64,000 bases of DNA from Alcaligenaceae bacterium (lineage in GTDB: Bacteria > Pseudomonadota > Gammaproteobacteria > Burkholderiales > Burkholderiaceae_B): NCBI GenBank assembly GCA_030538235.1, contig JAUNUJ010000001.1, forward strand, positions 209,749 to 273,748, written 5' to 3'. Shown piece by piece: positions 1 through 64,000 of this stretch. The notes beneath the pieces were generated by a model. That model was given only the letters and a program-made list of their open reading frames with translations. It was not told the DNA's origin and searched no databases. The stretch's first letter is position 1, and every line of letters begins with the position of its first letter. Made by a program: the position numbers and the translations under genes.

Positions 1-72
1 TATTATTATTATTTATCCAAAACTGGCTTTGTGGCTACCTAGCTTTGTTTAAGAGATAGAGGAGTAATCAAG

Positions 73-552
73 ATGATACAGATCAAGAAGATTTTATATG
101 CCTCATCTTTAAGTGATGGTAGTAAGGCAGTTTATGAGTATGCAATCCAAATGGCTTTGCAAAATAATGCTGAAATTATTTTTGTCCATGCCATTAGTCC
201 GATGTCAGAGATGAGTAAATTTTATATTAATCAATATATACCTCAACATCTGATCCAAAAGGTTAGGCAGGAAGGCGAACAAAAGATTATCGATGAAATG
301 AGGGAGAGGGTGAATCAGTTTAATCAAGAGGAATTAAGTCGAATCGCTCCGGGTCAACAGGTATCGCTTAGAAAAATCGTCGCTTATGGTGAGCATAGTC
401 GAGTTATTCTGGAAATTGCTGATAAGGAAAATGTCGATATGATTGTTATGGGCACCGCTAAAAACAGGGATGATATAAGTAAGAGTTACACAACCAGGGA
501 AGTGCTAAAAAAAGCCAAAGTACCAGTGTTTGTGGTGCCGATCAGAACATAA
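73..552 (+). CDS. Universal stress protein, UspA family
   Basis: A 159-residue single-domain Usp protein, the usual length for the family. It begins with the family's first beta strand (KKILYASSLSDGSKAV, residues 5-20) and ends with the typical pair of strands around IVMGTAKN and VPVFVVPIR. The ATP-binding signature G-x2-G-x9-G(S/T) is not intact after VMGT, so nucleotide binding is uncertain. Usp proteins are cytoplasmic and act in stress survival; the specific role here cannot be read. An AGGAG lies just upstream of the ATG and a hairpin terminator follows the stop, so it is probably monocistronic. Confidence 0.85.
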   Translation: MIQIKKILYASSLSDGSKAVYEYAIQMALQNNAEIIFVHAISPMSEMSKFYINQYIPQHLIQKVRQEGEQKIIDEMRERVNQFNQEELSRIAPGQQVSLRKIVAYGEHSRVILEIADKENVDMIVMGTAKNRDDISKSYTTREVLKKAKVPVFVVPIRT

Positions 553-575
553 TAAGCGATTGAACCTAACAATAG

Positions 576-609
576 AGTCCGCGTTTTTGCTAATAAGACG
601 CGGACTTTA
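576..609 (+). terminator. Rho-independent terminator of the usp gene
   Basis: A 9-bp stem (AGTCCGCGT / ACGCGGACT) with a 13-base loop starts 23 bases after the usp stop codon and is followed by a short T-rich tail. Confidence 0.65.
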
Positions 610-699
610 ATGCTTTAAGTTTGTTTATCTGCATACCATCTTGTTCTGCGCATAAGGCAGCACTGCTTCAAGAGTGATCAAAATCGTAATTTTCATTTA

Positions 700-1660
700 A
701 ATCAAATAGCTGTAGAGCAGTCATCAGACTACGCACAGAGTTATCCACAGATTAGGTGGATAACTTCACAGAGCTTATTATTGACATATTTCAGCGGTTT
801 TTAAACAGATTCACCGAATCAAATCGACTCTAATAAAGGATCAAAACTGATTTTAAAATATTATTTTTTACTGAAAAATACTTCAAATACAAATTAATCA
901 TTTAAAGTTGGTAAAGATTAATTTTTCCCTATGTTTAAACCTTAAACTGTCAGACTAAACAACAATTGCTTCTAAAGTTATCAAAATCGATTAATCTAGA
1001 TATATCAATAAGATACAGTTAACTCATCAGACAATGCACAAAGTTATCCACAGAATTGGTGGATAAGATTGCTCTGGACTAGTGATTATTAATCCTTAGT
1101 CCAGAGTTGCAAAAGAGTTTTAATAGATGGTGTTTTTATTTTTTGAAAGATTGATGAGTTTTTTTAGTGTCTTTTTAAGTCTTTGATTTGACAAAGAGAA
1201 ATTAAAGTCCAGTCGTTTAAGTTTAAAAGTATTATTGAGCTTGTCATTATTAATCATGGCGTGATTCATTTATCATCATGATTGGCTAAACCATGTAAAT
1301 CAATTGGATAGAGTGCATTCATCAATTAATACACAAAGTTATCCACAGTTTCTGTGGATAAGAACGAGTAGAGTTCAGCGTTGTGTTTAGGGTCTTAGTA
1401 AGGGTTGCTAGTTTTTTTACGTGACGCAGTGTTAGTACTTTAGAGTATCATTTTAGTCCTAATAAGTTGCTTAAGTGATTGAATATTAAATAAATTTTTT
1501 TATAATGATTTTTTTTTAATACGTCAAGTGGATAAATTAGTCTTGATAGTGCTTGTTGGGCAAGACATCACCAATGCAGTCTAAGCGTTAAGAATCAATC
1601 GGATAGCTTGAAGTTATTAAATTATCCACAAAGTTATCCACAGTTCGATTGGATAAAACA
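700..1660. other. DnaA-box array in AT-rich DNA: candidate replication origin or DnaA-titration locus
   Basis: The 1.3 kb between the usp terminator and glcB holds no convincing gene but carries four modules, each with at least one perfect DnaA box TTATCCACA and an inverted second box about 5 bases away. Perfect boxes lie at 741-749, 1044-1052, 1339-1347, 1622-1630 and 1634-1642 (plus orientation) and 1353-1361 (minus). Near-perfect inverted boxes lie at 755-763, 1058-1066, 1527-1535 and 1648-1656. First plus-orientation boxes of modules 1-3 and the second of module 4 are 303, 295 and 295 bases apart. The spacers are AT-rich and mutually dissimilar; an especially AT-rich tract at about 1486-1520 could serve as an unwinding element. 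Clustered DnaA boxes beside AT-rich DNA are typical of oriC, but dnaA is not in the window, so a datA-like titration site remains possible. Confidence 0.6.
1072..1106. repeat. Perfect 10-bp inverted repeat inside the DnaA-box region
   Basis: CTCTGGACTA at 1072-1081 is matched by its exact complement at 1097-1106 with a 15-base loop, just after the second DnaA-box module. There is no T-run on either side and no flanking gene, so it is not an obvious terminator. Confidence 0.6.
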
Positions 1661-1717
1661 ATCAAATTCGCTTTGAACTGTAAGCGTCTGTTGAACACCG
1701 ATTGATTTCATCTAAAA

Positions 1718-1750
1718 GAACAATGCCCCGATAAATTCGGGGCATTGTTC
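1718..1750 (-). terminator. Second hairpin downstream of glcB
   Basis: A perfect 13-bp stem (GAACAATGCCCCG and its complement) with a 7-base loop, followed on the minus strand by TTCTTTT-like sequence. With the hairpin at 1790-1820 it forms a tandem terminator after glcB, insulating the DnaA-box region from read-through. Confidence 0.6.
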
Positions 1751-1789
1751 ATTCCGCTGTGGCGGTTGGGGTGTTCGGCGCTTGCCACT

Positions 1790-1820
1790 AAAAAGCCCGC
1801 GATCATCATGATCGCGGGCT
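1790..1820 (-). terminator. Rho-independent terminator of glcB
   Basis: A GC-rich 12-bp stem beginning AGCCCGCGATCA, followed on the minus strand by TTTTT. It lies about 40 bases past the glcB stop codon. Confidence 0.8.
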
Positions 1821-1859
1821 GTGTGCTACAAAGCTTTGAACCGTTAGGATTAAAACAGA

Positions 1860-4037
1860 TTACTCGCCTTTTTTAACCTCGGCACGCCAGTGATGCAATA
1901 AAGGCTCAGTGTAGCCGTTAGGCTGTTCTTTACCTTTAAAGATTAAATCGCTGGCAGCTTGGAAAGCAGCTGAGGATTGCTCATTACCGGACATCGGACG
2001 ATACAAGGGATCACCGGCGTTTTGTTCGTCAACAACTTTAGCCATACGAGTCAGAGCGGCATCAACATCATCCTTGCTGACAATGCCATGCTCTAACCAG
2101 TTGCAAATATGCTGACTGGAGATGCGTAGGGTGGCACGGTCTTCCATTAGGCCGATATTGTGAATATCCAGCACCTTGGAGCAACCAACACCTTGGTCAA
2201 CCCAGCGTACAACGTAGCCTAAAATACCCTGACAGTTGTTGTCTAACTCTTCTTGCTTCTCAGTGTCTGACCAAGAGGTATCAGTAGCCACCGGAATGGT
2301 TAATAAGTCATCGAGGTAGTCAGCCGTATCCTGAGCTTTTTCTTTTTGAACATCAAAGACGTTTACTTGGTGATAGTGCAAGCTATGGATAGTCGCGCCG
2401 GTTGGAGAGGGGACCCAAGCGGTGGTTGCGCCTGCCTTAGGGTGAGCAATTTTTTGCTCTAGCATACCCTTCATGAGATCAGGCATTGCCCACATGCCCT
2501 TACCGATTTGTGCTTTACCTGCTAAGCCGCACGCCAAACCAACTTGAACGTTGTTAGCCTCGTAAGCTTTAATCCAAGGCGTGTTTCTCATATCACCTTT
2601 ACGGATCATAGGGCCGGCAAGCATCGAAGTGTGCATTTCGTCACCAGTACGATCAAGGAAGCCTGTGTTAATAAACACACAACGCTCTCTAGCTTCATAA
2701 ATACACGCTTTTAGGTTCACTGAAGTGCGACGCTCTTCGTCCATGATACCCATTTTGAGGGTGTTTTTAGGCAGTTTTGCTAGTGCTTCAGCCGCAGTAA
2801 ATAACGCATTGGCAAAAGCCACTTCTTCAGGACCGTGCATTTTTGGTTTAACAACGTATACGCTACCATTACGGCTGTTCTGGTTGCTGTCGCGGGCTTG
2901 GTCATAAGCAGCGATAATTGCAGTCACTGCAGCGTCTAGAACGCCTTCCGGGATCATATTGCCGGATTCGTCCAGAACCGCTGGGGTGCTCATTAAATGG
3001 CCGACATTACGGCAGAATAATAAAGAGCGACCAGGTAGTATAAATGGCTTTTCATCAGCGGCACTTAAGTATTCGCGATCTTCATTTAAACGACGTGTAA
3101 AAATTTTACCGTCTTTGGCGATTTCTTCATTTAGTTCACCGTTCATTAGGCCTAACCAGTTACGGTAAATTAAGGCTTTATCTTCACCGTCAACCGCTGC
3201 CACCGAGTCTTCAAAGTCAATAATCGTAGTTAATGCAGCTTCCATGACAATGTCTTTGACACCGGCAGGATCTTGCTTACCAATAGGGTGATTTTTGTCT
3301 ATCAAGATATCGAAATGCAGTCCGTTATGAAGGAAAATAATAGAATTAGGCGCTGCGGCGTCACCGTTGAAACCAACTAACAGTTCAGTTTGCTGTAAAG
3401 CAGTTTCATTGCCATTGCTTAGAGTGACTTTAAGCTGGCCATTAGCAATGCTGTAAGCGACTGCATCGCTGTGGGAACCTTCAACTAGAGGAATGCTCTC
3501 ATCAAGAAAGCGGCGACCAAAAGCGATAACTTCAGCGCCACGTTTAGGATTGTATTCGCCGCTATGAGCTAAATCACCACTTTGATCAATGGCATCAGAA
3601 CCGTATAAGGCATCGTAGAGGCTACCCCAACGAGCATTTGCAGCGTTAAGTGAGTAGCGTGCGTTGGTTGCAGGAACAACGAGTTGTGGACCGGCCTGTT
3701 GGGCAATTTCACGGTCTACATTGTCAGTGCTGATATTGAAATCGGCAGGTTCATCAACCAGATAGCCAATTTCTTTTAGGAACGCTTTGTAGGTACCCAT
3801 ATCTTTGATTGGGCCCGGATTGGCTTTGTACCAATCGTCTATTTGCGCTTGTAGGGCATCACGTTTTTCTAGTAGGGCCTTGTTTTTTGGTGCAAATTCT
3901 TTAACGAAGTTAGAGAAGTTTTTCCAAAACTCATCACGATCTAATTTGTGAGGGTGATTAGCTAAGATATCATCATTGATCAAATTGAAAAGGGTTTCTT
4001 CAACTTGAAGGGATTCAATTTTCTTGTATTGAGTCAT
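1860..4037 (-). CDS. glcB: Malate synthase G
   Basis: Condenses glyoxylate with acetyl-CoA to give malate, the second step of the glyoxylate shunt. At 725 residues it matches the large monomeric G isoform (about 720 residues). Family landmarks include the acid-rich segment [18 protein letters not shown] around residues 270-290, the catalytic-site strand [12 protein letters not shown] and a late [12 protein letters not shown] motif that contains the expected catalytic aspartate. A strong GGGAG precedes the ATG. It lies 97 bases downstream of aceA on the same strand, separated by a hairpin at 4064-4091, so the shunt genes are neighbours but possibly expressed in unequal amounts. Two hairpins terminate it. 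The cytosolic enzyme appears intact. Confidence 0.96.
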
Positions 4038-4063
4038 AACTCACTCCCGGATATTTTTAAACA

Positions 4064-4091
4064 AAATTGGCTTGCCGTAGCAAGCCAATTT
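4064..4091 (-). terminator. Hairpin between aceA and glcB
   Basis: A perfect 12-bp stem (AAATTGGCTTGC) with a 4-base loop, followed on the minus strand by TTTTGTTT. It could terminate a fraction of aceA transcripts or stabilise the 3' end of a processed aceA message. Confidence 0.55.
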
Positions 4092-4134
4092 AAAGACATA
4101 GAACTATTCGATAAGATAGGTATTAATAATTATC

Positions 4135-5739
4135 TTAGAAGTCGAATTGGTTCATTGTGTTGTCTTCACCAGAGGCTTTAAGTGCTGCATCACCTGAGAA
4201 GAATTCTTTGTGGTTATCACCGATGTCAGAACCGGCCATGTTCTGGTGTCTAACACATGCGATACCCTGACGAATTTCTTCACGCTGAACGCCTTTAACA
4301 TAAGCAAGCATCGCTTCTTCACGAGAGAAGTAACCTTTGGCTAAGTTATCAGTTGATAGAGCTGCCGTGTGGTAAGTAGGTAATGTGATCAAGTGGTGGA
4401 AAATACCGGCTTGAGCAGAACCGTCTTTTTGGAAGCTGCTGATTAGCTCGTCGGCTTCGTTGCTTAAATCAGTACCATCGTACTCAACACTCATTAAACC
4501 TTCGCGATCGTAAGCAGAAACGTCTTTGCCTTCTTCTTGCCACTTATCAAATACTTGTTGACGGAAGTTTAGGGTCCAGTTGAACGATGGGCTGTTGTTG
4601 TAAACAAGCTTGGCGTTAGGAACAACGTCGCGAATACGGTCAACCATGGCTTTAATCTGACCAACGTGAGGCTTTTCAGTCTCAATCCAGATCATATCTG
4701 CACCGTTTTGTAGTGAGGTGATGCAGTCTAATACAACACGATCTTCACCGGTACCGGCACGGAACTGGAATAGGTTGCTAGCTAAACGCTTAGGACGTAA
4801 TAATTTACCATCACGCTTAAGAATGATGTCACCATTGCCCAATTGGTCTGCAGAAATTTCTTCGCAATCTAAGAAGCTGTTGTATTGGTCGCCTAAATCA
4901 CCCGGCTCGCTAGTGATAGCGATTTGTTTGGTTAGACCGGCACCTAAAGAGTCAGTACGGGCAACAATAACACCGTTAGGAATACCTAATTCTAGGAAAG
5001 CGTAACGTACAGCGTTGATTTTTGAGAGGAAGTCATTATGAGGAACAGTCACTTTACCGTCTTGGTGACCACATTGCTTCTCATCAGAAACTTGGTTTTC
5101 GATCTGAATAGCACAAGCACCAGCTTCGATCATTTTCTTAGCTAATAAGTATGTCGCTTCTTCGTTACCGAAACCGGCGTCAATATCAGCAATAATCGGT
5201 ACGATGTGAGTTTCGTGATTATTGATTTGCTCAATGATTTCAGCTTCTTTAGCAGAATCGCCGGCTTTGCGAGCAGCGTCTAAGGAAGTGAATAATAAGT
5301 CTAATTCGCGTGCATCAGCCTGACGCAAGAATGTGTAGAGTTCTTCAATTAGATCAGAAACTGAGGTTTTTTCATGCATAGATTGGTCAGGAAGAGGACC
5401 AAATTTAGAACGCATTGCAGCGACCATCCAGCCTGATAAGTATAAGTACTTTTTATCAGTGGTTTTGAAGTGCTTTTTGATGGAAATTAATTTTTGCTGA
5501 GCAATAAAACCGTGCCAGCAACCTAAAGACTGAGTGTACTTTGATGGATCAGCATCGTACTCTTCCATGTCTTTACGCATGATATCAGCAGTGTAACGAG
5601 CGATATCTAAACCGTTTTGGAAACGATTCATAATGCGCATACGAGCAACTGCATCAGCATTAATTGCGTTCCAGCCGGAACCGCCTTGGTTGATTTCCTC
5701 TTGAGCTTTTTGAACTTCAGCTTGATAGGTTTGAGTCAT
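4135..5739 (-). CDS. aceA: Isocitrate lyase
   Basis: Cleaves isocitrate to glyoxylate and succinate, the committed step of the glyoxylate shunt, allowing growth on acetate or fatty acids. The frame could open at 5790, but the start at 5739 (MTQTYQAEVQ) is chosen because GGAGAG lies seven bases upstream and the N-terminus then fits the family. The resulting 534 residues match the longer isocitrate lyase subfamily (about 530 residues, as in Pseudomonas). The active-site loop reads KQCGHQDGKVTVPH, with the catalytic cysteine present, and the upstream DIDAGFGNEEATY segment carries the metal-binding acids. glcB follows on the same strand. Palindromic TCTTATA-type elements upstream suggest regulated transcription. 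Confidence 0.95.
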   Translation of the reverse strand: MTQTYQAEVQKAQEEINQGGSGWNAINADAVARMRIMNRFQNGLDIARYTADIMRKDMEEYDADPSKYTQSLGCWHGFIAQQKLISIKKHFKTTDKKYLYLSGWMVAAMRSKFGPLPDQSMHEKTSVSDLIEELYTFLRQADARELDLLFTSLDAARKAGDSAKEAEIIEQINNHETHIVPIIADIDAGFGNEEATYLLAKKMIEAGACAIQIENQVSDEKQCGHQDGKVTVPHNDFLSKINAVRYAFLELGIPNGVIVARTDSLGAGLTKQIAITSEPGDLGDQYNSFLDCEEISADQLGNGDIILKRDGKLLRPKRLASNLFQFRAGTGEDRVVLDCITSLQNGADMIWIETEKPHVGQIKAMVDRIRDVVPNAKLVYNNSPSFNWTLNFRQQVFDKWQEEGKDVSAYDREGLMSVEYDGTDLSNEADELISSFQKDGSAQAGIFHHLITLPTYHTAALSTDNLAKGYFSREEAMLAYVKGVQREEIRQGIACVRHQNMAGSDIGDNHKEFFSGDAALKASGEDNTMNQFDF

Positions 5740-5817
5740 AACTACTCTCCGTTTATTAATAAAATAAAAAAATTGTTGCGTAGCAAGCATACTTGCTGAG
5801 CCAATCTACTTATTTTT

Positions 5818-5890
5818 GGTCTTATACAAGAGCTAAAGTCTTGTTGTGATTGGTTTATAGTTAGTCTTATATAAAACATAAGACTTATTG
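5818..5890 (-). promoter_or_regulatory. Cluster of TCTTATA-type palindromes upstream of aceA
   Basis: Three related elements lie 80-150 bases before the aceA start: TCTTATACAAGA at 5820-5831, the inverted repeat AGTCTTAT/ATAAGACT spanning 5863-5885, and the palindrome ATAAGACTTAT at 5878-5888. Repetition of one dyad motif in a catabolic gene's upstream region is typical of a dimeric repressor, possibly of the GntR type. No regulator gene is nearby, so the factor is unknown. Confidence 0.45.
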
Positions 5891-6568
5891 GTGCATAGCA
5901 ATAAATTAACGTAAATTTAACCCTGTGTAAATAGCAATTTCCCTAAGTTTGATAAAACTAGGGTAAACCCCGTAGTTATTTGCTGCAAGGGGGTATTTTG
6001 AATTGTCAAAGACAAAAGGCTTAATGCAGTGTATTAGTGGATGGCGCCAAGGATAGCGTCTGCAAAAAACCAGTTGCTCTTCTATTTAGTTGTGGTGAAT
6101 ATACCAAGAAAACCATCGCTATGTGGGGAAGTGGGCTTAAATTTGAATATGGATGTTCTAATGTTTTTCAACATAGACATTTAATTAAAGGATGTTATAT
6201 ATTTTGCTTCTAACTTGGAAGCTCCTCAATTGAGATTGATCTTTTTATCTAAGCTTGTTGTGCTTGTAGGGTATAGCTTTGTCGGTATTATTACTGGCAT
6301 GGCAGGACATACAGCGCAGTGCCCCCTATTATGAAACCGTTACGGCTAGCCGAAAATTAGCTTCAAGAACGAGCGCATGGGGATTGTATGGAATTTGAGA
6401 CAGGGCATGATGCGATGGTAACGTCAGCGAAACTTTTGGTGACGATATGGTCTAATATTTAGACAGTGTTGTATGCATCATGGTGTGTTTTGTGCTGTGA
6501 CTGTTATTTGCGGTTAATTTGTTTTTATCTTTTTTTATCTGATAAGACAGTACTTTCACAGCAAGCAT
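5891..6568. other. Gene-free stretch between the aceA regulatory region and tRNA-Arg
   Basis: About 680 bases with no open frame of useful length on either strand, no recognisable RNA gene and no repeats. Base composition between about 6250 and 6450 is richer in G and C than the AT-rich spacers elsewhere, which would fit a decayed gene, but no family could be recognised in the broken frames. Confidence 0.4.
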
Positions 6569-6595
6569 AAAAAAACCACTTCATAGCCGAAGTGG
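6569..6595 (-). terminator. Terminator of tRNA-Arg
   Basis: On the minus strand, CCACTTC and GAAGTGG pair around a six-base loop and are followed by seven Ts. It begins about 25 bases after the tRNA CCA end. A further copy of GAAGTGG with a T-run at 6604-6616 gives an alternative pairing on the plus strand. Confidence 0.75.
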
Positions 6596-6620
6596 CCTTT
6601 TTGAAGTGGTTTTTTAAAAC

Positions 6621-6698
6621 TGGCGCGCCCGGCAGGAATTGAACCCACGACCTCTTGGTTCGTAGCCAAGCACTCTAATCCAACTGAGCTACGGGCGC
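6621..6698 (-). tRNA. tRNA-Arg (anticodon ACG)
   Basis: A 78-base cloverleaf with encoded CCA. The acceptor stem is GCGCCCG/CGGGCGC with discriminator G, the D-arm is GCTC/GAGT, the anticodon arm is CTTGG-CTACGAA-CCAAG and the T-arm is GTGGG-TTCAATT-CCTGC. The anticodon ACG is normally edited to ICG and reads CGU, CGC and CGA codons. It stands alone, with its own terminator. Confidence 0.96.
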
Positions 6699-6852
6699 TT
6701 AATTTATAAGTATAGATCACATCATTGTGTTTGTGAAGACATTTACTTTAAAACAGCGCTGAAAACTTCAGTTCTGTTGTTTTTAAGTTTGTTATCATAG
6801 TCAGTAGGTATATCTAATATATTTTATATGTTTTTAAATTTTCTGAGGTTTT

Positions 6853-9450
6853 ATGAGTATTCGTAGTCGAGCCGATACGACCTCAAGTCCAAATCAGGAG
6901 CAAAGCAGCATGTCTACTAAGCATGTCAGTATGAGTATCGGTGGCATGACTTGTGCCTCTTGTGTCGCTCGAATAGAGCGTTTTGTTTCTCGCATGGATG
7001 GGGTAAAGTCAGTTAATGTCAACCTCACAACCGAGAGAGCGGATATCACAATTGATCTTGCATCACCCACCACTGTCGATGATATTGAAGCGGTCATCAA
7101 AAAAGCAGGTTTTAGTGTTGAATCAGTGAGCATGAGCGGTCAAACGACGGCTGGCGCACATATTGCCCTAGGGGTTGGGGGGATGACTTGCGCTTCTTGC
7201 GTAGCCAGAGTGGAACGTTTTGTTGGTCGCATGGACGGCGTTAAATCAGTCGTTGTTAATTTGACTACAGAGCGTGCAGACATTGATTTAGAGCCTAACG
7301 CCGCAGTGAGTGCTGACGATATTATGGCGGTTATTAATAAGGCCGGTTTTGAAACCACCTTGCTCGATAATTCTGCACAGTCAACTGGTGAGGGATTAAG
7401 TGATGTTGTCGATAGTTCTTGGGTAGAGCAATTGTCAAAACGCAAAGAACAAGAAGAGGGTGTTTTAAAAAGGGATTTAATTATCGCTTTGATCCTGACG
7501 TTGCCGGTCTTTGTGTTAGAGATGGGTTCGCACCTGATTCCGCCAATGCATCATTGGGTTGTTAATTCCATTGGTCTTCAAAATAGCTGGTATTTTCAAT
7601 TTGTTCTAACTACCTTAGTTTTACTCTTTCCGGGACGTCGTTTCTATGAAATCGGCATTCCAGCCCTGTTGCGGATGGGGCCGGACATGAATTCCCTAGT
7701 TGCCGTGGGGACTTTGGCGGCTTATGGTTTCTCAGTCGTTGCGACTTTCTTACCGTCTTTATTGCCAGAGGGTTCGGTGCATGTTTATTATGAATCGGCT
7801 GCGGTGATTGTGACTTTGATTCTGTTCGGGCGTTATTTGGAAGCACGAGCCAAGGGTCGCACCTCAGAAGCGATTCAACGTTTAGTCGGACTACAACCCA
7901 AAGAAGCGAGAGTGCAACGAGACGGGCAATGGGTGCAAATTCCAATCCGTGAGGTGCAGGTCGGCGATGTGATTCAGGTTCGTCCCGGTGAACGTATTGC
8001 TGTGGATGGTCTATTACTCGAAGGTCAAAGTTTTGTTGATGAGTCAATGATCAGTGGTGAGCCCATCCCGGTAGAAAAAACCACGGCTAGTGAGTTAGTA
8101 GGGGGAACTGTGAATCAGCAAGGTTCATTTACTTTTAAAGCAACTGCGGTGGGTGATAAGACAGTTTTATCTCAGATCATCAATTTAGTTGAACAAGCGC
8201 AGGGCTCCAAGTTACCAATACAGTCCGTGGTTAATCGTGTGACCTATTGGTTTGTACCGACTGTTATTGGGTTGGCCTTACTAACGTTTTTAGTATGGAT
8301 GATTTTTGGTCCAAGTCCAGCCTTAACCTTTGCGATTGTGAATGCAGTGGCTGTATTGATTATTGCTTGTCCCTGTGCGATGGGTTTAGCCACACCAACT
8401 TCGATTATGGTGGGGACCGGCCGTGGCGCTGAGATGGGGGTGTTGTTTCGTAAAGGCGAGGCTTTACAAACCCTTAGAGACGCCAAGGTAGTGGCCGTGG
8501 ACAAGACCGGCACCTTGACTCTGGGGCGACCGACGATGACTGATTTGGAACTGACTGAGGGCTTTGAGCGTCTTGACGTGTTGACTCTAATCGCTTCGGT
8601 TGAGCAACAATCTGAGCATCCTATTGCCCACGCCATCGTACAGGCAGCTGAGGCAGAGGGGGCGGTATTAGCACCTATTACTCAGTTTGAGTCCATTACC
8701 GGCATGGGAGTCAGAGCACAAGTTCATGGTAGCAAGGTGGAAATTGGGGCGGATCGCTTTATGCGTTCTTTGGCTTTGGAGCCCAGTCGCTTTGACGAGA
8801 TCGCGTTACGTCTTGCGGCTGAGGGCAAATCGCCCATGTATGCAGCAATTGATGGTAAGTTGGCAGCCATTATTGCTGTGTCTGACCCGATAAAAGACAG
8901 TACGCCAGAGGCGATTAAAGCCTTACATGATTTAGGCCTTAAAGTCGTGATGATTACCGGTGATAAACAACAGACGGCCGAAGCCATTGCCAAGCGTCTG
9001 GATATTGATCAAGTAATTGCAGAGGTTCTGCCTGAGGGTAAACTTGACCAAATTAAAGCTTTGCGTGCGCAATATGGGGCAGTGGCTTTTGTCGGGGATG
9101 GGATTAATGACGCGCCTGCTTTAGCCGAGGCAGATGTCGGTATTGCTATTGGGACCGGAACGGATGTGGCGATGGAAGCAGCTGATGTGGTTTTAATGTC
9201 CGGCAGCCTAAAGGGTGTACCAAATGCGATAGCTTTGTCAAAAGCGACCATCAAAAATATTCATCAGAATTTATTTTGGGCCTTTGCCTATAACACCGCA
9301 TTGGTTCCGGTTGCTGCAGGTGTTTTGTATCCTGCTTATGGGATTTTACTATCACCGATGTTTGCTGCGGGAGCGATGGCATTATCCAGTATCTTTGTTT
9401 TGAGTAATGCCTTGCGCTTAAAAACCTTTAAAGCACCGGTGCTTGATTAA
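6853..9450 (+). CDS. copA: Copper-exporting P1B-type ATPase
   Basis: Pumps Cu(I) out of the cytoplasm at the cost of ATP. The 865-residue protein has two N-terminal heavy-metal-binding domains, each with a GGMTCASC motif (cysteines 34/37 and 113/116), then the membrane and actuator domains ([12 protein letters not shown]), the transport-site CPC at residues 506-508, the phosphorylation site DKTGT at 550-554 and the hinge motif [10 protein letters not shown]. The last helices contain [12 protein letters not shown] and [12 protein letters not shown], the Tyr-Asn and Met-Ser-Ser features of Cu(I) pumps. A TGAGG supports the start at 6853; an in-frame ATG at 6910 with AGGAG upstream would give a shorter N-terminus. 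It is the only complete copper pump here; the relative at 49600 lacks catalytic domains. Confidence 0.95.
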
Positions 9451-9451
9451 A

Positions 9452-9497
9452 AATTAGGGGTGATATAATTTAAAATTAAACTTTATCACCCCTAATT
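9452..9497. terminator. Bidirectional hairpin between copA and lexA
   Basis: AATTAGGGGTGATA and its exact complement flank an 18-base AT-rich loop between two convergent genes. T-runs are weak, but position and symmetry fit a shared terminator. Confidence 0.55.
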
Positions 9498-9527
9498 CTA
9501 TCTACGAGAATTTAACAATGTAATTAG

Positions 9528-10184
9528 TTAGTTAAGACTTCTAATTAAACCGACTGCTAAACCCTCAATAGCAAACTCATCTTGTGGCGTCACGATAATC
9601 GGTTCAAAGTTTTGGTTTTCAGCTATCAAAGAGATGATTTTATTGCCTTTTTCAAAACGTTTGACAGTAACCTCGTCATTGATGCGGGCAACGACTATCT
9701 GGCCATTGCGTGCTGATTCGGTTTTCTTGACAGCCAGTAAATCACCGTCATAAATACCAATATCAATCATGGATTCACCACGCACACGCAGAAGATAATC
9801 TGCTTTGTCTTCAAACATGGCGGGGTCTACTGGGATTTCTTTTTCGATATGCTCCTGAGCCAGGATAGGACTACCTGCAGCCACCCGCCCAATTAGCGGT
9901 AGGGTAGTGAGATTATCTAATAGTGTAGAGCTGATAACATCACTGTCTTGCTGATGCGAATCCTCTAAATCAGGATTTAAACGAATGCCGCGTGAAGTCC
10001 CGGGAGTGAGGATAATCGCGCCTTTTTTGGCTAAGGCCTTGAGATGGTCTTCGGCGGCATTTGCCGAACGGAAACCTAAGCTCTTAGCAATCTCAGCACG
10101 CGTAGGTGGAAAGCCGGTGCGACGGATATTGCTTTGAATTAGATCAAAGACTTCTTGCTGTCTGGCGGTGAGTTTTATGTTCAT
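9528..10184 (-). CDS. lexA: LexA SOS repressor
   Basis: Represses SOS genes and is inactivated by RecA-stimulated self-cleavage. The 218-residue protein has the N-terminal winged helix ([26 protein letters not shown] split over residues 26-51), the Ala103-Gly104 cleavage site in VAAGSP, catalytic Ser138 (GESMIDIG) and Lys175 (EVTVKRF), spaced 37 residues apart as in E. coli LexA. It is slightly longer than E. coli LexA (202 residues) because of an acidic hinge. A perfect LexA box lies 24 bases before the start, so it should repress itself. Confidence 0.97.
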
Positions 10185-10207
10185 ATCACTCCAGGATAAA
10201 AAAATGA

Positions 10208-10223
10208 CTGTACGTATATACAG
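10208..10223 (-). promoter_or_regulatory. LexA box upstream of lexA
   Basis: CTGTACGTATATACAG, a perfect CTGT-N8-ACAG SOS operator, located 24 bases upstream of the lexA start codon. Confidence 0.9.
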
Positions 10224-10279
10224 TCATTTTCTATCATAATGCCGATAAATGCAAGTCCTATTTGAAGCCGTCGTATATC

Positions 10280-11479
10280 TTATAGGACAGCAGCGATGGC
10301 TTTGGCAACATAATCGATATTTGTTGAGTTAAGTGCAGCGACACAAATGCGACCAGAACCGACGGCATAGATGCCAAACTCCTCGCGTAAGCGCTCGACT
10401 TGTTGTTTGGTGAGACCGGAGTAGGAGAACATACCATTTTGCGTTAAGACAAAGTCGAAATCTTGCTCAACACCGGCATCCTTGATTTTTTGAACCAGTT
10501 GCTCGCGCATGGCTTGAATACGTACACGCATCTCGCCCAGTTCGTCTTCCCACGTTTTAAAGAGTTCCGGTGAATTAAGTACCGTAGCCACTACTGTCGC
10601 GCCATGAGTAGGCGGGTTTGAGTAGTTGGTACGAATGACGGTTTTGACCTGACTTAAGACCTTTTCGGCTAATTCTTTGGTTTTTGTGGTGAGGGTTAAG
10701 GCACCCACACGCTCACCGTAGAGCGAGAATGATTTGGAAAAAGAAGAGCTGACCAGTATCTCGACACCTGCCTCAGCAAATAGACGAACGACCTTAGCAT
10801 CTTCCTCTAGACCTGCGCCGAAACCCTGGTAGGCAATATCCAGAAATGGAATTAGTTGACGGGATTGAATGATTTCTAATAGCTCTTGCCATTGCTCCAT
10901 GCTTGGGTCAACACCGGTTGGGTTGTGACAGCATGCATGTAAAATCAGGATGCTTTTTGGAGGTAGACTCTCGAAGTGAGCCTTTAACGCCGCAAAGTCT
11001 AAACCGTGAGTTTCTGCTGAGTAATAGGGATAGTTTTCTACCTTGAAACCAGCCTTTTCGAAAATGGCACGGTGATTTTGCCAGCTCGGATCGCTGATAT
11101 AGACGGTGGAGTCAGGGACAAGAGTCTTAAGGAAATCGGCACCGATTTTGAGGGCGCCGGTACCACCGATAGACTCAACGGTCACCGCACGACCCTCGGC
11201 TATCACAGGAGAATCACGACCTAGAAGTAGGGCTTGGGCACCTTTGTTATAAGTAGCTAAACCATCAATAGGTAAGTAGCCACGTGGCTTGGCACCATCA
11301 AATTGTTGCTGTTCAGCTGTGCGAACGGCCTTGAGTAAGGGTAAGCGACCACTGTCGTCACTATAAACGCCAATCCCTAAATTAACTTTTTCTGGGCGGG
11401 TATCGGCGTTAAACTGTTCGTTAAGACCTAAAATGGGATCGCGTGGAGCCATTTCCACGTTCTGGTAGAGACTACTCAT
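10280..11479 (-). CDS. tyrB: Aromatic/aspartate aminotransferase
   Basis: A PLP-dependent class I aminotransferase that exchanges amino groups between aspartate or aromatic amino acids and 2-oxoglutarate. The frame stays open to 11560, but the start at 11479 (MSSLYQNVEMAPRDPILGL) gives 399 residues and the conserved family N-terminus. The Schiff-base lysine lies in SSSFSKSFSLYGERVG, and the pyrophosphate-handling segment HACCHNPTGVDP is present. Whether it prefers aspartate (AspC) or aromatic substrates (TyrB) cannot be settled from sequence; tyrosine and phenylalanine synthesis genes at 36.5-39.7 kb would need such an activity. It diverges from uvrB. Confidence 0.85.
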   Translation of the reverse strand: MSSLYQNVEMAPRDPILGLNEQFNADTRPEKVNLGIGVYSDDSGRLPLLKAVRTAEQQQFDGAKPRGYLPIDGLATYNKGAQALLLGRDSPVIAEGRAVTVESIGGTGALKIGADFLKTLVPDSTVYISDPSWQNHRAIFEKAGFKVENYPYYSAETHGLDFAALKAHFESLPPKSILILHACCHNPTGVDPSMEQWQELLEIIQSRQLIPFLDIAYQGFGAGLEEDAKVVRLFAEAGVEILVSSSFSKSFSLYGERVGALTLTTKTKELAEKVLSQVKTVIRTNYSNPPTHGATVVATVLNSPELFKTWEDELGEMRVRIQAMREQLVQKIKDAGVEQDFDFVLTQNGMFSYSGLTKQQVERLREEFGIYAVGSGRICVAALNSTNIDYVAKAIAAVL

Positions 11480-11573
11480 CGTATGTACACACCTGATTTT
11501 TGAAAAAAAAGAATAAAAAAGCGATAATAAAAGATTGCCTTTAAGGCACATCCATATCAATTAATTATAGCAA

Positions 11574-13601
11574 ATGAGCCAAGCAAGATTCCTAGAATTT
11601 CCTAATAGCCCTTTTCAGCTCTATCAACCATTTCCTCCCGCGGGTGATCAACCTGCAGCGATTGATGCCTTGGTAGAGGGGATAGATGATGGCTTAATGT
11701 TTCAAACATTGTTAGGTGTTACCGGTTCCGGTAAGACCTATACCATGGCCAATACCATTGCCCGTTTAGGTAGACCGGCGTTAATTTTGGCGCCCAATAA
11801 AACCCTAGCGGCTCAGCTCTATGCGGAGATGCGTGAGTTCTTCCCGCGCAACGCGGTTGAGTATTTTGTCTCTTACTATGATTACTACCAACCGGAGGCC
11901 TATGTACCGGCGCGTGATTTGTTTATTGAAAAGGATTCCTCGGTCAATGAGCATATTGAGCAAATGCGTTTGTCAGCAACCAAAAGTCTCTTAGAGCGAC
12001 GCGATACCATTGTCGTGGGTACCGTTTCGACCATTTATGGTATTGGTAATCAAAGTGATTATCACGCCATGATTTTATTGATCAGGAGAGGCGATGAAAT
12101 TCCTCGTAATGAGCTCCTAGCCCGTTTAGTCGCGATGCAATATGAACGTAATGATATGGAGTTCAGTCGTGGTACTTTTAGAGTTCGCGGTGATGTGATT
12201 GATGTTTTCCCTTCGGAGAACGCCGAGTTAGCGGTTCGTCTAAGTATGTTCGATGATGAGATTGAGACCATCGAGCTTTTTGATCCATTGACCGGCAAAG
12301 TACGTCAGGAAATCCCGCGTTTTACGATTTACCCTAGCTCTCACTTTGTGACGCCTCGAGAGACTATTTTACGGGCGATAGAAACAATCAAAGAGGAGTT
12401 GCGAGAGCGTAAACAGTATTACTACGATCAGGGCATGTTGGTTGAAGCACAACGTATTGAACAGCGCACTTTATTTGACCTCGAAATGATGCAAGAGCTT
12501 GGTTTCTGTAAGGGCATTGAAAACTACTCCAGACATTTATCAGGTGCCGCACCGGGCGAACCGCCAGCCACCTTAATTGATTATTTACCCCAAGATGCCT
12601 TAATGTTTTTTGATGAGAGTCATGTGATGATGGGGCAATTGCGGGGGATGTATCGTGGTGACCGTTCGCGCAAAGAAACCTTGGTGCAATTCGGTTTTAG
12701 ATTGCCGTCGGCTTTGGATAATAGACCTTTAAAAATCGAAGAATTTGAGCAACGCATGCGTCAAAGCGTCTTTGTTTCCGCAACCCCTGCCGATTATGAA
12801 AAAGAGCGTTCTGATCAGGTAGTGGAGCAAGTGGTGCGACCGACCGGTTTAGTGGACCCCATTGTTGAAGTCAGACCGGCCTTGACTCAGGTTGATGATT
12901 TATTAGGTGAGGCCAAAGAACGTATTGCTGTGGGTGAACGTGTTTTAGTCACTACCTTAACTAAGCGTATGGCAGAGGATTTAACCGAGTATTTAGAGGA
13001 AAATGGACTCAAGGTTCGGTATTTGCACTCTGATATTGACACTGTTGAACGAGTGGAAATTATTCGAGATTTGCGCTTGGGCACTTTTGATGTCTTGGTG
13101 GGGATTAACTTACTAAGAGAGGGTCTGGATATCCCGGAGGTTTCCTTGGTGGCGATTTTAGATGCGGACAAAGAGGGGTTTTTACGTTCCGATCGTAGTT
13201 TGATTCAGACCATTGGTCGTGCAGCTCGTAACCTAAACGGTAAAGCCATTTTATATGCCGATCGGGTGACTGATTCAATGGCGCGAGCGATTGATGAGAC
13301 CGAGCGTCGTCGTATCAAACAAGTCAGTTTTAACGAAGAGCATGGGATTACGCCGGTCGGTGTGCACAAAAAGGTCAAAGAAATGATCGATGGCGTGATG
13401 GCGCCCGTTGATGAACCGATATCTTCAATTCAAATTGATGATCTGAAACGCTTTGTTAATGATGAAAAAGCGTTGAGTCGTGAACTTAAGCGTCTTGAAA
13501 AAGCGATGATGGATCATGCTAAAAATCTGGAGTTTGAAGAAGCGGCTGCAGTTCGTGACCAATTGCAAAGGCTTAAGCAAGAAGTTTTGTTAAACTCCTA
13601 A
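11574..13601 (+). CDS. uvrB: Excinuclease ABC subunit B
   Basis: The damage-verifying helicase-like subunit of nucleotide excision repair, acting with UvrA and UvrC. The 675-residue protein is full length: Walker A GVTGSGKT at 48-55, the beta-hairpin region [12 protein letters not shown], the DESH box, helicase motif GRAARN, and the C-terminal UVR domain ([14 protein letters not shown]) that contacts UvrC. The start lacks a clear Shine-Dalgarno sequence. No CTGT-N8-ACAG site was found in the 94 bases separating it from the divergent aminotransferase, so classical LexA control is not evident. Confidence 0.97.
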
Positions 13602-13671
13602 GAGCCTTCTGATGTTGTTCGACTAATCCATGTATTATTAGTTGTTTAATTGTTTTATGAATTTTTAATCA

Positions 13672-14211
13672 ATGCGTATTAATTCGCTCTCAAAGAAAAT
13701 AATCGTTGTTGTTGCTGCAGTTACCTTTACTTTGGTGGCATTAGCCGGCTTAATCCCACAAAAAGACCAACTACCTGAAAACTCGCCTCTTGTTCCTAGT
13801 GAGATTGAAGATAGCGAGGGCTTGAGTAAGCAGCGACAAGAGGAAATAATTGTTCGTTCATTAACGAATTTTTCTCATGATATCGATAATGATTTATTAG
13901 CTGGTGTGCAGTATACCGGCTATATTAAGGGTGCGGGCAATGCGATTTTCCGCTTACATGCTCAAGCGCAACAGGAATTGGTGGCTGAGTTAGCAGGTCA
14001 GGAGAGCCAACTGTTTGAGTTGCTATTATTTAGTAATATCACTAGCAGTGTAGTTACTTTAATTAGTGGTGAACCTTACAAAATACCTGATACCGGACTC
14101 TATGAAATACGTATTGTCTTTCGCAGTCATATTGAAACCATTCAGGCAGCAGAGGCTGAGAATCAAGAGGCCGTACCTCAGGTATTTAATTTAAGCTTAA
14201 AGTTGCAATAA
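13672..14211 (+). CDS. Uncharacterised membrane-anchored or secreted protein
   Basis: A 179-residue protein of unrecognised family. Residues 9-27 form one hydrophobic segment after a basic N-terminus (SKK), so it is either exported by an uncleaved signal anchor or a signal peptide; the rest is soluble and acidic. The middle region, with GYIKGAGNAIFRLHAQAQQELVAEL split over two strands, recalls beta-sandwich domains of the pre-peptidase C-terminal type, but this is only an impression. It sits 70 bases after uvrB and 12 bases before the next gene, with no obvious terminator between, so the three genes downstream of uvrB could be co-transcribed. Confidence 0.6.
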   Translation: MRINSLSKKIIVVVAAVTFTLVALAGLIPQKDQLPENSPLVPSEIEDSEGLSKQRQEEIIVRSLTNFSHDIDNDLLAGVQYTGYIKGAGNAIFRLHAQAQQELVAELAGQESQLFELLLFSNITSSVVTLISGEPYKIPDTGLYEIRIVFRSHIETIQAAEAENQEAVPQVFNLSLKLQ

Positions 14212-14229
14212 TTTTTTAGTGAGATGTTC

Positions 14230-14745
14230 ATGAAAAACAAACCTTTGGCAGTAATCGTTTTTGAAGATGACGGCGATGAGGCGGTCATGACATTGTGGGA
14301 GGCCGTTGAGGAACTGCAAAAGCGAGGCCTTAAGGTTGGCGGATTGCTCAATAAAAAAGATAATAATGGCGGGTATATCGGTGAGATCATTTGTTCAATT
14401 AGCGATGATCGTGAGTATACGATTTTAGTGAACCGTGGTGCAGGTGCCAGCGGTTGTCGTCTGGATAGTGTGGCTTTGGCCGAATCCAGTGCGGTACCTC
14501 GCGAGGCTCTAGATCAAGGCATTGATGTTCTGGTAATTAATAAATTCGGTATTGCAGAAGCCGAAGGTCGTGGTCTACTTGCCGAGATGACGCGCGCCGC
14601 CAGTGAAGGTGTGCCTGTTCTGACTACTGTACATAACAAATACGCTGATGCTTGGCGCAGTTATAGTGATGAACTGGGTGTTGAGCTTTTTCCCATGGTC
14701 GAAGAAGTCATGGTCTGGCTTGATGCACAATTAGAAGAAGCTTAG
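14230..14745 (+). CDS. DUF2478 family protein (predicted nucleotide-binding)
   Basis: A 171-residue cytoplasmic protein that resembles the DUF2478 family: an N-terminal strand AVIVFEDDGDEAV, the central CRLDSVALAESS segment, DVLVINKFGIAEAEGRGL and a late PVLTTVHNKY. The family is a P-loop-like fold often found near molybdenum metabolism genes; no such genes are seen here, so no role is assigned. The start at 14230 is preferred over ATG 14224 because AGTGAG at 14218-14223 is correctly spaced only for the former. It lies between the hypothetical gene at 13672 and a methyltransferase gene. Confidence 0.6.
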   Translation: MKNKPLAVIVFEDDGDEAVMTLWEAVEELQKRGLKVGGLLNKKDNNGGYIGEIICSISDDREYTILVNRGAGASGCRLDSVALAESSAVPREALDQGIDVLVINKFGIAEAEGRGLLAEMTRAASEGVPVLTTVHNKYADAWRSYSDELGVELFPMVEEVMVWLDAQLEEA

Positions 14746-14774
14746 TCATTTTCAGAGTTTTAGCTGGGGTTCTT

Positions 14775-15593
14775 GTGTCCAAGAGAAAAATTCATCCACA
14801 ACTTGATTTTAGTCAATGGTATAGAGACTATATGAAGCGTATAGGCTTTGCCGAACGACCGGCTGCCAAGTGGGATCAGCGAGCCCATTCAATGCAAGAA
14901 AAAGGTCTTGTCGTCTCTGACTATATTGAGGCTTTTATTGCTAGTATGAATTTTGAAGGCGTTGCTACGGTATTGGATGTCGGTTCGGGCAATGGCCTCT
15001 TAGCCTTACAAATTGCCCCACAAGTAGAGCATGTGTATTGTTTGGACTATAGTCGGGTGATGCTTGATTATGTAGAGCTCAATGCTCGAGAAACAGGTCT
15101 GAACAATATCAGTACCATTCACTTATCCAAAGAGGCTGACTGGCAGGGACTGGTGCCTAAAGTGGATGTATTGATGTCTTCGCGCTCGGGTCTGGATGCG
15201 GATATCGAAAATTTATTTAATAAATTTCATCGTTACGCCAAACAGCATATCTATTATTCCTATCTGGTGGGCGGTCGTTTTGATCAGCCGGCGATCTCTG
15301 CGCTTTTAAATCAAGAACAGCACAATTTACCTGACTATATTCATATTATGAATGTGCTTTATGAGATGGGTGTTGATGCTAATCTTAGCTTTATCGATGG
15401 TCCGGGTCGTCTGCAAAGTTGCACGGATGAAGGCGGCTTCTTGAAGCAAATGGAAAATCAATATGGTGAGTTGGAGTCGAGTCAAATCGAGTTGCTAAAG
15501 GATTTTTACCATAAAGAAAAGGCGGAATTTTCCGGTTCTAACTATGGGATGAAATGGGCTTTGATGGATTGGTCGGTGCCTAGCAAAAATTAA
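14775..15593 (+). CDS. Class I SAM-dependent methyltransferase
   Basis: A 272-residue Rossmann-fold methyltransferase. The SAM-binding motif I is VLDVGSGNGLLAL (about residues 65-77) and the acidic end of the second strand is YCLDYS. The substrate cannot be inferred. It starts with GTG, preceded by CTGGGG, 29 bases after the DUF2478 gene; the pair looks co-transcribed and may be functionally linked. A strong hairpin ends the unit. Confidence 0.75.
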   Translation: MSKRKIHPQLDFSQWYRDYMKRIGFAERPAAKWDQRAHSMQEKGLVVSDYIEAFIASMNFEGVATVLDVGSGNGLLALQIAPQVEHVYCLDYSRVMLDYVELNARETGLNNISTIHLSKEADWQGLVPKVDVLMSSRSGLDADIENLFNKFHRYAKQHIYYSYLVGGRFDQPAISALLNQEQHNLPDYIHIMNVLYEMGVDANLSFIDGPGRLQSCTDEGGFLKQMENQYGELESSQIELLKDFYHKEKAEFSGSNYGMKWALMDWSVPSKN

Positions 15594-15613
15594 CTTACTG
15601 TGGACGATTAAAA

Positions 15614-15658
15614 ACTGAGCCCCAAATCATTGATGCAGATTTGAGGCTCAGTCTTTTG
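15614..15658 (+). terminator. Terminator after the methyltransferase gene
   Basis: ACTGAGCC...AAATC pairs with GATTT...GGCTCAGT around a short loop, with one side bulge, and is followed by CTTTT. It separates this operon from the convergent rdgC. Confidence 0.7.
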
Positions 15659-15682
15659 ATTCGACAAGCAGCTAATCACTGT

Positions 15683-16582
15683 TTACTGCTTTTTCTCACC
15701 ACCAAGCGCATGCGTTAAATCCTCAAGTAATCCTGAGAACTCCTTGCACATCAGTGTCATATCGGCTTCATAACGTTCGATTTCATCAGCGCCCCCGGGG
15801 TTGCGTTGCTCATCGAGAATCTCAAGCGCCTGTATACGCTTGATTTCCAAGGTATCGTGCAACACAAAGCTAATGCGATCGCGCCAGGTGAGGCCAAGTT
15901 TAGTGACGATTTTACCGCTTTCGATATGCTTGCTAACTTCCTCTTGCCCCGGAATAACATTAGTAAAACGGACCATGGCACGATCTTCTTGAGTTGATTT
16001 AAACTCTACCTGAGGCTCTAAATTAAAGCTCTCGGGCGCTGCGTCACTGAAAATCCACTCCGTCATAGCAGTGCTTGGCGATACCTCAGTCATAAAGGAT
16101 TGAATTGGCATGGGATCTAGTGCTTTGACTAGCAGAGAAATCACTTCATCAGCTTTAGAAGGAGTGCCGGCGTCAATATAGAGCCAGTGATTTTCCAAAT
16201 CCAAGCAGACGCGAGTTTGTCGGAAGATACTAAATGCCTTAGGAATTAGCGTGTCCGTCACCATTTCCTTGATTTCGCGCATTTGCTTGCGGCCGGGTCT
16301 ATAGCCTTGCTGCTCTTCAACCTCTAGGGCTTTTTCACGGGTAAATTGATTGATAACGCTTACCGGCAAGAGCTTTTTCTCGGCTTGCAAACATAGAAAA
16401 TAATACTGTCCAAGCTCGTAAACCAGGCCACTTTCCTCGAGCGGATTGACCCAGCCCAGCTTGGTGTCTTGCCCCGGACTGCCCTCAACAAAGGCGTGAG
16501 CCTGAAGTTTTTCCTCCAAGTCTTGAGCAGTTATTGTCCAGTCAGGGTTAAGACGGAATAGTTTAAGATTTTTGAACCACAT
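15683..16582 (-). CDS. rdgC: Recombination-associated protein RdgC
   Basis: A ring-forming DNA-binding protein that limits RecA filament activity. Its 299 residues match the family length, with the characteristic N-terminus MWFKNLKLFRL, the LGWVNPL motif and a late TWRDRISFVLHDTLEIKRI segment. It is divergent from recA with the recA regulatory region between them, which fits their functional link. No signal peptide; cytoplasmic. Confidence 0.93.
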   Translation of the reverse strand: MWFKNLKLFRLNPDWTITAQDLEEKLQAHAFVEGSPGQDTKLGWVNPLEESGLVYELGQYYFLCLQAEKKLLPVSVINQFTREKALEVEEQQGYRPGRKQMREIKEMVTDTLIPKAFSIFRQTRVCLDLENHWLYIDAGTPSKADEVISLLVKALDPMPIQSFMTEVSPSTAMTEWIFSDAAPESFNLEPQVEFKSTQEDRAMVRFTNVIPGQEEVSKHIESGKIVTKLGLTWRDRISFVLHDTLEIKRIQALEILDEQRNPGGADEIERYEADMTLMCKEFSGLLEDLTHALGGEKKQ

Positions 16583-16653
16583 ATTTTCGCCAAAAGGCTA
16601 AGTGTAGCATTTTGCCAATTAGTCGCAAGAAAAATACAAGAGGTGGATAAAAC

Positions 16654-16683
16654 TAACAATACTGTGCAAATACACAGTATAAT
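16654..16683 (+). promoter_or_regulatory. recA promoter with overlapping LexA box
   Basis: A perfect SOS operator CTGTGCAAATACACAG occupies 16662-16677 and abuts the -10 box TATAAT at 16678-16683; a weak -35 (TAACAA, 16654-16659) lies 18 bases upstream. LexA bound here would cover the spacer of the promoter. Confidence 0.88.
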
Positions 16684-16761
16684 TAATGGCATAATGATTG
16701 CAAAGTAGCAGATTATCAACTTGCTACCAGAGGCATCACATTTTTTTTAAGGAAACTTTGC

Positions 16762-17838
16762 ATGAGTACAAAAGCAAATAAAGCGGCTAATGACGAGCGT
16801 TCAAAAGCCTTAGCAGCTGCCTTATCCCAAATTGAAAAGCAATTTGGTAAGGGCTCCGTTATGCGCTACGGGGATAATGAGATCCAGCATGATATTCAGC
16901 TGGTATCGACTGGCTCTTTAGGACTTGATATCGCTCTAGGGGTAGGGGGGTTACCACGTGGTCGTGTGATTGAGGTTTATGGCCCGGAGTCTTCGGGCAA
17001 AACCACCTTGACTCTACAAGTGATTGCGGAGATGCAGAAAATTGGTGGTACTTGTGCCTTTATTGATGCTGAGCATGCCCTAGATGTTCAGTATGCCAGT
17101 CGTTTGGGTATTAATCTTGAGGATCTCTTGATTTCTCAGCCCGATACCGGTGAGCAAGCGCTTGAAATTACTGATGCCCTAGTGCGTTCAGGTTCGGTTG
17201 ACCTGATTGTGATTGACTCGGTAGCGGCTTTGACGCCACGTGCAGAAATTGAAGGTGATATGGGTGATAATCTCCCAGGTCTTCAAGCACGTTTGATGAG
17301 CCAAGCCTTACGTAAGCTAACTGCATCCATTAAGCGCACGAATTGTATGGTGATCTTTATTAACCAGATCCGCATGAAGATTGGTGTGATGTTCGGTAGC
17401 CCGGAGACCACTACCGGGGGTAATGCCTTAAAGTTCTACTCATCTGTGCGTTTAGATATCCGTCGCATCGGCTCGATTAAGCGCGGCGACGAGATTGTTG
17501 GCAACGAGACCCGAGTTAAAGTGGTCAAAAACAAGATTGCACCGCCATTTAAACAGGCTGAGTTCGATATTATGTACGGTACCGGTATTTCACGCGAGGG
17601 TGAGATTATCGACTTGGGCGTTAAAGCCGGCATCGTCGATAAGGCAGGTGCCTGGTACAGCTACGATGGCACTCGCATCGGTCAGGGTAAGGACAATGTT
17701 CGTGAGTATTTACGCGAAAATCCTGCGATGGCCGTTGAAATTGAAAATAAGATCCGCGAGGATTTAGGTCTGCTTCAACGTGCGATGACAATTGAACCGG
17801 TAGAAGGCGCTGATGCAGAATCACCCGAGGAAATTTGA
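16762..17838 (+). CDS. recA: Recombinase RecA
   Basis: ATP-dependent strand-exchange protein and co-protease for LexA cleavage. The 358-residue protein is full length, with Walker [10 protein letters not shown] at residues 74-82, the Walker B region [11 protein letters not shown], the L2-type [22 protein letters not shown] split motif and an acidic tail ([11 protein letters not shown]). AAGGAAAC precedes the ATG. recX follows 10 bases later, and an SOS operator overlaps the promoter. Confidence 0.99.
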
Positions 17839-17848
17839 GTTTAACTAG

Positions 17849-18466
17849 ATGAGTTCTAGAGATAGTGATAATCAGGCAAGTTACAGCTCATTAGCAGATG
17901 AGCTGACTGCCAAATCCTCTGAATCTAAGGCTAAAAAATCACAGCTTAGCTTGTTGGCTCGAGCCATTGCCATTTTGTCTCGACGCGATCACTCCGAAAA
18001 AGAGCTTCGTCAAAAATTGCAACGCTATACAGATGACTTTGATGAGATAGACTCAGTGCTTAGTCGTTTGCAACAAGAAAACTGGCAGTCTGACCAACGC
18101 TTTGTCGAAAACTTTGTGCAGAGTAGGGAGCAGCGTTGGGGTAATCAGAAGATTCTCCAAGCGTTGGCACAGCATGAATTAGATAGCGAATCATTAACAG
18201 AGCTCAAAGAAGATCTTAAAGACACGGAGTACCAAAGAGCTCGCGAGGTTTGGATTAAGCGTTTTGGAGCCAAATACGGGATTGATTTTTATGGCTCGGA
18301 GTCTTCAGCGGACTACGAGCTATTAGATCAAGATGAGCAGTTAAGCTTCGAAGAACAAGCCAAAGAAAGGGCCAGACAAATGCGCTTTTTAGCCTCCCGT
18401 GGTTTTAGTGCCGATGTGGTTTATAAAGTGGTTAATTCACGTGGTGCGCCAGAAGAGGAGTATTGA
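17849..18466 (+). CDS. recX: Regulatory protein RecX
   Basis: Inhibits RecA filament extension. The 205-residue protein carries the RecX repeats: LLARAIAILSRRDHSEKELRQKL, then LSRLQQENWQSDQRFVENFV and the C-terminal MRFLASRGFSADVVYKVV (each given here in part). It is longer than E. coli RecX (166 residues) owing to an N-terminal Ser/Lys-rich tail of about 35 residues and an acidic insert near residues 155-175. Directly downstream of recA in the same transcription unit. Confidence 0.92.
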   Translation: MSSRDSDNQASYSSLADELTAKSSESKAKKSQLSLLARAIAILSRRDHSEKELRQKLQRYTDDFDEIDSVLSRLQQENWQSDQRFVENFVQSREQRWGNQKILQALAQHELDSESLTELKEDLKDTEYQRAREVWIKRFGAKYGIDFYGSESSADYELLDQDEQLSFEEQAKERARQMRFLASRGFSADVVYKVVNSRGAPEEEY

Positions 18467-18503
18467 ACCCTCATCAGCTGCCTTGCATCACTGTTAAATC
18501 AGC

Positions 18504-18540
18504 AAAGGCTAAGAATTTTTATTCTTAGCCTTTACTTTTT
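18504..18540 (+). terminator. Terminator of recA-recX
   Basis: A 13-bp perfect stem (AAAGGCTAAGAAT and complement) with a four-base loop, followed by ACTTTTTT. Confidence 0.8.
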
Positions 18541-18546
18541 TATACT

Positions 18547-18570
18547 AGAAAAACTCAAGAAAACTTGAGT
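18547..18570 (-). terminator. Terminator of argH
   Basis: ACTCAAG and CTTGAGT pair around a four-base loop; on the minus strand the stem is followed by TTTTCT. It lies 15 bases past the argH stop. Confidence 0.65.
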
Positions 18571-18584
18571 CTGACATACTTAAT

Positions 18585-20003
18585 TTACTCACTTAAAATA
18601 CGTTCAGCTTCAGCTTTGACGCATTCAGGTGCCGTACCGCCCACATGTTTACGTGCGGCCACAGAACCTTCTAGGGTAAGTACTTCAAAGATATCTGCTT
18701 CAATGCTACGGTCAAATTCTTTCAGTTGTTCTAAATCCAGATCGGCCAGATCACACTGAAGCTCTTCACACCGACGTACGGCTAAAGCAACTACCTCGTG
18801 TGCATCACGGAAAGGTAAGCCCTTTTTCACCAAGTAATCAGCCAAATCTGTGGCTGTTGAGAAACCTTGGAGGGCAGCAGCACGCATATTGTCAGCATTG
18901 ACAGTGATGCCACCAACCATATCGACAAAGATGGTTAAGGTATCACGTAGGGTATCAGCGGTATCAAATAGTCCCTCTTTGTCTTCTTGGTTGTCTTTGT
19001 TATATGCCAGAGGCTGTGCTTTCATTAAAGTTAAGAGTGCGATTAGGTGACCATTGACTCGACCGGTTTTACCGCGAGCAAGCTCAGGAACATCGGGGTT
19101 TTTCTTTTGCGGCATAATTGAACTGCCGGTGCAGAAGCGATCGGCTAATTGAATAAAACCAAAACGTGGACTCATCCAAATGATCAATTCCTCTGATAGA
19201 CGTGAAATATGCGTCATAATCAGACTGCTAGCGGCACAGAACTCAATGGCAAAATCACGATCAGATACCGCATCCAGAGAGTTACGGCAAACCGCCTCAA
19301 AGCCCAGGCTCTCAGCACTGCGCTCTCGGTCAATGGGATATGACGTGCCGGCCAAAGCAGCTGCCCCTAAAGGTGAGCGGTTGACACGACGACGGCAGTC
19401 AGCTAAACGCTCTGCATCACGTCCGAACATTTCGGCATACGCTAAGAGGTGATGACCGAAAGTGACAGGCTGTGCTACCTGTAAATGAGTAAAACCGGGC
19501 ATGATGGTCGCATGGTTATCAAGAGCAACCTGAGCTAAGGCTTGGCGTAATTGCTTTAGCAGACCAAGCGCGACATCAATTTCAGAACGCAACCAAAGAC
19601 GCATATCAGTAGCGACCTGGTCGTTACGAGAACGTCCGGTATGCAAACGCTTACCGGCATCGCCAATTAATTCGACCAGTCTTTTTTCAATATTTAAATG
19701 AACGTCTTCGAGATCAAGTGACCACTCGAACTCACCGGCTTCGATTTCTTTGATAATAGTCGCCATGCCGTTTTGGATCTGTTGTAAATCATCACCGCTG
19801 ATCACACCCACATGTGCAAGCATCTCAGCGTGAGCAAGTGAGCCCTGAATATCAAACGCTGCTAGACGCTTATCGAAATTCACGGAGGCGGTATAACGTT
19901 TGACTAGGTCGGAAACAGGCTCACTAAAACGTGCAGACCAAGCTTTGGCTTTATTATCGAATTGATTATGGGTGTTGTTATCTGGAGTAGTAGAATCAGT
20001 CAT
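18585..20003 (-). CDS. argH: Argininosuccinate lyase
   Basis: Splits argininosuccinate into arginine and fumarate, the last step of arginine synthesis. The 472-residue protein has the superfamily signature [12 protein letters not shown], the [17 protein letters not shown] segment and the helix with TSYPIDRE. Length is normal for the family (about 460). It stands alone, converging on recX and diverging from nadE. Confidence 0.97.
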
Positions 20004-20147
20004 TTAATTGAAAATATCTGTAAAATAGAACAGCGCCAAGTTATCAGCAGTCGGCCCTGTTTAATTAATTATTAGTTTGCTAATCTTCAATTATAAAGGC
20101 TTTGCTCGCAGCCTGATGAAAACACTATTTTTATTTATGAAAATATT

Positions 20148-21845
20148 ATGACTATGAACCCCTTAACGATTGCCGTTGCCCAGGCTAAATTCGCCATCGC
20201 CGATTTTTCTGCAAATATTAAAAAAATTGTCGCTATAGCCAGAGCTGCGCAAAGCAAGGGCGTTGATTTGTTATTGTTGCCTGAGTTGGCTTTAAGTGGT
20301 GTGGGCTTGCAGGACTTGGTCTCACGCGAGAGCTTTTTATCTGAACAGCAAGATGCACTCAGCACGTTAACGAGAGAATTAACCCAATTTAGCGATTTGC
20401 ATGTGCTTGTTGGCCACTTAAGCATGCATGAAGGGCAGTTATTTAATAGTGCCTCGGTCCTATGTGGCGGCGAAATTCAGCAAACACATCATCAACTATC
20501 AGCTAAAAGCAGCAAGTTATTGGGCGGTACCTTTTATTTAAAAAATGGCATTGATTTGGAGCAAAATACCCTCGATATTAAGGGGCATCGTTTTGCTACT
20601 GCCATAGGTGACGATATTTGGCGTACCGGATTTGTCGAACGCATATCAGAACAGGGCATAGATAGTCTTTTATTGTTGGATGCGACCCCATACCATGTGG
20701 GCCGTATAAGTGAATACCAAAAGCGTTTAATTGATCAGCTCGCCGACCATCAATTTAATCTCTTTTATACCAACCAAATTGGTGGCCATGATGAGTTGAT
20801 TTACGAAGGCCATGCTTTTTTATTGAATCGGGAGCATGAGCTACAGCTTGAATTAGATCATTTTGTTGAAGCGATGGCATTCTTTGAGTTAAACAAGACT
20901 AATAACTGGTCTTTTGTTGGAGCGCAGAGCCTAGCTCCTGGTTTCGATACTCAGGAAGCTACTCATGAAAGTGGTGAGTCTTTATTATATCGAGCCAGCG
21001 AAGCGACGGAGTCTGAAGTTTGGCGAGCGCTGGTTCTAAGTACACAGGATTTCTTAACCCATAGCGGTATTCATAAAACTATGTTGGGCTTATCCGGCGG
21101 GATGGATTCAGCATTGGTTTTGGCGATACTTTACGATGCCATTGGTGCGGATAAAATCACCGCAGTGATGCTATCTTCACAGTACACTTCACAATTATCC
21201 TTAGATTTAGCAGAGGATATGGCTCAACGCCTAGGTGTGACCTATCATGATATTAGTATTGAGCCAATGTTTAACGCATATATACAGGGCTTAGCACCTA
21301 TATTTGGTGATTTACCTCCAGATACCACCGAAGAAAATCTGCAGGCTAGAATTCGTGGGGTCATCTTGATGGCTTTGTCTAATAAACTAGGTGGCATGAT
21401 CGTCGGCAGCGGTAACAAATCAGAAGCAGCAACTGGTTATAGCACGCTTTATGGTGACACGGTGGGCGGTTTTGCAATTCTCAAGGACGTACCGAAGACC
21501 CTAGTCTATCGTTTGGCTGAGTGGCGCAATCAGCAAAAAGAAATTATTCCGGTCGGTATTATTACACGCCCGCCATCGGCTGAACTAGCTGAAGGGCAGG
21601 TGGATCAGGATAGTTTGCCGGCTTACGATATTCTTGATGATATTTTGTATCGACTGATCGAGTTAAAGCAAAGTAGTGAGGAGATCATTGAGGTCGGGTT
21701 TGATGCTGAAACCGTCAATAAAATTAGCCGTTTGTTAAAATTAAACGAATACAAGCGACGTCAGACAGCGCCTGGGCCGAGAATCAGCGAGGGTGCCTTT
21801 GGTTTGGATTGGCGCTATCCCTTGTCACACGGCTTCAAGTTCTAA
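20148..21845 (+). CDS. nadE: NAD(+) synthetase with a degenerate glutaminase domain
   Basis: Amidates deamido-NAD to NAD in the last step of NAD synthesis. The 565 residues cover an N-terminal nitrilase-fold domain (about 1-250) and a C-terminal ATP-pyrophosphatase domain (about 290-565). The synthetase half is intact: SGGMDSA at 316-322 and GSGNKSEAATGYSTLYGD from 421. The glutaminase half keeps the catalytic glutamate (Glu46 in LLPELALSG) but the nucleophilic cysteine position (normally I-C-E-D) is Gly154 in AIGDDIW, and the usual RK..LPNYGVFDE segment carrying the catalytic lysine reads HHQLSAKSSKLLGG. By family knowledge the enzyme should then depend on free ammonia. A PII gene follows 102 bases later. 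Confidence 0.9.
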   Translation: MTMNPLTIAVAQAKFAIADFSANIKKIVAIARAAQSKGVDLLLLPELALSGVGLQDLVSRESFLSEQQDALSTLTRELTQFSDLHVLVGHLSMHEGQLFNSASVLCGGEIQQTHHQLSAKSSKLLGGTFYLKNGIDLEQNTLDIKGHRFATAIGDDIWRTGFVERISEQGIDSLLLLDATPYHVGRISEYQKRLIDQLADHQFNLFYTNQIGGHDELIYEGHAFLLNREHELQLELDHFVEAMAFFELNKTNNWSFVGAQSLAPGFDTQEATHESGESLLYRASEATESEVWRALVLSTQDFLTHSGIHKTMLGLSGGMDSALVLAILYDAIGADKITAVMLSSQYTSQLSLDLAEDMAQRLGVTYHDISIEPMFNAYIQGLAPIFGDLPPDTTEENLQARIRGVILMALSNKLGGMIVGSGNKSEAATGYSTLYGDTVGGFAILKDVPKTLVYRLAEWRNQQKEIIPVGIITRPPSAELAEGQVDQDSLPAYDILDDILYRLIELKQSSEEIIEVGFDAETVNKISRLLKLNEYKRRQTAPGPRISEGAFGLDWRYPLSHGFKF

Positions 21846-21944
21846 AAACTACTGTAAATAGCAGACGCTAAGCTGTAAAGTTTTTGTAAATGAACGATAA
21901 TAGCGAAAGTCATATTTAGAATAACAAATTATTTTAAGGTTTAA

Positions 21945-22286
<342 letters not shown>

Positions 22287-22292
22287 AAGTCT

Positions 22293-22871
22293 TTAGAAGC
22301 TGATTTGTCGTTCTAGCGGGTGCTTAGCGAGTTCTTGCCAAAAACCGGGTAAAAACACTTCATTAACCGTGAGTCCCTCATGATTTTGGAAAAATGTCGA
22401 TCGGCGTGCTAATAACTCATTCTGAGGGAGTTCAGGATACTGCGCTATAGAACGTTGCAGAGTGAGCTCACTATTTAATTTGGTCGTTTCGAAACTACTA
22501 CGACTTATGGCCGGATCATTGTATAAAATATCGGCAAGGGGACGGGCATGAAGCGCCCTGATGCCTTGCCAAGCAGCTCTGGAGGCTGTTAACTCTGTGA
22601 TGCTGCGAGCATAGACAGCCTTTTGTCCGTTGATGCTCATAAGGATCTCTCGAACCCAGATAGTCTGATTAACGGTGAGATTCAGGGGGTAGGCCTCATC
22701 CTCATTTATGTAGGCAATATATTCGTTTAAAACTTCAATCGAAAACTCACCTACTTGACGTAAGCCGTTAGTTAGGGCACCCGGGCGATTAAGCCAGTAC
22801 TTTTCCACCTCAGCTAGTGAGGCTTCGACTTCGGTGTTCCAGGATTTCTGTGGTGAGTGGGTATCAGTCAT
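22293..22871 (-). CDS. ubiC: Chorismate lyase
   Basis: Converts chorismate to 4-hydroxybenzoate and pyruvate, the first committed step of ubiquinone synthesis. The 192-residue protein shows the family blocks YWLNRPGALTNGLR, the VREILM strand with the substrate-binding arginine, YARSIT, RPLADILY and the C-terminal glutamate in VNEVFLPGFW. Its end lies only 6 bases from the PII stop (convergent) and it is divergent from the pseudouridine synthase gene. Confidence 0.88.
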   Translation of the reverse strand: MTDTHSPQKSWNTEVEASLAEVEKYWLNRPGALTNGLRQVGEFSIEVLNEYIAYINEDEAYPLNLTVNQTIWVREILMSINGQKAVYARSITELTASRAAWQGIRALHARPLADILYNDPAISRSSFETTKLNSELTLQRSIAQYPELPQNELLARRSTFFQNHEGLTVNEVFLPGFWQELAKHPLERQISF

Positions 22872-22892
22872 AATTAAAACTAAAGAAAAACT

Positions 22893-23630
22893 ATGAAAAA
22901 ATCAATAGAAAAAGTTCGTGTATCAAAGTTATTAGCCGATCGAGGACTTTGTTCTCGACGAGAAGCTGATCATTATATTGAAAAAGGCTGGGTTAAGGTA
23001 GATGGCCAAGTGGTGAGTTTAGGGGCCAAGGCAACACCTAAGCAAATCATCACCTTAAATAAACTTGCTCAACAAAGGCAAGATACGCGTGTTACCATCA
23101 TTTTAAATAAACCCGTAGGCTTTGTTTCTCATCAGGCTGATGGCAATTATAAACTTGCCACCTCCTTAATTACCCCCCAACGTCAATTCGATCGCAATAA
23201 AAACACTTTTGATCCACAGCACTTAAGAGGTTTAGCTCCGGCCGGTCGTTTGGACATTGACTCACAGGGCTTATTGGTTTTGACTCAGGACGGCCGTGTT
23301 GCTAGGCAGTTGATTGGTGAGGATTCTGAAGTTGAAAAAGAATATCTTGTGCGCGTCGAGGGGATGCTTAGCGATAATGGTCTGCGCCTATTGAATTACG
23401 GCCTTTCGCTTGATGGCGAACAATTAAAACCTGCCGAAGTATCATGGCAAAACGACGATCAGCTAAAGTTTATCTTACAAGAGGGCAAAAAAAGACAAAT
23501 ACGTCGTATGTGTCAAGCGGTTGGCTTAACTGTGGTGGGCTTAAAGCGTGTGCGTATGGGCAATGTTACCCTTGCGGATTTGCCGCAGGGCCAATGGCGT
23601 TACTTAAAACCACATGAGCGTTTTCTTTAA
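22893..23630 (+). CDS. rluF: 23S rRNA pseudouridine synthase, RluF-type
   Basis: Isomerises a uridine in 23S rRNA. The 245-residue protein has an N-terminal S4 RNA-binding domain (VSKLLADRGLCSRREADHYI) and the RsuA/RluB/RluE/RluF catalytic core with the aspartate of GRLDIDSQGLLVLTQDG, ending with the KRQIRRMCQAVGLTVVGLKRV block. The LAPAGRLDIDSQG form and short length favour RluF over RluB, but target assignment (U2604) is inferred. Confidence 0.85.
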   Translation: MKKSIEKVRVSKLLADRGLCSRREADHYIEKGWVKVDGQVVSLGAKATPKQIITLNKLAQQRQDTRVTIILNKPVGFVSHQADGNYKLATSLITPQRQFDRNKNTFDPQHLRGLAPAGRLDIDSQGLLVLTQDGRVARQLIGEDSEVEKEYLVRVEGMLSDNGLRLLNYGLSLDGEQLKPAEVSWQNDDQLKFILQEGKKRQIRRMCQAVGLTVVGLKRVRMGNVTLADLPQGQWRYLKPHERFL

Positions 23631-23784
23631 TTGAACTGGTAAATTGATACCGCTAAACTAATGTTTGGCCTCTTTGTATTTGTAGCCATTGGAAACTTTT
23701 ACTTTTCACTAATTTTTTATCCTTTACGGTAGAATAATGTGTATTAAATCTACAGTGATTAATCAATTTAGAGAGTATAGGAAC

Positions 23785-24345
23785 ATGAAGATTAATAAAA
23801 AATTGCTGTTAGGAGCGGTCGTCTGTTCTTCGCTGCTAGCGGGTTGCCAGACTTTTAATGATTTGATGGACGGAACCTTCGGTTCTTCTAAATCGACCCC
23901 GCGCACTGGTACGCCGATTGAGAGTGTTCCAAAGACGCCACCACCAACGACTGCACCAGCTGAACGTACAACCACTTCATCTTTGGTGATTTATGCTTCA
24001 TCAGCAACGCCCATGCAAGGTTATGTTTTAGTGGAACGTAATAATCAGCGTATTTATGTGGATCCTAGACAAACCTTATTGCGCAGTGACTTAAATAATG
24101 TCCTAGCCGAACAGGATGATCAGGGACGCCCTTATGTGAGATTGTTCTTTAATTCTAACGGCGCTCAGAAACTTCAACGCATTACCTCAAACAATATCGG
24201 GCGCACACTAACGGTAACTCATAGAGATAATTTGATTTCTAATATCAATATCACTAGCGCGGTGAGCAACGGTATTTTAAATGTACCTATGGCTTCGGCT
24301 AATGATGCGATTGCATTTGAGGGTCGTCTTCTTGATGGTGATTGA
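23785..24345 (+). CDS. Putative outer-membrane lipoprotein
   Basis: A 186-residue exported lipoprotein of unrecognised family. From the start at 23785 it has the basic tip MKINKK, a hydrophobic stretch and the lipobox LLAGC, so Cys19 would be lipidated; the residues that follow (QTF) do not indicate inner-membrane retention. A Thr/Pro-rich linker (about residues 38-60) precedes a compact C-terminal domain rich in beta strands. The frame opens at 23737, but TAGGAACATG supports the later start. A terminator follows. Confidence 0.75.
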   Translation: MKINKKLLLGAVVCSSLLAGCQTFNDLMDGTFGSSKSTPRTGTPIESVPKTPPPTTAPAERTTTSSLVIYASSATPMQGYVLVERNNQRIYVDPRQTLLRSDLNNVLAEQDDQGRPYVRLFFNSNGAQKLQRITSNNIGRTLTVTHRDNLISNINITSAVSNGILNVPMASANDAIAFEGRLLDGD

Positions 24346-24372
24346 TTAATTTACCATCATAACCCCCTTAAT

Positions 24373-24407
24373 AGCTCACCTAGGTTTTCTCTTAGGTGAG
24401 CTTTTTT
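24373..24407 (+). terminator. Terminator after the lipoprotein gene
   Basis: AGCTCACCTA and TAGGTGAGCT form a perfect 10-bp stem followed by TTTTTG. Confidence 0.85.
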
Positions 24408-24471
24408 GTGAGAACACATTCGCTTAAAAGTATCAGTGGCCTGCTTTTGATCAAACCATGCCACTGATCAT

Positions 24472-25698
24472 TTATTGCATTTGCAATTGTCGCAGGATTT
24501 TCTGACCCGCGCGACCTGTCACAGGCATGCCAAAACGTGCTTCCTCAACCTTAATTGCTTCACGAGAGAGGGTGCCAATAAGGCCGTCTGCTGTGCCAAT
24601 GGCGTGACCGCGTGACAGAAGTATGTTTTGCAATATCACGCGTTCTTCACGCGATAAGCCCAGATCATCTGTAGGCCAAGCGGTAAAAAAGGCCGGGTGA
24701 TCACGCAAGCGATCGGATAAATGAGCAATCGCCAATGCATAGCTCTCGGCGGCGTTGTAACTGTAGATCACGTCAAAGTTTTTGAACACCAAAAAGGCCG
24801 GTCCCTGAGCTCCTGTGGGTGTTAATAAGCCGGCTTGTTGTGATAGCGGAGCGAGTTCACTTAATGACTGGCCCAAGACACCGGTGACCCCACGCTGCTG
24901 CCACGTTTGAATACTGCGTTTGCTGCGACGCCCCTCACCACTTGTATTAAAGCCTGGTGGTAACTTGACCTCAAAGCCCCAAACTTGACCGGTTTGCCAA
25001 CCATTGCGTTTAAGGTAGTTGGCGGTTGAGCCTAGCGCATCAGCGGTGTTGTTCATTAAGTCACGGCGACCGTCACCATCAAAGTCAACTGCCAGTCGTT
25101 CGAAGGTAGTGGGCATAAATTGAGTATGACCAAACGCCCCGGCCCAGGAGCCTTTAAATTCTTCAAGCGGAATATCACCGGACTGAACAATTTTTAAGGC
25201 TGAAAAAAACTCTTTTCGAAAAAAAGCTTGGCGACGACCGTAGCAACTTAAGGTGCCCAAAGCCTGGATAATAGGATAGCTCCCGAAGTTCTGGCCAAAA
25301 TTACTTTCTACACCCCAGACGGCGACCACAGTCGCCGGGTCTACACCGTATACTTGCTCTACGCGCTGCAGAAGCTCGCGATGCTGTGCCAGATTAGCTT
25401 TACCTTCAACAACCCGTTGTTCATCTACCAGTGCCGCCATATAGTCCCAGATAGGCTGACGGAACTCGGGTTGATAGTTTAGCTTCTCCAAGAGACTTAA
25501 ATCAGGCTCTAAATTTCCGGTTAAACGCGAATAGGTAGCTGAATTAACCCCGGCACGGTTTGCATCAGCTTGTAATGATTGTAGACAAGAGGGAAAGCTT
25601 GTTGCAGACTGAGCTGAGACTGCATTACTTAAGGCACCAACAATGATGACAGTGCTTAACAAGGCGAATTTAGGTCTAATTTGGGTGTTTACTGACAT
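24472..25698 (-). CDS. Lytic murein transglycosylase, MltB family
   Basis: Cleaves the glycan strands of peptidoglycan to 1,6-anhydro ends. The 408-residue protein has an N-terminal signal peptide (hydrophobic residues 11-30, likely cut after VSAQ or nearby), the SLT domain with the catalytic glutamate in VWGVESNFGQNFG, the GAFGHTQFMPTTF block and a C-terminal peptidoglycan-binding domain (GTADGLIGTLSREAI). It has no lipobox, so it is soluble in the periplasm, unlike E. coli MltB. Confidence 0.88.
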   Translation of the reverse strand: MSVNTQIRPKFALLSTVIIVGALSNAVSAQSATSFPSCLQSLQADANRAGVNSATYSRLTGNLEPDLSLLEKLNYQPEFRQPIWDYMAALVDEQRVVEGKANLAQHRELLQRVEQVYGVDPATVVAVWGVESNFGQNFGSYPIIQALGTLSCYGRRQAFFRKEFFSALKIVQSGDIPLEEFKGSWAGAFGHTQFMPTTFERLAVDFDGDGRRDLMNNTADALGSTANYLKRNGWQTGQVWGFEVKLPPGFNTSGEGRRSKRSIQTWQQRGVTGVLGQSLSELAPLSQQAGLLTPTGAQGPAFLVFKNFDVIYSYNAAESYALAIAHLSDRLRDHPAFFTAWPTDDLGLSREERVILQNILLSRGHAIGTADGLIGTLSREAIKVEEARFGMPVTGRAGQKILRQLQMQ

Positions 25699-25812
25699 TG
25701 ATTTACCTGATTGGGTGCAAAATTAAGGGAATTTTTCTGCATTTTAACAGTCTTACAGAAAGATCGCTAAAATGATAGGGTTGCAAATTTAGGCTTGAGG
25801 ATTTTTTACTAA

Positions 25813-28041
25813 ATGACGATTAGATCACGAATTAGATTGTTGGCACTGGTTATTTCATCGTGCTTTGTTGTGAGTGCATGTGAGAGTTCAGTGCTGCCTG
25901 AGCGTCCGGGGCCGGCGATTACTCAGGTGGGCTCTGTAGCTACGCCTTATTTAGCGGCAGTTGAGGAGGCTAGCGAAAACATCGCCAAGTATCAGGACAG
26001 TGAGATTTTACCCAAGCTTTCCAGTCGTGATGATTTCTCTAGAGCTTCGATTATCACCAGTCGTATATTATCGACTTTTGAGTATAACAAGCAGCCACTC
26101 GATGATGAAATGGCGGGGCGTATATTTGATGCCTACTTTGATGCCTTAGATCCTCAGCGTATGTTTTTATTGCAGTCGGACATTCAGACCTTTCGTCCAC
26201 AGCGTCTCAATGCTGCCAGTATGATCGCTCACGGTGAGTTGGGCATGGCCTTTGAGATTTATACCCTCTATCGTGAGCGCGTCCAAGAGCATTATCAATA
26301 CATTTTCAGCTTATTAGATAGTGGTCATCAATTCGATTTCACTAAGAATGAGACTTTTTCCTTGGACCGTAAGAAATTACCTTGGACTAAAAGCAAAGAA
26401 GAGTTGCAGGACTTATGGCGTCAACGAGTTAAAAATGACTATTTACGCTTAAAGCTGGTTGATCGCACAGATCAGGAAATCCTCCAACGTTTGCGCAAGC
26501 GATACACTAATAATCAGAAACTTACTTTGCAGGCAAATAGCGAGGATGTTGCTGAAATGTTCTTAAATGCCTACGCCGATAGTACCGATCCTCATACCAG
26601 TTATTTTAGTCCGACCTCGGCCAAAAACTTTAATGTTCAATTAAGTTTATCGGTTGAAGGGATTGGTGCTGTTCTTCAAAAACGTGATGAGTACGCCCAA
26701 ATCCGTGAGGTAGTGGCTGGGGGCCCTGCCGATAAATCCGGACAGATACAGCCGGGAGACCGTATAGTTGCCGTTGGTCAAGGAGAAGAGGGGCCGCTGG
26801 AGGATGTCATCGATTGGCGTCTTGATGATATTGTGGCCAAGGTTCGTGGTCAACGAGGTACGGTAGTGCGCGTTGAGATTCTGCCCGGCGATGAAGGGGT
26901 AGAGGCGCAGAGTCGAATCGTTCGTATCGTGCGTGACCGTGTTCTGATGGAGGATCAGGCCGCCCGTGTTAAAACCCTAGAGGTCGAGGCTGATGAGACT
27001 AAACATACCATAGGCGTCATCACCATCCCTAGTTTCTATGAGGACTTTGAGGGTCGTTCAAATCGCCAATCCGACTACAAGAGTTTGACTCGTGATGTTA
27101 AAAAAATCCTCGAGGACTTAAACGAACAAGGCGCATCAGCCGTGGTGCTTGATTTGCGTAATAATGGCGGTGGTTCTTTATCTGAAGCGGCAAACTTAAG
27201 TGGCCTCTTTGTGGGACCTATGAATCACATTGTTCAGGTCAAGGACAATAATGATCGTATTTCTCACGTGCGTAGTAATCATCAGGCCATTGTCTGGGAC
27301 AAGCCTGTAGTCGTCATCGTTAACCGTGTGTCGGCGTCCGCCTCAGAAATTTTTGCCGCTGTGATTCAGGATTATGGTCGTGGAATTGTTGTGGGCGATG
27401 ATACTTGGGGTAAGGGCACAGTACAAACACTGACCAATCTTTCTGATTTTATTAATACCAGTGTGGTTTCCAATCCCGAAGTGGGTGCGCTTAAGTGGAC
27501 CATTCAGATGTTCTTTAGGGTCAATGGTGCCTCTACTCAATCCAAAGGGGTAGCGCCGGATATTCACTTCCCATCTCAGTTTAATCACGAAGAGTTCGGT
27601 GAATCCAGCTATCCAAATGCTTTACCTTGGACTCAAATTAAGCCGGTAAAACATCGTGAGTTCAAAGATATGAAGCCAATTATTCAGGCAGTGACCGAGC
27701 GTCACAATAAACGTAGCAAGGAGTCTGGTAGTTGGCAGCTCTTTGCTGATGAGGTAGCTTATAGTACACAGCTTTCTGAGCGTAAGGAAGTCTCTTTGAA
27801 CTTCGAACAACGTCTCCAAGAACGTAAGGACATGGAAGAACAGCGCCAACAGTTTAATGAGCGACGCAAGGAATTAGGTCAGTCAGATGTCGGGATTTTC
27901 CGTCTGGATGATGGTTTGTCTTTTGGTGAGGGTAATCTCAAAGAAGAGTTGGAAAACGAGAAACGTCGCAAAGAAAATATCGACACACCGACACGCGAAG
28001 CGGCAAATATTGCGGCAGATCTAGTGCATTTTTACAACTAA
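25813..28041 (+). CDS. prc: Carboxy-terminal processing protease Prc (Tsp)
   Basis: A periplasmic serine protease of family S41 that degrades proteins from their C-termini, including tmRNA-tagged substrates, and tunes peptidoglycan hydrolases. The 742-residue protein has an N-terminal export signal with a lipobox-like VSAC at residues 20-23, an extended N-terminal domain, a PDZ domain (about 235-340, with GIGAVLQ and GDRIVAVGQG), and the protease core with Ser509, Asp520 and Lys534 (SASASE, GKGTVQ). A mltB-type gene lies divergently upstream, a sensible neighbour. A hairpin ends the gene. Confidence 0.93.
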   Translation: MTIRSRIRLLALVISSCFVVSACESSVLPERPGPAITQVGSVATPYLAAVEEASENIAKYQDSEILPKLSSRDDFSRASIITSRILSTFEYNKQPLDDEMAGRIFDAYFDALDPQRMFLLQSDIQTFRPQRLNAASMIAHGELGMAFEIYTLYRERVQEHYQYIFSLLDSGHQFDFTKNETFSLDRKKLPWTKSKEELQDLWRQRVKNDYLRLKLVDRTDQEILQRLRKRYTNNQKLTLQANSEDVAEMFLNAYADSTDPHTSYFSPTSAKNFNVQLSLSVEGIGAVLQKRDEYAQIREVVAGGPADKSGQIQPGDRIVAVGQGEEGPLEDVIDWRLDDIVAKVRGQRGTVVRVEILPGDEGVEAQSRIVRIVRDRVLMEDQAARVKTLEVEADETKHTIGVITIPSFYEDFEGRSNRQSDYKSLTRDVKKILEDLNEQGASAVVLDLRNNGGGSLSEAANLSGLFVGPMNHIVQVKDNNDRISHVRSNHQAIVWDKPVVVIVNRVSASASEIFAAVIQDYGRGIVVGDDTWGKGTVQTLTNLSDFINTSVVSNPEVGALKWTIQMFFRVNGASTQSKGVAPDIHFPSQFNHEEFGESSYPNALPWTQIKPVKHREFKDMKPIIQAVTERHNKRSKESGSWQLFADEVAYSTQLSERKEVSLNFEQRLQERKDMEEQRQQFNERRKELGQSDVGIFRLDDGLSFGEGNLKEELENEKRRKENIDTPTREAANIAADLVHFYN

Positions 28042-28060
28042 GGGTAGCTTGTGCTTCAAA

Positions 28061-28104
28061 AAAAGCGCTTGTGGCTTAATGTCTACAAGCGCTTTTGGTT
28101 TTTT
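28061..28104 (+). terminator. Terminator of prc
   Basis: AAAAGCGCTTGT pairs with ACAAGCGCTTTT around a 12-base loop and GGTTTTTTAG follows. The tail overlaps the 3' end of the convergent gene. Confidence 0.8.
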
Positions 28105-28792
28105 AGATTAGGAAATGAACCTTAGCAAGGTCGACAGCTTTAAAAAGCTCGTGCCCTAAATCAGTGTGCGGTTTATTGTCTGAGGTGTCTTCTAGTTGCT
28201 TATAGGTATTTTCAGAGGCTTCGATAATATTATTGATAAGCTCGTCGGTCAGTTCTGCCGAATACGCCCATTGCTCTGTAGGATAATACATTGACGTGCG
28301 ACCCTTTTCACTTTGAACCTGACTTGTTACAGCCTTCTTAAAAAAGAATTTATTTTTAAGCGTTTCGGACTGATTTAGTAGGTGAATCAGGCTCTTGTCC
28401 AGTTCCGCTCCAGCTTCAATCACAACCACGTAGTCTAAATCATTGAATAAGTTGGCACCGTGAGCATTTTGCAGAAACCAATTGAGAGCAATAATTTTTA
28501 AAAGCTCTTGATAAGATGCGGGGTTAATTGTATTGCCTTCAGTCAGAGGCTTGTTTTTTAAATTGATTAACAAGTCATTAGGACGAAACTCAGCCAAAAG
28601 GTCAGAGTGCTCTAAGACTGCCTGTTTTTGAACTTCGCTCAGTGGCTCATCACTATACTCAATCACAGCGTTAGGACTTAGTTCGTAGTCCCGAGTCAGG
28701 GTGATTAAGCTGTGTTGTAGTTGCGCCAAGGCCTGATCAGCCTGAGTGGAGTTCTGATTGATGGCGGATAAAATTAGAAAAGCAGCTTTCAT
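28103..28792 (-). CDS. Uncharacterised cytoplasmic protein
   Basis: A 229-residue acidic protein with no recognised family, no signal peptide and no membrane segment. It starts with a hydrophobic strand (MKAAFLILSAI) and contains a second buried strand DLDYVVVIEAGAELD around residues 115-130, an arrangement that resembles a nucleotide-diphospho-sugar fold such as small glycosyltransferases; this is an impression only. It is convergent with prc and divergent from ssrA, and appears to have its own promoter. Confidence 0.5.
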   Translation of the reverse strand: MKAAFLILSAINQNSTQADQALAQLQHSLITLTRDYELSPNAVIEYSDEPLSEVQKQAVLEHSDLLAEFRPNDLLINLKNKPLTEGNTINPASYQELLKIIALNWFLQNAHGANLFNDLDYVVVIEAGAELDKSLIHLLNQSETLKNKFFFKKAVTSQVQSEKGRTSMYYPTEQWAYSAELTDELINNIIEASENTYKQLEDTSDNKPHTDLGHELFKAVDLAKVHFLI

Positions 28793-28900
28793 GAAAATAG
28801 AGCAAAAATTGGCATAAAGAAGCTCAGCCGAAAAACTGTGCTTAAGGATCTATGGATAACCCTTAATAGTAACCCAATTCAGTGGATTTCAGGCTTATCT

Positions 28901-28929
28901 TGATGTTTTTACTGAATATTGTTATACTA
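28901..28929 (+). promoter_or_regulatory. Promoter of the permuted ssrA gene
   Basis: TTGATG at 28901-28906 and TATACT at 28924-28929 are separated by 17 bases, a near-consensus sigma-70 promoter just before the acceptor piece. Confidence 0.75.
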
Positions 28930-28935
28930 TAAATC

Positions 28936-29205
28936 AAGCTGTATATCTGATTGACTGACAGTTTTCTGGACGCGGGTTCGATTCCCGCCGCCTCCACCAT
29001 AAGTGCATTAGGCGCTTATTATGACTTGGTGTATTTATGACGGGGGCGTCATTGGTTTCGACAGGGAAAAATAGGAATATTGGCAGCCGGTAGGCGAAGA
29101 CCGTAAATCTAGCAAACTCTATAAATGCAAATGACGAAAGTTACGCATTAGCCGCCTAATTTGGTGTCGCTAGGAGCTTGATCCACTTGGCAACAGAACG
29201 GATTA
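28936..29205 (+). ncRNA. ssrA: tmRNA, circularly permuted (two-piece)
   Basis: Rescues stalled ribosomes by trans-translation. The order of the two tRNA-like halves is reversed. The 3' half, with the T-arm GCGGGTTCGATTCCCGC and acceptor end CGCCTCCACCA (ending 28999), comes first. After a 42-base spacer comes the 5' half GGGGGCGTCATTGGTTTCGAC, starting at 29042. GGGGGCG pairs with CGCCTCC, giving a G-U at the third pair, the alanine identity element. The tag reads GCA to TAA at 29127-29159 and encodes ANDESYALAA. No CCA-bearing half follows the coding part. Ends of the mature pieces are estimated, and a stem in the spacer probably aids processing. Confidence 0.95.
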
Positions 29206-29228
29206 AAGGGGCTTCGGCCCCTTTTTTG
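29206..29228 (+). terminator. Terminator of ssrA
   Basis: AAGGGGC-TTCG-GCCCCTT hairpin with a stable UUCG tetraloop, followed by TTTTTT. Confidence 0.9.
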
Positions 29229-29373
29229 TTATTCAGGGGTTTCGGACTTTTTTTGGGGCTTCAGTCAATTTCTTGAGCGTTTAGAGCAGCCTTACGTCGA
29301 TTTCTTTTTGTATTGTTATGAAGCGATGCAATTTCCTCTAGGGTAGTAATTACTATTTTGTCTCGACCAGCAC

Positions 29374-29419
29374 AAACAACAATAGCGCAACAAAGAATTT
29401 TGCTGCGCTATTGTTGTTT
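29374..29419. terminator. Long inverted repeat downstream of the OmpA-like lipoprotein gene
   Basis: AAACAACAATAGCGCA at 29374-29389 has its exact complement at 29404-29419 with a 14-base loop. It lies about 24 bases past the stop of the minus-strand operon and probably terminates it. Confidence 0.6.
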
Positions 29420-29442
29420 GATAGCCTTTGTCTGGTGTAGAT

Positions 29443-30060
29443 TTACTTCAGGCGATATAAGTATAGCTCGATACAACGGTTAATCAGGCGATTTTCGCGA
29501 CTGTCATTGCTTGCTAAGGGATCAATGGCGCCGCGGCCTTCTAGTTCGATTCTAGAGCTTCTCAAGCCCTTTTTGATAAGGTAGTTGGCAACGCTATTAG
29601 AGCGATTGAGTGACAGTATCTGGTTTTGCAGATCGTCGCCGCTATTGTCAGTGTGACCAACAATACGTACGCGTAGCTCCTGGCGAGAATTCATTTCCTC
29701 AACCACTTTGTCTAGGATCACATGTGATTTACGATTGATCCGTAGTGTATTGCCTACAAACACTTCTGAGGCGGGAATTAAAAGTCGTAAGCTGCCATCG
29801 TGTACTTGATTAACTTCAATGGGTAGATTGCGAGTATTGCTTTTGTTAATAGCCTCGCTTAGCTCGTGCCAGTTATCAGCTACCCAAGCAAATCGACTGC
29901 TAGTCGCCGGTTGGCCATCTTGATCTACTCTAAAACTACCTTTGCCGCCTTGTTCTGAGCTGGTTAAGGTGCTGCTACAGGCAGTTAAGAGTAGAGCGCA
30001 GGAGATGGCGCCTAGGCGGGATAGTTTGGAAATTGCGGGATAAGAGAGTGTATTACGCAT
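29443..30060 (-). CDS. OmpA-domain lipoprotein
   Basis: A 205-residue outer-membrane lipoprotein with a C-terminal OmpA peptidoglycan-binding domain. The lipobox LTAC (Cys28) follows a hydrophobic signal. The OmpA domain starts near residue 90 and shows VRIVGHTDNSGDDLQNQILSLNR split over the TD-containing loop, then LEGRGAIDPLASN and NRCIELYLY, where NRRVE is usual. Such proteins anchor the outer membrane to the cell wall. It overlaps the end of gph by 8 bases, so it is the last gene of ubiG-gph. Confidence 0.85.
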   Translation of the reverse strand: MRNTLSYPAISKLSRLGAISCALLLTACSSTLTSSEQGGKGSFRVDQDGQPATSSRFAWVADNWHELSEAINKSNTRNLPIEVNQVHDGSLRLLIPASEVFVGNTLRINRKSHVILDKVVEEMNSRQELRVRIVGHTDNSGDDLQNQILSLNRSNSVANYLIKKGLRSSRIELEGRGAIDPLASNDSRENRLINRCIELYLYRLK

Positions 30061-30736
30061 GAATTAAGCCTTTAGTATGAGCATCACCAAATAAGAGTGC
30101 TGTAATCTCTGCAGGATGATGTGCAATTGCGTCGGGTTCACAAGCGACTGCTGCGGCATTGTCCAGACTATAGCCATAAGTTACGGCGATAGTTTTCATG
30201 CCTGCATCTTTACCAGCAATAATATCACGTTCATCGTCGCCTATATACACACATTGACTAGGTTTTTTATCAATTTTTTCTGCTGCATAGATTAGACCGC
30301 CGGGTTCCGGCTTGAAGTAAGGTGTGGTATCGCCGCAAACATTAACGCTGCTACGGCCGCTTATGTTTAAATAATCAAATAATGGAAGGGAGAGGGCTTC
30401 GCTCTTGTTGGTAACAATGCCCCAGAGAAGATTACGTCGCTCGATGGCGTCAAGTAACTCTGTGATTTGAGGAAAGAAGTGACTATTGTCAAGCATGCAC
30501 TGGCTATAGTCCTCTAAAAATCTGTCCCTGAAGTAGGGGTAAACTAAATCTTCCTGATTGAGTTCTAAGGCGACTTTGAGCAATCCTCGAGTGCCTTGGG
30601 AGGCGACGACGCGTAATACTTCAAAGGGTAATGCCGGAAGCTGACATTTTTGGCGTTGTAGATTAGCTGCTAAAGCCAAACCTGGGGCGCTATCAACTAG
30701 TGTGCCATCCAAATCGAACAAAACCGTATCAATCAT
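30053..30736 (-). CDS. gph: Phosphoglycolate phosphatase-type HAD hydrolase
   Basis: A 227-residue HAD-superfamily phosphatase, probably removing 2-phosphoglycolate formed during DNA repair. Motif I is FDLDGTLVDS (residues 7-16), motif II the threonine of GIVTNKS, and motif III/IV VYIGDDERDIIAGKDAGM. Its first codon overlaps the ubiG stop (ATGA), and it overlaps the OmpA-like gene by 8 bases, indicating translational coupling. The ubiG-gph order is common in betaproteobacteria. Confidence 0.88.
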   Translation of the reverse strand: MIDTVLFDLDGTLVDSAPGLALAANLQRQKCQLPALPFEVLRVVASQGTRGLLKVALELNQEDLVYPYFRDRFLEDYSQCMLDNSHFFPQITELLDAIERRNLLWGIVTNKSEALSLPLFDYLNISGRSSVNVCGDTTPYFKPEPGGLIYAAEKIDKKPSQCVYIGDDERDIIAGKDAGMKTIAVTYGYSLDNAAAVACEPDAIAHHPAEITALLFGDAHTKGLIHA

Positions 30737-31446
30737 TTTTGAGCTGCTATAAAGTAATTAACCGTAGCATCTTGCGTGAACGAATAAGTTTTGGAAAATA
30801 CGTTGTAATCGAGGCCTTTAATATCTCTCATAGATAAGCCTGATTGCTCGATGGTTTGACGTAATTCGCTAGGTTTTAATAATTGTTTATAACTGTGAGT
30901 GCCTCTAGGAACCATGCCGAGAATGTATTCGGCAGCCACGATTAATTGTAAAAATGACTTGAGGTTCCGGTTGATGGTAGAGAAAAATACCCAACCACCG
31001 GGTTTTACCATCTGCGCACAGGCACGAATAATCGAATGTGGATCAGGAACGTGTTCTAGCATTTCCATGCAGGTGACCACATCAAAATGTTCAGGATATT
31101 GCTCTGCCATCTCTTCGACGGGGATTTTTTTGTAATTGATTGAAAGCTGACTTTCAAGGCTGTGTAGTCTGGCCACGGTCAGGGATTTCTGTGCCATATC
31201 AATACCGGTGACATTCGCGCCGGCTTTAGCAAGACTTTCGGCCAAGATGCCACCACCGCAACCCACATCAATGATTTCTTTGCCGCTTAGATTGCCGGCG
31301 TGCTCAATAATCCATTGAGCGCGGAGGGGATTGATTTGGTGTAGAGGAGCAAATTCACCCTCGGTGTCCCACCACTTTGAGGCAACAGCGCTAAATTTTT
31401 CGATTTCAGAGGGGTCCACATTGCTATGTTTTGGATTATCACTCAT
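30733..31446 (-). CDS. ubiG: Ubiquinone biosynthesis O-methyltransferase
   Basis: Carries out both O-methylations in ubiquinone synthesis. The 237-residue protein has the family opening (SNVDPSEIEKFSAVASKWWD), SAM motif I IDVGCGGGILAESLA, and the VTCMEMLEHVPDP block. Length matches E. coli UbiG (240). It shares ATGA with gph, and with ubiC at 22.3 kb gives two ubiquinone genes in the window. Confidence 0.95.
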   Translation of the reverse strand: MSDNPKHSNVDPSEIEKFSAVASKWWDTEGEFAPLHQINPLRAQWIIEHAGNLSGKEIIDVGCGGGILAESLAKAGANVTGIDMAQKSLTVARLHSLESQLSINYKKIPVEEMAEQYPEHFDVVTCMEMLEHVPDPHSIIRACAQMVKPGGWVFFSTINRNLKSFLQLIVAAEYILGMVPRGTHSYKQLLKPSELRQTIEQSGLSMRDIKGLDYNVFSKTYSFTQDATVNYFIAAQK

Positions 31447-31487
31447 GGTGTAGGTAATGCTCTCAATAGGGAAGGGTAATGAATAAT

Positions 31488-31517
31488 AAAAAAAGGCTCC
31501 GAAATTAAACGGAGCCT
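31488..31517 (-). terminator. Terminator of ompA
   Basis: AGGCTCCG and CGGAGCCT form an 8-bp stem; on the minus strand it is followed by a run of seven Ts. Confidence 0.85.
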
Positions 31518-31610
31518 ATTGCTAAATCAGTGGTATTTCTGCTACATAGACTTTTAAACAGAGCTCAAAAGCTTAGATAGCAGAAATATATCCCGAAACT
31601 AATTTAATAA

Positions 31611-32177
31611 TTAGTTAGCGCGAGTACCAACGATTTCAATCTCAACACGACGGTTGCGTGCGCGACCTTCGCGAGTAGAGTTGTCAGCGATAGGCTGAGT
31701 CTCACCACGACCAGAAGCGATGATTGAGTCAGCAGGAATACCGCGTGAAATTAGGTAATTCTTAACAGCAGCTGCACGACGCTCAGAAAGACCTTGGTTG
31801 TATGCATCAGAACCAACGCTGTCAGTGTGACCTACAGCAATGATTGACTCTAAAGAAAGCTGTTGAGCTTGTTGAGCAACCTGGTCAAGGATGTTACGAC
31901 CTTCAGGTTTGATGGTTGATTTGTCGAAATCAAAGAATGTGTCAGCGTTAAACGCTACTTTGTTTGCAACCATGTCAGGTGAAGCTGGAGCGCCACAACC
32001 TTGAGCGGCAGTAGCTGGAGTCCAGTAGTTGTTACGCCAGCAGTGCTCGTCTGAACCGTTCATCCAAACGATACCGTAGTTACTAACCCAGTTATCGATA
32101 GTTTGAGCAGATGCTACGCCAGTAGTTGCAGTGGTTGCAACGGCGAATGCTAATGCGAATTTAGAGGCTTTGTTCAT
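31611..32177 (-). CDS. ompA: OmpA-family outer membrane protein
   Basis: A 188-residue exported protein with a signal peptide (residues 1-24, cut after VASA) and a C-terminal OmpA domain: TFFDFDKSTIKPEGRNIL, VGHTDSVGSDAYNQGLSERRA and GRARNRRVEIEI. The N-terminal part is only about 45 residues (WVSNYGIVWMNGSDEHCW), too short for an eight-stranded barrel, as in other betaproteobacterial OmpA proteins of this kind. Strong GGAGAAAC Shine-Dalgarno, restricted codon use and a strong terminator suggest high expression. Confidence 0.92.
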   Translation of the reverse strand: MNKASKFALAFAVATTATTGVASAQTIDNWVSNYGIVWMNGSDEHCWRNNYWTPATAAQGCGAPASPDMVANKVAFNADTFFDFDKSTIKPEGRNILDQVAQQAQQLSLESIIAVGHTDSVGSDAYNQGLSERRAAAVKNYLISRGIPADSIIASGRGETQPIADNSTREGRARNRRVEIEIVGTRAN

Positions 32178-32639
32178 GTTTCTCCTCGATGAGCTAAATA
32201 AAGCTAAAAAGTTACTCGCAGCGAAACCGCCGCAGAATGGAAATCAGGTTTAGTATAGCAATCAATGAAACATCATTCAAAGTGTTTTGAGTAGTTTTTC
32301 CTTGATGCATGTTTAAGATGTTAAATGATTTCCTATTTTTTTGCTTAGCTTAATGCTGTAAGTCGCTGTATTCTAAGGATAAAGAGTTGTTTTTTGGGTC
32401 TCATGTTGTTTATTGGCTACAGTATGTTGTTTATAAACTAAAGTTTTAAGGCTTTTTACTTCCTCGTCTTGTTGTAAAAAAACAAAAAAGTATTTGTTGA
32501 TCATAGGAAAGTGATCCCTATTTGTTTAGTCATAAATTTGTCTCATTGGTCCCTGCTTAGTCGTAGACATTCGATAAATGTTAGAATAGGGGGTTAATTT
32601 TGTGAATTTAAACAGCATTTCTGCTGTTAGCGAGTAAAT
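32178..32639. other. Divergent regulatory region between ompA and gyrA
   Basis: A 462-base AT-rich spacer between two divergent, probably well expressed genes. It must hold both promoters and the long 5' leaders. No convincing -35/-10 pair, no RNA gene and no reading frame could be fixed; TAGAAT at about 32583-32588 is the best -10 candidate for gyrA. Confidence 0.4.
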
Positions 32640-35348
32640 ATGGATTCTTTTGCTAAAGAAACGATTCAAATCTCTTTAGAGCACGAAATGCGTCGTAGTT
32701 ACTTAGACTACGCGATGAGTGTCATAGTTGGACGAGCGCTACCAGATGCGCGAGATGGCTTGAAACCGGTTCATCGTCGCGTACTTTACGCGATGAATGT
32801 CTTAAATAATGATTGGAACCGGCCTCATAAAAAATCTGCCCGTATTGTCGGTGACGTGATCGGTAAATATCACCCGCACGGTGATAGTGCTGTTTATGAC
32901 ACAATTGTTCGTATGGCGCAGGATTTCTCGCTACGTTATACCTTAGTCGATGGTCAGGGTAACTTCGGCTCGATTGATGGTGATGGTGCAGCGGCTATGC
33001 GTTATACCGAAGTTCGTTTATCCAAGATTGCCCATGAGTTACTCGCGGATATTGAGCAGGATACCGTGGATTTCGGCCCTAACTATGATGGTTCCGAGCA
33101 GGAGCCTTTAGTTTTACCTACGCGTTTGCCTAATCTATTGGTAAATGGCAGTTCGGGTATTGCTGTCGGTATGGCCACCAATATCCCGCCCCATAACTTG
33201 GCGGAAGTGGTTGATGGCTGCTTATATGCCTTACGTAATCCGGCTTGTACTATTGATGAATTAATCGCGATTATTCCGGCCCCGGATTTTCCGACCGGCG
33301 GTATTATCTACGGTACTCAGGGTGTTGTTGAGGGCTATCGAACTGGTCGTGGTCGCGTGGTGATGCGCGCCAAAACTCACTTTGAGGAGATTGATCGCGG
33401 TAATCGTCAAGCCATTGTGGTCGATGAGATTCCATATCAGGTTAATAAGAAAACCCTTCAGGAAAAAATTGCCGAATTAGTTAATGACAAGCGCATCGAG
33501 GGTATCTCTGACATTCGTGATGAGTCGGACAAAGACGGCATGCGTTTGGTGATCGAGCTCAAACGCGGCGAAATGCCCGAGGTTGTTCTTAATAATCTGT
33601 TCAAAATGACCCAGCTCCAAGATACCTTTGGGATGAACTTGGTGGCTTTGGTTGATGGTCAACCCCGTTTGCTAAATCTTAAGCAGCTTGTCGATTATTT
33701 CTTGCAGCATCGCCGTGAGGTAGTGACACGTCGTACGGTTTTCCAGTTACGTAAAGCGCGCGATCGCGGTCATGTGCTCGAGGGTCTGGCTGTTGCTTTA
33801 GCTAATATCGACGAGTTTATTCGTATTATTCGCGCCGCCCCTACACCGCCGGTGGCTCGTGAAGAATTAATGTCTCGTGAATGGGATGCTTCTCTAGTGC
33901 GCACTATGTTAGCCGCCGCTGATGAGGGTAGTGTGATGGGAGGCTCTGCAGCCTATCGCCCTGAAGATCTTGATCCCGAGTATGGTTTACAGGCAAACGG
34001 TTTATATCGCTTAAGTGACGTGCAGGCGCAAGAAATTCTTAATATGCGTCTACAACGTCTGACCGGTCTTGAACAAGAAAAAATCGTTGGCGAATATGAA
34101 GAGGTGATGCTGTTAATTGCTGACCTGATTGATATTTTATCTAAACCTGAGCGTATTTCCGATATCATCGCCGAGGAATTGCAAGCTATCAAGACAGAGT
34201 TTAGCGTTAATGCCAAAGACGAACGTCGCTCTACTATTGAGGTCAATGCCTTTGAGATCGATATGGAGGATTTAATTACTCCGGCCGATATGGTGGTGAC
34301 CTTATCCCAAGAGGGTTATATCAAGAGTCAGCCTTTATCCGAGTATCGCTCACAACGTCGCGGCGGTCGCGGTAAGCAGGCGACCTCTATGAAAGAGGAT
34401 GATGTCATTGACAGCTTATTTATCGCCAATACTCACGACTATTTGCTATGTTTCTCAAATCATGGGCGCATGTATTGGCTCAAGGTCTATACCGTTCCAC
34501 AGGGTGGTCGTAACTCGCGCGGTCGTCCGATCGTTAACCTTTTCCCCTTGGCCGAAGGCGAGCGAATTAACGTGATCTTGCCGGTCAAAGAGTTTACTGA
34601 GGACCAATATGTCTTCATGGCAACCTCTAAAGGTACCGTTAAAAAAACCCCATTAGCAGATTTTTCTAATCCGCGACGTGGCGGCATTATTGCAGTTAAT
34701 CTTGATGAGGGAGACTTCCTGATCGGTGCTGAGCTAACTGATGGTAAACACGATGTGATGCTGTTTTCCGACGAGGGTAAGTCAGTGCGCTTTGATGAAG
34801 AAGATGTTCGTCCTATGGGACGTAATGCTCGCGGTGTCCGCGGGATGAATCTAGATGCTGATCAGTTGGTGATTGCATTGTTGGTTGCGGACAACGAAGA
34901 GCGTAGTGTTCTCACCGCCACCGAAAACGGTTTCGGTAAGCGCACTTCTATTGCCGAATACCCTCGCCATAGACGCGGCAACAAAGGGGTGATTGCTATT
35001 CAAACATCCGAGCGTAATGGTAAGGTTGTTGGCGCAGTCTTGGTCGAAGAAAGTGATGAGATTATGCTGATTACCTCGGCTGGCGTCTTGGTTCGTACCG
35101 AAGTAGAACAAATTCGCGAAATGGGTCGGGCCACTCAGGGCGTTACTTTGATTAGTTGCGATGAGGGCGACTTCTTAACCGGTGTTAAGCGTGTGGTAGA
35201 AAGTGATTTAGACGAATCTGATGATGAAAATGGCATTGATGACCCTGATTTAGACGAAGTCGAAGCAGAGGAGCAGGATCAGGATCAGAATCAGCTCAGT
35301 GATAATAACCAAGCTCCCGAGTCTGATGATTCTGTGGAAGAGGAATAA
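32640..35348 (+). CDS. gyrA: DNA gyrase subunit A
   Basis: The breakage-reunion subunit of gyrase, which introduces negative supercoils with GyrB. The 902-residue protein has the catalytic Tyr122 (AMRYTE), the quinolone-resistance region with the sensitive residues Ser83 and Asp87, and the GyrA box QRRGGRG at 572-578 followed by the beta-pinwheel repeats. The tail after about residue 850 is strongly acidic and Gln/Asn-rich. It heads a run in which gaps are short (serC starts 6 bases after its stop). Confidence 0.98.
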
Positions 35349-35354
35349 CAATAT

Positions 35355-36485
35355 ATGAAACAGTTTTGGAATTTTTCGGCCGGACCTTCTGTATTACCAA
35401 AGGAAGTGTTACAGCTAGCCGCTGAAGAAATGCTTGATTGGCACGGAAGTGGTCAGTCTGTGATGGAGATGAGCCACCGTGGTCCTGAGTTTACGCAGAT
35501 TTGTGATGAAGCTGAGGATGATTTACGCAAGCTCTTAGGCGTTGGGGATGAGTGGGCAGTCTTTTTCACTCAAGGTGGTGCCACAGCACAAAATGCCATT
35601 TTGCCGATGAACTTGATTGCCTTAAAAGAGGGCAAAAGCGCCGATTATGTTTTAACCGGCTCATGGTCTAACAAGGCCTACAAAGAAGCGGTAGCTTACG
35701 GTGATATGCGTGTAGCGGCGAGTAGTGCAGAAGCGCGCGAGATTGACGGCGTCGAGTATAAGCCTTGGCATTGGGCCCCTGATTTCAGCGAATGGCAGGT
35801 AAATCCTAATGCCTCTTATCTGCATTACTGCAGCAATGAAACCATTGGTGGTGTCGAGTATGGTGACTTACCTGACAAAGCAGCAATCGGTGCAGAAAAT
35901 GTGCCCTTAATTCTGGACACTTCATCGCATTTCTTAGCGCGTGATTGGAATCTTGATGGGATCGACATGATGTACGCAGGTGCCCAGAAAAATGCCGGAC
36001 CTGCAGGGACTACCATTGTGGTGATTCGTCGTGAGTTAATTGGTCAATGTCAGGAGGTTTGTCCTGATGTCTTTGATTATAAAAACGTCGCTGAAGCCAG
36101 ATCGCGTTTTAATACACCGCCAACTTACAGTATTTATATGTCTGGGCTCGTCTTTAAATGGCTCTTAGCGCAGGGCGGCTTAGCTGCGATCGAGCAAAAG
36201 AACCATGCCAAAGCCAAGTTGTTGTATGACTATATCGATAGTACTGGTTTTTATCAAAACTTTGTGCAGCCGGCTTATCGTTCAATTATGAACGTGCCAT
36301 TTGTGACCGGTGATGCTGAATTAGATGCTAAGTTTCTGAGTGGTGCCAAAGAACAGGGTTTATTAAACCTTAAAGGTCATAAATCTGTGGGTGGGATGCG
36401 CGCGTCTATTTATAATGCGATGCCGACAGAAGGTGTGCAAGCATTAATTGACTATATGAAAGAATTTGAGCGTCAAAACGGATAA
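35355..36485 (+). CDS. serC: Phosphoserine aminotransferase
   Basis: A PLP enzyme converting 3-phosphohydroxypyruvate to phosphoserine, and also serving pyridoxal phosphate synthesis. The 376-residue protein begins with the typical [13 protein letters not shown] and has the PLP lysine in [12 protein letters not shown]. It sits 6 bases after gyrA and 6 bases before pheA in the classic serC-pheA arrangement. Confidence 0.97.
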
Positions 36486-36491
36486 TTAACT

Positions 36492-37595
36492 ATGAGCAGC
36501 GAATTAAATCAGTTACTTAAGCCATTGCGCGATAAGATCGATGCGATTGATCATCAGATACTTGATTTGCTTAATCAACGCGCCCAAACAGCTATTGAGG
36601 TAGGCAAGGTCAAGCATGCTTTTGATGCCGATGATGCTGTGTTGAAGCCTGAGCGTGAGGCTCAGGTTATTGGTGCTTTACAAAAAGATAATCTTTACGG
36701 TACTTTTCCTAATTCCTCGGTTGAGGCGGTTTGGACAGAGATTATTTCAGCCTGTCGCGGTTTGGAGCGTGGCTTAACGATTGCTTATTTAGGGCCTAAG
36801 GGGTCTTTTTCTGAGCAGGCGGCCTATGAGTTTTATGGTCATGCGGTGCAGATGTTGGAATGTCCATCTTTTGATGAAGTTTTTAGAGCTGTTGAGGCGG
36901 GACAGGCCGATGTTGGTATGGTGCCGGTAGAAAATTCAACCGAGGGAGCGGTCAATCGCACCCAAGATCTTTTGCTGAGTACCACCCTCAAGGTTCACGG
37001 TGAGCGAACTTTGCCCATTCGTCATTGTTTAATGACCAAGACTGGTGAGATGAAGGGGGTGGAACGGATTATGGCTCATCCTCAGTCCTTAGCTCAATGT
37101 CATCAGTGGCTCTCAGTTAATTACCCTAATTTACCACGAGAGCCGGCCGCCAGTAATTCAGATGCTGCCCGCATCGCGGCTGAAGATCCGACGGTTGCGG
37201 CAATTGCCGGAAAGCATGCGGCTCAAGCCTGGGATTTAACCATGGTATCTGAAAACATCCAAGATGATGCAAATAACAAAACACGCTTCCTAGCGATTGG
37301 ACATATTATCAATCAGGCCAGTGGCGATGATCAGACTAGCCTAATTGTAGCGGTACCGAATCGTGTTGGTGCCTTGCATGATTTAATTGCACCTTTTTTA
37401 AATCACGGCGTCTCTATGTGTCGTTTTGAGTCTCGTCCGGCGCGTACCGGTCAGTGGCAATATTATTTCTATATTGATATATTGGGTCATCTTGATGACG
37501 AAAATATCCGCGCGGCCTTATGTGACTTAGAGGAACAATCCTCATTCTTGAAGATTCTCGGTTCTTATCCGCGTCATAATAATCCTACGGCGTAG
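36492..37595 (+). CDS. pheA: Bifunctional chorismate mutase/prephenate dehydratase
   Basis: Turns chorismate into prephenate and then phenylpyruvate for phenylalanine synthesis. In 367 residues there are three parts: an AroQ chorismate mutase (1-90; LRDKIDAIDHQILDLLNQRA), the prephenate dehydratase (about 95-275; AYLGPKGSFSEQAA, NSTEGAVNRTQD and the KTRF motif) and a C-terminal ACT domain (from about 280; SLIVAVPNRVGALHDL, ESRPAR) through which phenylalanine feeds back. Confidence 0.96.
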   Translation: MSSELNQLLKPLRDKIDAIDHQILDLLNQRAQTAIEVGKVKHAFDADDAVLKPEREAQVIGALQKDNLYGTFPNSSVEAVWTEIISACRGLERGLTIAYLGPKGSFSEQAAYEFYGHAVQMLECPSFDEVFRAVEAGQADVGMVPVENSTEGAVNRTQDLLLSTTLKVHGERTLPIRHCLMTKTGEMKGVERIMAHPQSLAQCHQWLSVNYPNLPREPAASNSDAARIAAEDPTVAAIAGKHAAQAWDLTMVSENIQDDANNKTRFLAIGHIINQASGDDQTSLIVAVPNRVGALHDLIAPFLNHGVSMCRFESRPARTGQWQYYFYIDILGHLDDENIRAALCDLEEQSSFLKILGSYPRHNNPTA

Positions 37596-37626
37596 ATTTA
37601 ATTGTTATAAAAAGAAAATTATCCAT

Positions 37627-38787
37627 ATGAACGATTTAAACTTAACTAAAGATAGTTCGTCTGCTGAGTCAGCGTTTGCCGTACCGGCTAATATCCGTGC
37701 CATTAGTCCCTATCGAGCAGGTAAGCCTAGCAGTGAGTTAGCGCGAGAGTTTGGTTTAGAGCCTGCTTCGATTGTGAAATTAGCTTCAAATGAAAATCCC
37801 TTAGGCTTTTCGCCTCGTGTCAAGCAAGCCTTAATCGATTATTTAAGTGCAAATTCTCCGGCTGAGTTAGGTCGTTATCCTGACCCCAATGCCTTTGATT
37901 TAAAAGCTGTTTTGGCTAAGCATTACGGTGTTGATATGGCCAATATCACCATCGGTAACGGTTCCAATGATTTACTGGAAATCGTCTCCTTGGCCTTTTT
38001 AGATGAAACGGCTTCAGCTGTTTATTCGGAAAATGCATTTGTCGTTTATAACCTTAGTACGCAGGCTCGTGGTGCGCGTCATTTGGCGGTGCCAAGCAAG
38101 GAACTGGGTCTTGATCTGGAGCGTATGTTTGATGCGATCGAAGAGGATACACGTCTGGTCTATATTTCTAATCCAAATAATCCTACCGGCAGCTTTCATC
38201 CTAAAGAAGAAATCATAGCTTTCTTGGCGCGTGTTCAAGCGAGTCGAGGGAATAAAACCTTGGTTGTGCTTGATGAGGCATATAACGAATACCTTGATCC
38301 CGAATTGCGTTTCAATAGCGCCGATTTGCTGTCAAAATACCCTAATTTAGTGGTTCTTCGCACCTTCTCCAAGGCCTATGGCTTAGCAGGTTTACGGGTG
38401 GGTTTTGCGATCGCCCATGCTGAGGTCACGGATTATTTGAACCGTGTGCGCCAGCCTTTCAATGTCAATACTTTGGCTCAAATCGCCGCCATTGTAGCGC
38501 TCGAAGATGAGGAGTTTCTTGAGCAAACATATCAGATGAATAAAGCCGGTAAAGCGTATTTAACCGCAGCGTTTGATCGTATGGGCATTGCTTATGTGCC
38601 TAGCTATACTAATTTTATTTTATTTGAAATGAACCAAGGCCCCAAAGTAGCGCAGGCATTATTATCCAAAGGCGTGATAGTGCGCCCGGTGGTGGGTGAT
38701 GGTTTGCCGAATCACTTGCGTGTATCGATCGGTACCGAAGAAGAAAATCACCGCTTTATCGCCGCTTTACAAGAGGTCTTTGCTTAA
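37627..38787 (+). CDS. hisC: Histidinol-phosphate aminotransferase
   Basis: A 386-residue PLP aminotransferase of the HisC family. The PLP lysine lies in FSKAYGLAGLRVG, and SNPNNPTGS and the N-terminal IVKLASNENPLGFSP are conserved. Inside an aromatic cluster it may also transaminate prephenate or aromatic keto acids, as some HisC paralogues do, so histidine synthesis need not be its only role. It overlaps tyrA by one base (TAATG). Confidence 0.9.
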   Translation: MNDLNLTKDSSSAESAFAVPANIRAISPYRAGKPSSELAREFGLEPASIVKLASNENPLGFSPRVKQALIDYLSANSPAELGRYPDPNAFDLKAVLAKHYGVDMANITIGNGSNDLLEIVSLAFLDETASAVYSENAFVVYNLSTQARGARHLAVPSKELGLDLERMFDAIEEDTRLVYISNPNNPTGSFHPKEEIIAFLARVQASRGNKTLVVLDEAYNEYLDPELRFNSADLLSKYPNLVVLRTFSKAYGLAGLRVGFAIAHAEVTDYLNRVRQPFNVNTLAQIAAIVALEDEEFLEQTYQMNKAGKAYLTAAFDRMGIAYVPSYTNFILFEMNQGPKVAQALLSKGVIVRPVVGDGLPNHLRVSIGTEEENHRFIAALQEVFA

Positions 38788-39743
38788 TGCCTAAACTGCT
38801 TCCGGCTTCTTCTTTAAGTGAGGCAATTCGTGTCAGTTTTGATGATGGGATTGCACGAGTTGAAAATCAGGCTAAGCCTGAGCCTTTTAAGACGGTCGGT
38901 ATTGTCGGTGCCGGTTTAATCGGCGGTTCTTTTGCTTTAGCGCTCAAAAGGGCGGGTCTCTGTGAGCGGATCATTGCTTCCGGTAGACAACAAAGTAGTT
39001 TGTTAAATGCCAAGGCACTCGGTGTCATTGATGATGTGGTCACCATGGAGTATTTAGCGGCACATGCAAATTTAATTTTTATTGCCGTGCCGGTTAAAGC
39101 GTTTGGAGCTGTTTTTGAACAGCTAGTCCCCAGTCTGTCCGAAAAAGCGATTATTACGGATGGCGGTAGCACCAAATATGATCTGATCGTTGAAGCGAGA
39201 GCTATTTTGGGTGAACGAATTCGACAATTTGTGCCATTGCATCCTATTGCCGGCTCGCATCAGTCCGGTGCTGCCGCTGCACGTAGTGATTTATATGAAG
39301 ATCGTAAGTTGATTATTACGCCTTTAGAGGAAAACTCGCTTGAAGATATTGGCTTAATGGCAGCAACTTGGCAGGCTATCGGTGCCGCAGTGTACTGTAT
39401 GGATGCGCAAATACACGATAAGATTTTTGCCGCGACCAGTCATTTTCCGCACTATATCTGTGCAGCCTATATGAATAACTTGTTAGCTACGGAGCACAGC
39501 GATTTATTTTTAACCATGGCCGGTACCGGTTTTAAGGATTTCACCCGTATTGCCGCAAGTTCGCCTGAGATGTGGAACGATATTTTTTATGCTAACAAAG
39601 CAGCCATGCTCCAACAGTTGGATGGGTTTATGCAGCAATTGACTGAGGCCAGAGCTTATTTAGAGGATAATCAAGAGGACAAGATGTTTGATTGGTTTAA
39701 GCAAGCTTCTGATGCTAGAAAAAACTGGCATTTAAAATCCTGA
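38787..39743 (+). CDS. tyrA: Prephenate dehydrogenase
   Basis: Oxidatively decarboxylates prephenate to 4-hydroxyphenylpyruvate with NAD for tyrosine synthesis. The 318-residue protein has the Rossmann motif GIVGAGLIGGSFA at about residues 33-45, preceded by an unusual 30-residue N-terminal stretch, then DGGSTK and HPIAGSHQSGAAAA, a substrate-binding block. No chorismate mutase or ACT domain is attached. Translation is coupled to hisC. Confidence 0.94.
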   Translation: MPKLLPASSLSEAIRVSFDDGIARVENQAKPEPFKTVGIVGAGLIGGSFALALKRAGLCERIIASGRQQSSLLNAKALGVIDDVVTMEYLAAHANLIFIAVPVKAFGAVFEQLVPSLSEKAIITDGGSTKYDLIVEARAILGERIRQFVPLHPIAGSHQSGAAAARSDLYEDRKLIITPLEENSLEDIGLMAATWQAIGAAVYCMDAQIHDKIFAATSHFPHYICAAYMNNLLATEHSDLFLTMAGTGFKDFTRIAASSPEMWNDIFYANKAAMLQQLDGFMQQLTEARAYLEDNQEDKMFDWFKQASDARKNWHLKS

Positions 39744-39822
39744 TGCCTTGACTGCTTTTAGTAATTTATCATCATCTTTTTGTTTAAGCTTAAATTAATC
39801 AAAAGATTTTCGGGAGAATACT

Positions 39823-41139
39823 GTGGTTCAAACAATAACTTATCTAGATTTAGAGCCAACGCAAGGAGCGGCCGGCGAGATTCGCTTGCCCGGTTCAAAA
39901 AGTATTTCCAATCGCGTGTTGTTATTAGCTGCCTTATCCAAGGGTGAAACTATCGTCCGCGGATTATTAGATTCTGACGATACTTCAGTCATGCTGGCAG
40001 CTTTAAAAAAGCTCGGACTGCAGATTGACGAATTGGGTGAGCATTCAGTTCGAGTGCATGGTTTAGGTGAGTTTCCGGTCAAAGAAGCTGATCTTTTTAT
40101 GCAAAATGCCGGGACTGCTATCCGCCCTTTAACTGCCGCATTAGCAGTTAGCGATGGTCGTTATCATCTGCATGGCATTCCGCGGATGCACGAACGTCCT
40201 ATTGGTGATTTGGTTGAGGCCTTAAAGGGTATTGGTGCAAATATTGAGTATTTGCAAAACCCCGGATATCCACCATTGCAAATCGAACAGCCGACGCTTA
40301 AAGCAAATACCGTTATTAAAGTGGCCGGTTCCGTGTCTTCACAATTCTTGACGGCACTTTTAATGGCCGCTCCGATGATGGCTAAAAAGTTAAATCAAGC
40401 TATTGAAATCGAGGTGGTGGGTGAGTTGATTTCTAAGCCATATATTGGCATTACCTTGAATTTGATGCAGCGCTTTGGGGTTGAGGTTGAAAATCAAGAT
40501 TGGCAGCGTTATGTCATTGCAGCGGATGCGTCTTACGTATCTCCTCAGGAGATCTGGGTCGAGGGTGATGCCTCATCAGCGTCGTACTTCTTTGCCTTGG
40601 GTTTGTTAGGTTCGGGTCCAATCCGTATCTATGGTATTAACAAGAACAGTATTCAGGGTGATATTTTATTTGCTGAGTTTGTTGAGAGAGTCGGGGCGAA
40701 GCTTGAATATGGTCCTGATTACGTGGAAGTGAGTGCAAGCCAAGAGGGTGATATTCCGCGAATTAAGGCCTTCGATGAGGACTTTAATCTAATTCCTGAT
40801 GCGGCCATGACTGCTGCTGTCTTAGCGCTTTATGCAGATGGTCCTTGTACCTTGAGAAATATTGCTTCTTGGCGAGTCAAGGAGACAGACCGTATTGATG
40901 CGATGCATGCTGAGCTACTAAAAATGGGTGCTACCGTAGAATCCGGTGCTGACTATATTAAAGTCACAGCGCCTCAGGTCTGGAAAGACGCAACCATCGA
41001 AACTTATGATGACCATCGTATGGCGATGTGTTTTTCATTAGCCACCTTTGCCGGTTCTTCTGTACGTATTTTGGATCCGGCTTGTGTCAATAAGACTTTT
41101 CCTACCTATTTCGATGAGTACAAGCAGCTGTTGAAGTAG
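39823..41139 (+). CDS. aroA: 3-Phosphoshikimate 1-carboxyvinyltransferase (EPSP synthase)
   Basis: Transfers enolpyruvyl from PEP to shikimate-3-phosphate, the target step of glyphosate. The 438 residues contain [10 protein letters not shown] (22-31), the [11 protein letters not shown] segment corresponding to the PEP-site loop, and the late DDHRMAM motif. Translation starts at GTG, supported by CGGGAG eight bases upstream. The NAGTAIRPL form resembles class I enzymes (LGNAGTAMRPL). Confidence 0.96.
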
Positions 41140-41175
41140 GTTAAAATTAAAATTATTTGTTATGAGGTAAAAGAC

Positions 41176-41856
41176 ATGGACACCATCAGCAATATCCCAG
41201 TGATAACCATTGACGGACCAAGCGCTTCCGGCAAGGGGACTGTCGCCATTTTATTAGCGCGTGAACTGGGTTGGTATGCCCTAGAATCGGGTGCATTGTA
41301 TCGACTGACTGCTTTAGATTGCATGAAGAAAAAGGTTGATTTAGAAGATCAAGATGCAGTGGCTGCTGTGGCCGGAAGTTTGTCAGTTAAGTTCTTACCC
41401 GAAGGCGTTTTTCTGCATGGTGAAGATGTCACTGATAGTATTGGTAGTGAGCAGGTAGGAGCTATTGCTTCCAAAATTGCAGTTTATCCCAGATTGCGTG
41501 CTACCTTATTGCAGAGCCAGCGTAATTGTCGTCGTGCCCCTGGTCTAGTTGCCGACGGTCGAGATATGGGTACTATGGTGTTCCCAGATGCGGATTTAAA
41601 GATTTATCTTGTTGCAGATGTGCAAAAAAGAGCTGAAAGACGCTATAAGCAGTTGATGAACAAAGGCTTTTCAGTTAAACTTAATAGTTTAGTTGCTGAT
41701 TTAGAGGCGCGCGACCAGCGTGATATAAATCGCGAGTTTGCACCATTGAAACCAGCTGACGACGCTATTATCGTGGATTCTTCTGATTTAGATATTGAAG
41801 AGACTTTGGCTATTGTCTTAGATCACTGGTATGACAAGTGCAATCCGGCCTACTAG
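41176..41856 (+). CDS. cmk: Cytidylate kinase
   Basis: Phosphorylates CMP and dCMP. The 226-residue protein has the P-loop GPSASGKG at 14-21, the ESGALYRL substrate block and DGRDMGTMVFPDA, with lid region RAERRYKQL. The cmk-rpsA pair is conserved across proteobacteria. GAGG precedes the ATG. Confidence 0.96.
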   Translation: MDTISNIPVITIDGPSASGKGTVAILLARELGWYALESGALYRLTALDCMKKKVDLEDQDAVAAVAGSLSVKFLPEGVFLHGEDVTDSIGSEQVGAIASKIAVYPRLRATLLQSQRNCRRAPGLVADGRDMGTMVFPDADLKIYLVADVQKRAERRYKQLMNKGFSVKLNSLVADLEARDQRDINREFAPLKPADDAIIVDSSDLDIEETLAIVLDHWYDKCNPAY

Positions 41857-42012
41857 TGTGCTAGTAGTCACCGGCTAAATTAATTTATTATTCATTTATT
41901 TATGGTCTTTTGTGCTGCTTTTTTGAGTGGCACAGAAGTTTTTTAACTCCGTCGGTTGCTAGATCGACGTGTATTTTTACTAGGCAAGTATTGCCTTTGG
42001 ATTATTAATTTA
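41857..42012 (+). promoter_or_regulatory. rpsA leader lacking a strong Shine-Dalgarno sequence
   Basis: The 156 bases before the rpsA ATG contain small hairpins (for example GGCAAGTATTGCC near 41982-41994) but no good Shine-Dalgarno element; the last purine stretch is GGA about 13 bases before the ATG. In E. coli the rpsA leader is likewise structured, SD-poor and autoregulated by S1. The same arrangement is inferred here. Confidence 0.4.
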
Positions 42013-43728
42013 ATGACATCCTTAAACTACCAAGAAGCCCTAGGCGGCGAAAGCTTTGCCGATTTATTCGAGAAAAGCGTTCAAGATCAGGAAATGAAAT
42101 CCGGTGAAGTGATTTCAGCTGAAGTTGTCGGTATTGATCGTAACCTTGTTACTGTTAATGCTGGTCTTAAGTCAGAAGCCTTAATCCCTATCGAAGAATT
42201 CTTAAATGACCAGGGTGATTTAGAGGTTGAAATTGGTGATTTCGTATCAGTTGCTATCGACTCTATCGAAAATGGCTACGGCGCTACTATTCTTTCTCGT
42301 GATCGTGCTAAGCGTTTATCTGCTTGGTTACAGTTAGAGCAAGCCTTAGAGTCCGGTGAACTAGTTAATGGTACGATCACCGGCAAGGTTAAAGGCGGCC
42401 TAACTGTTATGACTAACGGTATTCGCGCTTTCTTACCAGGTTCTTTAGTTGACTTACGTCCTGTTAAAGACACCAGTGCCTTCGAAGGTAAGACCTTAGA
42501 ATTCAAAGTGATCAAATTAGATCGCAAACGCAACAACGTTGTACTATCTCGTCGCGCCGTCTTAGAAGTGACTATGGGCGAAGAGCGTGAGAAACTACTA
42601 GAATCTCTACAAGAGGGCGCAGTAGTTAAAGGTACTGTTAAGAACATTACCGAATACGGTGCCTTTATTGACTTAGGCGCAATTGACGGTCTCTTACATA
42701 TTACTGATATGGCATGGCGTCGCGTACGTCACCCATCTGAAGTTCTTACAGTTGGTGAAGAAATCGATGCTAAAGTACTTAAGTTTGATCGCGAGAAAAA
42801 CCGTGTATCACTAGGTGTTAAGCAGTTAGGCGAAGATCCATGGATCGGCTTATCTCGTCGTTGCCCTAAAGGCACTCGCTTGTTCGGTAAAGTAACAAAC
42901 CTTACTGATTACGGTGCATTCGTTGAAGTTGAATCCGGTATCGAGGGTTTAGTTCACGTATCTGAAATGGATTGGACTAACAAAAACGTTGATCCTCGCA
43001 AAGTTGTTAGCTTAGGCGAAGAAGTTGAAGTTATGGTTCTGGAAATCGACGAAGATCGTCGTCGTATTTCTCTAGGTATGAAGCAGTGTCGTTCTAACCC
43101 TTGGGAAGATTTCTCAGCTAACTTTAACCGTGGTGACAAGGTTCAGGGTGCGATCAAATCAATTACTGACTTTGGCGTGTTTATCGGTTTACCGGGTAAC
43201 ATCGACGGTCTAGTTCACTTGTCTGATTTATCTTGGAACGAAACTGGCGAAGAAGCTGTTCGTAACTACAAAAAAGGTGACGAAGTTGAAGCGGTTGTTC
43301 TAGCTATCGATACTGACAAAGAGCGTATCTCTTTAGGTATTAAGCAACTAGAGGGCGATCCATTCAACAACTACGTTTCAGCTAATGACAAAGGTGCTGT
43401 TGTTAAGGGTACTGTTAAATCAGTTGAACCGAAAGGCGCAGTCGTTACTTTATCAGTCGATGTAGAGGGTTATTTGCGCGCTTCTGAAATCTCTAGCGGA
43501 CGTGTAGAAGATGCTACGACCGCTCTTAAAGAGGGTGAAGAAGTTGAAGCGATGATTCTTAATGTGGATCGCAAGCAGCGTTCAATTCAGTTGTCAATCA
43601 AGGCTCGTGACAACGCTGAAACTGCTGAGAAGCTTGAAAGCATCAAAGGCTCAGCTGCTCAATCCGGCACCACTAGCTTAGGCGCTTTATTAAAGGCCAA
43701 GCTTGATGAAGCTAAAGACGAAGAGTAA
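42013..43728 (+). CDS. rpsA: 30S ribosomal protein S1
   Basis: Brings mRNA to the 30S subunit. The frame is open from 41956, but the start at 42013 gives the expected N-terminus ([22 protein letters not shown] shortened by none) and 571 residues, close to the six-domain form (557 in E. coli). The S1 repeats are visible by their recurring GAFIDLG, GAFVEVE and GVFIGLP strands and the [20 protein letters not shown] ends. Codon use is biased as expected of a ribosomal protein. S1 also delivers tmRNA. ihfB follows after 2 bases. Confidence 0.97.
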
Positions 43729-43730
43729 AA

Positions 43731-44087
43731 GTGACGAAATCCGAGTTAATTGAGGCTTTGGCAGCTGGTTTCCCACAGCTGCCAGCTCGTGACATTGATT
43801 ATGCAGTCAATACGATCCTAGATGCCATGGTTGATGCCTTGGCCGAGGGCAAGCGGATTGAGGTGCGTGGTTTTGGAAGTTTTTCTTTGTCGCAGAGAGC
43901 CCCTCGTGTCGGTCGTAATCCTAAATCAGGTGAAAAAGTCATGGTACCCGGCAAAAAGGTACCTCACTTCAAAGCCGGCAAGGAGTTACGCGAACGAGTT
44001 GATGCGACCTTCCAAGAGGAATCGTCAACGCCTCAGGATGTTTCCGGGGCCAATCATGACGATTGTCAATTAGAAGCTATCGGTTAA
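43731..44087 (+). CDS. ihfB: Integration host factor subunit beta
   Basis: Half of the DNA-bending IHF heterodimer. The 118-residue product starts at GTG, 2 bases after the rpsA stop. The HU/IHF core (1-95) is complete with [26 protein letters not shown] split around the DNA-contacting arm and a conserved proline in GRNPKSG. About 22 extra residues at the C-terminus ([11 protein letters not shown]...) exceed the usual 94-residue length. Confidence 0.94.
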
Positions 44088-44120
44088 TTTATTCAACGCT
44101 TTTCCACGCTTTTGATACTA

Positions 44121-44160
44121 AACCCGAAGTCAGGATTAATCTCCGGCTTCGGGTTTTCTT
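44121..44160 (+). terminator. Terminator after ihfB
   Basis: AACCCGAAG and CTTCGGGTT form a 9-bp stem, followed by TTCTTATTT. It ends the gyrA-to-ihfB run. Confidence 0.7.
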
Positions 44161-44210
44161 ATTTAGGGTAGAATAAAAGATACCGCTCTTACTATTGATA
44201 GGGGGTAGCT

Positions 44211-44318
44211 ATGAAAAATTCAAACTGTACTAAACGCATTGTGGTGTTGATGGTGTGGCTGTTCATTGCGCTAAATATGATCTCGGTAGCTACGTGGTTT
44301 TATTTTTACTTTTTCTAG
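44211..44318 (+). CDS. Small single-pass membrane protein (35 residues)
   Basis: A short frame with an excellent Shine-Dalgarno (AGGGGGT seven bases before the ATG). It encodes a basic tip (MKNSNCTKR) followed by one hydrophobic helix rich in Trp, Phe and Tyr to the C-terminus, so it should be an inner-membrane microprotein with its N-terminus in the cytoplasm. It lies between the ihfB terminator and lapA, with TAGAAT at 44169-44174 as a possible -10 box. No family is recognised. Confidence 0.5.
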   Translation: MKNSNCTKRIVVLMVWLFIALNMISVATWFYFYFF

Positions 44319-44427
44319 ACCCATCTCTAATTATTCTAAGCTTTAAGTAATATCAACGGTTCAGGGCTTAAATTTTTTTCTAATTCCTATTACAATAGAC
44401 GATAAATAAATTTCCGGAGTGACGTCG

Positions 44428-44790
44428 ATGAAATATTTGGTTTGGATTATTCGCATAATCATTTTTGTACTTGTCCTATTGTTCGCTATTAATAATACTC
44501 ATCTTATTGATGTGAATTTCTTTGCGGATTTGCGAGCTAAGGGCGTGCCACTAGTTCTGGTGCTTCTAATCGCCTTTGTACTGGGTTCTGTTTTTTCTTA
44601 TTTCTTGATGGCGCCTTCTTATTTTCGTGGCAAGTTTCAACAAGCTAAGCTTAAAGACGAAATTGCTGGTTTGCATCGACAAGCAGCCTCCAATGTCCGT
44701 GAAAAGGTTCAAGAAGAGCATAGCTCTAAGGCTGCCGGCGCTAATAGCCCTGATATTTTCATTGCTTTACAACCACATAATAAATCTTAA
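44428..44790 (+). CDS. lapA: Lipopolysaccharide assembly protein LapA
   Basis: A 120-residue inner-membrane protein with two helices (about 5-23 and 40-62) and a cytoplasmic tail of charged residues, the LapA/DUF1049 pattern, including FAINNTHLIDVNFF. LapA works with LapB to control LpxC turnover and so LPS level. The start at 44428 is chosen over GTG 44419 because GGAG lies 8 bases upstream of it. lapB follows 3 bases later. Confidence 0.9.
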   Translation: MKYLVWIIRIIIFVLVLLFAINNTHLIDVNFFADLRAKGVPLVLVLLIAFVLGSVFSYFLMAPSYFRGKFQQAKLKDEIAGLHRQAASNVREKVQEEHSSKAAGANSPDIFIALQPHNKS

Positions 44791-44793
44791 ACT

Positions 44794-46041
44794 ATGGAAG
44801 CAGGTGTAGATTTTGAAGTATGGTGGTTTATCTTAATCCCTATTGTGTTTGCATTGGGATGGATAGCCGCTAGGATGGATTTCAGGCAGATGCTTTCTGA
44901 GACTCGGCAATTGCCTGAATCTTATTTTAAGGGTCTAAATTTTTTATTAAATGAAGATCATGATAAAGCCATTGATGCCTTCATCGAAGTAGCAAAACTG
45001 GATACTGAAACCACAGAGTTGCATTTTGCCTTAGGTAATTTATTCCGACGTCGTGGCGAAATTGAGCGTGCTATTCGTGTTCATCAAAGCTTGTTAAATC
45101 GTGCTGACCTGCCACTCAAGGATCAAGAGCAAGCGCTTTATCAAATTGGTCAAGACTTTTTCAAAGCTGGTATGTTTGACCGTTCCGAAGAAGCCTTTCA
45201 GCGGGTTATGAATAGCGAAAACTATAGTGTGGCGGCGACTCGTCATCTGATTCGTATTTATGAGTCTGTCCACGACTGGCCTAAAGCCATTGAAACCGTT
45301 AAAAAGCTTCAGACTTTATTAAATGAGTCGGTCCCGGCATTGATACATTATCATTGTGAATTAGCTGAGCAGGCCTTACATCCTAAAGTTGCTAATCTAG
45401 CGGAAGCTATCAAGCAGCTGGATTATGCTGAGCAGGCCATGCAAAAAAACTTGATCGATGATCAAAGCGAGGCTTCCAGAGCTCGAATTTCAATATTGCG
45501 TGCCGAAATTGCTGCGCAACAGGGACAAACACAAAATCAGCGTTTGCACCTTGAGAGCATTCTAAAGGAAGCACCGACATACAGCAGTTTGGTTGCTGAG
45601 AAGTTGTTACAAAACTATCAGAGCACCGATCAATTAGAGCAGGGCTTGGCTTTACTAGCACAGCATTTTGATCAGCATTTCTCATTGGATCTCTTTGTGA
45701 TTCTATTAAAGCATTACCGTCTCCAAGGTGATGACGAGGCTGCCCGACATTTTGCCGCTAAGGCATTAAGTGAACATCCGACGTTGCTGGGTTTAGAGAA
45801 GTTTTTAGAGTCTGAAATTAATTTGAAACATCAAGAAGGGTCTACGAAGACAGCAGAGTTTTCGGCGCTTGATGACATTTTGGATATTAATTATTTACAC
45901 AGGATAATCCACCAACATGCACAACGTCTGGATCGACGCGAGTGTCGTGTCTGTGGCTTCCAAGCTCAATCATTTTATTGGCAGTGTCCCGGCTGTAATC
46001 AGTGGGAGACTTATTCAACCAAGCGCTTAGAGGGAAAGTAG
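44794..46041 (+). CDS. lapB: Lipopolysaccharide assembly protein LapB
   Basis: An inner-membrane-anchored adaptor (YciM) that presents LpxC to FtsH. The 415-residue protein has one N-terminal helix (about 10-26), the conserved ARMDFRQMLSETRQLPESYFKGLN junction, TPR repeats (about 60-330) and a C-terminal rubredoxin-type metal knuckle with Cys384, Cys387, Cys398 and Cys401. Slightly longer than E. coli LapB (389). It is followed 2 bases later by hldA, placing LPS control and core heptose synthesis in one operon. Confidence 0.94.
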   Translation: MEAGVDFEVWWFILIPIVFALGWIAARMDFRQMLSETRQLPESYFKGLNFLLNEDHDKAIDAFIEVAKLDTETTELHFALGNLFRRRGEIERAIRVHQSLLNRADLPLKDQEQALYQIGQDFFKAGMFDRSEEAFQRVMNSENYSVAATRHLIRIYESVHDWPKAIETVKKLQTLLNESVPALIHYHCELAEQALHPKVANLAEAIKQLDYAEQAMQKNLIDDQSEASRARISILRAEIAAQQGQTQNQRLHLESILKEAPTYSSLVAEKLLQNYQSTDQLEQGLALLAQHFDQHFSLDLFVILLKHYRLQGDDEAARHFAAKALSEHPTLLGLEKFLESEINLKHQEGSTKTAEFSALDDILDINYLHRIIHQHAQRLDRRECRVCGFQAQSFYWQCPGCNQWETYSTKRLEGK

Positions 46042-46043
46042 TT

Positions 46044-46973
46044 ATGCGCCCTTATCCTTTAGAAGAAATTCGACATAAGAAAATTTTAGTTGTTGGCGAT
46101 TTAATGCTTGATCGTTACTGGTTCGGTGAGGTCAATCGAATCTCACCGGAAGCGCCGGTGCCAGTTGTGCGTGTTGTCAAAAAAGAGGATCGTCTAGGTG
46201 GTGCTGGCAACGTTGCCCGTAACGTCGTCAGCCTCGGTGCCCAAGCGACTTTACTCGGTGTAGTGGGTGTTGATGAGGGTGGTGAGCGTTTATTAAAAAT
46301 TGCTGAAGATATGGGGATTAATCCAGTTCTCAGCATGGATCAGCAGATCAGCACAACCCTCAAAATGCGTATTTTGGGTCGAAAGCAGCAAATGCTTCGT
46401 GTGGATTTTGAACACCAACCCACTGAGCATAGTTTGCGAGATATGCAGAGCAATTTGCTGGAATTGCTCCCGCAGCATGATATCTTGGTTTTATCAGATT
46501 ATGCCAAAGGTGCACTAAAAGAGGTAGACCGCATTATTGCGTTTGCTAAAGCGCATAATATACCTGTTTTGGTTGATCCCAAGGGCAATGATTATTTGCC
46601 CTATAGTCAGGCTAACCTACTCACACCAAATCAGTTGGAAATGTCGCAAGCCGTTGGTCCTTGGAAGAGCGAAGCTGAATTAGTACAAAAAGCCCAAGCT
46701 TTGCGCGAAAAGTTGTCATTAGAGGCTTTGTTAGTTACTCGTTCCGAAAAGGGCATGACCCTATTTGCTGATAGTGGTGTTCATCATGTCAATGCAGAAG
46801 CCAAAGAGGTCTTTGACGTGTCAGGTGCCGGTGATACGGTGTTGGCGACTATGGCCGTCACCCGAGCGGCCGGAATGGCTTGGTCGGAGTCAATTAAATG
46901 GGCCAATAAGGCCGGTGGTATTGTTGTGGCGAAACTTGGAACGTCAATCGTCAGTGCAGAGGAATTATTATGA
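46044..46973 (+). CDS. hldA: D-glycero-beta-D-manno-heptose-7-phosphate kinase
   Basis: Phosphorylates heptose-7-phosphate at C1 in the ADP-heptose pathway for LPS core. The 309-residue PfkB-family kinase corresponds to only the N-terminal half of E. coli HldE; the adenylyltransferase half is absent, as in other betaproteobacteria where hldC is separate. Markers are [23 protein letters not shown] and the catalytic [12 protein letters not shown] precedes the ATG at 46044, just after the lapB stop. It overlaps hldD (ATGA). Confidence 0.93.
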
Positions 46974-47968
46974 TTGTTGTAACTGGAGCCGCCGGCTTTA
47001 TTGGGAGCCAATTAGTTAAAGGCTTAAATAAGCAGGGCTATAAAAATATTTTAGTGGTTGATGATTTAGAGCAGGGCGATAAATTTATTAACCTACGTGA
47101 TAATCAAATTGCTGATTACAAAGATAAGGACCTGTTTCGAAAGGAGTTGTTGGCAGATGAATTGCCGCCGATTTCTATCGTGTTCCATCAGGGCGCTTGC
47201 TCTGATACCACAGAGCGTGATGGTCGCTTTATGATGGATAATAACTATCAGGTTTCCCTGGAGTTATTAAATTACTGTCAACTTAAGAATATCCCCTTTA
47301 TCTATGCTTCTTCGGCGGCGACGTATGGCGCCAAACAATCATTTACCGAGGAATTGGCTGCCGAAGGGCCTTTAAATGTTTACGGTTATTCCAAATTTCT
47401 TTTTGACCAAGTTGTGCGTCGACGATTACTTGATAAAACAGCACAAATCGTTGGTTTACGTTATTTCAATGTTTACGGTCCGCACGAGCAGCATAAAGCA
47501 CGTATGGCATCGGTAGCTTTTCATCATTTTAATCAGTTCATGACTGAGGGTCAGGTTCGATTGTTTGGTGAATATGATGGTTATGGGCCTGGCCAACAAG
47601 TGCGTGATTTTATTTATGTCGAGGACGTGGTCAAGGTTAATCTGCACTTTATGGAAAATCCGCAGATTAGTGGCATTTTCAACTGCGGTACCGGTCAAGC
47701 TCAGCCCTTTAACGACATTGCTCACACGGTCATTAATTCAGTGCGTGAGAGTCGTGGCGAATTGTCTTTAAGTCTACAAGAGCAAGTCGATCAGGGCTTA
47801 TTGCACTATGTTGATTTTCCTGAGGATCTAAAGGGTCGTTATCAGAGCTATACGCAGGCGAATACAGATAAGCTTAGACAAGAGGGTCTCTATCAGGAGC
47901 CTTTCAAACGAGTTCAAGAGGGCGTAGCTGAGTACGTGCAGCACCTGTTGAGTGTTAATTCGCTTTAA
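46970..47968 (+). CDS. hldD: ADP-L-glycero-D-manno-heptose-6-epimerase
   Basis: Epimerises ADP-heptose at C6, the final step before heptose is added to lipid A-Kdo. The 332-residue short-chain dehydrogenase-type protein has TGAAGFIGS at the N-terminus for NADP, the family motif [13 protein letters not shown] and the active-site YGYSKFLFD (Tyr-x3-Lys). It shares ATGA with hldA. Confidence 0.96.
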
Positions 47969-48069
47969 GTTGCTATAGTGACTGGCTAAAAAAATCCACT
48001 TGCTCAATATCAAGTATTTATTTCCTCATAATAAATTGAAGATTAATTAATTTGTTATGAGGAATTTTT

Positions 48070-48492
48070 ATGTCTGCTTTATTAAAGTTTCTTGCTGTTG
48101 TTATGAGCTGCGCTTATTTATCTTGGGTGCCTTTGGCCTCAGCGCAAACGGTCAATGCCAATACTGCCGGCAACAGTGAGCTGCAAAGCATTAAAGGTAT
48201 TGGCGAGAAAACCGCTCAGCGTATTATTGAGGAGAGAGAGCGAGGTGGTAGTTTTGAGTCGGTGGAGGATTTTACCCTGCGGATTAAGGGTCTTGGGCAA
48301 AAGCGGGCCGCCAAGATGGTCGAAGGCGGTCTTGTTTTTGGCAATGAACAGGCATCACATCAGTTGAAATCGGTTCAGGGGACAACCACTGAGCGCTCAG
48401 TGGTTGTTGGGGAGATTGCTGCGGTTAAAAAACGTTTTAAATACAGTGCGCCCGGTGGTGGCTCCGAGCCCTATCTGATCAAGCTTGACTAG
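48070..48492 (+). CDS. ComEA-like helix-hairpin-helix protein
   Basis: A 140-residue exported protein: signal peptide with hydrophobic residues 4-23 (cut after ASAQ or nearby), then a double helix-hairpin-helix (SELQSIKGIGEKTAQRII; RIKGLGQKRAAKM) and a 50-residue low-complexity basic tail. ComEA proteins bind incoming DNA in the periplasm during natural transformation; similar small proteins occur in non-competent bacteria, so competence is only suggested. GAGGAA precedes the ATG. Confidence 0.85.
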   Translation: MSALLKFLAVVMSCAYLSWVPLASAQTVNANTAGNSELQSIKGIGEKTAQRIIEERERGGSFESVEDFTLRIKGLGQKRAAKMVEGGLVFGNEQASHQLKSVQGTTTERSVVVGEIAAVKKRFKYSAPGGGSEPYLIKLD

Positions 48493-48648
48493 CTTAGATT
48501 ATTAATGACGAATTGTAGCGTCAGCCTTGATTGCGATTGTTTATCACAAACTTGAGCAGCGCAATTAGTGTAAAGTGTTAAAATACACCGTTATCTCTGC
48601 TATATACAGATAGCGGCTATTTATTTGAACATTTTTGTGCTTAAGTTT

Positions 48649-49566
48649 ATGTCTGAAAAAATTGTTAATTATCCTACCATCGAACAAACTGTCGGTAATA
48701 CACCTTTAGTCCGTTTGCAGCGTCTTCCGCAGCAGTTCGGCGTCTCTGAACAGGTGGTTGTTTTGGCTAAGTTGGAGGGCAATAACCCGGCAGGCTCGGT
48801 CAAGGATCGTCCTGCGCTTAAGATGATCGCAGAGGCTGAAGCCCGGGCTCAGATAAAACCGGGTGACACCCTGATTGAGGCTACTAGTGGTAACACAGGT
48901 ATTGCCTTAGCCATGGCTGCGGCCATTCGTGGCTATAAAATGATTCTTATCATGCCTGATAACTTATCCTTGGAGCGCAGAGCGTCGATGAAGGCTTATG
49001 GGGCCGAGTTGATTTTGACTGAAGCGAGCAAGGGGGGTATGGAATATGCTCGCGATCTTGCCGAACAGATGCAACAAGAGGGTAAGGGATTAATTCTTAA
49101 CCAGTTCGCTAACCCGGACAATCCTTCGGCACATTTTACTTCAACAGGGCCGGAAATTTGGCAACAAACACAAGGCAGTATTACCCATTTTGTGAGCGCC
49201 ATGGGTACCACCGGAACCATGATGGGCACCGGCAAGTATTTAAAGCAGCAAAATCCGCACGTACAATTGGTTGGTGCACAACCGGCGCCCGGTGCTTCTA
49301 TCCCCGGGATTCGCAAGTGGGCCCCTGAGTATCAGCCGTCTATTTATGAGCCCGAAATCATTGATACGTTTGAGGCTATAGAGCAAGAAGAAGCCGAACA
49401 AATGGCTCGCGATCTCGCTGCTCGTGAGGGGATATTCGGGGGCATCTCTTCGGCCGGTGCGTTAGTAGCCGCTATCCGTACCGCAAAACGTCTGGAGAGC
49501 GGTACAGTCGTGTTTATTGTCTGTGATCGTGGCGACCGTTATCTTTCAGATGGTGTTTTTAACTAA
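48649..49566 (+). CDS. cysM: Cysteine synthase B
   Basis: A PLP enzyme making cysteine from O-acetylserine with sulfide, or S-sulfocysteine with thiosulfate. From the start at 48649 it has 305 residues. The PLP lysine is in NPAGSVKDRPAL, the phosphate loop is SAMGTTGTMMGTGKYL, and TSGNTG binds the substrate carboxylate; the short length and SVKDRPA form favour CysM over CysK. The frame is open from TTG 48625, but neither start has a strong Shine-Dalgarno. Confidence 0.93.
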   Translation: MSEKIVNYPTIEQTVGNTPLVRLQRLPQQFGVSEQVVVLAKLEGNNPAGSVKDRPALKMIAEAEARAQIKPGDTLIEATSGNTGIALAMAAAIRGYKMILIMPDNLSLERRASMKAYGAELILTEASKGGMEYARDLAEQMQQEGKGLILNQFANPDNPSAHFTSTGPEIWQQTQGSITHFVSAMGTTGTMMGTGKYLKQQNPHVQLVGAQPAPGASIPGIRKWAPEYQPSIYEPEIIDTFEAIEQEEAEQMARDLAAREGIFGGISSAGALVAAIRTAKRLESGTVVFIVCDRGDRYLSDGVFN

Positions 49567-49599
49567 GGTGTGAACCACTAACTTGGCTGATTAAGTTTA

Positions 49600-50616
49600 A
49601 TGAAAGCAGTTTCAATATTTGCTATACCCAAAGATTTACCCGAAGAGGATCGTCTAGAGCGCCGCCGTATGGTTGTGCGTCTGGGCCTTGCTTGGTTGAT
49701 TATGATGCAGGTCATGATGTTCGCTGCGCCCGGTTATTTCAAACACCAGTATGTAGGGACGGATATTCAGGAGTCGCTAGAGGTAGCGTTGGTCTTATTG
49801 AACTGGATTGGTCTACTATTGACGATACCAGTGCTTTTTTATTGTGCAGTGCCTATCTGGAAGGGCTTATTTGCTGCTGATAGGGATTTTGATCATCGCC
49901 ATAGCATGGTTAATATGAATCTACCTGTGGCTCTTGGTATTGCCGTGGCTTTTTTCCCCAGTGTGCATACGACGATTTACCATCATGGTGAGGTATATTA
50001 TGACTCCATCGTCATGTTTATTGCCTTTTTATTGACTGCACGTTATTTAGAGTATATTGCGGTTCAATCATCCTATATCTCAGGCGATCACGCGATTCTT
50101 GATAGAATTAATCAGTTTCGCAATACAGATATGGCGCACGCCGATAAGTACGCATTTTATTTCGTCGTGGTGCAAATTATCTTGGCTGTACTTAGCGGTT
50201 TGGTCTGGTACTTTTTTATTGACTCATCACACGCCTTGGCTGTTACAGTATCCCTATTCGTGATGAGTTGTCCTTGTGCTATGGCAATGTCAGTGCCTTC
50301 AACTTATGCCGCGGCACGCACTATTCTCTTAAACAGTGGTAGTGATTCACAGATTGATGCGGCGTTTGCTGAATCCATTCTGGAGAAAACTAGAAAAACC
50401 GCGCGCTTCTGTTTAAATATTTCTATCGTCTTTCATCTGCTAATGGCTCCGCTAGCCATGGTTGGTTTGGTCTCTCCTTGGTTGGCGGCGATTATTATGT
50501 TCGTTTCATCGATGTGGGTCGGACTGATGGGCTTGCGTTTGTACAAACGTTTTCGTCGTGAGCTTGATGCTAGAACCTCACAATTGGTTGATAGTGACAA
50601 TTTAACAACAGTTTAG
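49600..50616 (+). CDS. CcoI-like P1B-ATPase membrane domain without catalytic domains
   Basis: A 338-residue protein with eight predicted helices (about 25-46, 64-87, 103-122, 134-152, 184-207, 211-233, 268-292, 294-312). Segment by segment they match the membrane domain of CcoI/FixI copper ATPases: RLGLAWLIMMQVMMFA, YYDSIVMFIAFLLTARYLE and the ion-site CPC at 224-226. Everything between is missing: no N-terminal metal-binding CxxC domain, no actuator TGES loop, no DKTGT phosphorylation site, no nucleotide-binding domain and no GDGxND. The frame is uninterrupted and leads into ccoS and ccoN, so it is unlikely to be a random pseudogene. It cannot hydrolyse ATP; it might bind or pass copper to the cbb3 oxidase. 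Confidence 0.8.
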   Translation: MKAVSIFAIPKDLPEEDRLERRRMVVRLGLAWLIMMQVMMFAAPGYFKHQYVGTDIQESLEVALVLLNWIGLLLTIPVLFYCAVPIWKGLFAADRDFDHRHSMVNMNLPVALGIAVAFFPSVHTTIYHHGEVYYDSIVMFIAFLLTARYLEYIAVQSSYISGDHAILDRINQFRNTDMAHADKYAFYFVVVQIILAVLSGLVWYFFIDSSHALAVTVSLFVMSCPCAMAMSVPSTYAAARTILLNSGSDSQIDAAFAESILEKTRKTARFCLNISIVFHLLMAPLAMVGLVSPWLAAIIMFVSSMWVGLMGLRLYKRFRRELDARTSQLVDSDNLTTV

Positions 50617-50650
50617 ATAAGCAAGTGTTTCAAACAAAGGTAACTCGCCA

Positions 50651-50839
50651 ATGAAGATTTATTTGATTCTCGGCACAATAACAATTGTTATTATCGCATT
50701 CATCAGTTTTTTCTTGTATTGGGCTGTCTTCAAAGGACAGTACGATGACATCGATGAAAAAGGCGATTCAATTCTCTATGATGACGATAGAACGAGTCAT
50801 TTGGTGACTGAAGAGCATAAAAAGACCACAGATCAGTAG
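50651..50839 (+). CDS. ccoS: cbb3 oxidase assembly protein CcoS
   Basis: A 62-residue single-helix membrane protein needed for maturation of cbb3 oxidase cofactors. The helix (about 4-27) is followed by the family block FKGQYDDIDEKGDSILYDDD. AAAGG lies upstream. Its position, 34 bases after the CcoI-like gene and before ccoN, follows the usual cco assembly order. Confidence 0.88.
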   Translation: MKIYLILGTITIVIIAFISFFLYWAVFKGQYDDIDEKGDSILYDDDRTSHLVTEEHKKTTDQ

Positions 50840-51145
50840 TGTTTCAAACTTCTACAAAAGTTACATTAAATATTTCTACAACAAAATCTATTTAGACTTA
50901 AAAAAACAACAAAAGGTTCCTCAGTTTGGGGTAATATCACCTGTTCGCGCTTGATGTTCATAAGCATAGGGTTTTCAGTTAACACATACTAACCGTCTTT
51001 TGTAGTAGAATATGTGGTACTTGGGATTGAATTTTTGTTACAAATGACTTGATTTCATTCTTATTAACCCTTGCTGTGAAGCGATACTTACACAATAAAG
51101 CTTACATAGCAGTAATAAGTTTTTGTTTTTAAAGAGGAAGGTACT
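50840..51145 (+). promoter_or_regulatory. Upstream region of ccoNOQP with a possible FNR half-site
   Basis: A 306-base spacer without a gene. TTGAT at 51049-51053 starts a 14-base element (TTGATTTCATTCTT) that keeps only one half of the FNR consensus TTGAT-N4-ATCAA. GATACT at 51083-51088 would place its centre near -41.5, the activating position. A second partial match, TTGATGTTCATAAG, lies at 50951-50964. AAAGAGGAAGG is the ccoN Shine-Dalgarno. Confidence 0.35.
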
Positions 51146-52615
51146 ATGAGTACTCAAAATGTGATTGGGTCGGAAACCTTTAATTATAAGATAGTCCGAC
51201 AGTTCTCGATCGCGACAGTTATCTGGGGTGTGCTCGGCATGACGATGGGTGTTTGGATCGCCAGCCAGCTCGTATTCCCGGAGCTAAGCTTTAACGAGTA
51301 TTTTGGATATGGTCGTTTACGTCCTGTTCATACAAACTTGGTAATTTTTGGTTTCGGTGGTAGTGCATTGTTTGCAACGTCATATTATGTTGTTCAACGC
51401 ACCTGTCATACCACGCTGTTTGCACCTACATTAGCCGCTTTCACCTTTTGGGGCTGGATGGTTATTTGGACAGCGGCAGCGGTTTCCTTTTCGATGGGTT
51501 ACACCTCATCAAAAGAGTACGCTGAAACCGAATGGGTGTTGGATTTACTGATCACACTGGTCTGGGTGTCTTACGCGATTGTGTTCTTCGGCACTATTGC
51601 TAAGCGTCGTACCAAGCATATTTATGTTGCTAACTGGTTCTATGGTGCCTACATTATTACCATTGCCATGCTGCATATTTTTAACAACCTTCAAGTACCT
51701 TGGAGTTTGTTTAAGTCGTACTCATACTACGCCGGCGTACAAGATGCGATGGCTCAATGGTGGTACGGTCACAACGCGGTTGGTTTCTTCTTGACCACCA
51801 GCTTCTTAGGCATGATGTACTACTTCGTACCTAAGCAAGCCGAGCGTCCGATTTACTCATATCGTTTATCAATTGTTCACTTCTGGGCTTTGATCTTTAC
51901 GTATATGTGGGCCGGCCCTCACCATTTGTTATACACTTCCTTGCCTGACTGGACTCAGAGCTTAGGTATGTTGTTCTCCTTAATCCTTTTGGCACCATCT
52001 TGGGGCGGTATGATTAACGGTGTGATGACTCTATCCGGCGCATGGCACAAACTAAGAACTGACCCTATCTTGAAGTTCTTAGTGGTTTCATTGTCTTTCT
52101 ACGGTATGTCTACCTTCGAAGGTTCAATGATGGCAATTCGTACTGTTAACTCTTTATCTCACTACACTGAGTGGACTGTAGCTCACGTACACTCCGGTGC
52201 TTTGGGTTGGGTTGCGATGATTTCCTTCGGTTCTATCTACTACATGATTCCTAGATTATGGGGCCGTGAGGGTATGTACAAGAAATCCTTAGTTGAGTTG
52301 CACTTCTGGTTAGCTACTATTGGTATTGTTCTTTACATTGCCTCTATGTGGATTGCCGGTGTTATGGAAGGCTTGATGTGGCGTTCTATTGAAGCTGACG
52401 GTACTCTGACCTATAGCTTTGTTCAGGCCCTAGCCTCCAAGAAAATCTTATTAATTATGCGTGTTATCGGCGGTAGTTTATTCCTGACTGGTATTTTAAT
52501 CATGCTCTTTAATATGCTTGTTACTATTCGTGGTCGTGTTGGTGTTAACCCACCAGTACCGGCACCGTCTTATGGTCAACAAGCGCCTGCAGCAGCTGCT
52601 CCTGCCAGTGCATAA
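51146..52615 (+). CDS. ccoN: cbb3-type cytochrome c oxidase subunit I
   Basis: The catalytic subunit of the high-affinity cbb3 oxidase, reducing oxygen at haem b3-CuB. The 489-residue membrane protein has about twelve helices and the metal-ligand histidines in [36 protein letters not shown] and [10 protein letters not shown]. It ends with an Ala/Pro-rich tail. It heads ccoNOQP. Confidence 0.98.
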
Positions 52616-52640
52616 TTTGAAGATAAAAGGGTTTTAAAAA

Positions 52641-53324
52641 ATGTCTGATGATAAAAAAGTTAAGTTTTTCTCTCATGCGATGGTTGAGAGAAACCTACCT
52701 ATGCTGATGGTACTGACCTTCATCACAGTAGGTGTTTCAGGACTTGTTCAAATTGTTCCGTTGTTCCATCAACACTCTACAACAGAGGCGTCGCCTGGTG
52801 TTAAACCACATCAACCGTTAGAGTTGATTGGTCGTGATATTTACATCAAAGAGGGTTGTGTGGGTTGTCATAGCCAGCAGATTCGTCTGTTGAACTCTGA
52901 CGTACAGCGTTATGGTCCTTACTCCGAGGCCGGTGAGACTGTTTACGACTATCCTTTCTTGTGGGGTTCTCGTCGTATGGGTCCGGATCTTGCTCGCGTA
53001 GGCGGTCGCTATTCTGACGAATGGCATCGCGTTCACTTGCGTAATCCTCGTGATGTAGTGGCAGAGTCTAATATGCCTGCCTATCCCTGGTTACAAACTA
53101 AGAGTGTCGAAGGTCACGATGTTCAGGCCCGTATGCGCGCTCTTAACTGGCTAGGCGAACACCACGACGGTAAAGCGATGTACAGCGAAGAAGAGATTGC
53201 TAAAGCACCGACTTTTCTTGCAGGTAAAACTGAAGAAGATGCGGTTGTTGCATATCTTCAGAGTTTAGGTGTTGGCTACATGAATGCATGGCGCCAGCGC
53301 GATACATCTGCTGCTGCAAAGTAA
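52641..53324 (+). CDS. ccoO: cbb3-type cytochrome c oxidase subunit II
   Basis: A membrane-anchored mono-haem cytochrome c. In 227 residues there is one N-terminal helix (about 18-40) and a haem site CVGCH at 73-77, with the distal methionine probably in ESNMPAYPWL. It relays electrons to CcoN. It is 25 bases after ccoN and 17 bases before ccoQ. Confidence 0.97.
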   Translation: MSDDKKVKFFSHAMVERNLPMLMVLTFITVGVSGLVQIVPLFHQHSTTEASPGVKPHQPLELIGRDIYIKEGCVGCHSQQIRLLNSDVQRYGPYSEAGETVYDYPFLWGSRRMGPDLARVGGRYSDEWHRVHLRNPRDVVAESNMPAYPWLQTKSVEGHDVQARMRALNWLGEHHDGKAMYSEEEIAKAPTFLAGKTEEDAVVAYLQSLGVGYMNAWRQRDTSAAAK

Positions 53325-53341
53325 AAAGAGGGAGCTAAACT

Positions 53342-53527
53342 ATGTGGGGTGCGTTCAACGGTATCGCGACTATTCTTGCAATAGTTGTTTTCTTCGGGAT
53401 TGTGTGGTGGGCATTCTCTAACCACCGTCGTAAGGATAACGACGAAGCGGCCCTACTACCGTTTAGTCTAGAGGACGAAACAAATTTAAGCGCTGATGAA
53501 CAGCGCAAGGACAAGGATCATGAGTGA
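53342..53527 (+). CDS. ccoQ: cbb3 oxidase subunit CcoQ
   Basis: A 61-residue single-helix subunit (helix about 6-26, with FFGIVWWAFSNHRR) that stabilises the complex. It has an acidic cytoplasmic tail and overlaps the ccoP start by 8 bases. Confidence 0.9.
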   Translation: MWGAFNGIATILAIVVFFGIVWWAFSNHRRKDNDEAALLPFSLEDETNLSADEQRKDKDHE

Positions 53528-54440
53528 TTTTGTTAATAGTGGCTGGGCTATTTGGGTTTCTGCCATTTCAATCTTAGGTGTAGTCTTTGTACTATGGCTT
53601 TTATGGACTCAACGTTCTTGGTTAGGTCAAAAAACTGTTGTTACAGAGGATACAGGCCACGAGTGGGATGGTATTAGAGAGTTAAATCACCCATTACCAC
53701 GCTGGTGGATTATTATGTATCTCGGCCTAACTGTGATTGGTGTGGGCATTATGTTCTTATACCCTGCAGTTGGTACTTGGAGTGGCTTGAGAGGTTGGCA
53801 GGCTGCGTACGAAGTAGAGCAGAGCCAGCAGCAGTTGCGTGAGAGCATTGCACCGGTTTATGCTCGTTTTGAGGGAATGAGCGCTGAGGATTTATCAAAA
53901 GATCCAGAAGCTCGTATTATCGGTGAGCGTTTATTCCTTAATACCTGTGCTCAGTGTCACGGTTCTGATGCTCGTGGAGCGACAGATTTCCCTGATTTGA
54001 CTGACAATGACTGGTTAGGTGCGGGTACACCCGAATACATTAACGGTGTAATTACTAGTGGCCGTGTTGGTTTGATGGCACCACTTGGTGCAGCGTTGGG
54101 CGCATCCGCTGGTGAACAAACTGACAATGCAAACGCTATTGCTCACTACGTACGTTCACTTTCAGGTTTAAGCGCTGATGCTACTCTTATCGCTAAGGGT
54201 CAACAGCACTACGGTACGGTTTGTGTGGCTTGTCACGGTGTAGATGGTAAAGGTAATCCTTTATTAGGTGCTCCTGATCTAACCGATGATATTTGGTTGG
54301 GCAGTTCCTCTCACCAGACGATTGTTAAAACGATTATGGAAGGTCGTACTAACATTATGCCTCCACAAAAAGACTATTTGACGCCTGAGCAAATCGAAGT
54401 GTTAACTGCTTATGTTTGGGGTTTATCCAATAACGAATAA
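53520..54440 (+). CDS. ccoP: cbb3-type cytochrome c oxidase subunit III
   Basis: A 306-residue membrane-anchored di-haem cytochrome c that accepts electrons from soluble carriers. The start at 53520 (MSDFVNSGW) gives the standard FixP N-terminus with two helices (about 10-30 and 60-80) and the WDGI.E.NHPLPRWW motif. Haem sites are CAQCH at 143-147 and CVACH at 235-239. It overlaps ccoQ. Confidence 0.97.
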   Translation: MSDFVNSGWAIWVSAISILGVVFVLWLLWTQRSWLGQKTVVTEDTGHEWDGIRELNHPLPRWWIIMYLGLTVIGVGIMFLYPAVGTWSGLRGWQAAYEVEQSQQQLRESIAPVYARFEGMSAEDLSKDPEARIIGERLFLNTCAQCHGSDARGATDFPDLTDNDWLGAGTPEYINGVITSGRVGLMAPLGAALGASAGEQTDNANAIAHYVRSLSGLSADATLIAKGQQHYGTVCVACHGVDGKGNPLLGAPDLTDDIWLGSSSHQTIVKTIMEGRTNIMPPQKDYLTPEQIEVLTAYVWGLSNNE

Positions 54441-54532
54441 TTAAATTCGAATTAATACTTTCTAAAGTCATTGGATTGGCAATTTAGCTAAATCTGTTTT
54501 AGAAAAACAAATAAACCTGCGCATACATAACG

Positions 54533-54568
54533 GCCCAATTGTCCGAGAGGATAATTGGGCTGTATAAT
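54533..54568 (+). promoter_or_regulatory. Promoter of ccoG with a hairpin over its -35 region
   Basis: A perfect -10 box TATAAT at 54563-54568 follows TTGTCC (54539-54544) at an 18-base spacing, about 36 bases before ccoG. The inverted repeat GCCCAATT/AATTGGGC at 54533-54540 and 54553-54560 straddles the -35, so it may be an operator, or a weak end to the ccoP transcript. Confidence 0.5.
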
Positions 54569-54603
54569 ATCTGGGTATGTATTAAATTTTGAGATGATAT
54601 CTA

Positions 54604-56151
54604 ATGAGCGAAGAAATTTCCAAAAATCCTCCTGAGCAGCCAAAGGAGGCGCCTGAGTGGCAGCCACCACGCCCTGAGAGTAAAGAGCCAGTCAGACCAA
54701 AGGCTAAACCAAAGACAGCGGTAGCAGGGCATATTCCAACAAGTTTGGATGGAAGTGAGGTTGAGTTTGTTGACTTGACCCAAAAGATTTACATGCGCTC
54801 AGTCAAGGGTCGTTTTAATAATTGGCGTATTGCCCTGATTTGGTTTACCCAGATTTTATTCTATGGATTACCGTGGTTTAATTGGGATGGTCGCCAAATT
54901 GTATTATTTGACCTGATCGAGCGTAAATTCTATCTATTTGGTCTAGTATTGTGGCCACAGGATATTTTCTATCTAGCAATTATCCTGATCGTTTCTGCTT
55001 ATGGCCTGTTTTTGTTTACAGCGATAGCAGGACGGCTATTCTGTGGGTACGCCTGTCCGCAAACCGTTTACACTCAGATCTTTATGTACATAGAAAAGTG
55101 GGTTGAGGGTGATCGCATGCAGCGTATTCGTCTGGATGAAAGCCCGATGAGTGCACGCAAGTTCAGACTTAAGGCGACAAAGCATGTTTTATGGGTTTTA
55201 GTCGGTTTCTGGACCGGTTTTACCTTTGTGTCGTACTTCTCACCAATCCGAGAGCTCTTCCCTAGTTTATTAAAGTTGGATCTTGGTTTCTGGGAGTGGT
55301 TCTGGATTTTCCTCTATGGTGGTTTCTGCTGGTTAGCTGCCGGTTTCTTGCGTGAGAGTGTTTGTCGTTATATGTGCCCATATGCTCGCTTCCAGAGTGT
55401 GATGGTCGATGCCGACACCATGATCGTTACTTATGATCAGGGGCGCGGTGAACCACGTGGTAAGCGCTCTAAAAAGGCCGACCTGAATGAGTTGGGATTA
55501 GGTGATTGTATTGACTGTACACTCTGTGTCCAAGTCTGTCCTACCGGTATTGATATTCGTAACGGTTTACAGTATATGTGTATCGGCTGTGGTGCCTGTA
55601 TTGATGCCTGTGACGAAGTTATGGATCGGATGGAGTATCCGCGCGGATTGATTCGATATACCTCCGAAAATAGCATGGCCATGGGTCTAAGCAAAAAAGA
55701 GGAGCGCAAGCGTTTATTTAAACCGCGTACGCTTGTCTACTTGACTCTCTTGTTGATATTTATCACGGGGATTATTACTTCCTTAGCGATGCGCAACGAA
55801 TTACGTTTCGACGTAGTGCGTGACCGTAACTCCTTAGGTCGAGAGGTTCCTGGTGGTTACTATGAAAACGTGTATCGTGTTTTACTGGTTAATATGACTT
55901 CCCAACCACGTCAGTTTGTTATTGATGCAGAGTCTCCTGGTTTGGGTGATTTGGACGTAAACCTTGAAAACTCTGGTACCAATACGATTACTGTTTCACC
56001 GCGAACCAACCATTGGACGCCTGTTATTGTCCGTACGCCGGTCGAGGGAAGCAATGTCGGTCGCTATGACATGGAGTTCCACGTTCGTACAGTCGACGAG
56101 GGCAAAGAGCTTAAGATTGATAAATCCAGTAGTTTCTTTGTACCCGAATAA
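54604..56151 (+). CDS. ccoG: cbb3 oxidase accessory protein CcoG
   Basis: A polyferredoxin-like membrane protein implicated in copper reduction during cbb3 assembly. The 515 residues contain five or so helices, the membrane cysteine motifs CGYACPQTVYTQIF and CRYMCPYARFQ, two 4Fe-4S clusters (CIDCTLCVQVCPTGID and CIGCGACIDACDEVM), and a C-terminal immunoglobulin-like periplasmic domain. It starts with a Pro/Lys-rich cytoplasmic tail of about 50 residues. Confidence 0.95.
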   Translation: MSEEISKNPPEQPKEAPEWQPPRPESKEPVRPKAKPKTAVAGHIPTSLDGSEVEFVDLTQKIYMRSVKGRFNNWRIALIWFTQILFYGLPWFNWDGRQIVLFDLIERKFYLFGLVLWPQDIFYLAIILIVSAYGLFLFTAIAGRLFCGYACPQTVYTQIFMYIEKWVEGDRMQRIRLDESPMSARKFRLKATKHVLWVLVGFWTGFTFVSYFSPIRELFPSLLKLDLGFWEWFWIFLYGGFCWLAAGFLRESVCRYMCPYARFQSVMVDADTMIVTYDQGRGEPRGKRSKKADLNELGLGDCIDCTLCVQVCPTGIDIRNGLQYMCIGCGACIDACDEVMDRMEYPRGLIRYTSENSMAMGLSKKEERKRLFKPRTLVYLTLLLIFITGIITSLAMRNELRFDVVRDRNSLGREVPGGYYENVYRVLLVNMTSQPRQFVIDAESPGLGDLDVNLENSGTNTITVSPRTNHWTPVIVRTPVEGSNVGRYDMEFHVRTVDEGKELKIDKSSSFFVPE

Positions 56152-56164
56152 TTAAGGTTTTATT

Positions 56165-56455
56165 ATGTCTTCAAAAGTAATTAAGAAAGCAGGCTCTATG
56201 GAGTCTCAAGTCAGTAAACCATGGTACAAGGAGCGTTGGCCATGGATTCTGATGGCAGGTCCGGCGATTGTTGTTATTGCTTGTATCATCACCATTTATC
56301 TTGCCTTTACACAGGATAGGGATATCCCATTGGTTAATAAGCAGAATCGCCAAGGGTTGATGACTACGCGTACTGATAACCCTGAATCGTTACGATTTTT
56401 GCCGCCTGAGGATCGTCCGATTCCCGAGCATTTACGCTCACAGTTTGAAAAATAA
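56165..56455 (+). CDS. ccoH: Short CcoH/FixH-like protein
   Basis: A 96-residue membrane protein whose first 60 residues look like the start of FixH: KPWYKERWPWILMAGPAIVVI followed by one helix (given here split) and a D..V..QNRQGL block like the usual D..V.DDYYK.G. The periplasmic domain of normal CcoH (about 160-180 residues in all) is missing, replaced by a short Pro-rich tail. It is 13 bases after ccoG. Assignment rests on position and this partial match. Confidence 0.65.
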   Translation: MSSKVIKKAGSMESQVSKPWYKERWPWILMAGPAIVVIACIITIYLAFTQDRDIPLVNKQNRQGLMTTRTDNPESLRFLPPEDRPIPEHLRSQFEK

Positions 56456-56469
56456 GAACTGAACACAAC

Positions 56470-56501
56470 AAAGGCCTTTTAGTTGAAACTAAAAGGCCTT
56501 T
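56470..56501. terminator. Bidirectional terminator between ccoH and fnr
   Basis: AAAGGCCTTTT and AAAAGGCCTTT form a perfect 11-bp stem between two convergent genes, rich in A and T at the base of the stem on both strands. Confidence 0.75.
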
Positions 56502-56513
56502 GAACGTTAATAA

Positions 56514-57242
56514 TCAGTTATCTTCTTTGCGAACTAGTGCTTGAAGTGCATCCCGATTAAGAATTTTGACTTCTCTTTGTTGTACTTCTATGAAGCCTTC
56601 ACGTGCAAAACGGGAGAGTAAACGACTGACGGTTTCTAGGGTGAGTCCTAAATAAATGCCGATTTCCTCGCGAGTCATACGTAGCACAAATTCGGTTGAT
56701 GAATAACCTAATTGGCCTAATCGATCAACCATATTTAGTATAAAAGCAGCAACACGTTGATCGGATTTGAGTGACCCCAAAGTCAGTGCCATGCGGTGTG
56801 AGCGATTGATTTCATTGCCCATCAAATGACGTAGTTGGGTATGCAGAGCCGGGATCGATTTGGATAAGCGATCCAGATCATCCAGTCTGATCACACAGAC
56901 TTCAGTGTCTTCAAGCGCGATGGCGGTCGATGAATGCTCTTGAGTAGCAATGCCGTCTAAACCGACTAATTCGCCCGGTAAGGAGAAACCGGTGATTTGC
57001 ATATGGCCGTCTTCGCTTTCCAGTTGCGTCTTCATAGAGCCTGAACGTACGCTGTAGATGGAGCTAAAGGGGGTGCCTGCTTGAAATAGTGCTTGGTTTT
57101 TGGGAATGCGAATACGCTCTTTGACTAGTTCAGTAAGCTTATTAGTCTCTTGTTCATTTAAACCTGCGGGCATACATAGATGATTACTCATGCACTGACT
57201 GCAGTGCACAGATTTGTCATCAAGAATAATAGTTTTGGACAT
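56514..57242 (-). CDS. fnr: FNR-type oxygen-sensing regulator
   Basis: A Crp/Fnr-family activator that binds DNA when it holds an oxygen-labile 4Fe-4S cluster. In 242 residues the cluster cysteines are Cys14, Cys17, Cys23 and Cys116, matching the spacing in E. coli FNR. A cyclic-nucleotide-like barrel follows, then the recognition helix LTLETVSRLLSRF with the Glu-x2-Ser-Arg pattern that reads TTGAT half-sites. It lies next to the cco genes, its expected targets. A perfect FNR box and a second palindrome lie upstream of it. Confidence 0.95.
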   Translation of the reverse strand: MSKTIILDDKSVHCSQCMSNHLCMPAGLNEQETNKLTELVKERIRIPKNQALFQAGTPFSSIYSVRSGSMKTQLESEDGHMQITGFSLPGELVGLDGIATQEHSSTAIALEDTEVCVIRLDDLDRLSKSIPALHTQLRHLMGNEINRSHRMALTLGSLKSDQRVAAFILNMVDRLGQLGYSSTEFVLRMTREEIGIYLGLTLETVSRLLSRFAREGFIEVQQREVKILNRDALQALVRKEDN

Positions 57243-57260
57243 ACTCCTACCTATTTAAAA

Positions 57261-57278
57261 AACTAGTTATCACTAGTT
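57261..57278 (-). promoter_or_regulatory. 18-bp palindrome just upstream of fnr
   Basis: AACTAGT-TATC-ACTAGTT is a perfect 7+4+7 inverted repeat, 19 bases from the fnr start codon. It could be an operator or an mRNA hairpin before the ribosome site. Confidence 0.45.
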
Positions 57279-57318
57279 TGATATATGACATTGGTATTTT
57301 AGCAAATAATTTGTTTTT

Positions 57319-57332
57319 TTGATGTAAATCAA
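57319..57332 (-). promoter_or_regulatory. FNR box upstream of fnr
   Basis: TTGATGTAAATCAA matches the FNR consensus TTGAT-N4-ATCAA perfectly. It is 77 bases before the fnr start and no gene lies on the other side in the right orientation, so autoregulation is the simplest reading. Confidence 0.75.
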
Positions 57333-57683
57333 AGCGTATTAGTTGATATAACAGTATGGATATTAACTACTGTCACCATTTTATGATTCGAAAAAATCAC
57401 ATTTATTAGTCTTTGTGGTTAAGTGAAGGTGTTTGAAAAATTCATATAAAACGGGATGAAATTGCTAAGTTGTTCATATTACTAGAAGAAATATGCAACG
57501 TTTAGATTCAACTCAATCCTAATCACTAGTCTAAGTTATTGTCAATGTGACTTGTTAGCTTCAAACTGGCAGAGACAAGAGGGATTAAATTTATTTTTTC
57601 TGTTGCTTAGTTGCCACTGGATGTAAAGAATTTGGCGTTTTATAGTTTAAACGTGTGACTTGATAGCTCTCGATACCGTTGGC
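57333..57683. other. Gene-free AT-rich spacer
   Basis: About 350 bases between the fnr promoter and the end of the TadE-like gene. No frame, RNA gene, repeat or terminator hairpin was found in it. Confidence 0.4.
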
Positions 57684-58739
57684 TCATACACAGCAAAGGC
57701 TGGTTCCGCAAAGAGGGTCATCGAGTATGTCGCCACTTGGTTTGTCAGAAGACCAGGGGTCACCGGAATCGTTAGCATTGTTGTCAGCGCTTTGAGTCTC
57801 GTTTTGAGGTGGATTGTAAGCCTCACGTTCGGCCTTAGTGAGCTCAGCCTGATTGGCGGGAGCTGAGCCGGGGTGATAACTGCCGTTATCGCTTGGGAAG
57901 CCCCTAGTAAGCTCTGAGGCTTTCTGACTGCTTGACTTGGGACACCAAATTCCGCTGCACTCATGCAGGGATGCCGGATTTTCTGAATTACCCGGCAGGG
58001 CTTTATCTAATTCAGCTATTTGCCCGTGCCATTGTACTTTGGAGTCGGGATGATTGGGCCATTGTACTGGGTGTGACTGCATGCCGATATGTGAACTCAG
58101 CTCCATGGGTAAGTAGCCGGCTTGATAATAACCCTGCTTAAACTTAGAGCCAGTGCTACCACTTAAGAGCTTAATTAAACCGCTGACTCCGGGAACTAAA
58201 GATTTGTATGGATAGATTAAGTTTACGCTTAAAATATTTGCTTCATAAATGCTTTCTTGTGAATGTAGGCCAATGCTTTTTTCCTGATGTTGTTCAAATT
58301 GGTAGTTATTATTGATAGCTGGAAAACCGCTAATACGTGAGATTTCTAGATCACTTTGTTTAAAGTCCATGAAGTGTTCAGGTGTTGGTGAGCTGATCGT
58401 GATGCGCCATGGTGTCAGACCGGTTTGTTGAGCGACTGCTAATAAATAGGCATCGCGTCTGGCCTCAATGCTCTTATACTGACCGGCCGGGACAAACAAT
58501 GGTTTTAGGGCTTTTTCAAAACTCTCGATTATCTCTTCAGGTCGAGCATGTGAGACAGAGGCCGCACGTTGTGCTTCCAATAAGGCATAGCGAATATGCT
58601 GCTTTTGTATATACCAACGTGCAGTTTCTGTGGCACCCATCGCTAATAGTAAGACCGGCACCGCAGTTACCAGAAATTCGATAATTGCACTGCCTCGCTG
58701 TGAGCTCAGATGGGAAGAGGGGGGTTTGACATTTCTCAT
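57684..58739 (-). CDS. TadE-like pilus-assembly domain protein
   Basis: A 351-residue protein with a TadE-type N-terminus: a short basic leader, then RGSAIIEFLVTAVPVLLLAMGATETARWY (split here in description as one hydrophobic helix, about 15-40). In TadE a glutamate near the start of the helix is typical; Glu21 fits. The rest is a large extracytoplasmic region ending in an acidic, Asn/Ser/Pro-rich tail with a Cys-containing end (CGTSLCCV). No tad or pilus genes are near, so its partners are elsewhere or lost. Confidence 0.65.
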   Translation of the reverse strand: MRNVKPPSSHLSSQRGSAIIEFLVTAVPVLLLAMGATETARWYIQKQHIRYALLEAQRAASVSHARPEEIIESFEKALKPLFVPAGQYKSIEARRDAYLLAVAQQTGLTPWRITISSPTPEHFMDFKQSDLEISRISGFPAINNNYQFEQHQEKSIGLHSQESIYEANILSVNLIYPYKSLVPGVSGLIKLLSGSTGSKFKQGYYQAGYLPMELSSHIGMQSHPVQWPNHPDSKVQWHGQIAELDKALPGNSENPASLHECSGIWCPKSSSQKASELTRGFPSDNGSYHPGSAPANQAELTKAEREAYNPPQNETQSADNNANDSGDPWSSDKPSGDILDDPLCGTSLCCV

Positions 58740-58834
58740 AGGAAATAGTATGCGTATATCTCACTTTTAGGGCAATACACAAAACTACATACAGAAAAAC
58801 CTAGATTCCTCGGGCTTTAGCGGAACAACAAAAA

Positions 58835-58867
58835 ACCGGTTCTATAATCAAGAACCGGTTCCTTTTT
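58835..58867. terminator. Terminator downstream of hslO
   Basis: AACCGGTTCT and AGAACCGGTT make a 10-bp stem with a 7-base loop; minus-strand transcripts run into TTTTTTGTTG after it, and the plus strand has CCTTTTT. Confidence 0.8.
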
Positions 58868-58883
58868 AACTGTTAATTATCAC

Positions 58884-59807
58884 TTAATGTGCGCTAGGAT
58901 TTTCCTGAACAGGAATTTTGTCTTTATCTATAAAGAGTTGGGCGCATTCGATTGCATCAAAATGATAGGGCTTGCCACAGTAATCACAACTGACATCAAT
59001 CTCACCGCGTTCTTCGAGAATAGAATCTACTTCCACGACGCCGAGCATACGTAGCATATCGGCTACCCGTTCGCGGTTGCAGCTGCAGAACCATTGAATA
59101 GAATGATCTTCCTCTGTTTTGACTAGTTGATCTTCCCAGAATAGGCGATGTACTAGTTCGTTTTCGGCAAGTTTAAGTTGCTCTTCTGCTGTCACAGTTT
59201 GAATAAAATGACCTGCTTTTTCCCAATTTTCTTCGGCTTTTTCTTTATCTATCACGATACCGCCGGTAGTGGCTAAGCGTTGTAATAGAATGCCCGTGGC
59301 TTTGTTGTCATCGGCGGCCAGACGAATATGAGTATCCAATTGTTCGGAGCTGCTCATATAATTTTCTAGCACTTCGGCCACGCTATTGCCCTGTAGAGCA
59401 ACGATACCTTGATAGGCTTGTTGACCCTCTTGGCGATCCTTGAGGTCTAAAATCACCACAAAGTGACCACTGCGATTCGGGTTGACAAGTTCCTGAAAGG
59501 TTGCGGTTTCAGTAATCGCATATTCCTGACGCAATTTCACGGTAGCACGGATTCGCAGATTAGAATCGCACTCAACCACCAATAAGGCGATGGGGCCATC
59601 ACCCTGGATTTGCAGTATTAGGCTGCCATCAAATTTGATATTTGAAGCGAGCAGGACGGATGCGGCACACAGTTCGCCCAATAGTTTTTCGATGACTTTA
59701 GGGTGTTTTTGATGTTGACGGGCATCTTGCCAAGTTTGACTAAGATTAGCCGTCTGGATGCGCATGCTGCGATCAGCAAAGAGATATTTTTTTAATAAAT
59801 CGTTCAT
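58884..59807 (-). CDS. hslO: Redox-regulated chaperone Hsp33
   Basis: A holdase that is activated when oxidation releases zinc from four cysteines. The 307-residue protein has the Hsp33 core and the C-terminal switch with CSCNRERV and CDYCGKPYHF. It is preceded by the family block SSEQLDTHIRLAAD. It stands between the terminator and a convergence-free spacer, apparently monocistronic. Confidence 0.95.
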   Translation of the reverse strand: MNDLLKKYLFADRSMRIQTANLSQTWQDARQHQKHPKVIEKLLGELCAASVLLASNIKFDGSLILQIQGDGPIALLVVECDSNLRIRATVKLRQEYAITETATFQELVNPNRSGHFVVILDLKDRQEGQQAYQGIVALQGNSVAEVLENYMSSSEQLDTHIRLAADDNKATGILLQRLATTGGIVIDKEKAEENWEKAGHFIQTVTAEEQLKLAENELVHRLFWEDQLVKTEEDHSIQWFCSCNRERVADMLRMLGVVEVDSILEERGEIDVSCDYCGKPYHFDAIECAQLFIDKDKIPVQENPSAH

Positions 59808-59936
59808 AGAGTTGTGGCTATGCCTGAATAATTAAAGACTTTAAGATTAAGAACAGTCTTTTTGGGGGACTAAAAGCACTATATGTGTTCTGCGGCACGC
59901 TTTTTCAAGGGCCGAGACAGGGGACATGAGGCGTTA

Positions 59937-60461
59937 TTAATTATCAATGCGCTTAAGATGTTCGCGATAAGTGCGACCCTGTTCAACATAATGTTGAGTT
60001 CCTCTATGGCTTCGTTCAAGATCTTCAGGACTTACTTCACGTAAAATCTTGGCAACACCGACAACCACTGAATTATCAGGGATGATCTTGCCTTCAGGAA
60101 TCAGCGCACCGGCTCCTATAATGCAGTTTTTACCAATCACGGCATTGTTTAAAATGGTCGCGCTCATACCAATCAAACTTCCGTCACCGATGGTGCAGCC
60201 ATGGAGCATGACTTTATGACCGACGGTGACATTTTTACCAACATAGAGTGGGGTACCGGCATCAATATGAAGCACCGAACCCTCTTGGATGTTGCTATTT
60301 TCGTCAATGGTGATGGTGTCATTGTCGGCACGAATAATCACGCCAGGCCAGATACTGACATTGGCCTTAAGAGTGACTTGACCAACTAGAATCGCCCCAT
60401 CAAATACAAATGCGCTGGGGTCAATTGTCGGTTTAAGATCAGCTAATTCATAAATGGCCAT
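59937..60461 (-). CDS. Gamma-carbonic anhydrase family protein
   Basis: A 174-residue left-handed beta-helix protein of the YrdA/PaaY type, probably binding metal at trimer interfaces. The three expected histidines lie in VLHIDAG and VGHKVMLHGC. Hexapeptide repeats run from about residue 12 to 145, followed by a C-terminal helix (QHYVEQGRTYREHL). The start at 60461 is preferred because AGGAG is only 3 bases from the alternative ATG at 60464. Carbonic anhydrase activity in this subgroup is not assured. Confidence 0.88.
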   Translation of the reverse strand: MAIYELADLKPTIDPSAFVFDGAILVGQVTLKANVSIWPGVIIRADNDTITIDENSNIQEGSVLHIDAGTPLYVGKNVTVGHKVMLHGCTIGDGSLIGMSATILNNAVIGKNCIIGAGALIPEGKIIPDNSVVVGVAKILREVSPEDLERSHRGTQHYVEQGRTYREHLKRIDN

Positions 60462-60491
60462 CATGTCTCCTGGCTTGTTTGAAAAAAGATG

Positions 60492-61853
60492 TTAGACGCG
60501 GAATATATAGCCGTCATCATCCTGATAAGCGGCGATACCTGTGCTATACCAACCGTCCATGGTTTCAATTTCGTGGATTTGGGCTTGTTGCCAATAATGT
60601 GTAGCTAAGCCGGGGTCGTCATGGCCATGGTAATCAATGGCGGCGACGGCTAGGATGCCTTTGGTGCCATTAGTAACCGGCATCCCCTCATCGTCAATAA
60701 TGCTATAACGACGGCCTGGAAATACGTGGCCCATACTGTCCTTACGATCAGGCCATTTTTCGGCGCTGTCGCCACTCAGATAAATAAAGCCAACATCAGA
60801 GTAGAAGCCGTTTAAAGAGGCATTGAAACGCTCTTTGACCCAGTCTTTTAGTTCAATACTTTTCTCATGATCGGGAATAGAGACACAACGAATGGCTAGT
60901 TCATACTCTGGTAATGGTTCATCAAAGTCGCGAATACGCTCTAATTCCTCGGCAGTGGTCAGGATATTGGTGACTTGGTAATGTTCTAACAAGGTAAATA
61001 GTCGTGGAATCGTGCGACCGCTAGGGCAACCCACAATCGAATGGCCGAAGTATAAAGCCGGTAAGAGTGAATTAATTAAACCCTCACCGCTATTCCAGTC
61101 ATAGGAAGACCAAAAAATGTCTTTTTTTCTGGGAAACCAGTTCTGAGATGCAACAAAACCGGGCAGAGCCCCAATTAAGGCGCGATGCGGCAGGATAGTC
61201 GCTTTAAGCTCTGGGTCAAAAGGAATATCGTTTTTAATTTTTCTATCTAGCGGCTCAGGACTCGGATCGGGCTGCGGATAAATCATCATGGCGGGACTAT
61301 CAGAGGGCGTATTAATCGCGACAAATTGACTCGGTTGGCGAGCCAATAAGGTTTCTAGTGCGATCATGCGATCGTCTTCGGTGTCGACGCCGATGATTTG
61401 TTTGACCAGAGTTTGGTTGTCTAGCGAGGCCATAAATGGCGCTAGGGTGTGTTTATCGATAATCGCCACTTTGGCTTGACTATCAATCACCCGAGGTGCG
61501 TACTGATAGCTGCTTAGACCGGCAGTCAGAGGCACAGCAATAGCACCGACAGTAAAAGCGGCTAACATGGCCACCGCACTGTCAGTCGAATGCTGCAGTG
61601 TAATAATAATACGGTCCTGTGGTTGCACTCCCATGCGCACCAAGCCATTGGCCAGTTTGTTAACACGTTCAGAGAGCTGACGGTAAGAATACATCGTCAG
61701 TTGACCCACTTGGTCCTCAAAAAAAATCGCGGCTTGTTGGCGCACTTCTTGGGGATTCGTTGCCCAACGATGGCAGCAGTAGTCGGCCATATTGAAATGT
61801 TCTGGCACCAACCACCGATAAGACTGGTATAGGTCTTGATATTGATCAGTCAT
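60492..61853 (-). CDS. Degenerate AMP-binding (acyl-CoA synthetase-like) protein
   Basis: A 453-residue relative of acetyl/acyl-CoA synthetases. The N-terminal fold is well kept (TYRQL-type YSYRQLSERVNKLANGL, FPRKKDIFWSSYDWNSGEGL), but catalytic parts are lost. The ATP loop (normally YTSGTTGxPKG) reads IYPQPDPSPEPLDRK near 191-205, the A5 motif is NGFYSDVG instead of YGxTE, the ribose-binding aspartate of STGD is Ile440, and the protein ends at DDDGYIFRV, so the whole C-terminal domain with the catalytic lysine (about 110 residues) is absent. It is probably a pseudoenzyme or a late-stage pseudogene. Confidence 0.75.
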   Translation of the reverse strand: MTDQYQDLYQSYRWLVPEHFNMADYCCHRWATNPQEVRQQAAIFFEDQVGQLTMYSYRQLSERVNKLANGLVRMGVQPQDRIIITLQHSTDSAVAMLAAFTVGAIAVPLTAGLSSYQYAPRVIDSQAKVAIIDKHTLAPFMASLDNQTLVKQIIGVDTEDDRMIALETLLARQPSQFVAINTPSDSPAMMIYPQPDPSPEPLDRKIKNDIPFDPELKATILPHRALIGALPGFVASQNWFPRKKDIFWSSYDWNSGEGLINSLLPALYFGHSIVGCPSGRTIPRLFTLLEHYQVTNILTTAEELERIRDFDEPLPEYELAIRCVSIPDHEKSIELKDWVKERFNASLNGFYSDVGFIYLSGDSAEKWPDRKDSMGHVFPGRRYSIIDDEGMPVTNGTKGILAVAAIDYHGHDDPGLATHYWQQAQIHEIETMDGWYSTGIAAYQDDDGYIFRV

Positions 61854-61954
61854 AGTATAAGAAGTGAAGTAAATACGGTGAAAAGCGTGCGAAATGGTAA
61901 CATTTCGGCAATATTTCCTATGATTTTAACATTTTTAGGATTTTTAGCTAGTAC

Positions 61955-62497
61955 CTATTTTTTAATGTTAATCAGTTCGGTTCCGACCAAGACATCATGA
62001 AGCATTTGACGGTCCTTTCTAAAGAAGGTTGGTAGCAAGTTTAAGAAGGGGCAAATAACAATAAACATGGTAATTGATTTCCATCCGACGACGAGAGCAA
62101 CCTGATTAACAATAAAGGCACCAAGTAGCGGTAGGATCCACATTAAGACATAGCGAGCGATGGCCTGCACCCAGGTGAGACGTGGGTGCAATTTGTTGCG
62201 CAGAGCGATCCCCCAAGCTTTCATGGCTACAGTTTGTCCGCGTCTAAACCATGACAGTAAGAAATACGTCCCTAGCAGCAGAAAGAGGGCTAATTGGCGT
62301 TGCCACATTAGACGATCGGCCTCGTGGCTTTGTGTGAGGGTATCAAAAATATAAGCCCCCACAAAAACCAAACCAAATAACAACATGCCTTCGTACATCA
62401 TGCTGGCGAAGAGTTTTAAACGTCTAGGATAGCGATCGTTAGTGATAGGCGACTGTTGGAGAGAATCCGTTTCAATTGTGGTGTTTATCTTATTCAT
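61955..62497 (-). CDS. RDD family membrane protein
   Basis: A 180-residue inner-membrane protein with the RDD pattern: Arg-rich entry (YPRRLKLFASMMYEG), about four helices, and QTVAMKAWGI and DRQMLHDVLVGT blocks. Family roles include ion transport, but the substrate is unknown. The frame opens at 62554, inside the upstream gene; the start at 62497 (MNKINTT) leaves a 16-base gap to the methyltransferase stop and is preferred. Confidence 0.8.
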   Translation of the reverse strand: MNKINTTIETDSLQQSPITNDRYPRRLKLFASMMYEGMLLFGLVFVGAYIFDTLTQSHEADRLMWQRQLALFLLLGTYFLLSWFRRGQTVAMKAWGIALRNKLHPRLTWVQAIARYVLMWILPLLGAFIVNQVALVVGWKSITMFIVICPFLNLLPTFFRKDRQMLHDVLVGTELINIKK

Positions 62498-62513
62498 CTT
62501 GATTATTGCCTGG

Positions 62514-64000
62514 CTATTGATCGCGGAAACTGTCACGTACCATATCAAATACAAACATACGAGTCTCTAAATTACCGTTATAGAGCGGGATGCGACGTTG
62601 GGCTTTAAGACGTAATTTCTTCGGTAGCTCGAGGTCACTGGTAATAATATTAACTCGCCAGCCATCGAATTCATTTTTGAGTCGACCGGAGAAAGGTTGC
62701 CAGATATCGTCCTGACCGCTATCGAGACGCTCACCATAAGGTGGGTTGGTGATAATCACACCATGCTCGCTCGGTGCTTCAAGCTCTAAGGCATTTTTAA
62801 CTTGGAGTTTAATGCTATTAGGATTTAGGTTTGCTCTTTCCATATTAGCTCTAACGGCTTCAATCGCTTCTTCAGAAATGTCTGAGCCATAAAGCGGTGT
62901 ATCTAAGGTCGGTTTAATATTGGCAAAGGCTTCATCTCTTAGGGCATGCCAAAGTTCTTTTTGGTGATTTCTTAGGCGCATAAATTGGAAGGGACGATGC
63001 AGGCCCGGTGGTACATTTTGAGCCCACCATGCGGCCTCAATTAGAATTGTGCCACTACCGCAAAAAGGATCTAATAAGGCTTGACCTGGTTCCCAACCAG
63101 CAAGTGCCAACATGCCGGCAGCTAAGTTTTCACGCAGTGGGGCCGCACCTTTATCGAGACGCCAACCGCGTTTAAATAAAGATTCACCTGAGGTATCTAA
63201 ATAAAGTGTTGCCTGCTCTCTATATAAGAACAGATGAACTTTAGCATCAGGTCTGACGGTATCAATTGAAGGTCGTTCGCCTTCTTGCTCACGAATGCGG
63301 TCAACAATGCCGTCTTTTGCTTTTAAGTTACAGAAGTGTAGACTTTGCATCGGACTTCTAATGGCCGAGGTATCGACACGCAAGGTGTGTTCCGGGCCAA
63401 AGAAATGCTCCCATGCGGTTCTGTAGGCAAGCTGATAAACATCATCTTCAGAATGTACTTCGCCTTGGGCAACTTGGAGTAAAATTCGGGTGGCTAGGCG
63501 GCTATATAAATTCGCCTTCATCATACCTAACCAGTCGGTTTTGAAATGTACGCCTGAACGCCCGACATCAACCTCACTAAAGCCTAAGTGTTTTAACTCC
63601 TGTCCAAGAGTCTCTTCCAGTCCTTGAGGGCAGGTGGCAAACGCAGTGGCTAGTTGTTCCGGTGCTTCAGGGTTGTAATTACTGCCTTTAGGGGTCGGAC
63701 GACCGGGACGAGGATCTAAACGTGGCGCGCTACGAGGAGCTTCAGGTCTTAGGCCGCGGCCTTCACCACCGCGGGTGTCGTATCTATTACGGCGCTCACC
63801 GCCACGCGCATCGAATCTATCACGACGTTCGCCATCATCACGGCGATTATCCCAACGATCGCCACCGCGGGTGTCACGACGACTGTCATCGCGTCTTTCA
63901 TACCTATCGCGACGCTCACCGCTCTCAGGTCTTGGGCCGCGGCCTTCACCGCCACGCGCATCGAATCTATCACGACGTTCGCCATCATCACGGCGATTAT
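62514..64000 (-). CDS. rlmL: RlmL-type 23S rRNA methyltransferase with an RG/RD-rich N-terminal extension (partial)
   Basis: At least 494 codons are open and the gene continues past the window edge. From about 63650 downward it has the RlmL/YcbY N-half fold: ATAFATCPQGLEE, the THUMP region, then SAM motif LLDPFCGSGTILIEAAW and catalytic TNPPYGERL, which in this family methylates N2 of a 23S guanine. The RlmK half of E. coli RlmKL is absent. No ATG occurs where RlmL normally starts; the frame runs on through a linker into a repetitive Arg/Gly/Asp/Glu-rich segment (63740-64000) with a 50-residue repeat. That segment should be disordered and may bind RNA. Confidence 0.82.
   Translation of the reverse strand, partial: NRRDDGERRDRFDARGGEGRGPRPESGERRDRYERRDDSRRDTRGGDRWDNRRDDGERRDRFDARGGERRNRYDTRGGEGRGLRPEAPRSAPRLDPRPGRPTPKGSNYNPEAPEQLATAFATCPQGLEETLGQELKHLGFSEVDVGRSGVHFKTDWLGMMKANLYSRLATRILLQVAQGEVHSEDDVYQLAYRTAWEHFFGPEHTLRVDTSAIRSPMQSLHFCNLKAKDGIVDRIREQEGERPSIDTVRPDAKVHLFLYREQATLYLDTSGESLFKRGWRLDKGAAPLRENLAAGMLALAGWEPGQALLDPFCGSGTILIEAAWWAQNVPPGLHRPFQFMRLRNHQKELWHALRDEAFANIKPTLDTPLYGSDISEEAIEAVRANMERANLNPNSIKLQVKNALELEAPSEHGVIITNPPYGERLDSGQDDIWQPFSGRLKNEFDGWRVNIITSDLELPKKLRLKAQRRIPLYNGNLETRMFVFDMVRDSFRDQ
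63796..64000. repeat. Direct repeat, 55 bp identical at a 150-bp period, inside the methyltransferase gene
   Basis: Bases 63796-63850 are identical to 63946-64000 at the window edge. The period of 150 bp equals 50 codons, so the repeat preserves the reading frame, and shorter partial copies of ERRDR and RGGE codons fill the rest. Confidence 0.85.

Follow-up and report, generated by a model that had tools for sequence, protein, structure and literature searches.

Can a cbb3 oxidase be built with a CcoI that has lost its ATPase? The available text of a review makes cbb3 assembly hinge entirely on the exporting ATPase CcoI, and finds it "puzzling" that a site loaded from the periplasm should depend on a cytosolic copper pool (PMC7558416). 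The question is raised by a gene in the cbb3 operon of an Alcaligenaceae bacterium, within a 64,000-nucleotide stretch of DNA that we call the window (Table 1).

The short gene and its surroundings

The original prediction had described an intact frame of 338 codons with eight helices collinear with CcoI/FixI and a CPC motif at residues 224–226, and with no metal-binding domain, TGES, DKTGT, nucleotide-binding domain or GDGxND. Alignment with 20 CcoI-type proteins, picked from 20 related-genome loci by best match to the window protein and not all confirmed as adjoining ccoN, bears out both the features and the absences. Helices 1–8 of all 20 align with the window protein. N-terminal metal-binding domains are absent from it, and the short rows of the alignment start just before helix 1. 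The actuator domain is missing together with the TGE motif, which 18 of the 20 full-length proteins have, and so are the phosphorylation and nucleotide-binding (P/N) domains with DKTGT and GDG..D, both of which occur in all 20. Lacking these ATPase domains, the membrane-only CcoI cannot hydrolyse ATP. Linkers do fill the actuator and P/N positions, although they are slightly shorter than the 30 or so residues proposed for each, at ~23 (157–179) and ~22 (241–262). In entropies computed over the short rows only (65 rows, one a duplicate), these linkers are the least conserved interior segments, with means of 2.57 and 2.47 bits, and helices 4 and 6 vary least, at 0.64 and 0.85 bits. Since the linker segments are the most variable, the domains were lost without a new conserved domain in their place. 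Five Oligella-group rows carry a DFDHRHS-like, His-containing insertion at residues 100–101, in the cytosolic loop before helix 3, where the other 60 aligned rows have a gap.

In Pfam the window protein matches only an E1-E2 ATPase stretch at residues 180–241 (PF00122, 32.3 against a cut-off of 28.1), and this match spans only positions 114–176 of the 181 in the profile. In NCBIfam, TIGR01511 (copper ATPase) scores 54 bits, below its cut-off of 397, and TIGR01525 scores 45.3, below 346.25. An AlphaFold model of the protein is moderately confident (pLDDT 74.6, pTM 0.70). Foldseek with an earlier, weak model (pLDDT 62.7) gave nothing at E ≤ 0.001, and its best two matches were a Cu-ATPase. The likeness to CcoI/FixI (CopA2-type P1B-1) comprises the slot before ccoS–ccoN, the eight helices, an MMQVMM-like helix 1, the CPC motif, the Met and Ser of copper site 2, and common ancestry, whereas the short form has no metal-binding, A, P or N domain and is 338 aa long against ~620–930 in the 20 relatives. 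The window protein is a CcoI by descent and, as predicted from these features, not a P-type ATPase by function.

Table 1 Features of the window discussed in the text.
Feature	Position	Strand	Basis or remark
CopA-type copper ATPase, 865 aa	6853..9450	+	full-length; two metal-binding domains, CPC, DKTGT
Membrane-only CcoI, 338 aa, eight helices	49600..50616	+	ORF, ATG start, intact
Unconserved linker, codons 157–179, at missing actuator domain	50068..50136	+	
CPC codons (residues 224–226), Cys pair of copper site 1	50269..50277	+	alignment, 64/64 short genomes
Unconserved linker, codons 241–262, at missing phosphorylation/nucleotide domains	50320..50385	+	
Phe278-His279 codons, clade-specific replacement of canonical Tyr-Asn	50431..50436	+	alignment
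Met300 and Ser303-Ser304 codons, Met/Ser of copper site 2 retained	50497..50511	+	alignment
ccoS/fixS, 62 aa	50651..50839	+	FixS PF03597
ccoN, catalytic subunit of cbb3 oxidase	51146..52615	+	Pfam
ccoO	52641..53324	+	Pfam
ccoQ, 61 aa	53342..53527	+	Pfam
ccoP	53496..54440	+	Pfam
ccoG	54604..56151	+	Pfam
ccoH, 96 aa	56165..56455	+	matches only positions 1–35 of the 150-position FixH profile
Crp/Fnr-type regulator	56514..57242	-	Pfam

The gene begins 33 bp past cysM and stops 34 bp before ccoS, a spacing that places the missing domains outside any neighbouring ORF on the ccoS side. At the far end of the operon, CcoH, a second assembly factor, looks reduced to a membrane anchor. A perfect FNR-type box, TTGATGTAAATCAA, lies at 57319–57332, upstream of the Crp/Fnr-type gene, and 14 FNR-type boxes with at most one mismatch occur in the window against 4.1 expected. 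None of that quality lies just upstream of the membrane-only CcoI gene or of ccoN.

A full-length ccoI elsewhere in the genome had been named as the thing to look for, and homology, HAD and DKTGT searches found none. The only other match of the window protein in its own genome is a weak one to CopA. Four P-type ATPases were found there, all of them complete proteins: CopA, a ZntA-like pump (L044), a 638-aa P1B-type with CPG (L041) and a P2 Ca-type (L048); none of the four is a CcoI. In the 638-aa protein (G000:C13:161021-164680), encoded beside a Crp/Fnr-like gene, the N-terminal metal-binding domain is missing and the CPC motif reads CPG. DKTGT matches across the genome number seven, made up of the four complete P-type ATPases, two short spurious frames and one other frame, which we take to be gyrB/parE-like. 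A split gene with its soluble half elsewhere was rejected after a HAD scan gave 17 matches, four of them in the complete P-type ATPases; none of the other 13 coincides with a DKTGT place. CopA, with all its domains present, might in principle lend the short CcoI its soluble domains in trans, as might another ATPase. We consider this highly improbable: the two cytosolic linkers offer no conserved docking surface, each of the four DKTGT-bearing P-type ATPases is a complete protein in itself, and we know of no P-type ATPase that borrows another's soluble domains.

Distribution and ancestry

The short form occurs in 25 genomes, the window's own included, of a first set of 61 relatives. A set of 268 family genomes gave matches in 202 at E ≤ 1e-8; 18 of these have full-length CcoI only, leaving 184 with the short form, a count made by E-value class. 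Named carriers are Oligella urethralis, O. ureolytica, Pelistega indica, Taylorella asinigenitalis, Brackiella oedipodis and Alcaligenaceae isolates, names which suggest that the family is Alcaligenaceae and the window part of an Oligella-like genome. In some genomes of one genus (g4) the open frames of up to 828 aa run from stop to stop; the matched DNA covers ~308 codons and the extra length lies outside the match. Among 399 genomes sampled from the order, nine have the short form, all of the window's family; among the matches listed the next best has an E-value of 2.7e-40, and further ones cover helices 1–4, mostly in frames of 700–1100 aa. A sample of 274 genomes from the class gave nothing at E ≤ 1e-40 except the window's own genome. 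Within the order and class samples, these data show the short form only in the window's family.

Its distribution follows that of ccoN. Matches to ccoN (TIGR00780) were found in 215 of the 268 family genomes, 199 of them above the cut-off. With 12 weak matches (1e-71 to 1e-88) excluded, among them those of G106, which has a short gene, and G243, which has a full-length one, 203 genomes have a clear ccoN: 180 carry the short gene, 19 have the full-length form (G190 and G204 by one of the searches only) and four neither, second matches in G115 and G100 being outside this count. In each of the four genomes with neither form (G003, G006, G153 and G179) the contig breaks off within ccoN or immediately upstream of it. 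A short gene with no clear ccoN was seen in G079, where the contig ends inside ccoN, in G106, with its weak match, and in G124 and G275, which are fragmentary. A full-length CcoI query at E ≤ 1e-95, with three candidates scored per genome, matched 11 of the 268 genomes, none of them short-bearing; the query misses the distant full-length CcoI of g63, g30, G222 and G252, and its exclusion of a full-length CcoI elsewhere in short-bearing genomes is not complete.

At 63 of the 64 short loci examined ccoN is present, in 62 of these 63 on the same strand as the short gene, and a CcoS-like ORF lies between the two at no fewer than 53 of the 64 loci, by pattern match. The one exception in orientation (L133, G162:C15:489676-493599), a short gene that runs opposite to ccoN, would need its own promoter there. 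Of the 20 full-length loci, at least 9 have CcoI immediately ahead of ccoS/ccoN; at the others the ccoN call is masked by long antisense frames, or CcoI lies after ccoG. A maximum-likelihood tree was built from 298 membrane columns and 95 rows (64 short, 30 full-length and CopA; L140, cut by a contig end, and L036, a duplicate of L060, were left out). It splits the 64 short rows from the 31 others with an ultrafast bootstrap of 100 and a long stem (0.72), and the short homologues thus form a conserved clade next to ccoN, as the original prediction had envisaged. The full-length rows nearest to this clade, G223 and then G032, are both from the window's family. Read most economically, the tree would mean that the cytosolic modules were lost once, in an ancestor inside the family, and that the short form was then inherited vertically while other genera retained full-length CcoI.

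It is scarcely credible that the short gene is a decaying remnant or an assembly artefact. It is conserved over many genomes and genera and under strongly purifying selection, with pN far below pS. An assembly deletion at 49600–50616, which had been raised as a concern, is ruled out by the same architecture in many genomes and genera; 184 of the 268 family genomes fall into the short class, well above anything that chance would give. Decay does occur in the B. pertussis-like genome G140 (L135, G140:C1:2211089-2214547), where an IS-type ORF, presumably IS481-like, separates two fragments of the short gene that lie ~1.08 kb from each other. There ccoN is broken too, matching only in part, so this decay accompanies that of ccoN: the two genes decay together in G140. 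In the available part of one study, ccoN is listed as a pseudogene in B. pertussis (PMC13038864).

Carriage on mobile elements was considered and rejected. Phage matches, in two Enterococcus phages, span only residues 181–247, and the four matches in a plasmid collection cover only helices 1–4, residues 25–165 at most. A match in a Betaproteobacteria MAG (L040) was likewise rejected as a short form, since after its beginning this CcoI continues into other sequence. In it (PLYT01000016.1, 5752-6703) a CcoI metal-binding domain and helices 1–2 run in frame into a different-looking polytopic membrane sequence, which reads as a probable deletion fusion or a misassembly in the MAG.

Predicted copper ligands of the membrane domain

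The available text of PMC7558416 gives Cys380, Cys382 and Tyr682 as site 1 of Archaeoglobus fulgidus CopA and Asn683, Met711 and Ser715 as site 2. By profile match to this protein, together with an alignment to the window's own CopA, these ligands correspond to window residues 224, 226, 278, 279, 300 and 303. Residues were counted in 64 short genomes and 30 full-length rows; one short row (L134) is a contig-end fragment and is the source of gaps. The CPC motif in helix 6 is present in all short and all full-length rows. Residue 278 is Trp in 57 short rows and Phe in six, with one gap, and Tyr in 28 full-length rows and Trp in one, again with one gap. At position 279, all 63 ungapped short rows have His and all 29 ungapped full-length rows have Asn. 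In the MxxSS motif of helix 8, Met300 and Ser303 are found in 63 of 63 ungapped short rows, and Ser304 in 62, with Thr in the remaining one; the full-length set has Met and Ser in 22 rows, and its remaining eight rows end before helix 8.

The short form thus differs from CcoI/FixI in having Trp/Phe for the site-1 Tyr and His for the site-2 Asn, an exchange that is diagnostic of the short clade in the aligned set. CopA (CopA1-type P1B-1; A. fulgidus 7r0g/3j09, Legionella pneumophila 3rfu) is, unlike the short form, a complete ATP-driven exporter with the canonical Tyr-Asn. Because two ligands are altered in a clade-specific manner, the copper path appears to be re-tooled rather than simply retained. 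The original prediction had overlooked these two changes. Its claim of a copper pathway maintained by selection in the absence of ATP hydrolysis finds support in the family-wide clade, its position beside ccoN, the purifying selection and the preserved CPC and site-2 Met and Ser. The sequence would be compatible with each of the roles that it offered, a passive channel, a chaperone or a partner of CopA or CcoG. The clade-specific His279 and the loss of Tyr could also mean that the short CcoI handles another metal or heme through the new His together with Met and Cys. This we find very unlikely, as Cu(I) is what the cbb3 operon, the descent from CcoI and the conserved Cys, Met and Ser ligands suggest.

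Residues along the remainder of the path bear on whether the protein could be a passive Cu(I) channel, or an ATP-independent transporter, working down a gradient set by chaperones. With the aid of the available portions of PMC9433437 and PMC7558416, we take residue 106 to be the cytosolic entry, 135 the exit side, and 151 and 182 acidic entry residues. Met106 is present in 64 of 64 short genomes and residue 135 is acidic in all (Asp in 44, Glu in 20), as in Cu-ATPases, which favours such a channel. Against it, the available text of PMC7558416 gives cytosolic CopZ a much higher affinity for Cu(I) (6e-22 M) than periplasmic SenC or PccA, so that passive flow would tend to run inward. The acidic entry residues are also partly lost, with Glu151 replaced by Ala in 9 of the 64 short genomes and Asp182 by Asn in 15, although this is a weak point since full-length CcoI varies at 151 too (not acidic in 7 of 30). 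On balance, a passive channel seems decidedly unlikely.

A possible role in cbb3 assembly

Available excerpts on Rhodobacter capsulatus describe a CcoI that exports Cu(I) only with hydrolysable ATP, in which CPC is essential and which neither added copper nor extra CopA replaces (PMC8475189). Caulobacter FixI is likewise not bypassed by copper, as its authors conclude in the accessible part of PMC12617631. This failure of copper to bypass CcoI has so far been taken to mean that copper must pass through the cytoplasm. In R. capsulatus it also hints at a non-transport role, and combined with the loss of the whole ATPase engine and the strict linkage with ccoN it would suit a copper-free scaffold, a membrane domain that docks CcoN, CcoS, CcoG or SenC while the CuB copper arrives by another route. 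A CPC motif present in 64 of 64 genomes, Met300 and Ser303 in 63 of 63 rows and a new invariant His are hard to explain with no metal, and we regard the scaffold as unlikely.

The reading that we favour, and to which we would give an even chance, is that the short CcoI, a CcoI descendant by position and phylogeny, has been kept as a cbb3 assembly factor acting as an ATP-independent membrane copper relay for CuB. The protein would sit beside CcoS and nascent CcoN and bind Cu(I) at an intramembrane site formed by Cys-Pro-Cys, His279, Met300 and Ser303. Copper would arrive from the periplasm by way of SCO/SenC-type chaperones, which CopA export or uptake across the outer membrane would supply, or alternatively from the cytosol by ligand exchange, and would be handed towards CuB of CcoN with no pump cycle. 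Four SCO/SenC matches are found in the window's genome. In the available text of PMC7558416 the Cu(I) affinities of the ATPase membrane site and of SenC are similar, so that exchange could run without ATP. The membrane site close to CcoN would then be the part of CcoI that cannot be bypassed. We infer the copper binding, the direction of transfer and the contact with CcoN or CcoS. Against the relay stand the need of R. capsulatus CcoI for hydrolysable ATP, although what holds for full-length CcoI, with its canonical Tyr-Asn, may not apply to the short form; the two changed ligands, which may mean a different metal or no transport; and the only moderate confidence of the structural model.

Natural carriers provide an argument of another kind. 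The short gene is present in Taylorella asinigenitalis (L037), and family and full-length CcoI searches revealed no other CcoI in G245, the presumed genome of this species. One terminal oxidase, of the cbb3 type, is reported for Taylorella in the available text of PMC3250509. Respiring via cbb3 alone and carrying the short form, Taylorella must metallate cbb3 without a CcoI ATPase, which suggests that the short form supports a working cbb3 enzyme and is the strongest natural argument that it does. In Bordetella bronchiseptica, which probably carries the short form, a cco-only strain could not be made although ccoN transcripts were highest, according to the available part of PMC11257404, and cbb3 maturation in the family may for that reason be poor.

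ATP-independent delivery of Cu(I) to oxidases has been proposed for Cox11/CtaG and SCO/SenC in the accessible parts of PMC12617631 and PMC7558416, and in this respect the short CcoI would resemble them. No description of an ATPase-less CcoI was found in the literature searched, subscription papers being mostly outside the search, in keeping with the original prediction, which knew of none. Cox11/CtaG and SCO/SenC have unrelated folds and are single-pass or soluble periplasmic proteins. To our knowledge, the short clade is the first lineage of P-type ATPases reduced to a conserved membrane core.

At slightly less than even odds in our judgement, the family builds its cbb3 oxidase with an ATPase-less CcoI. 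The indispensable part of CcoI would then be the His-re-tooled membrane copper site, a transfer station to CuB and not a pump, and the cytoplasmic route driven by ATP, supposed to be obligatory, would have exceptions. The ligand swap is a diagnostic feature that biochemists can probe. In a CcoI that has naturally shed its engine throughout a family, the pump and the remainder of the protein come apart, and the puzzle of cytosolic copper becomes directly testable.
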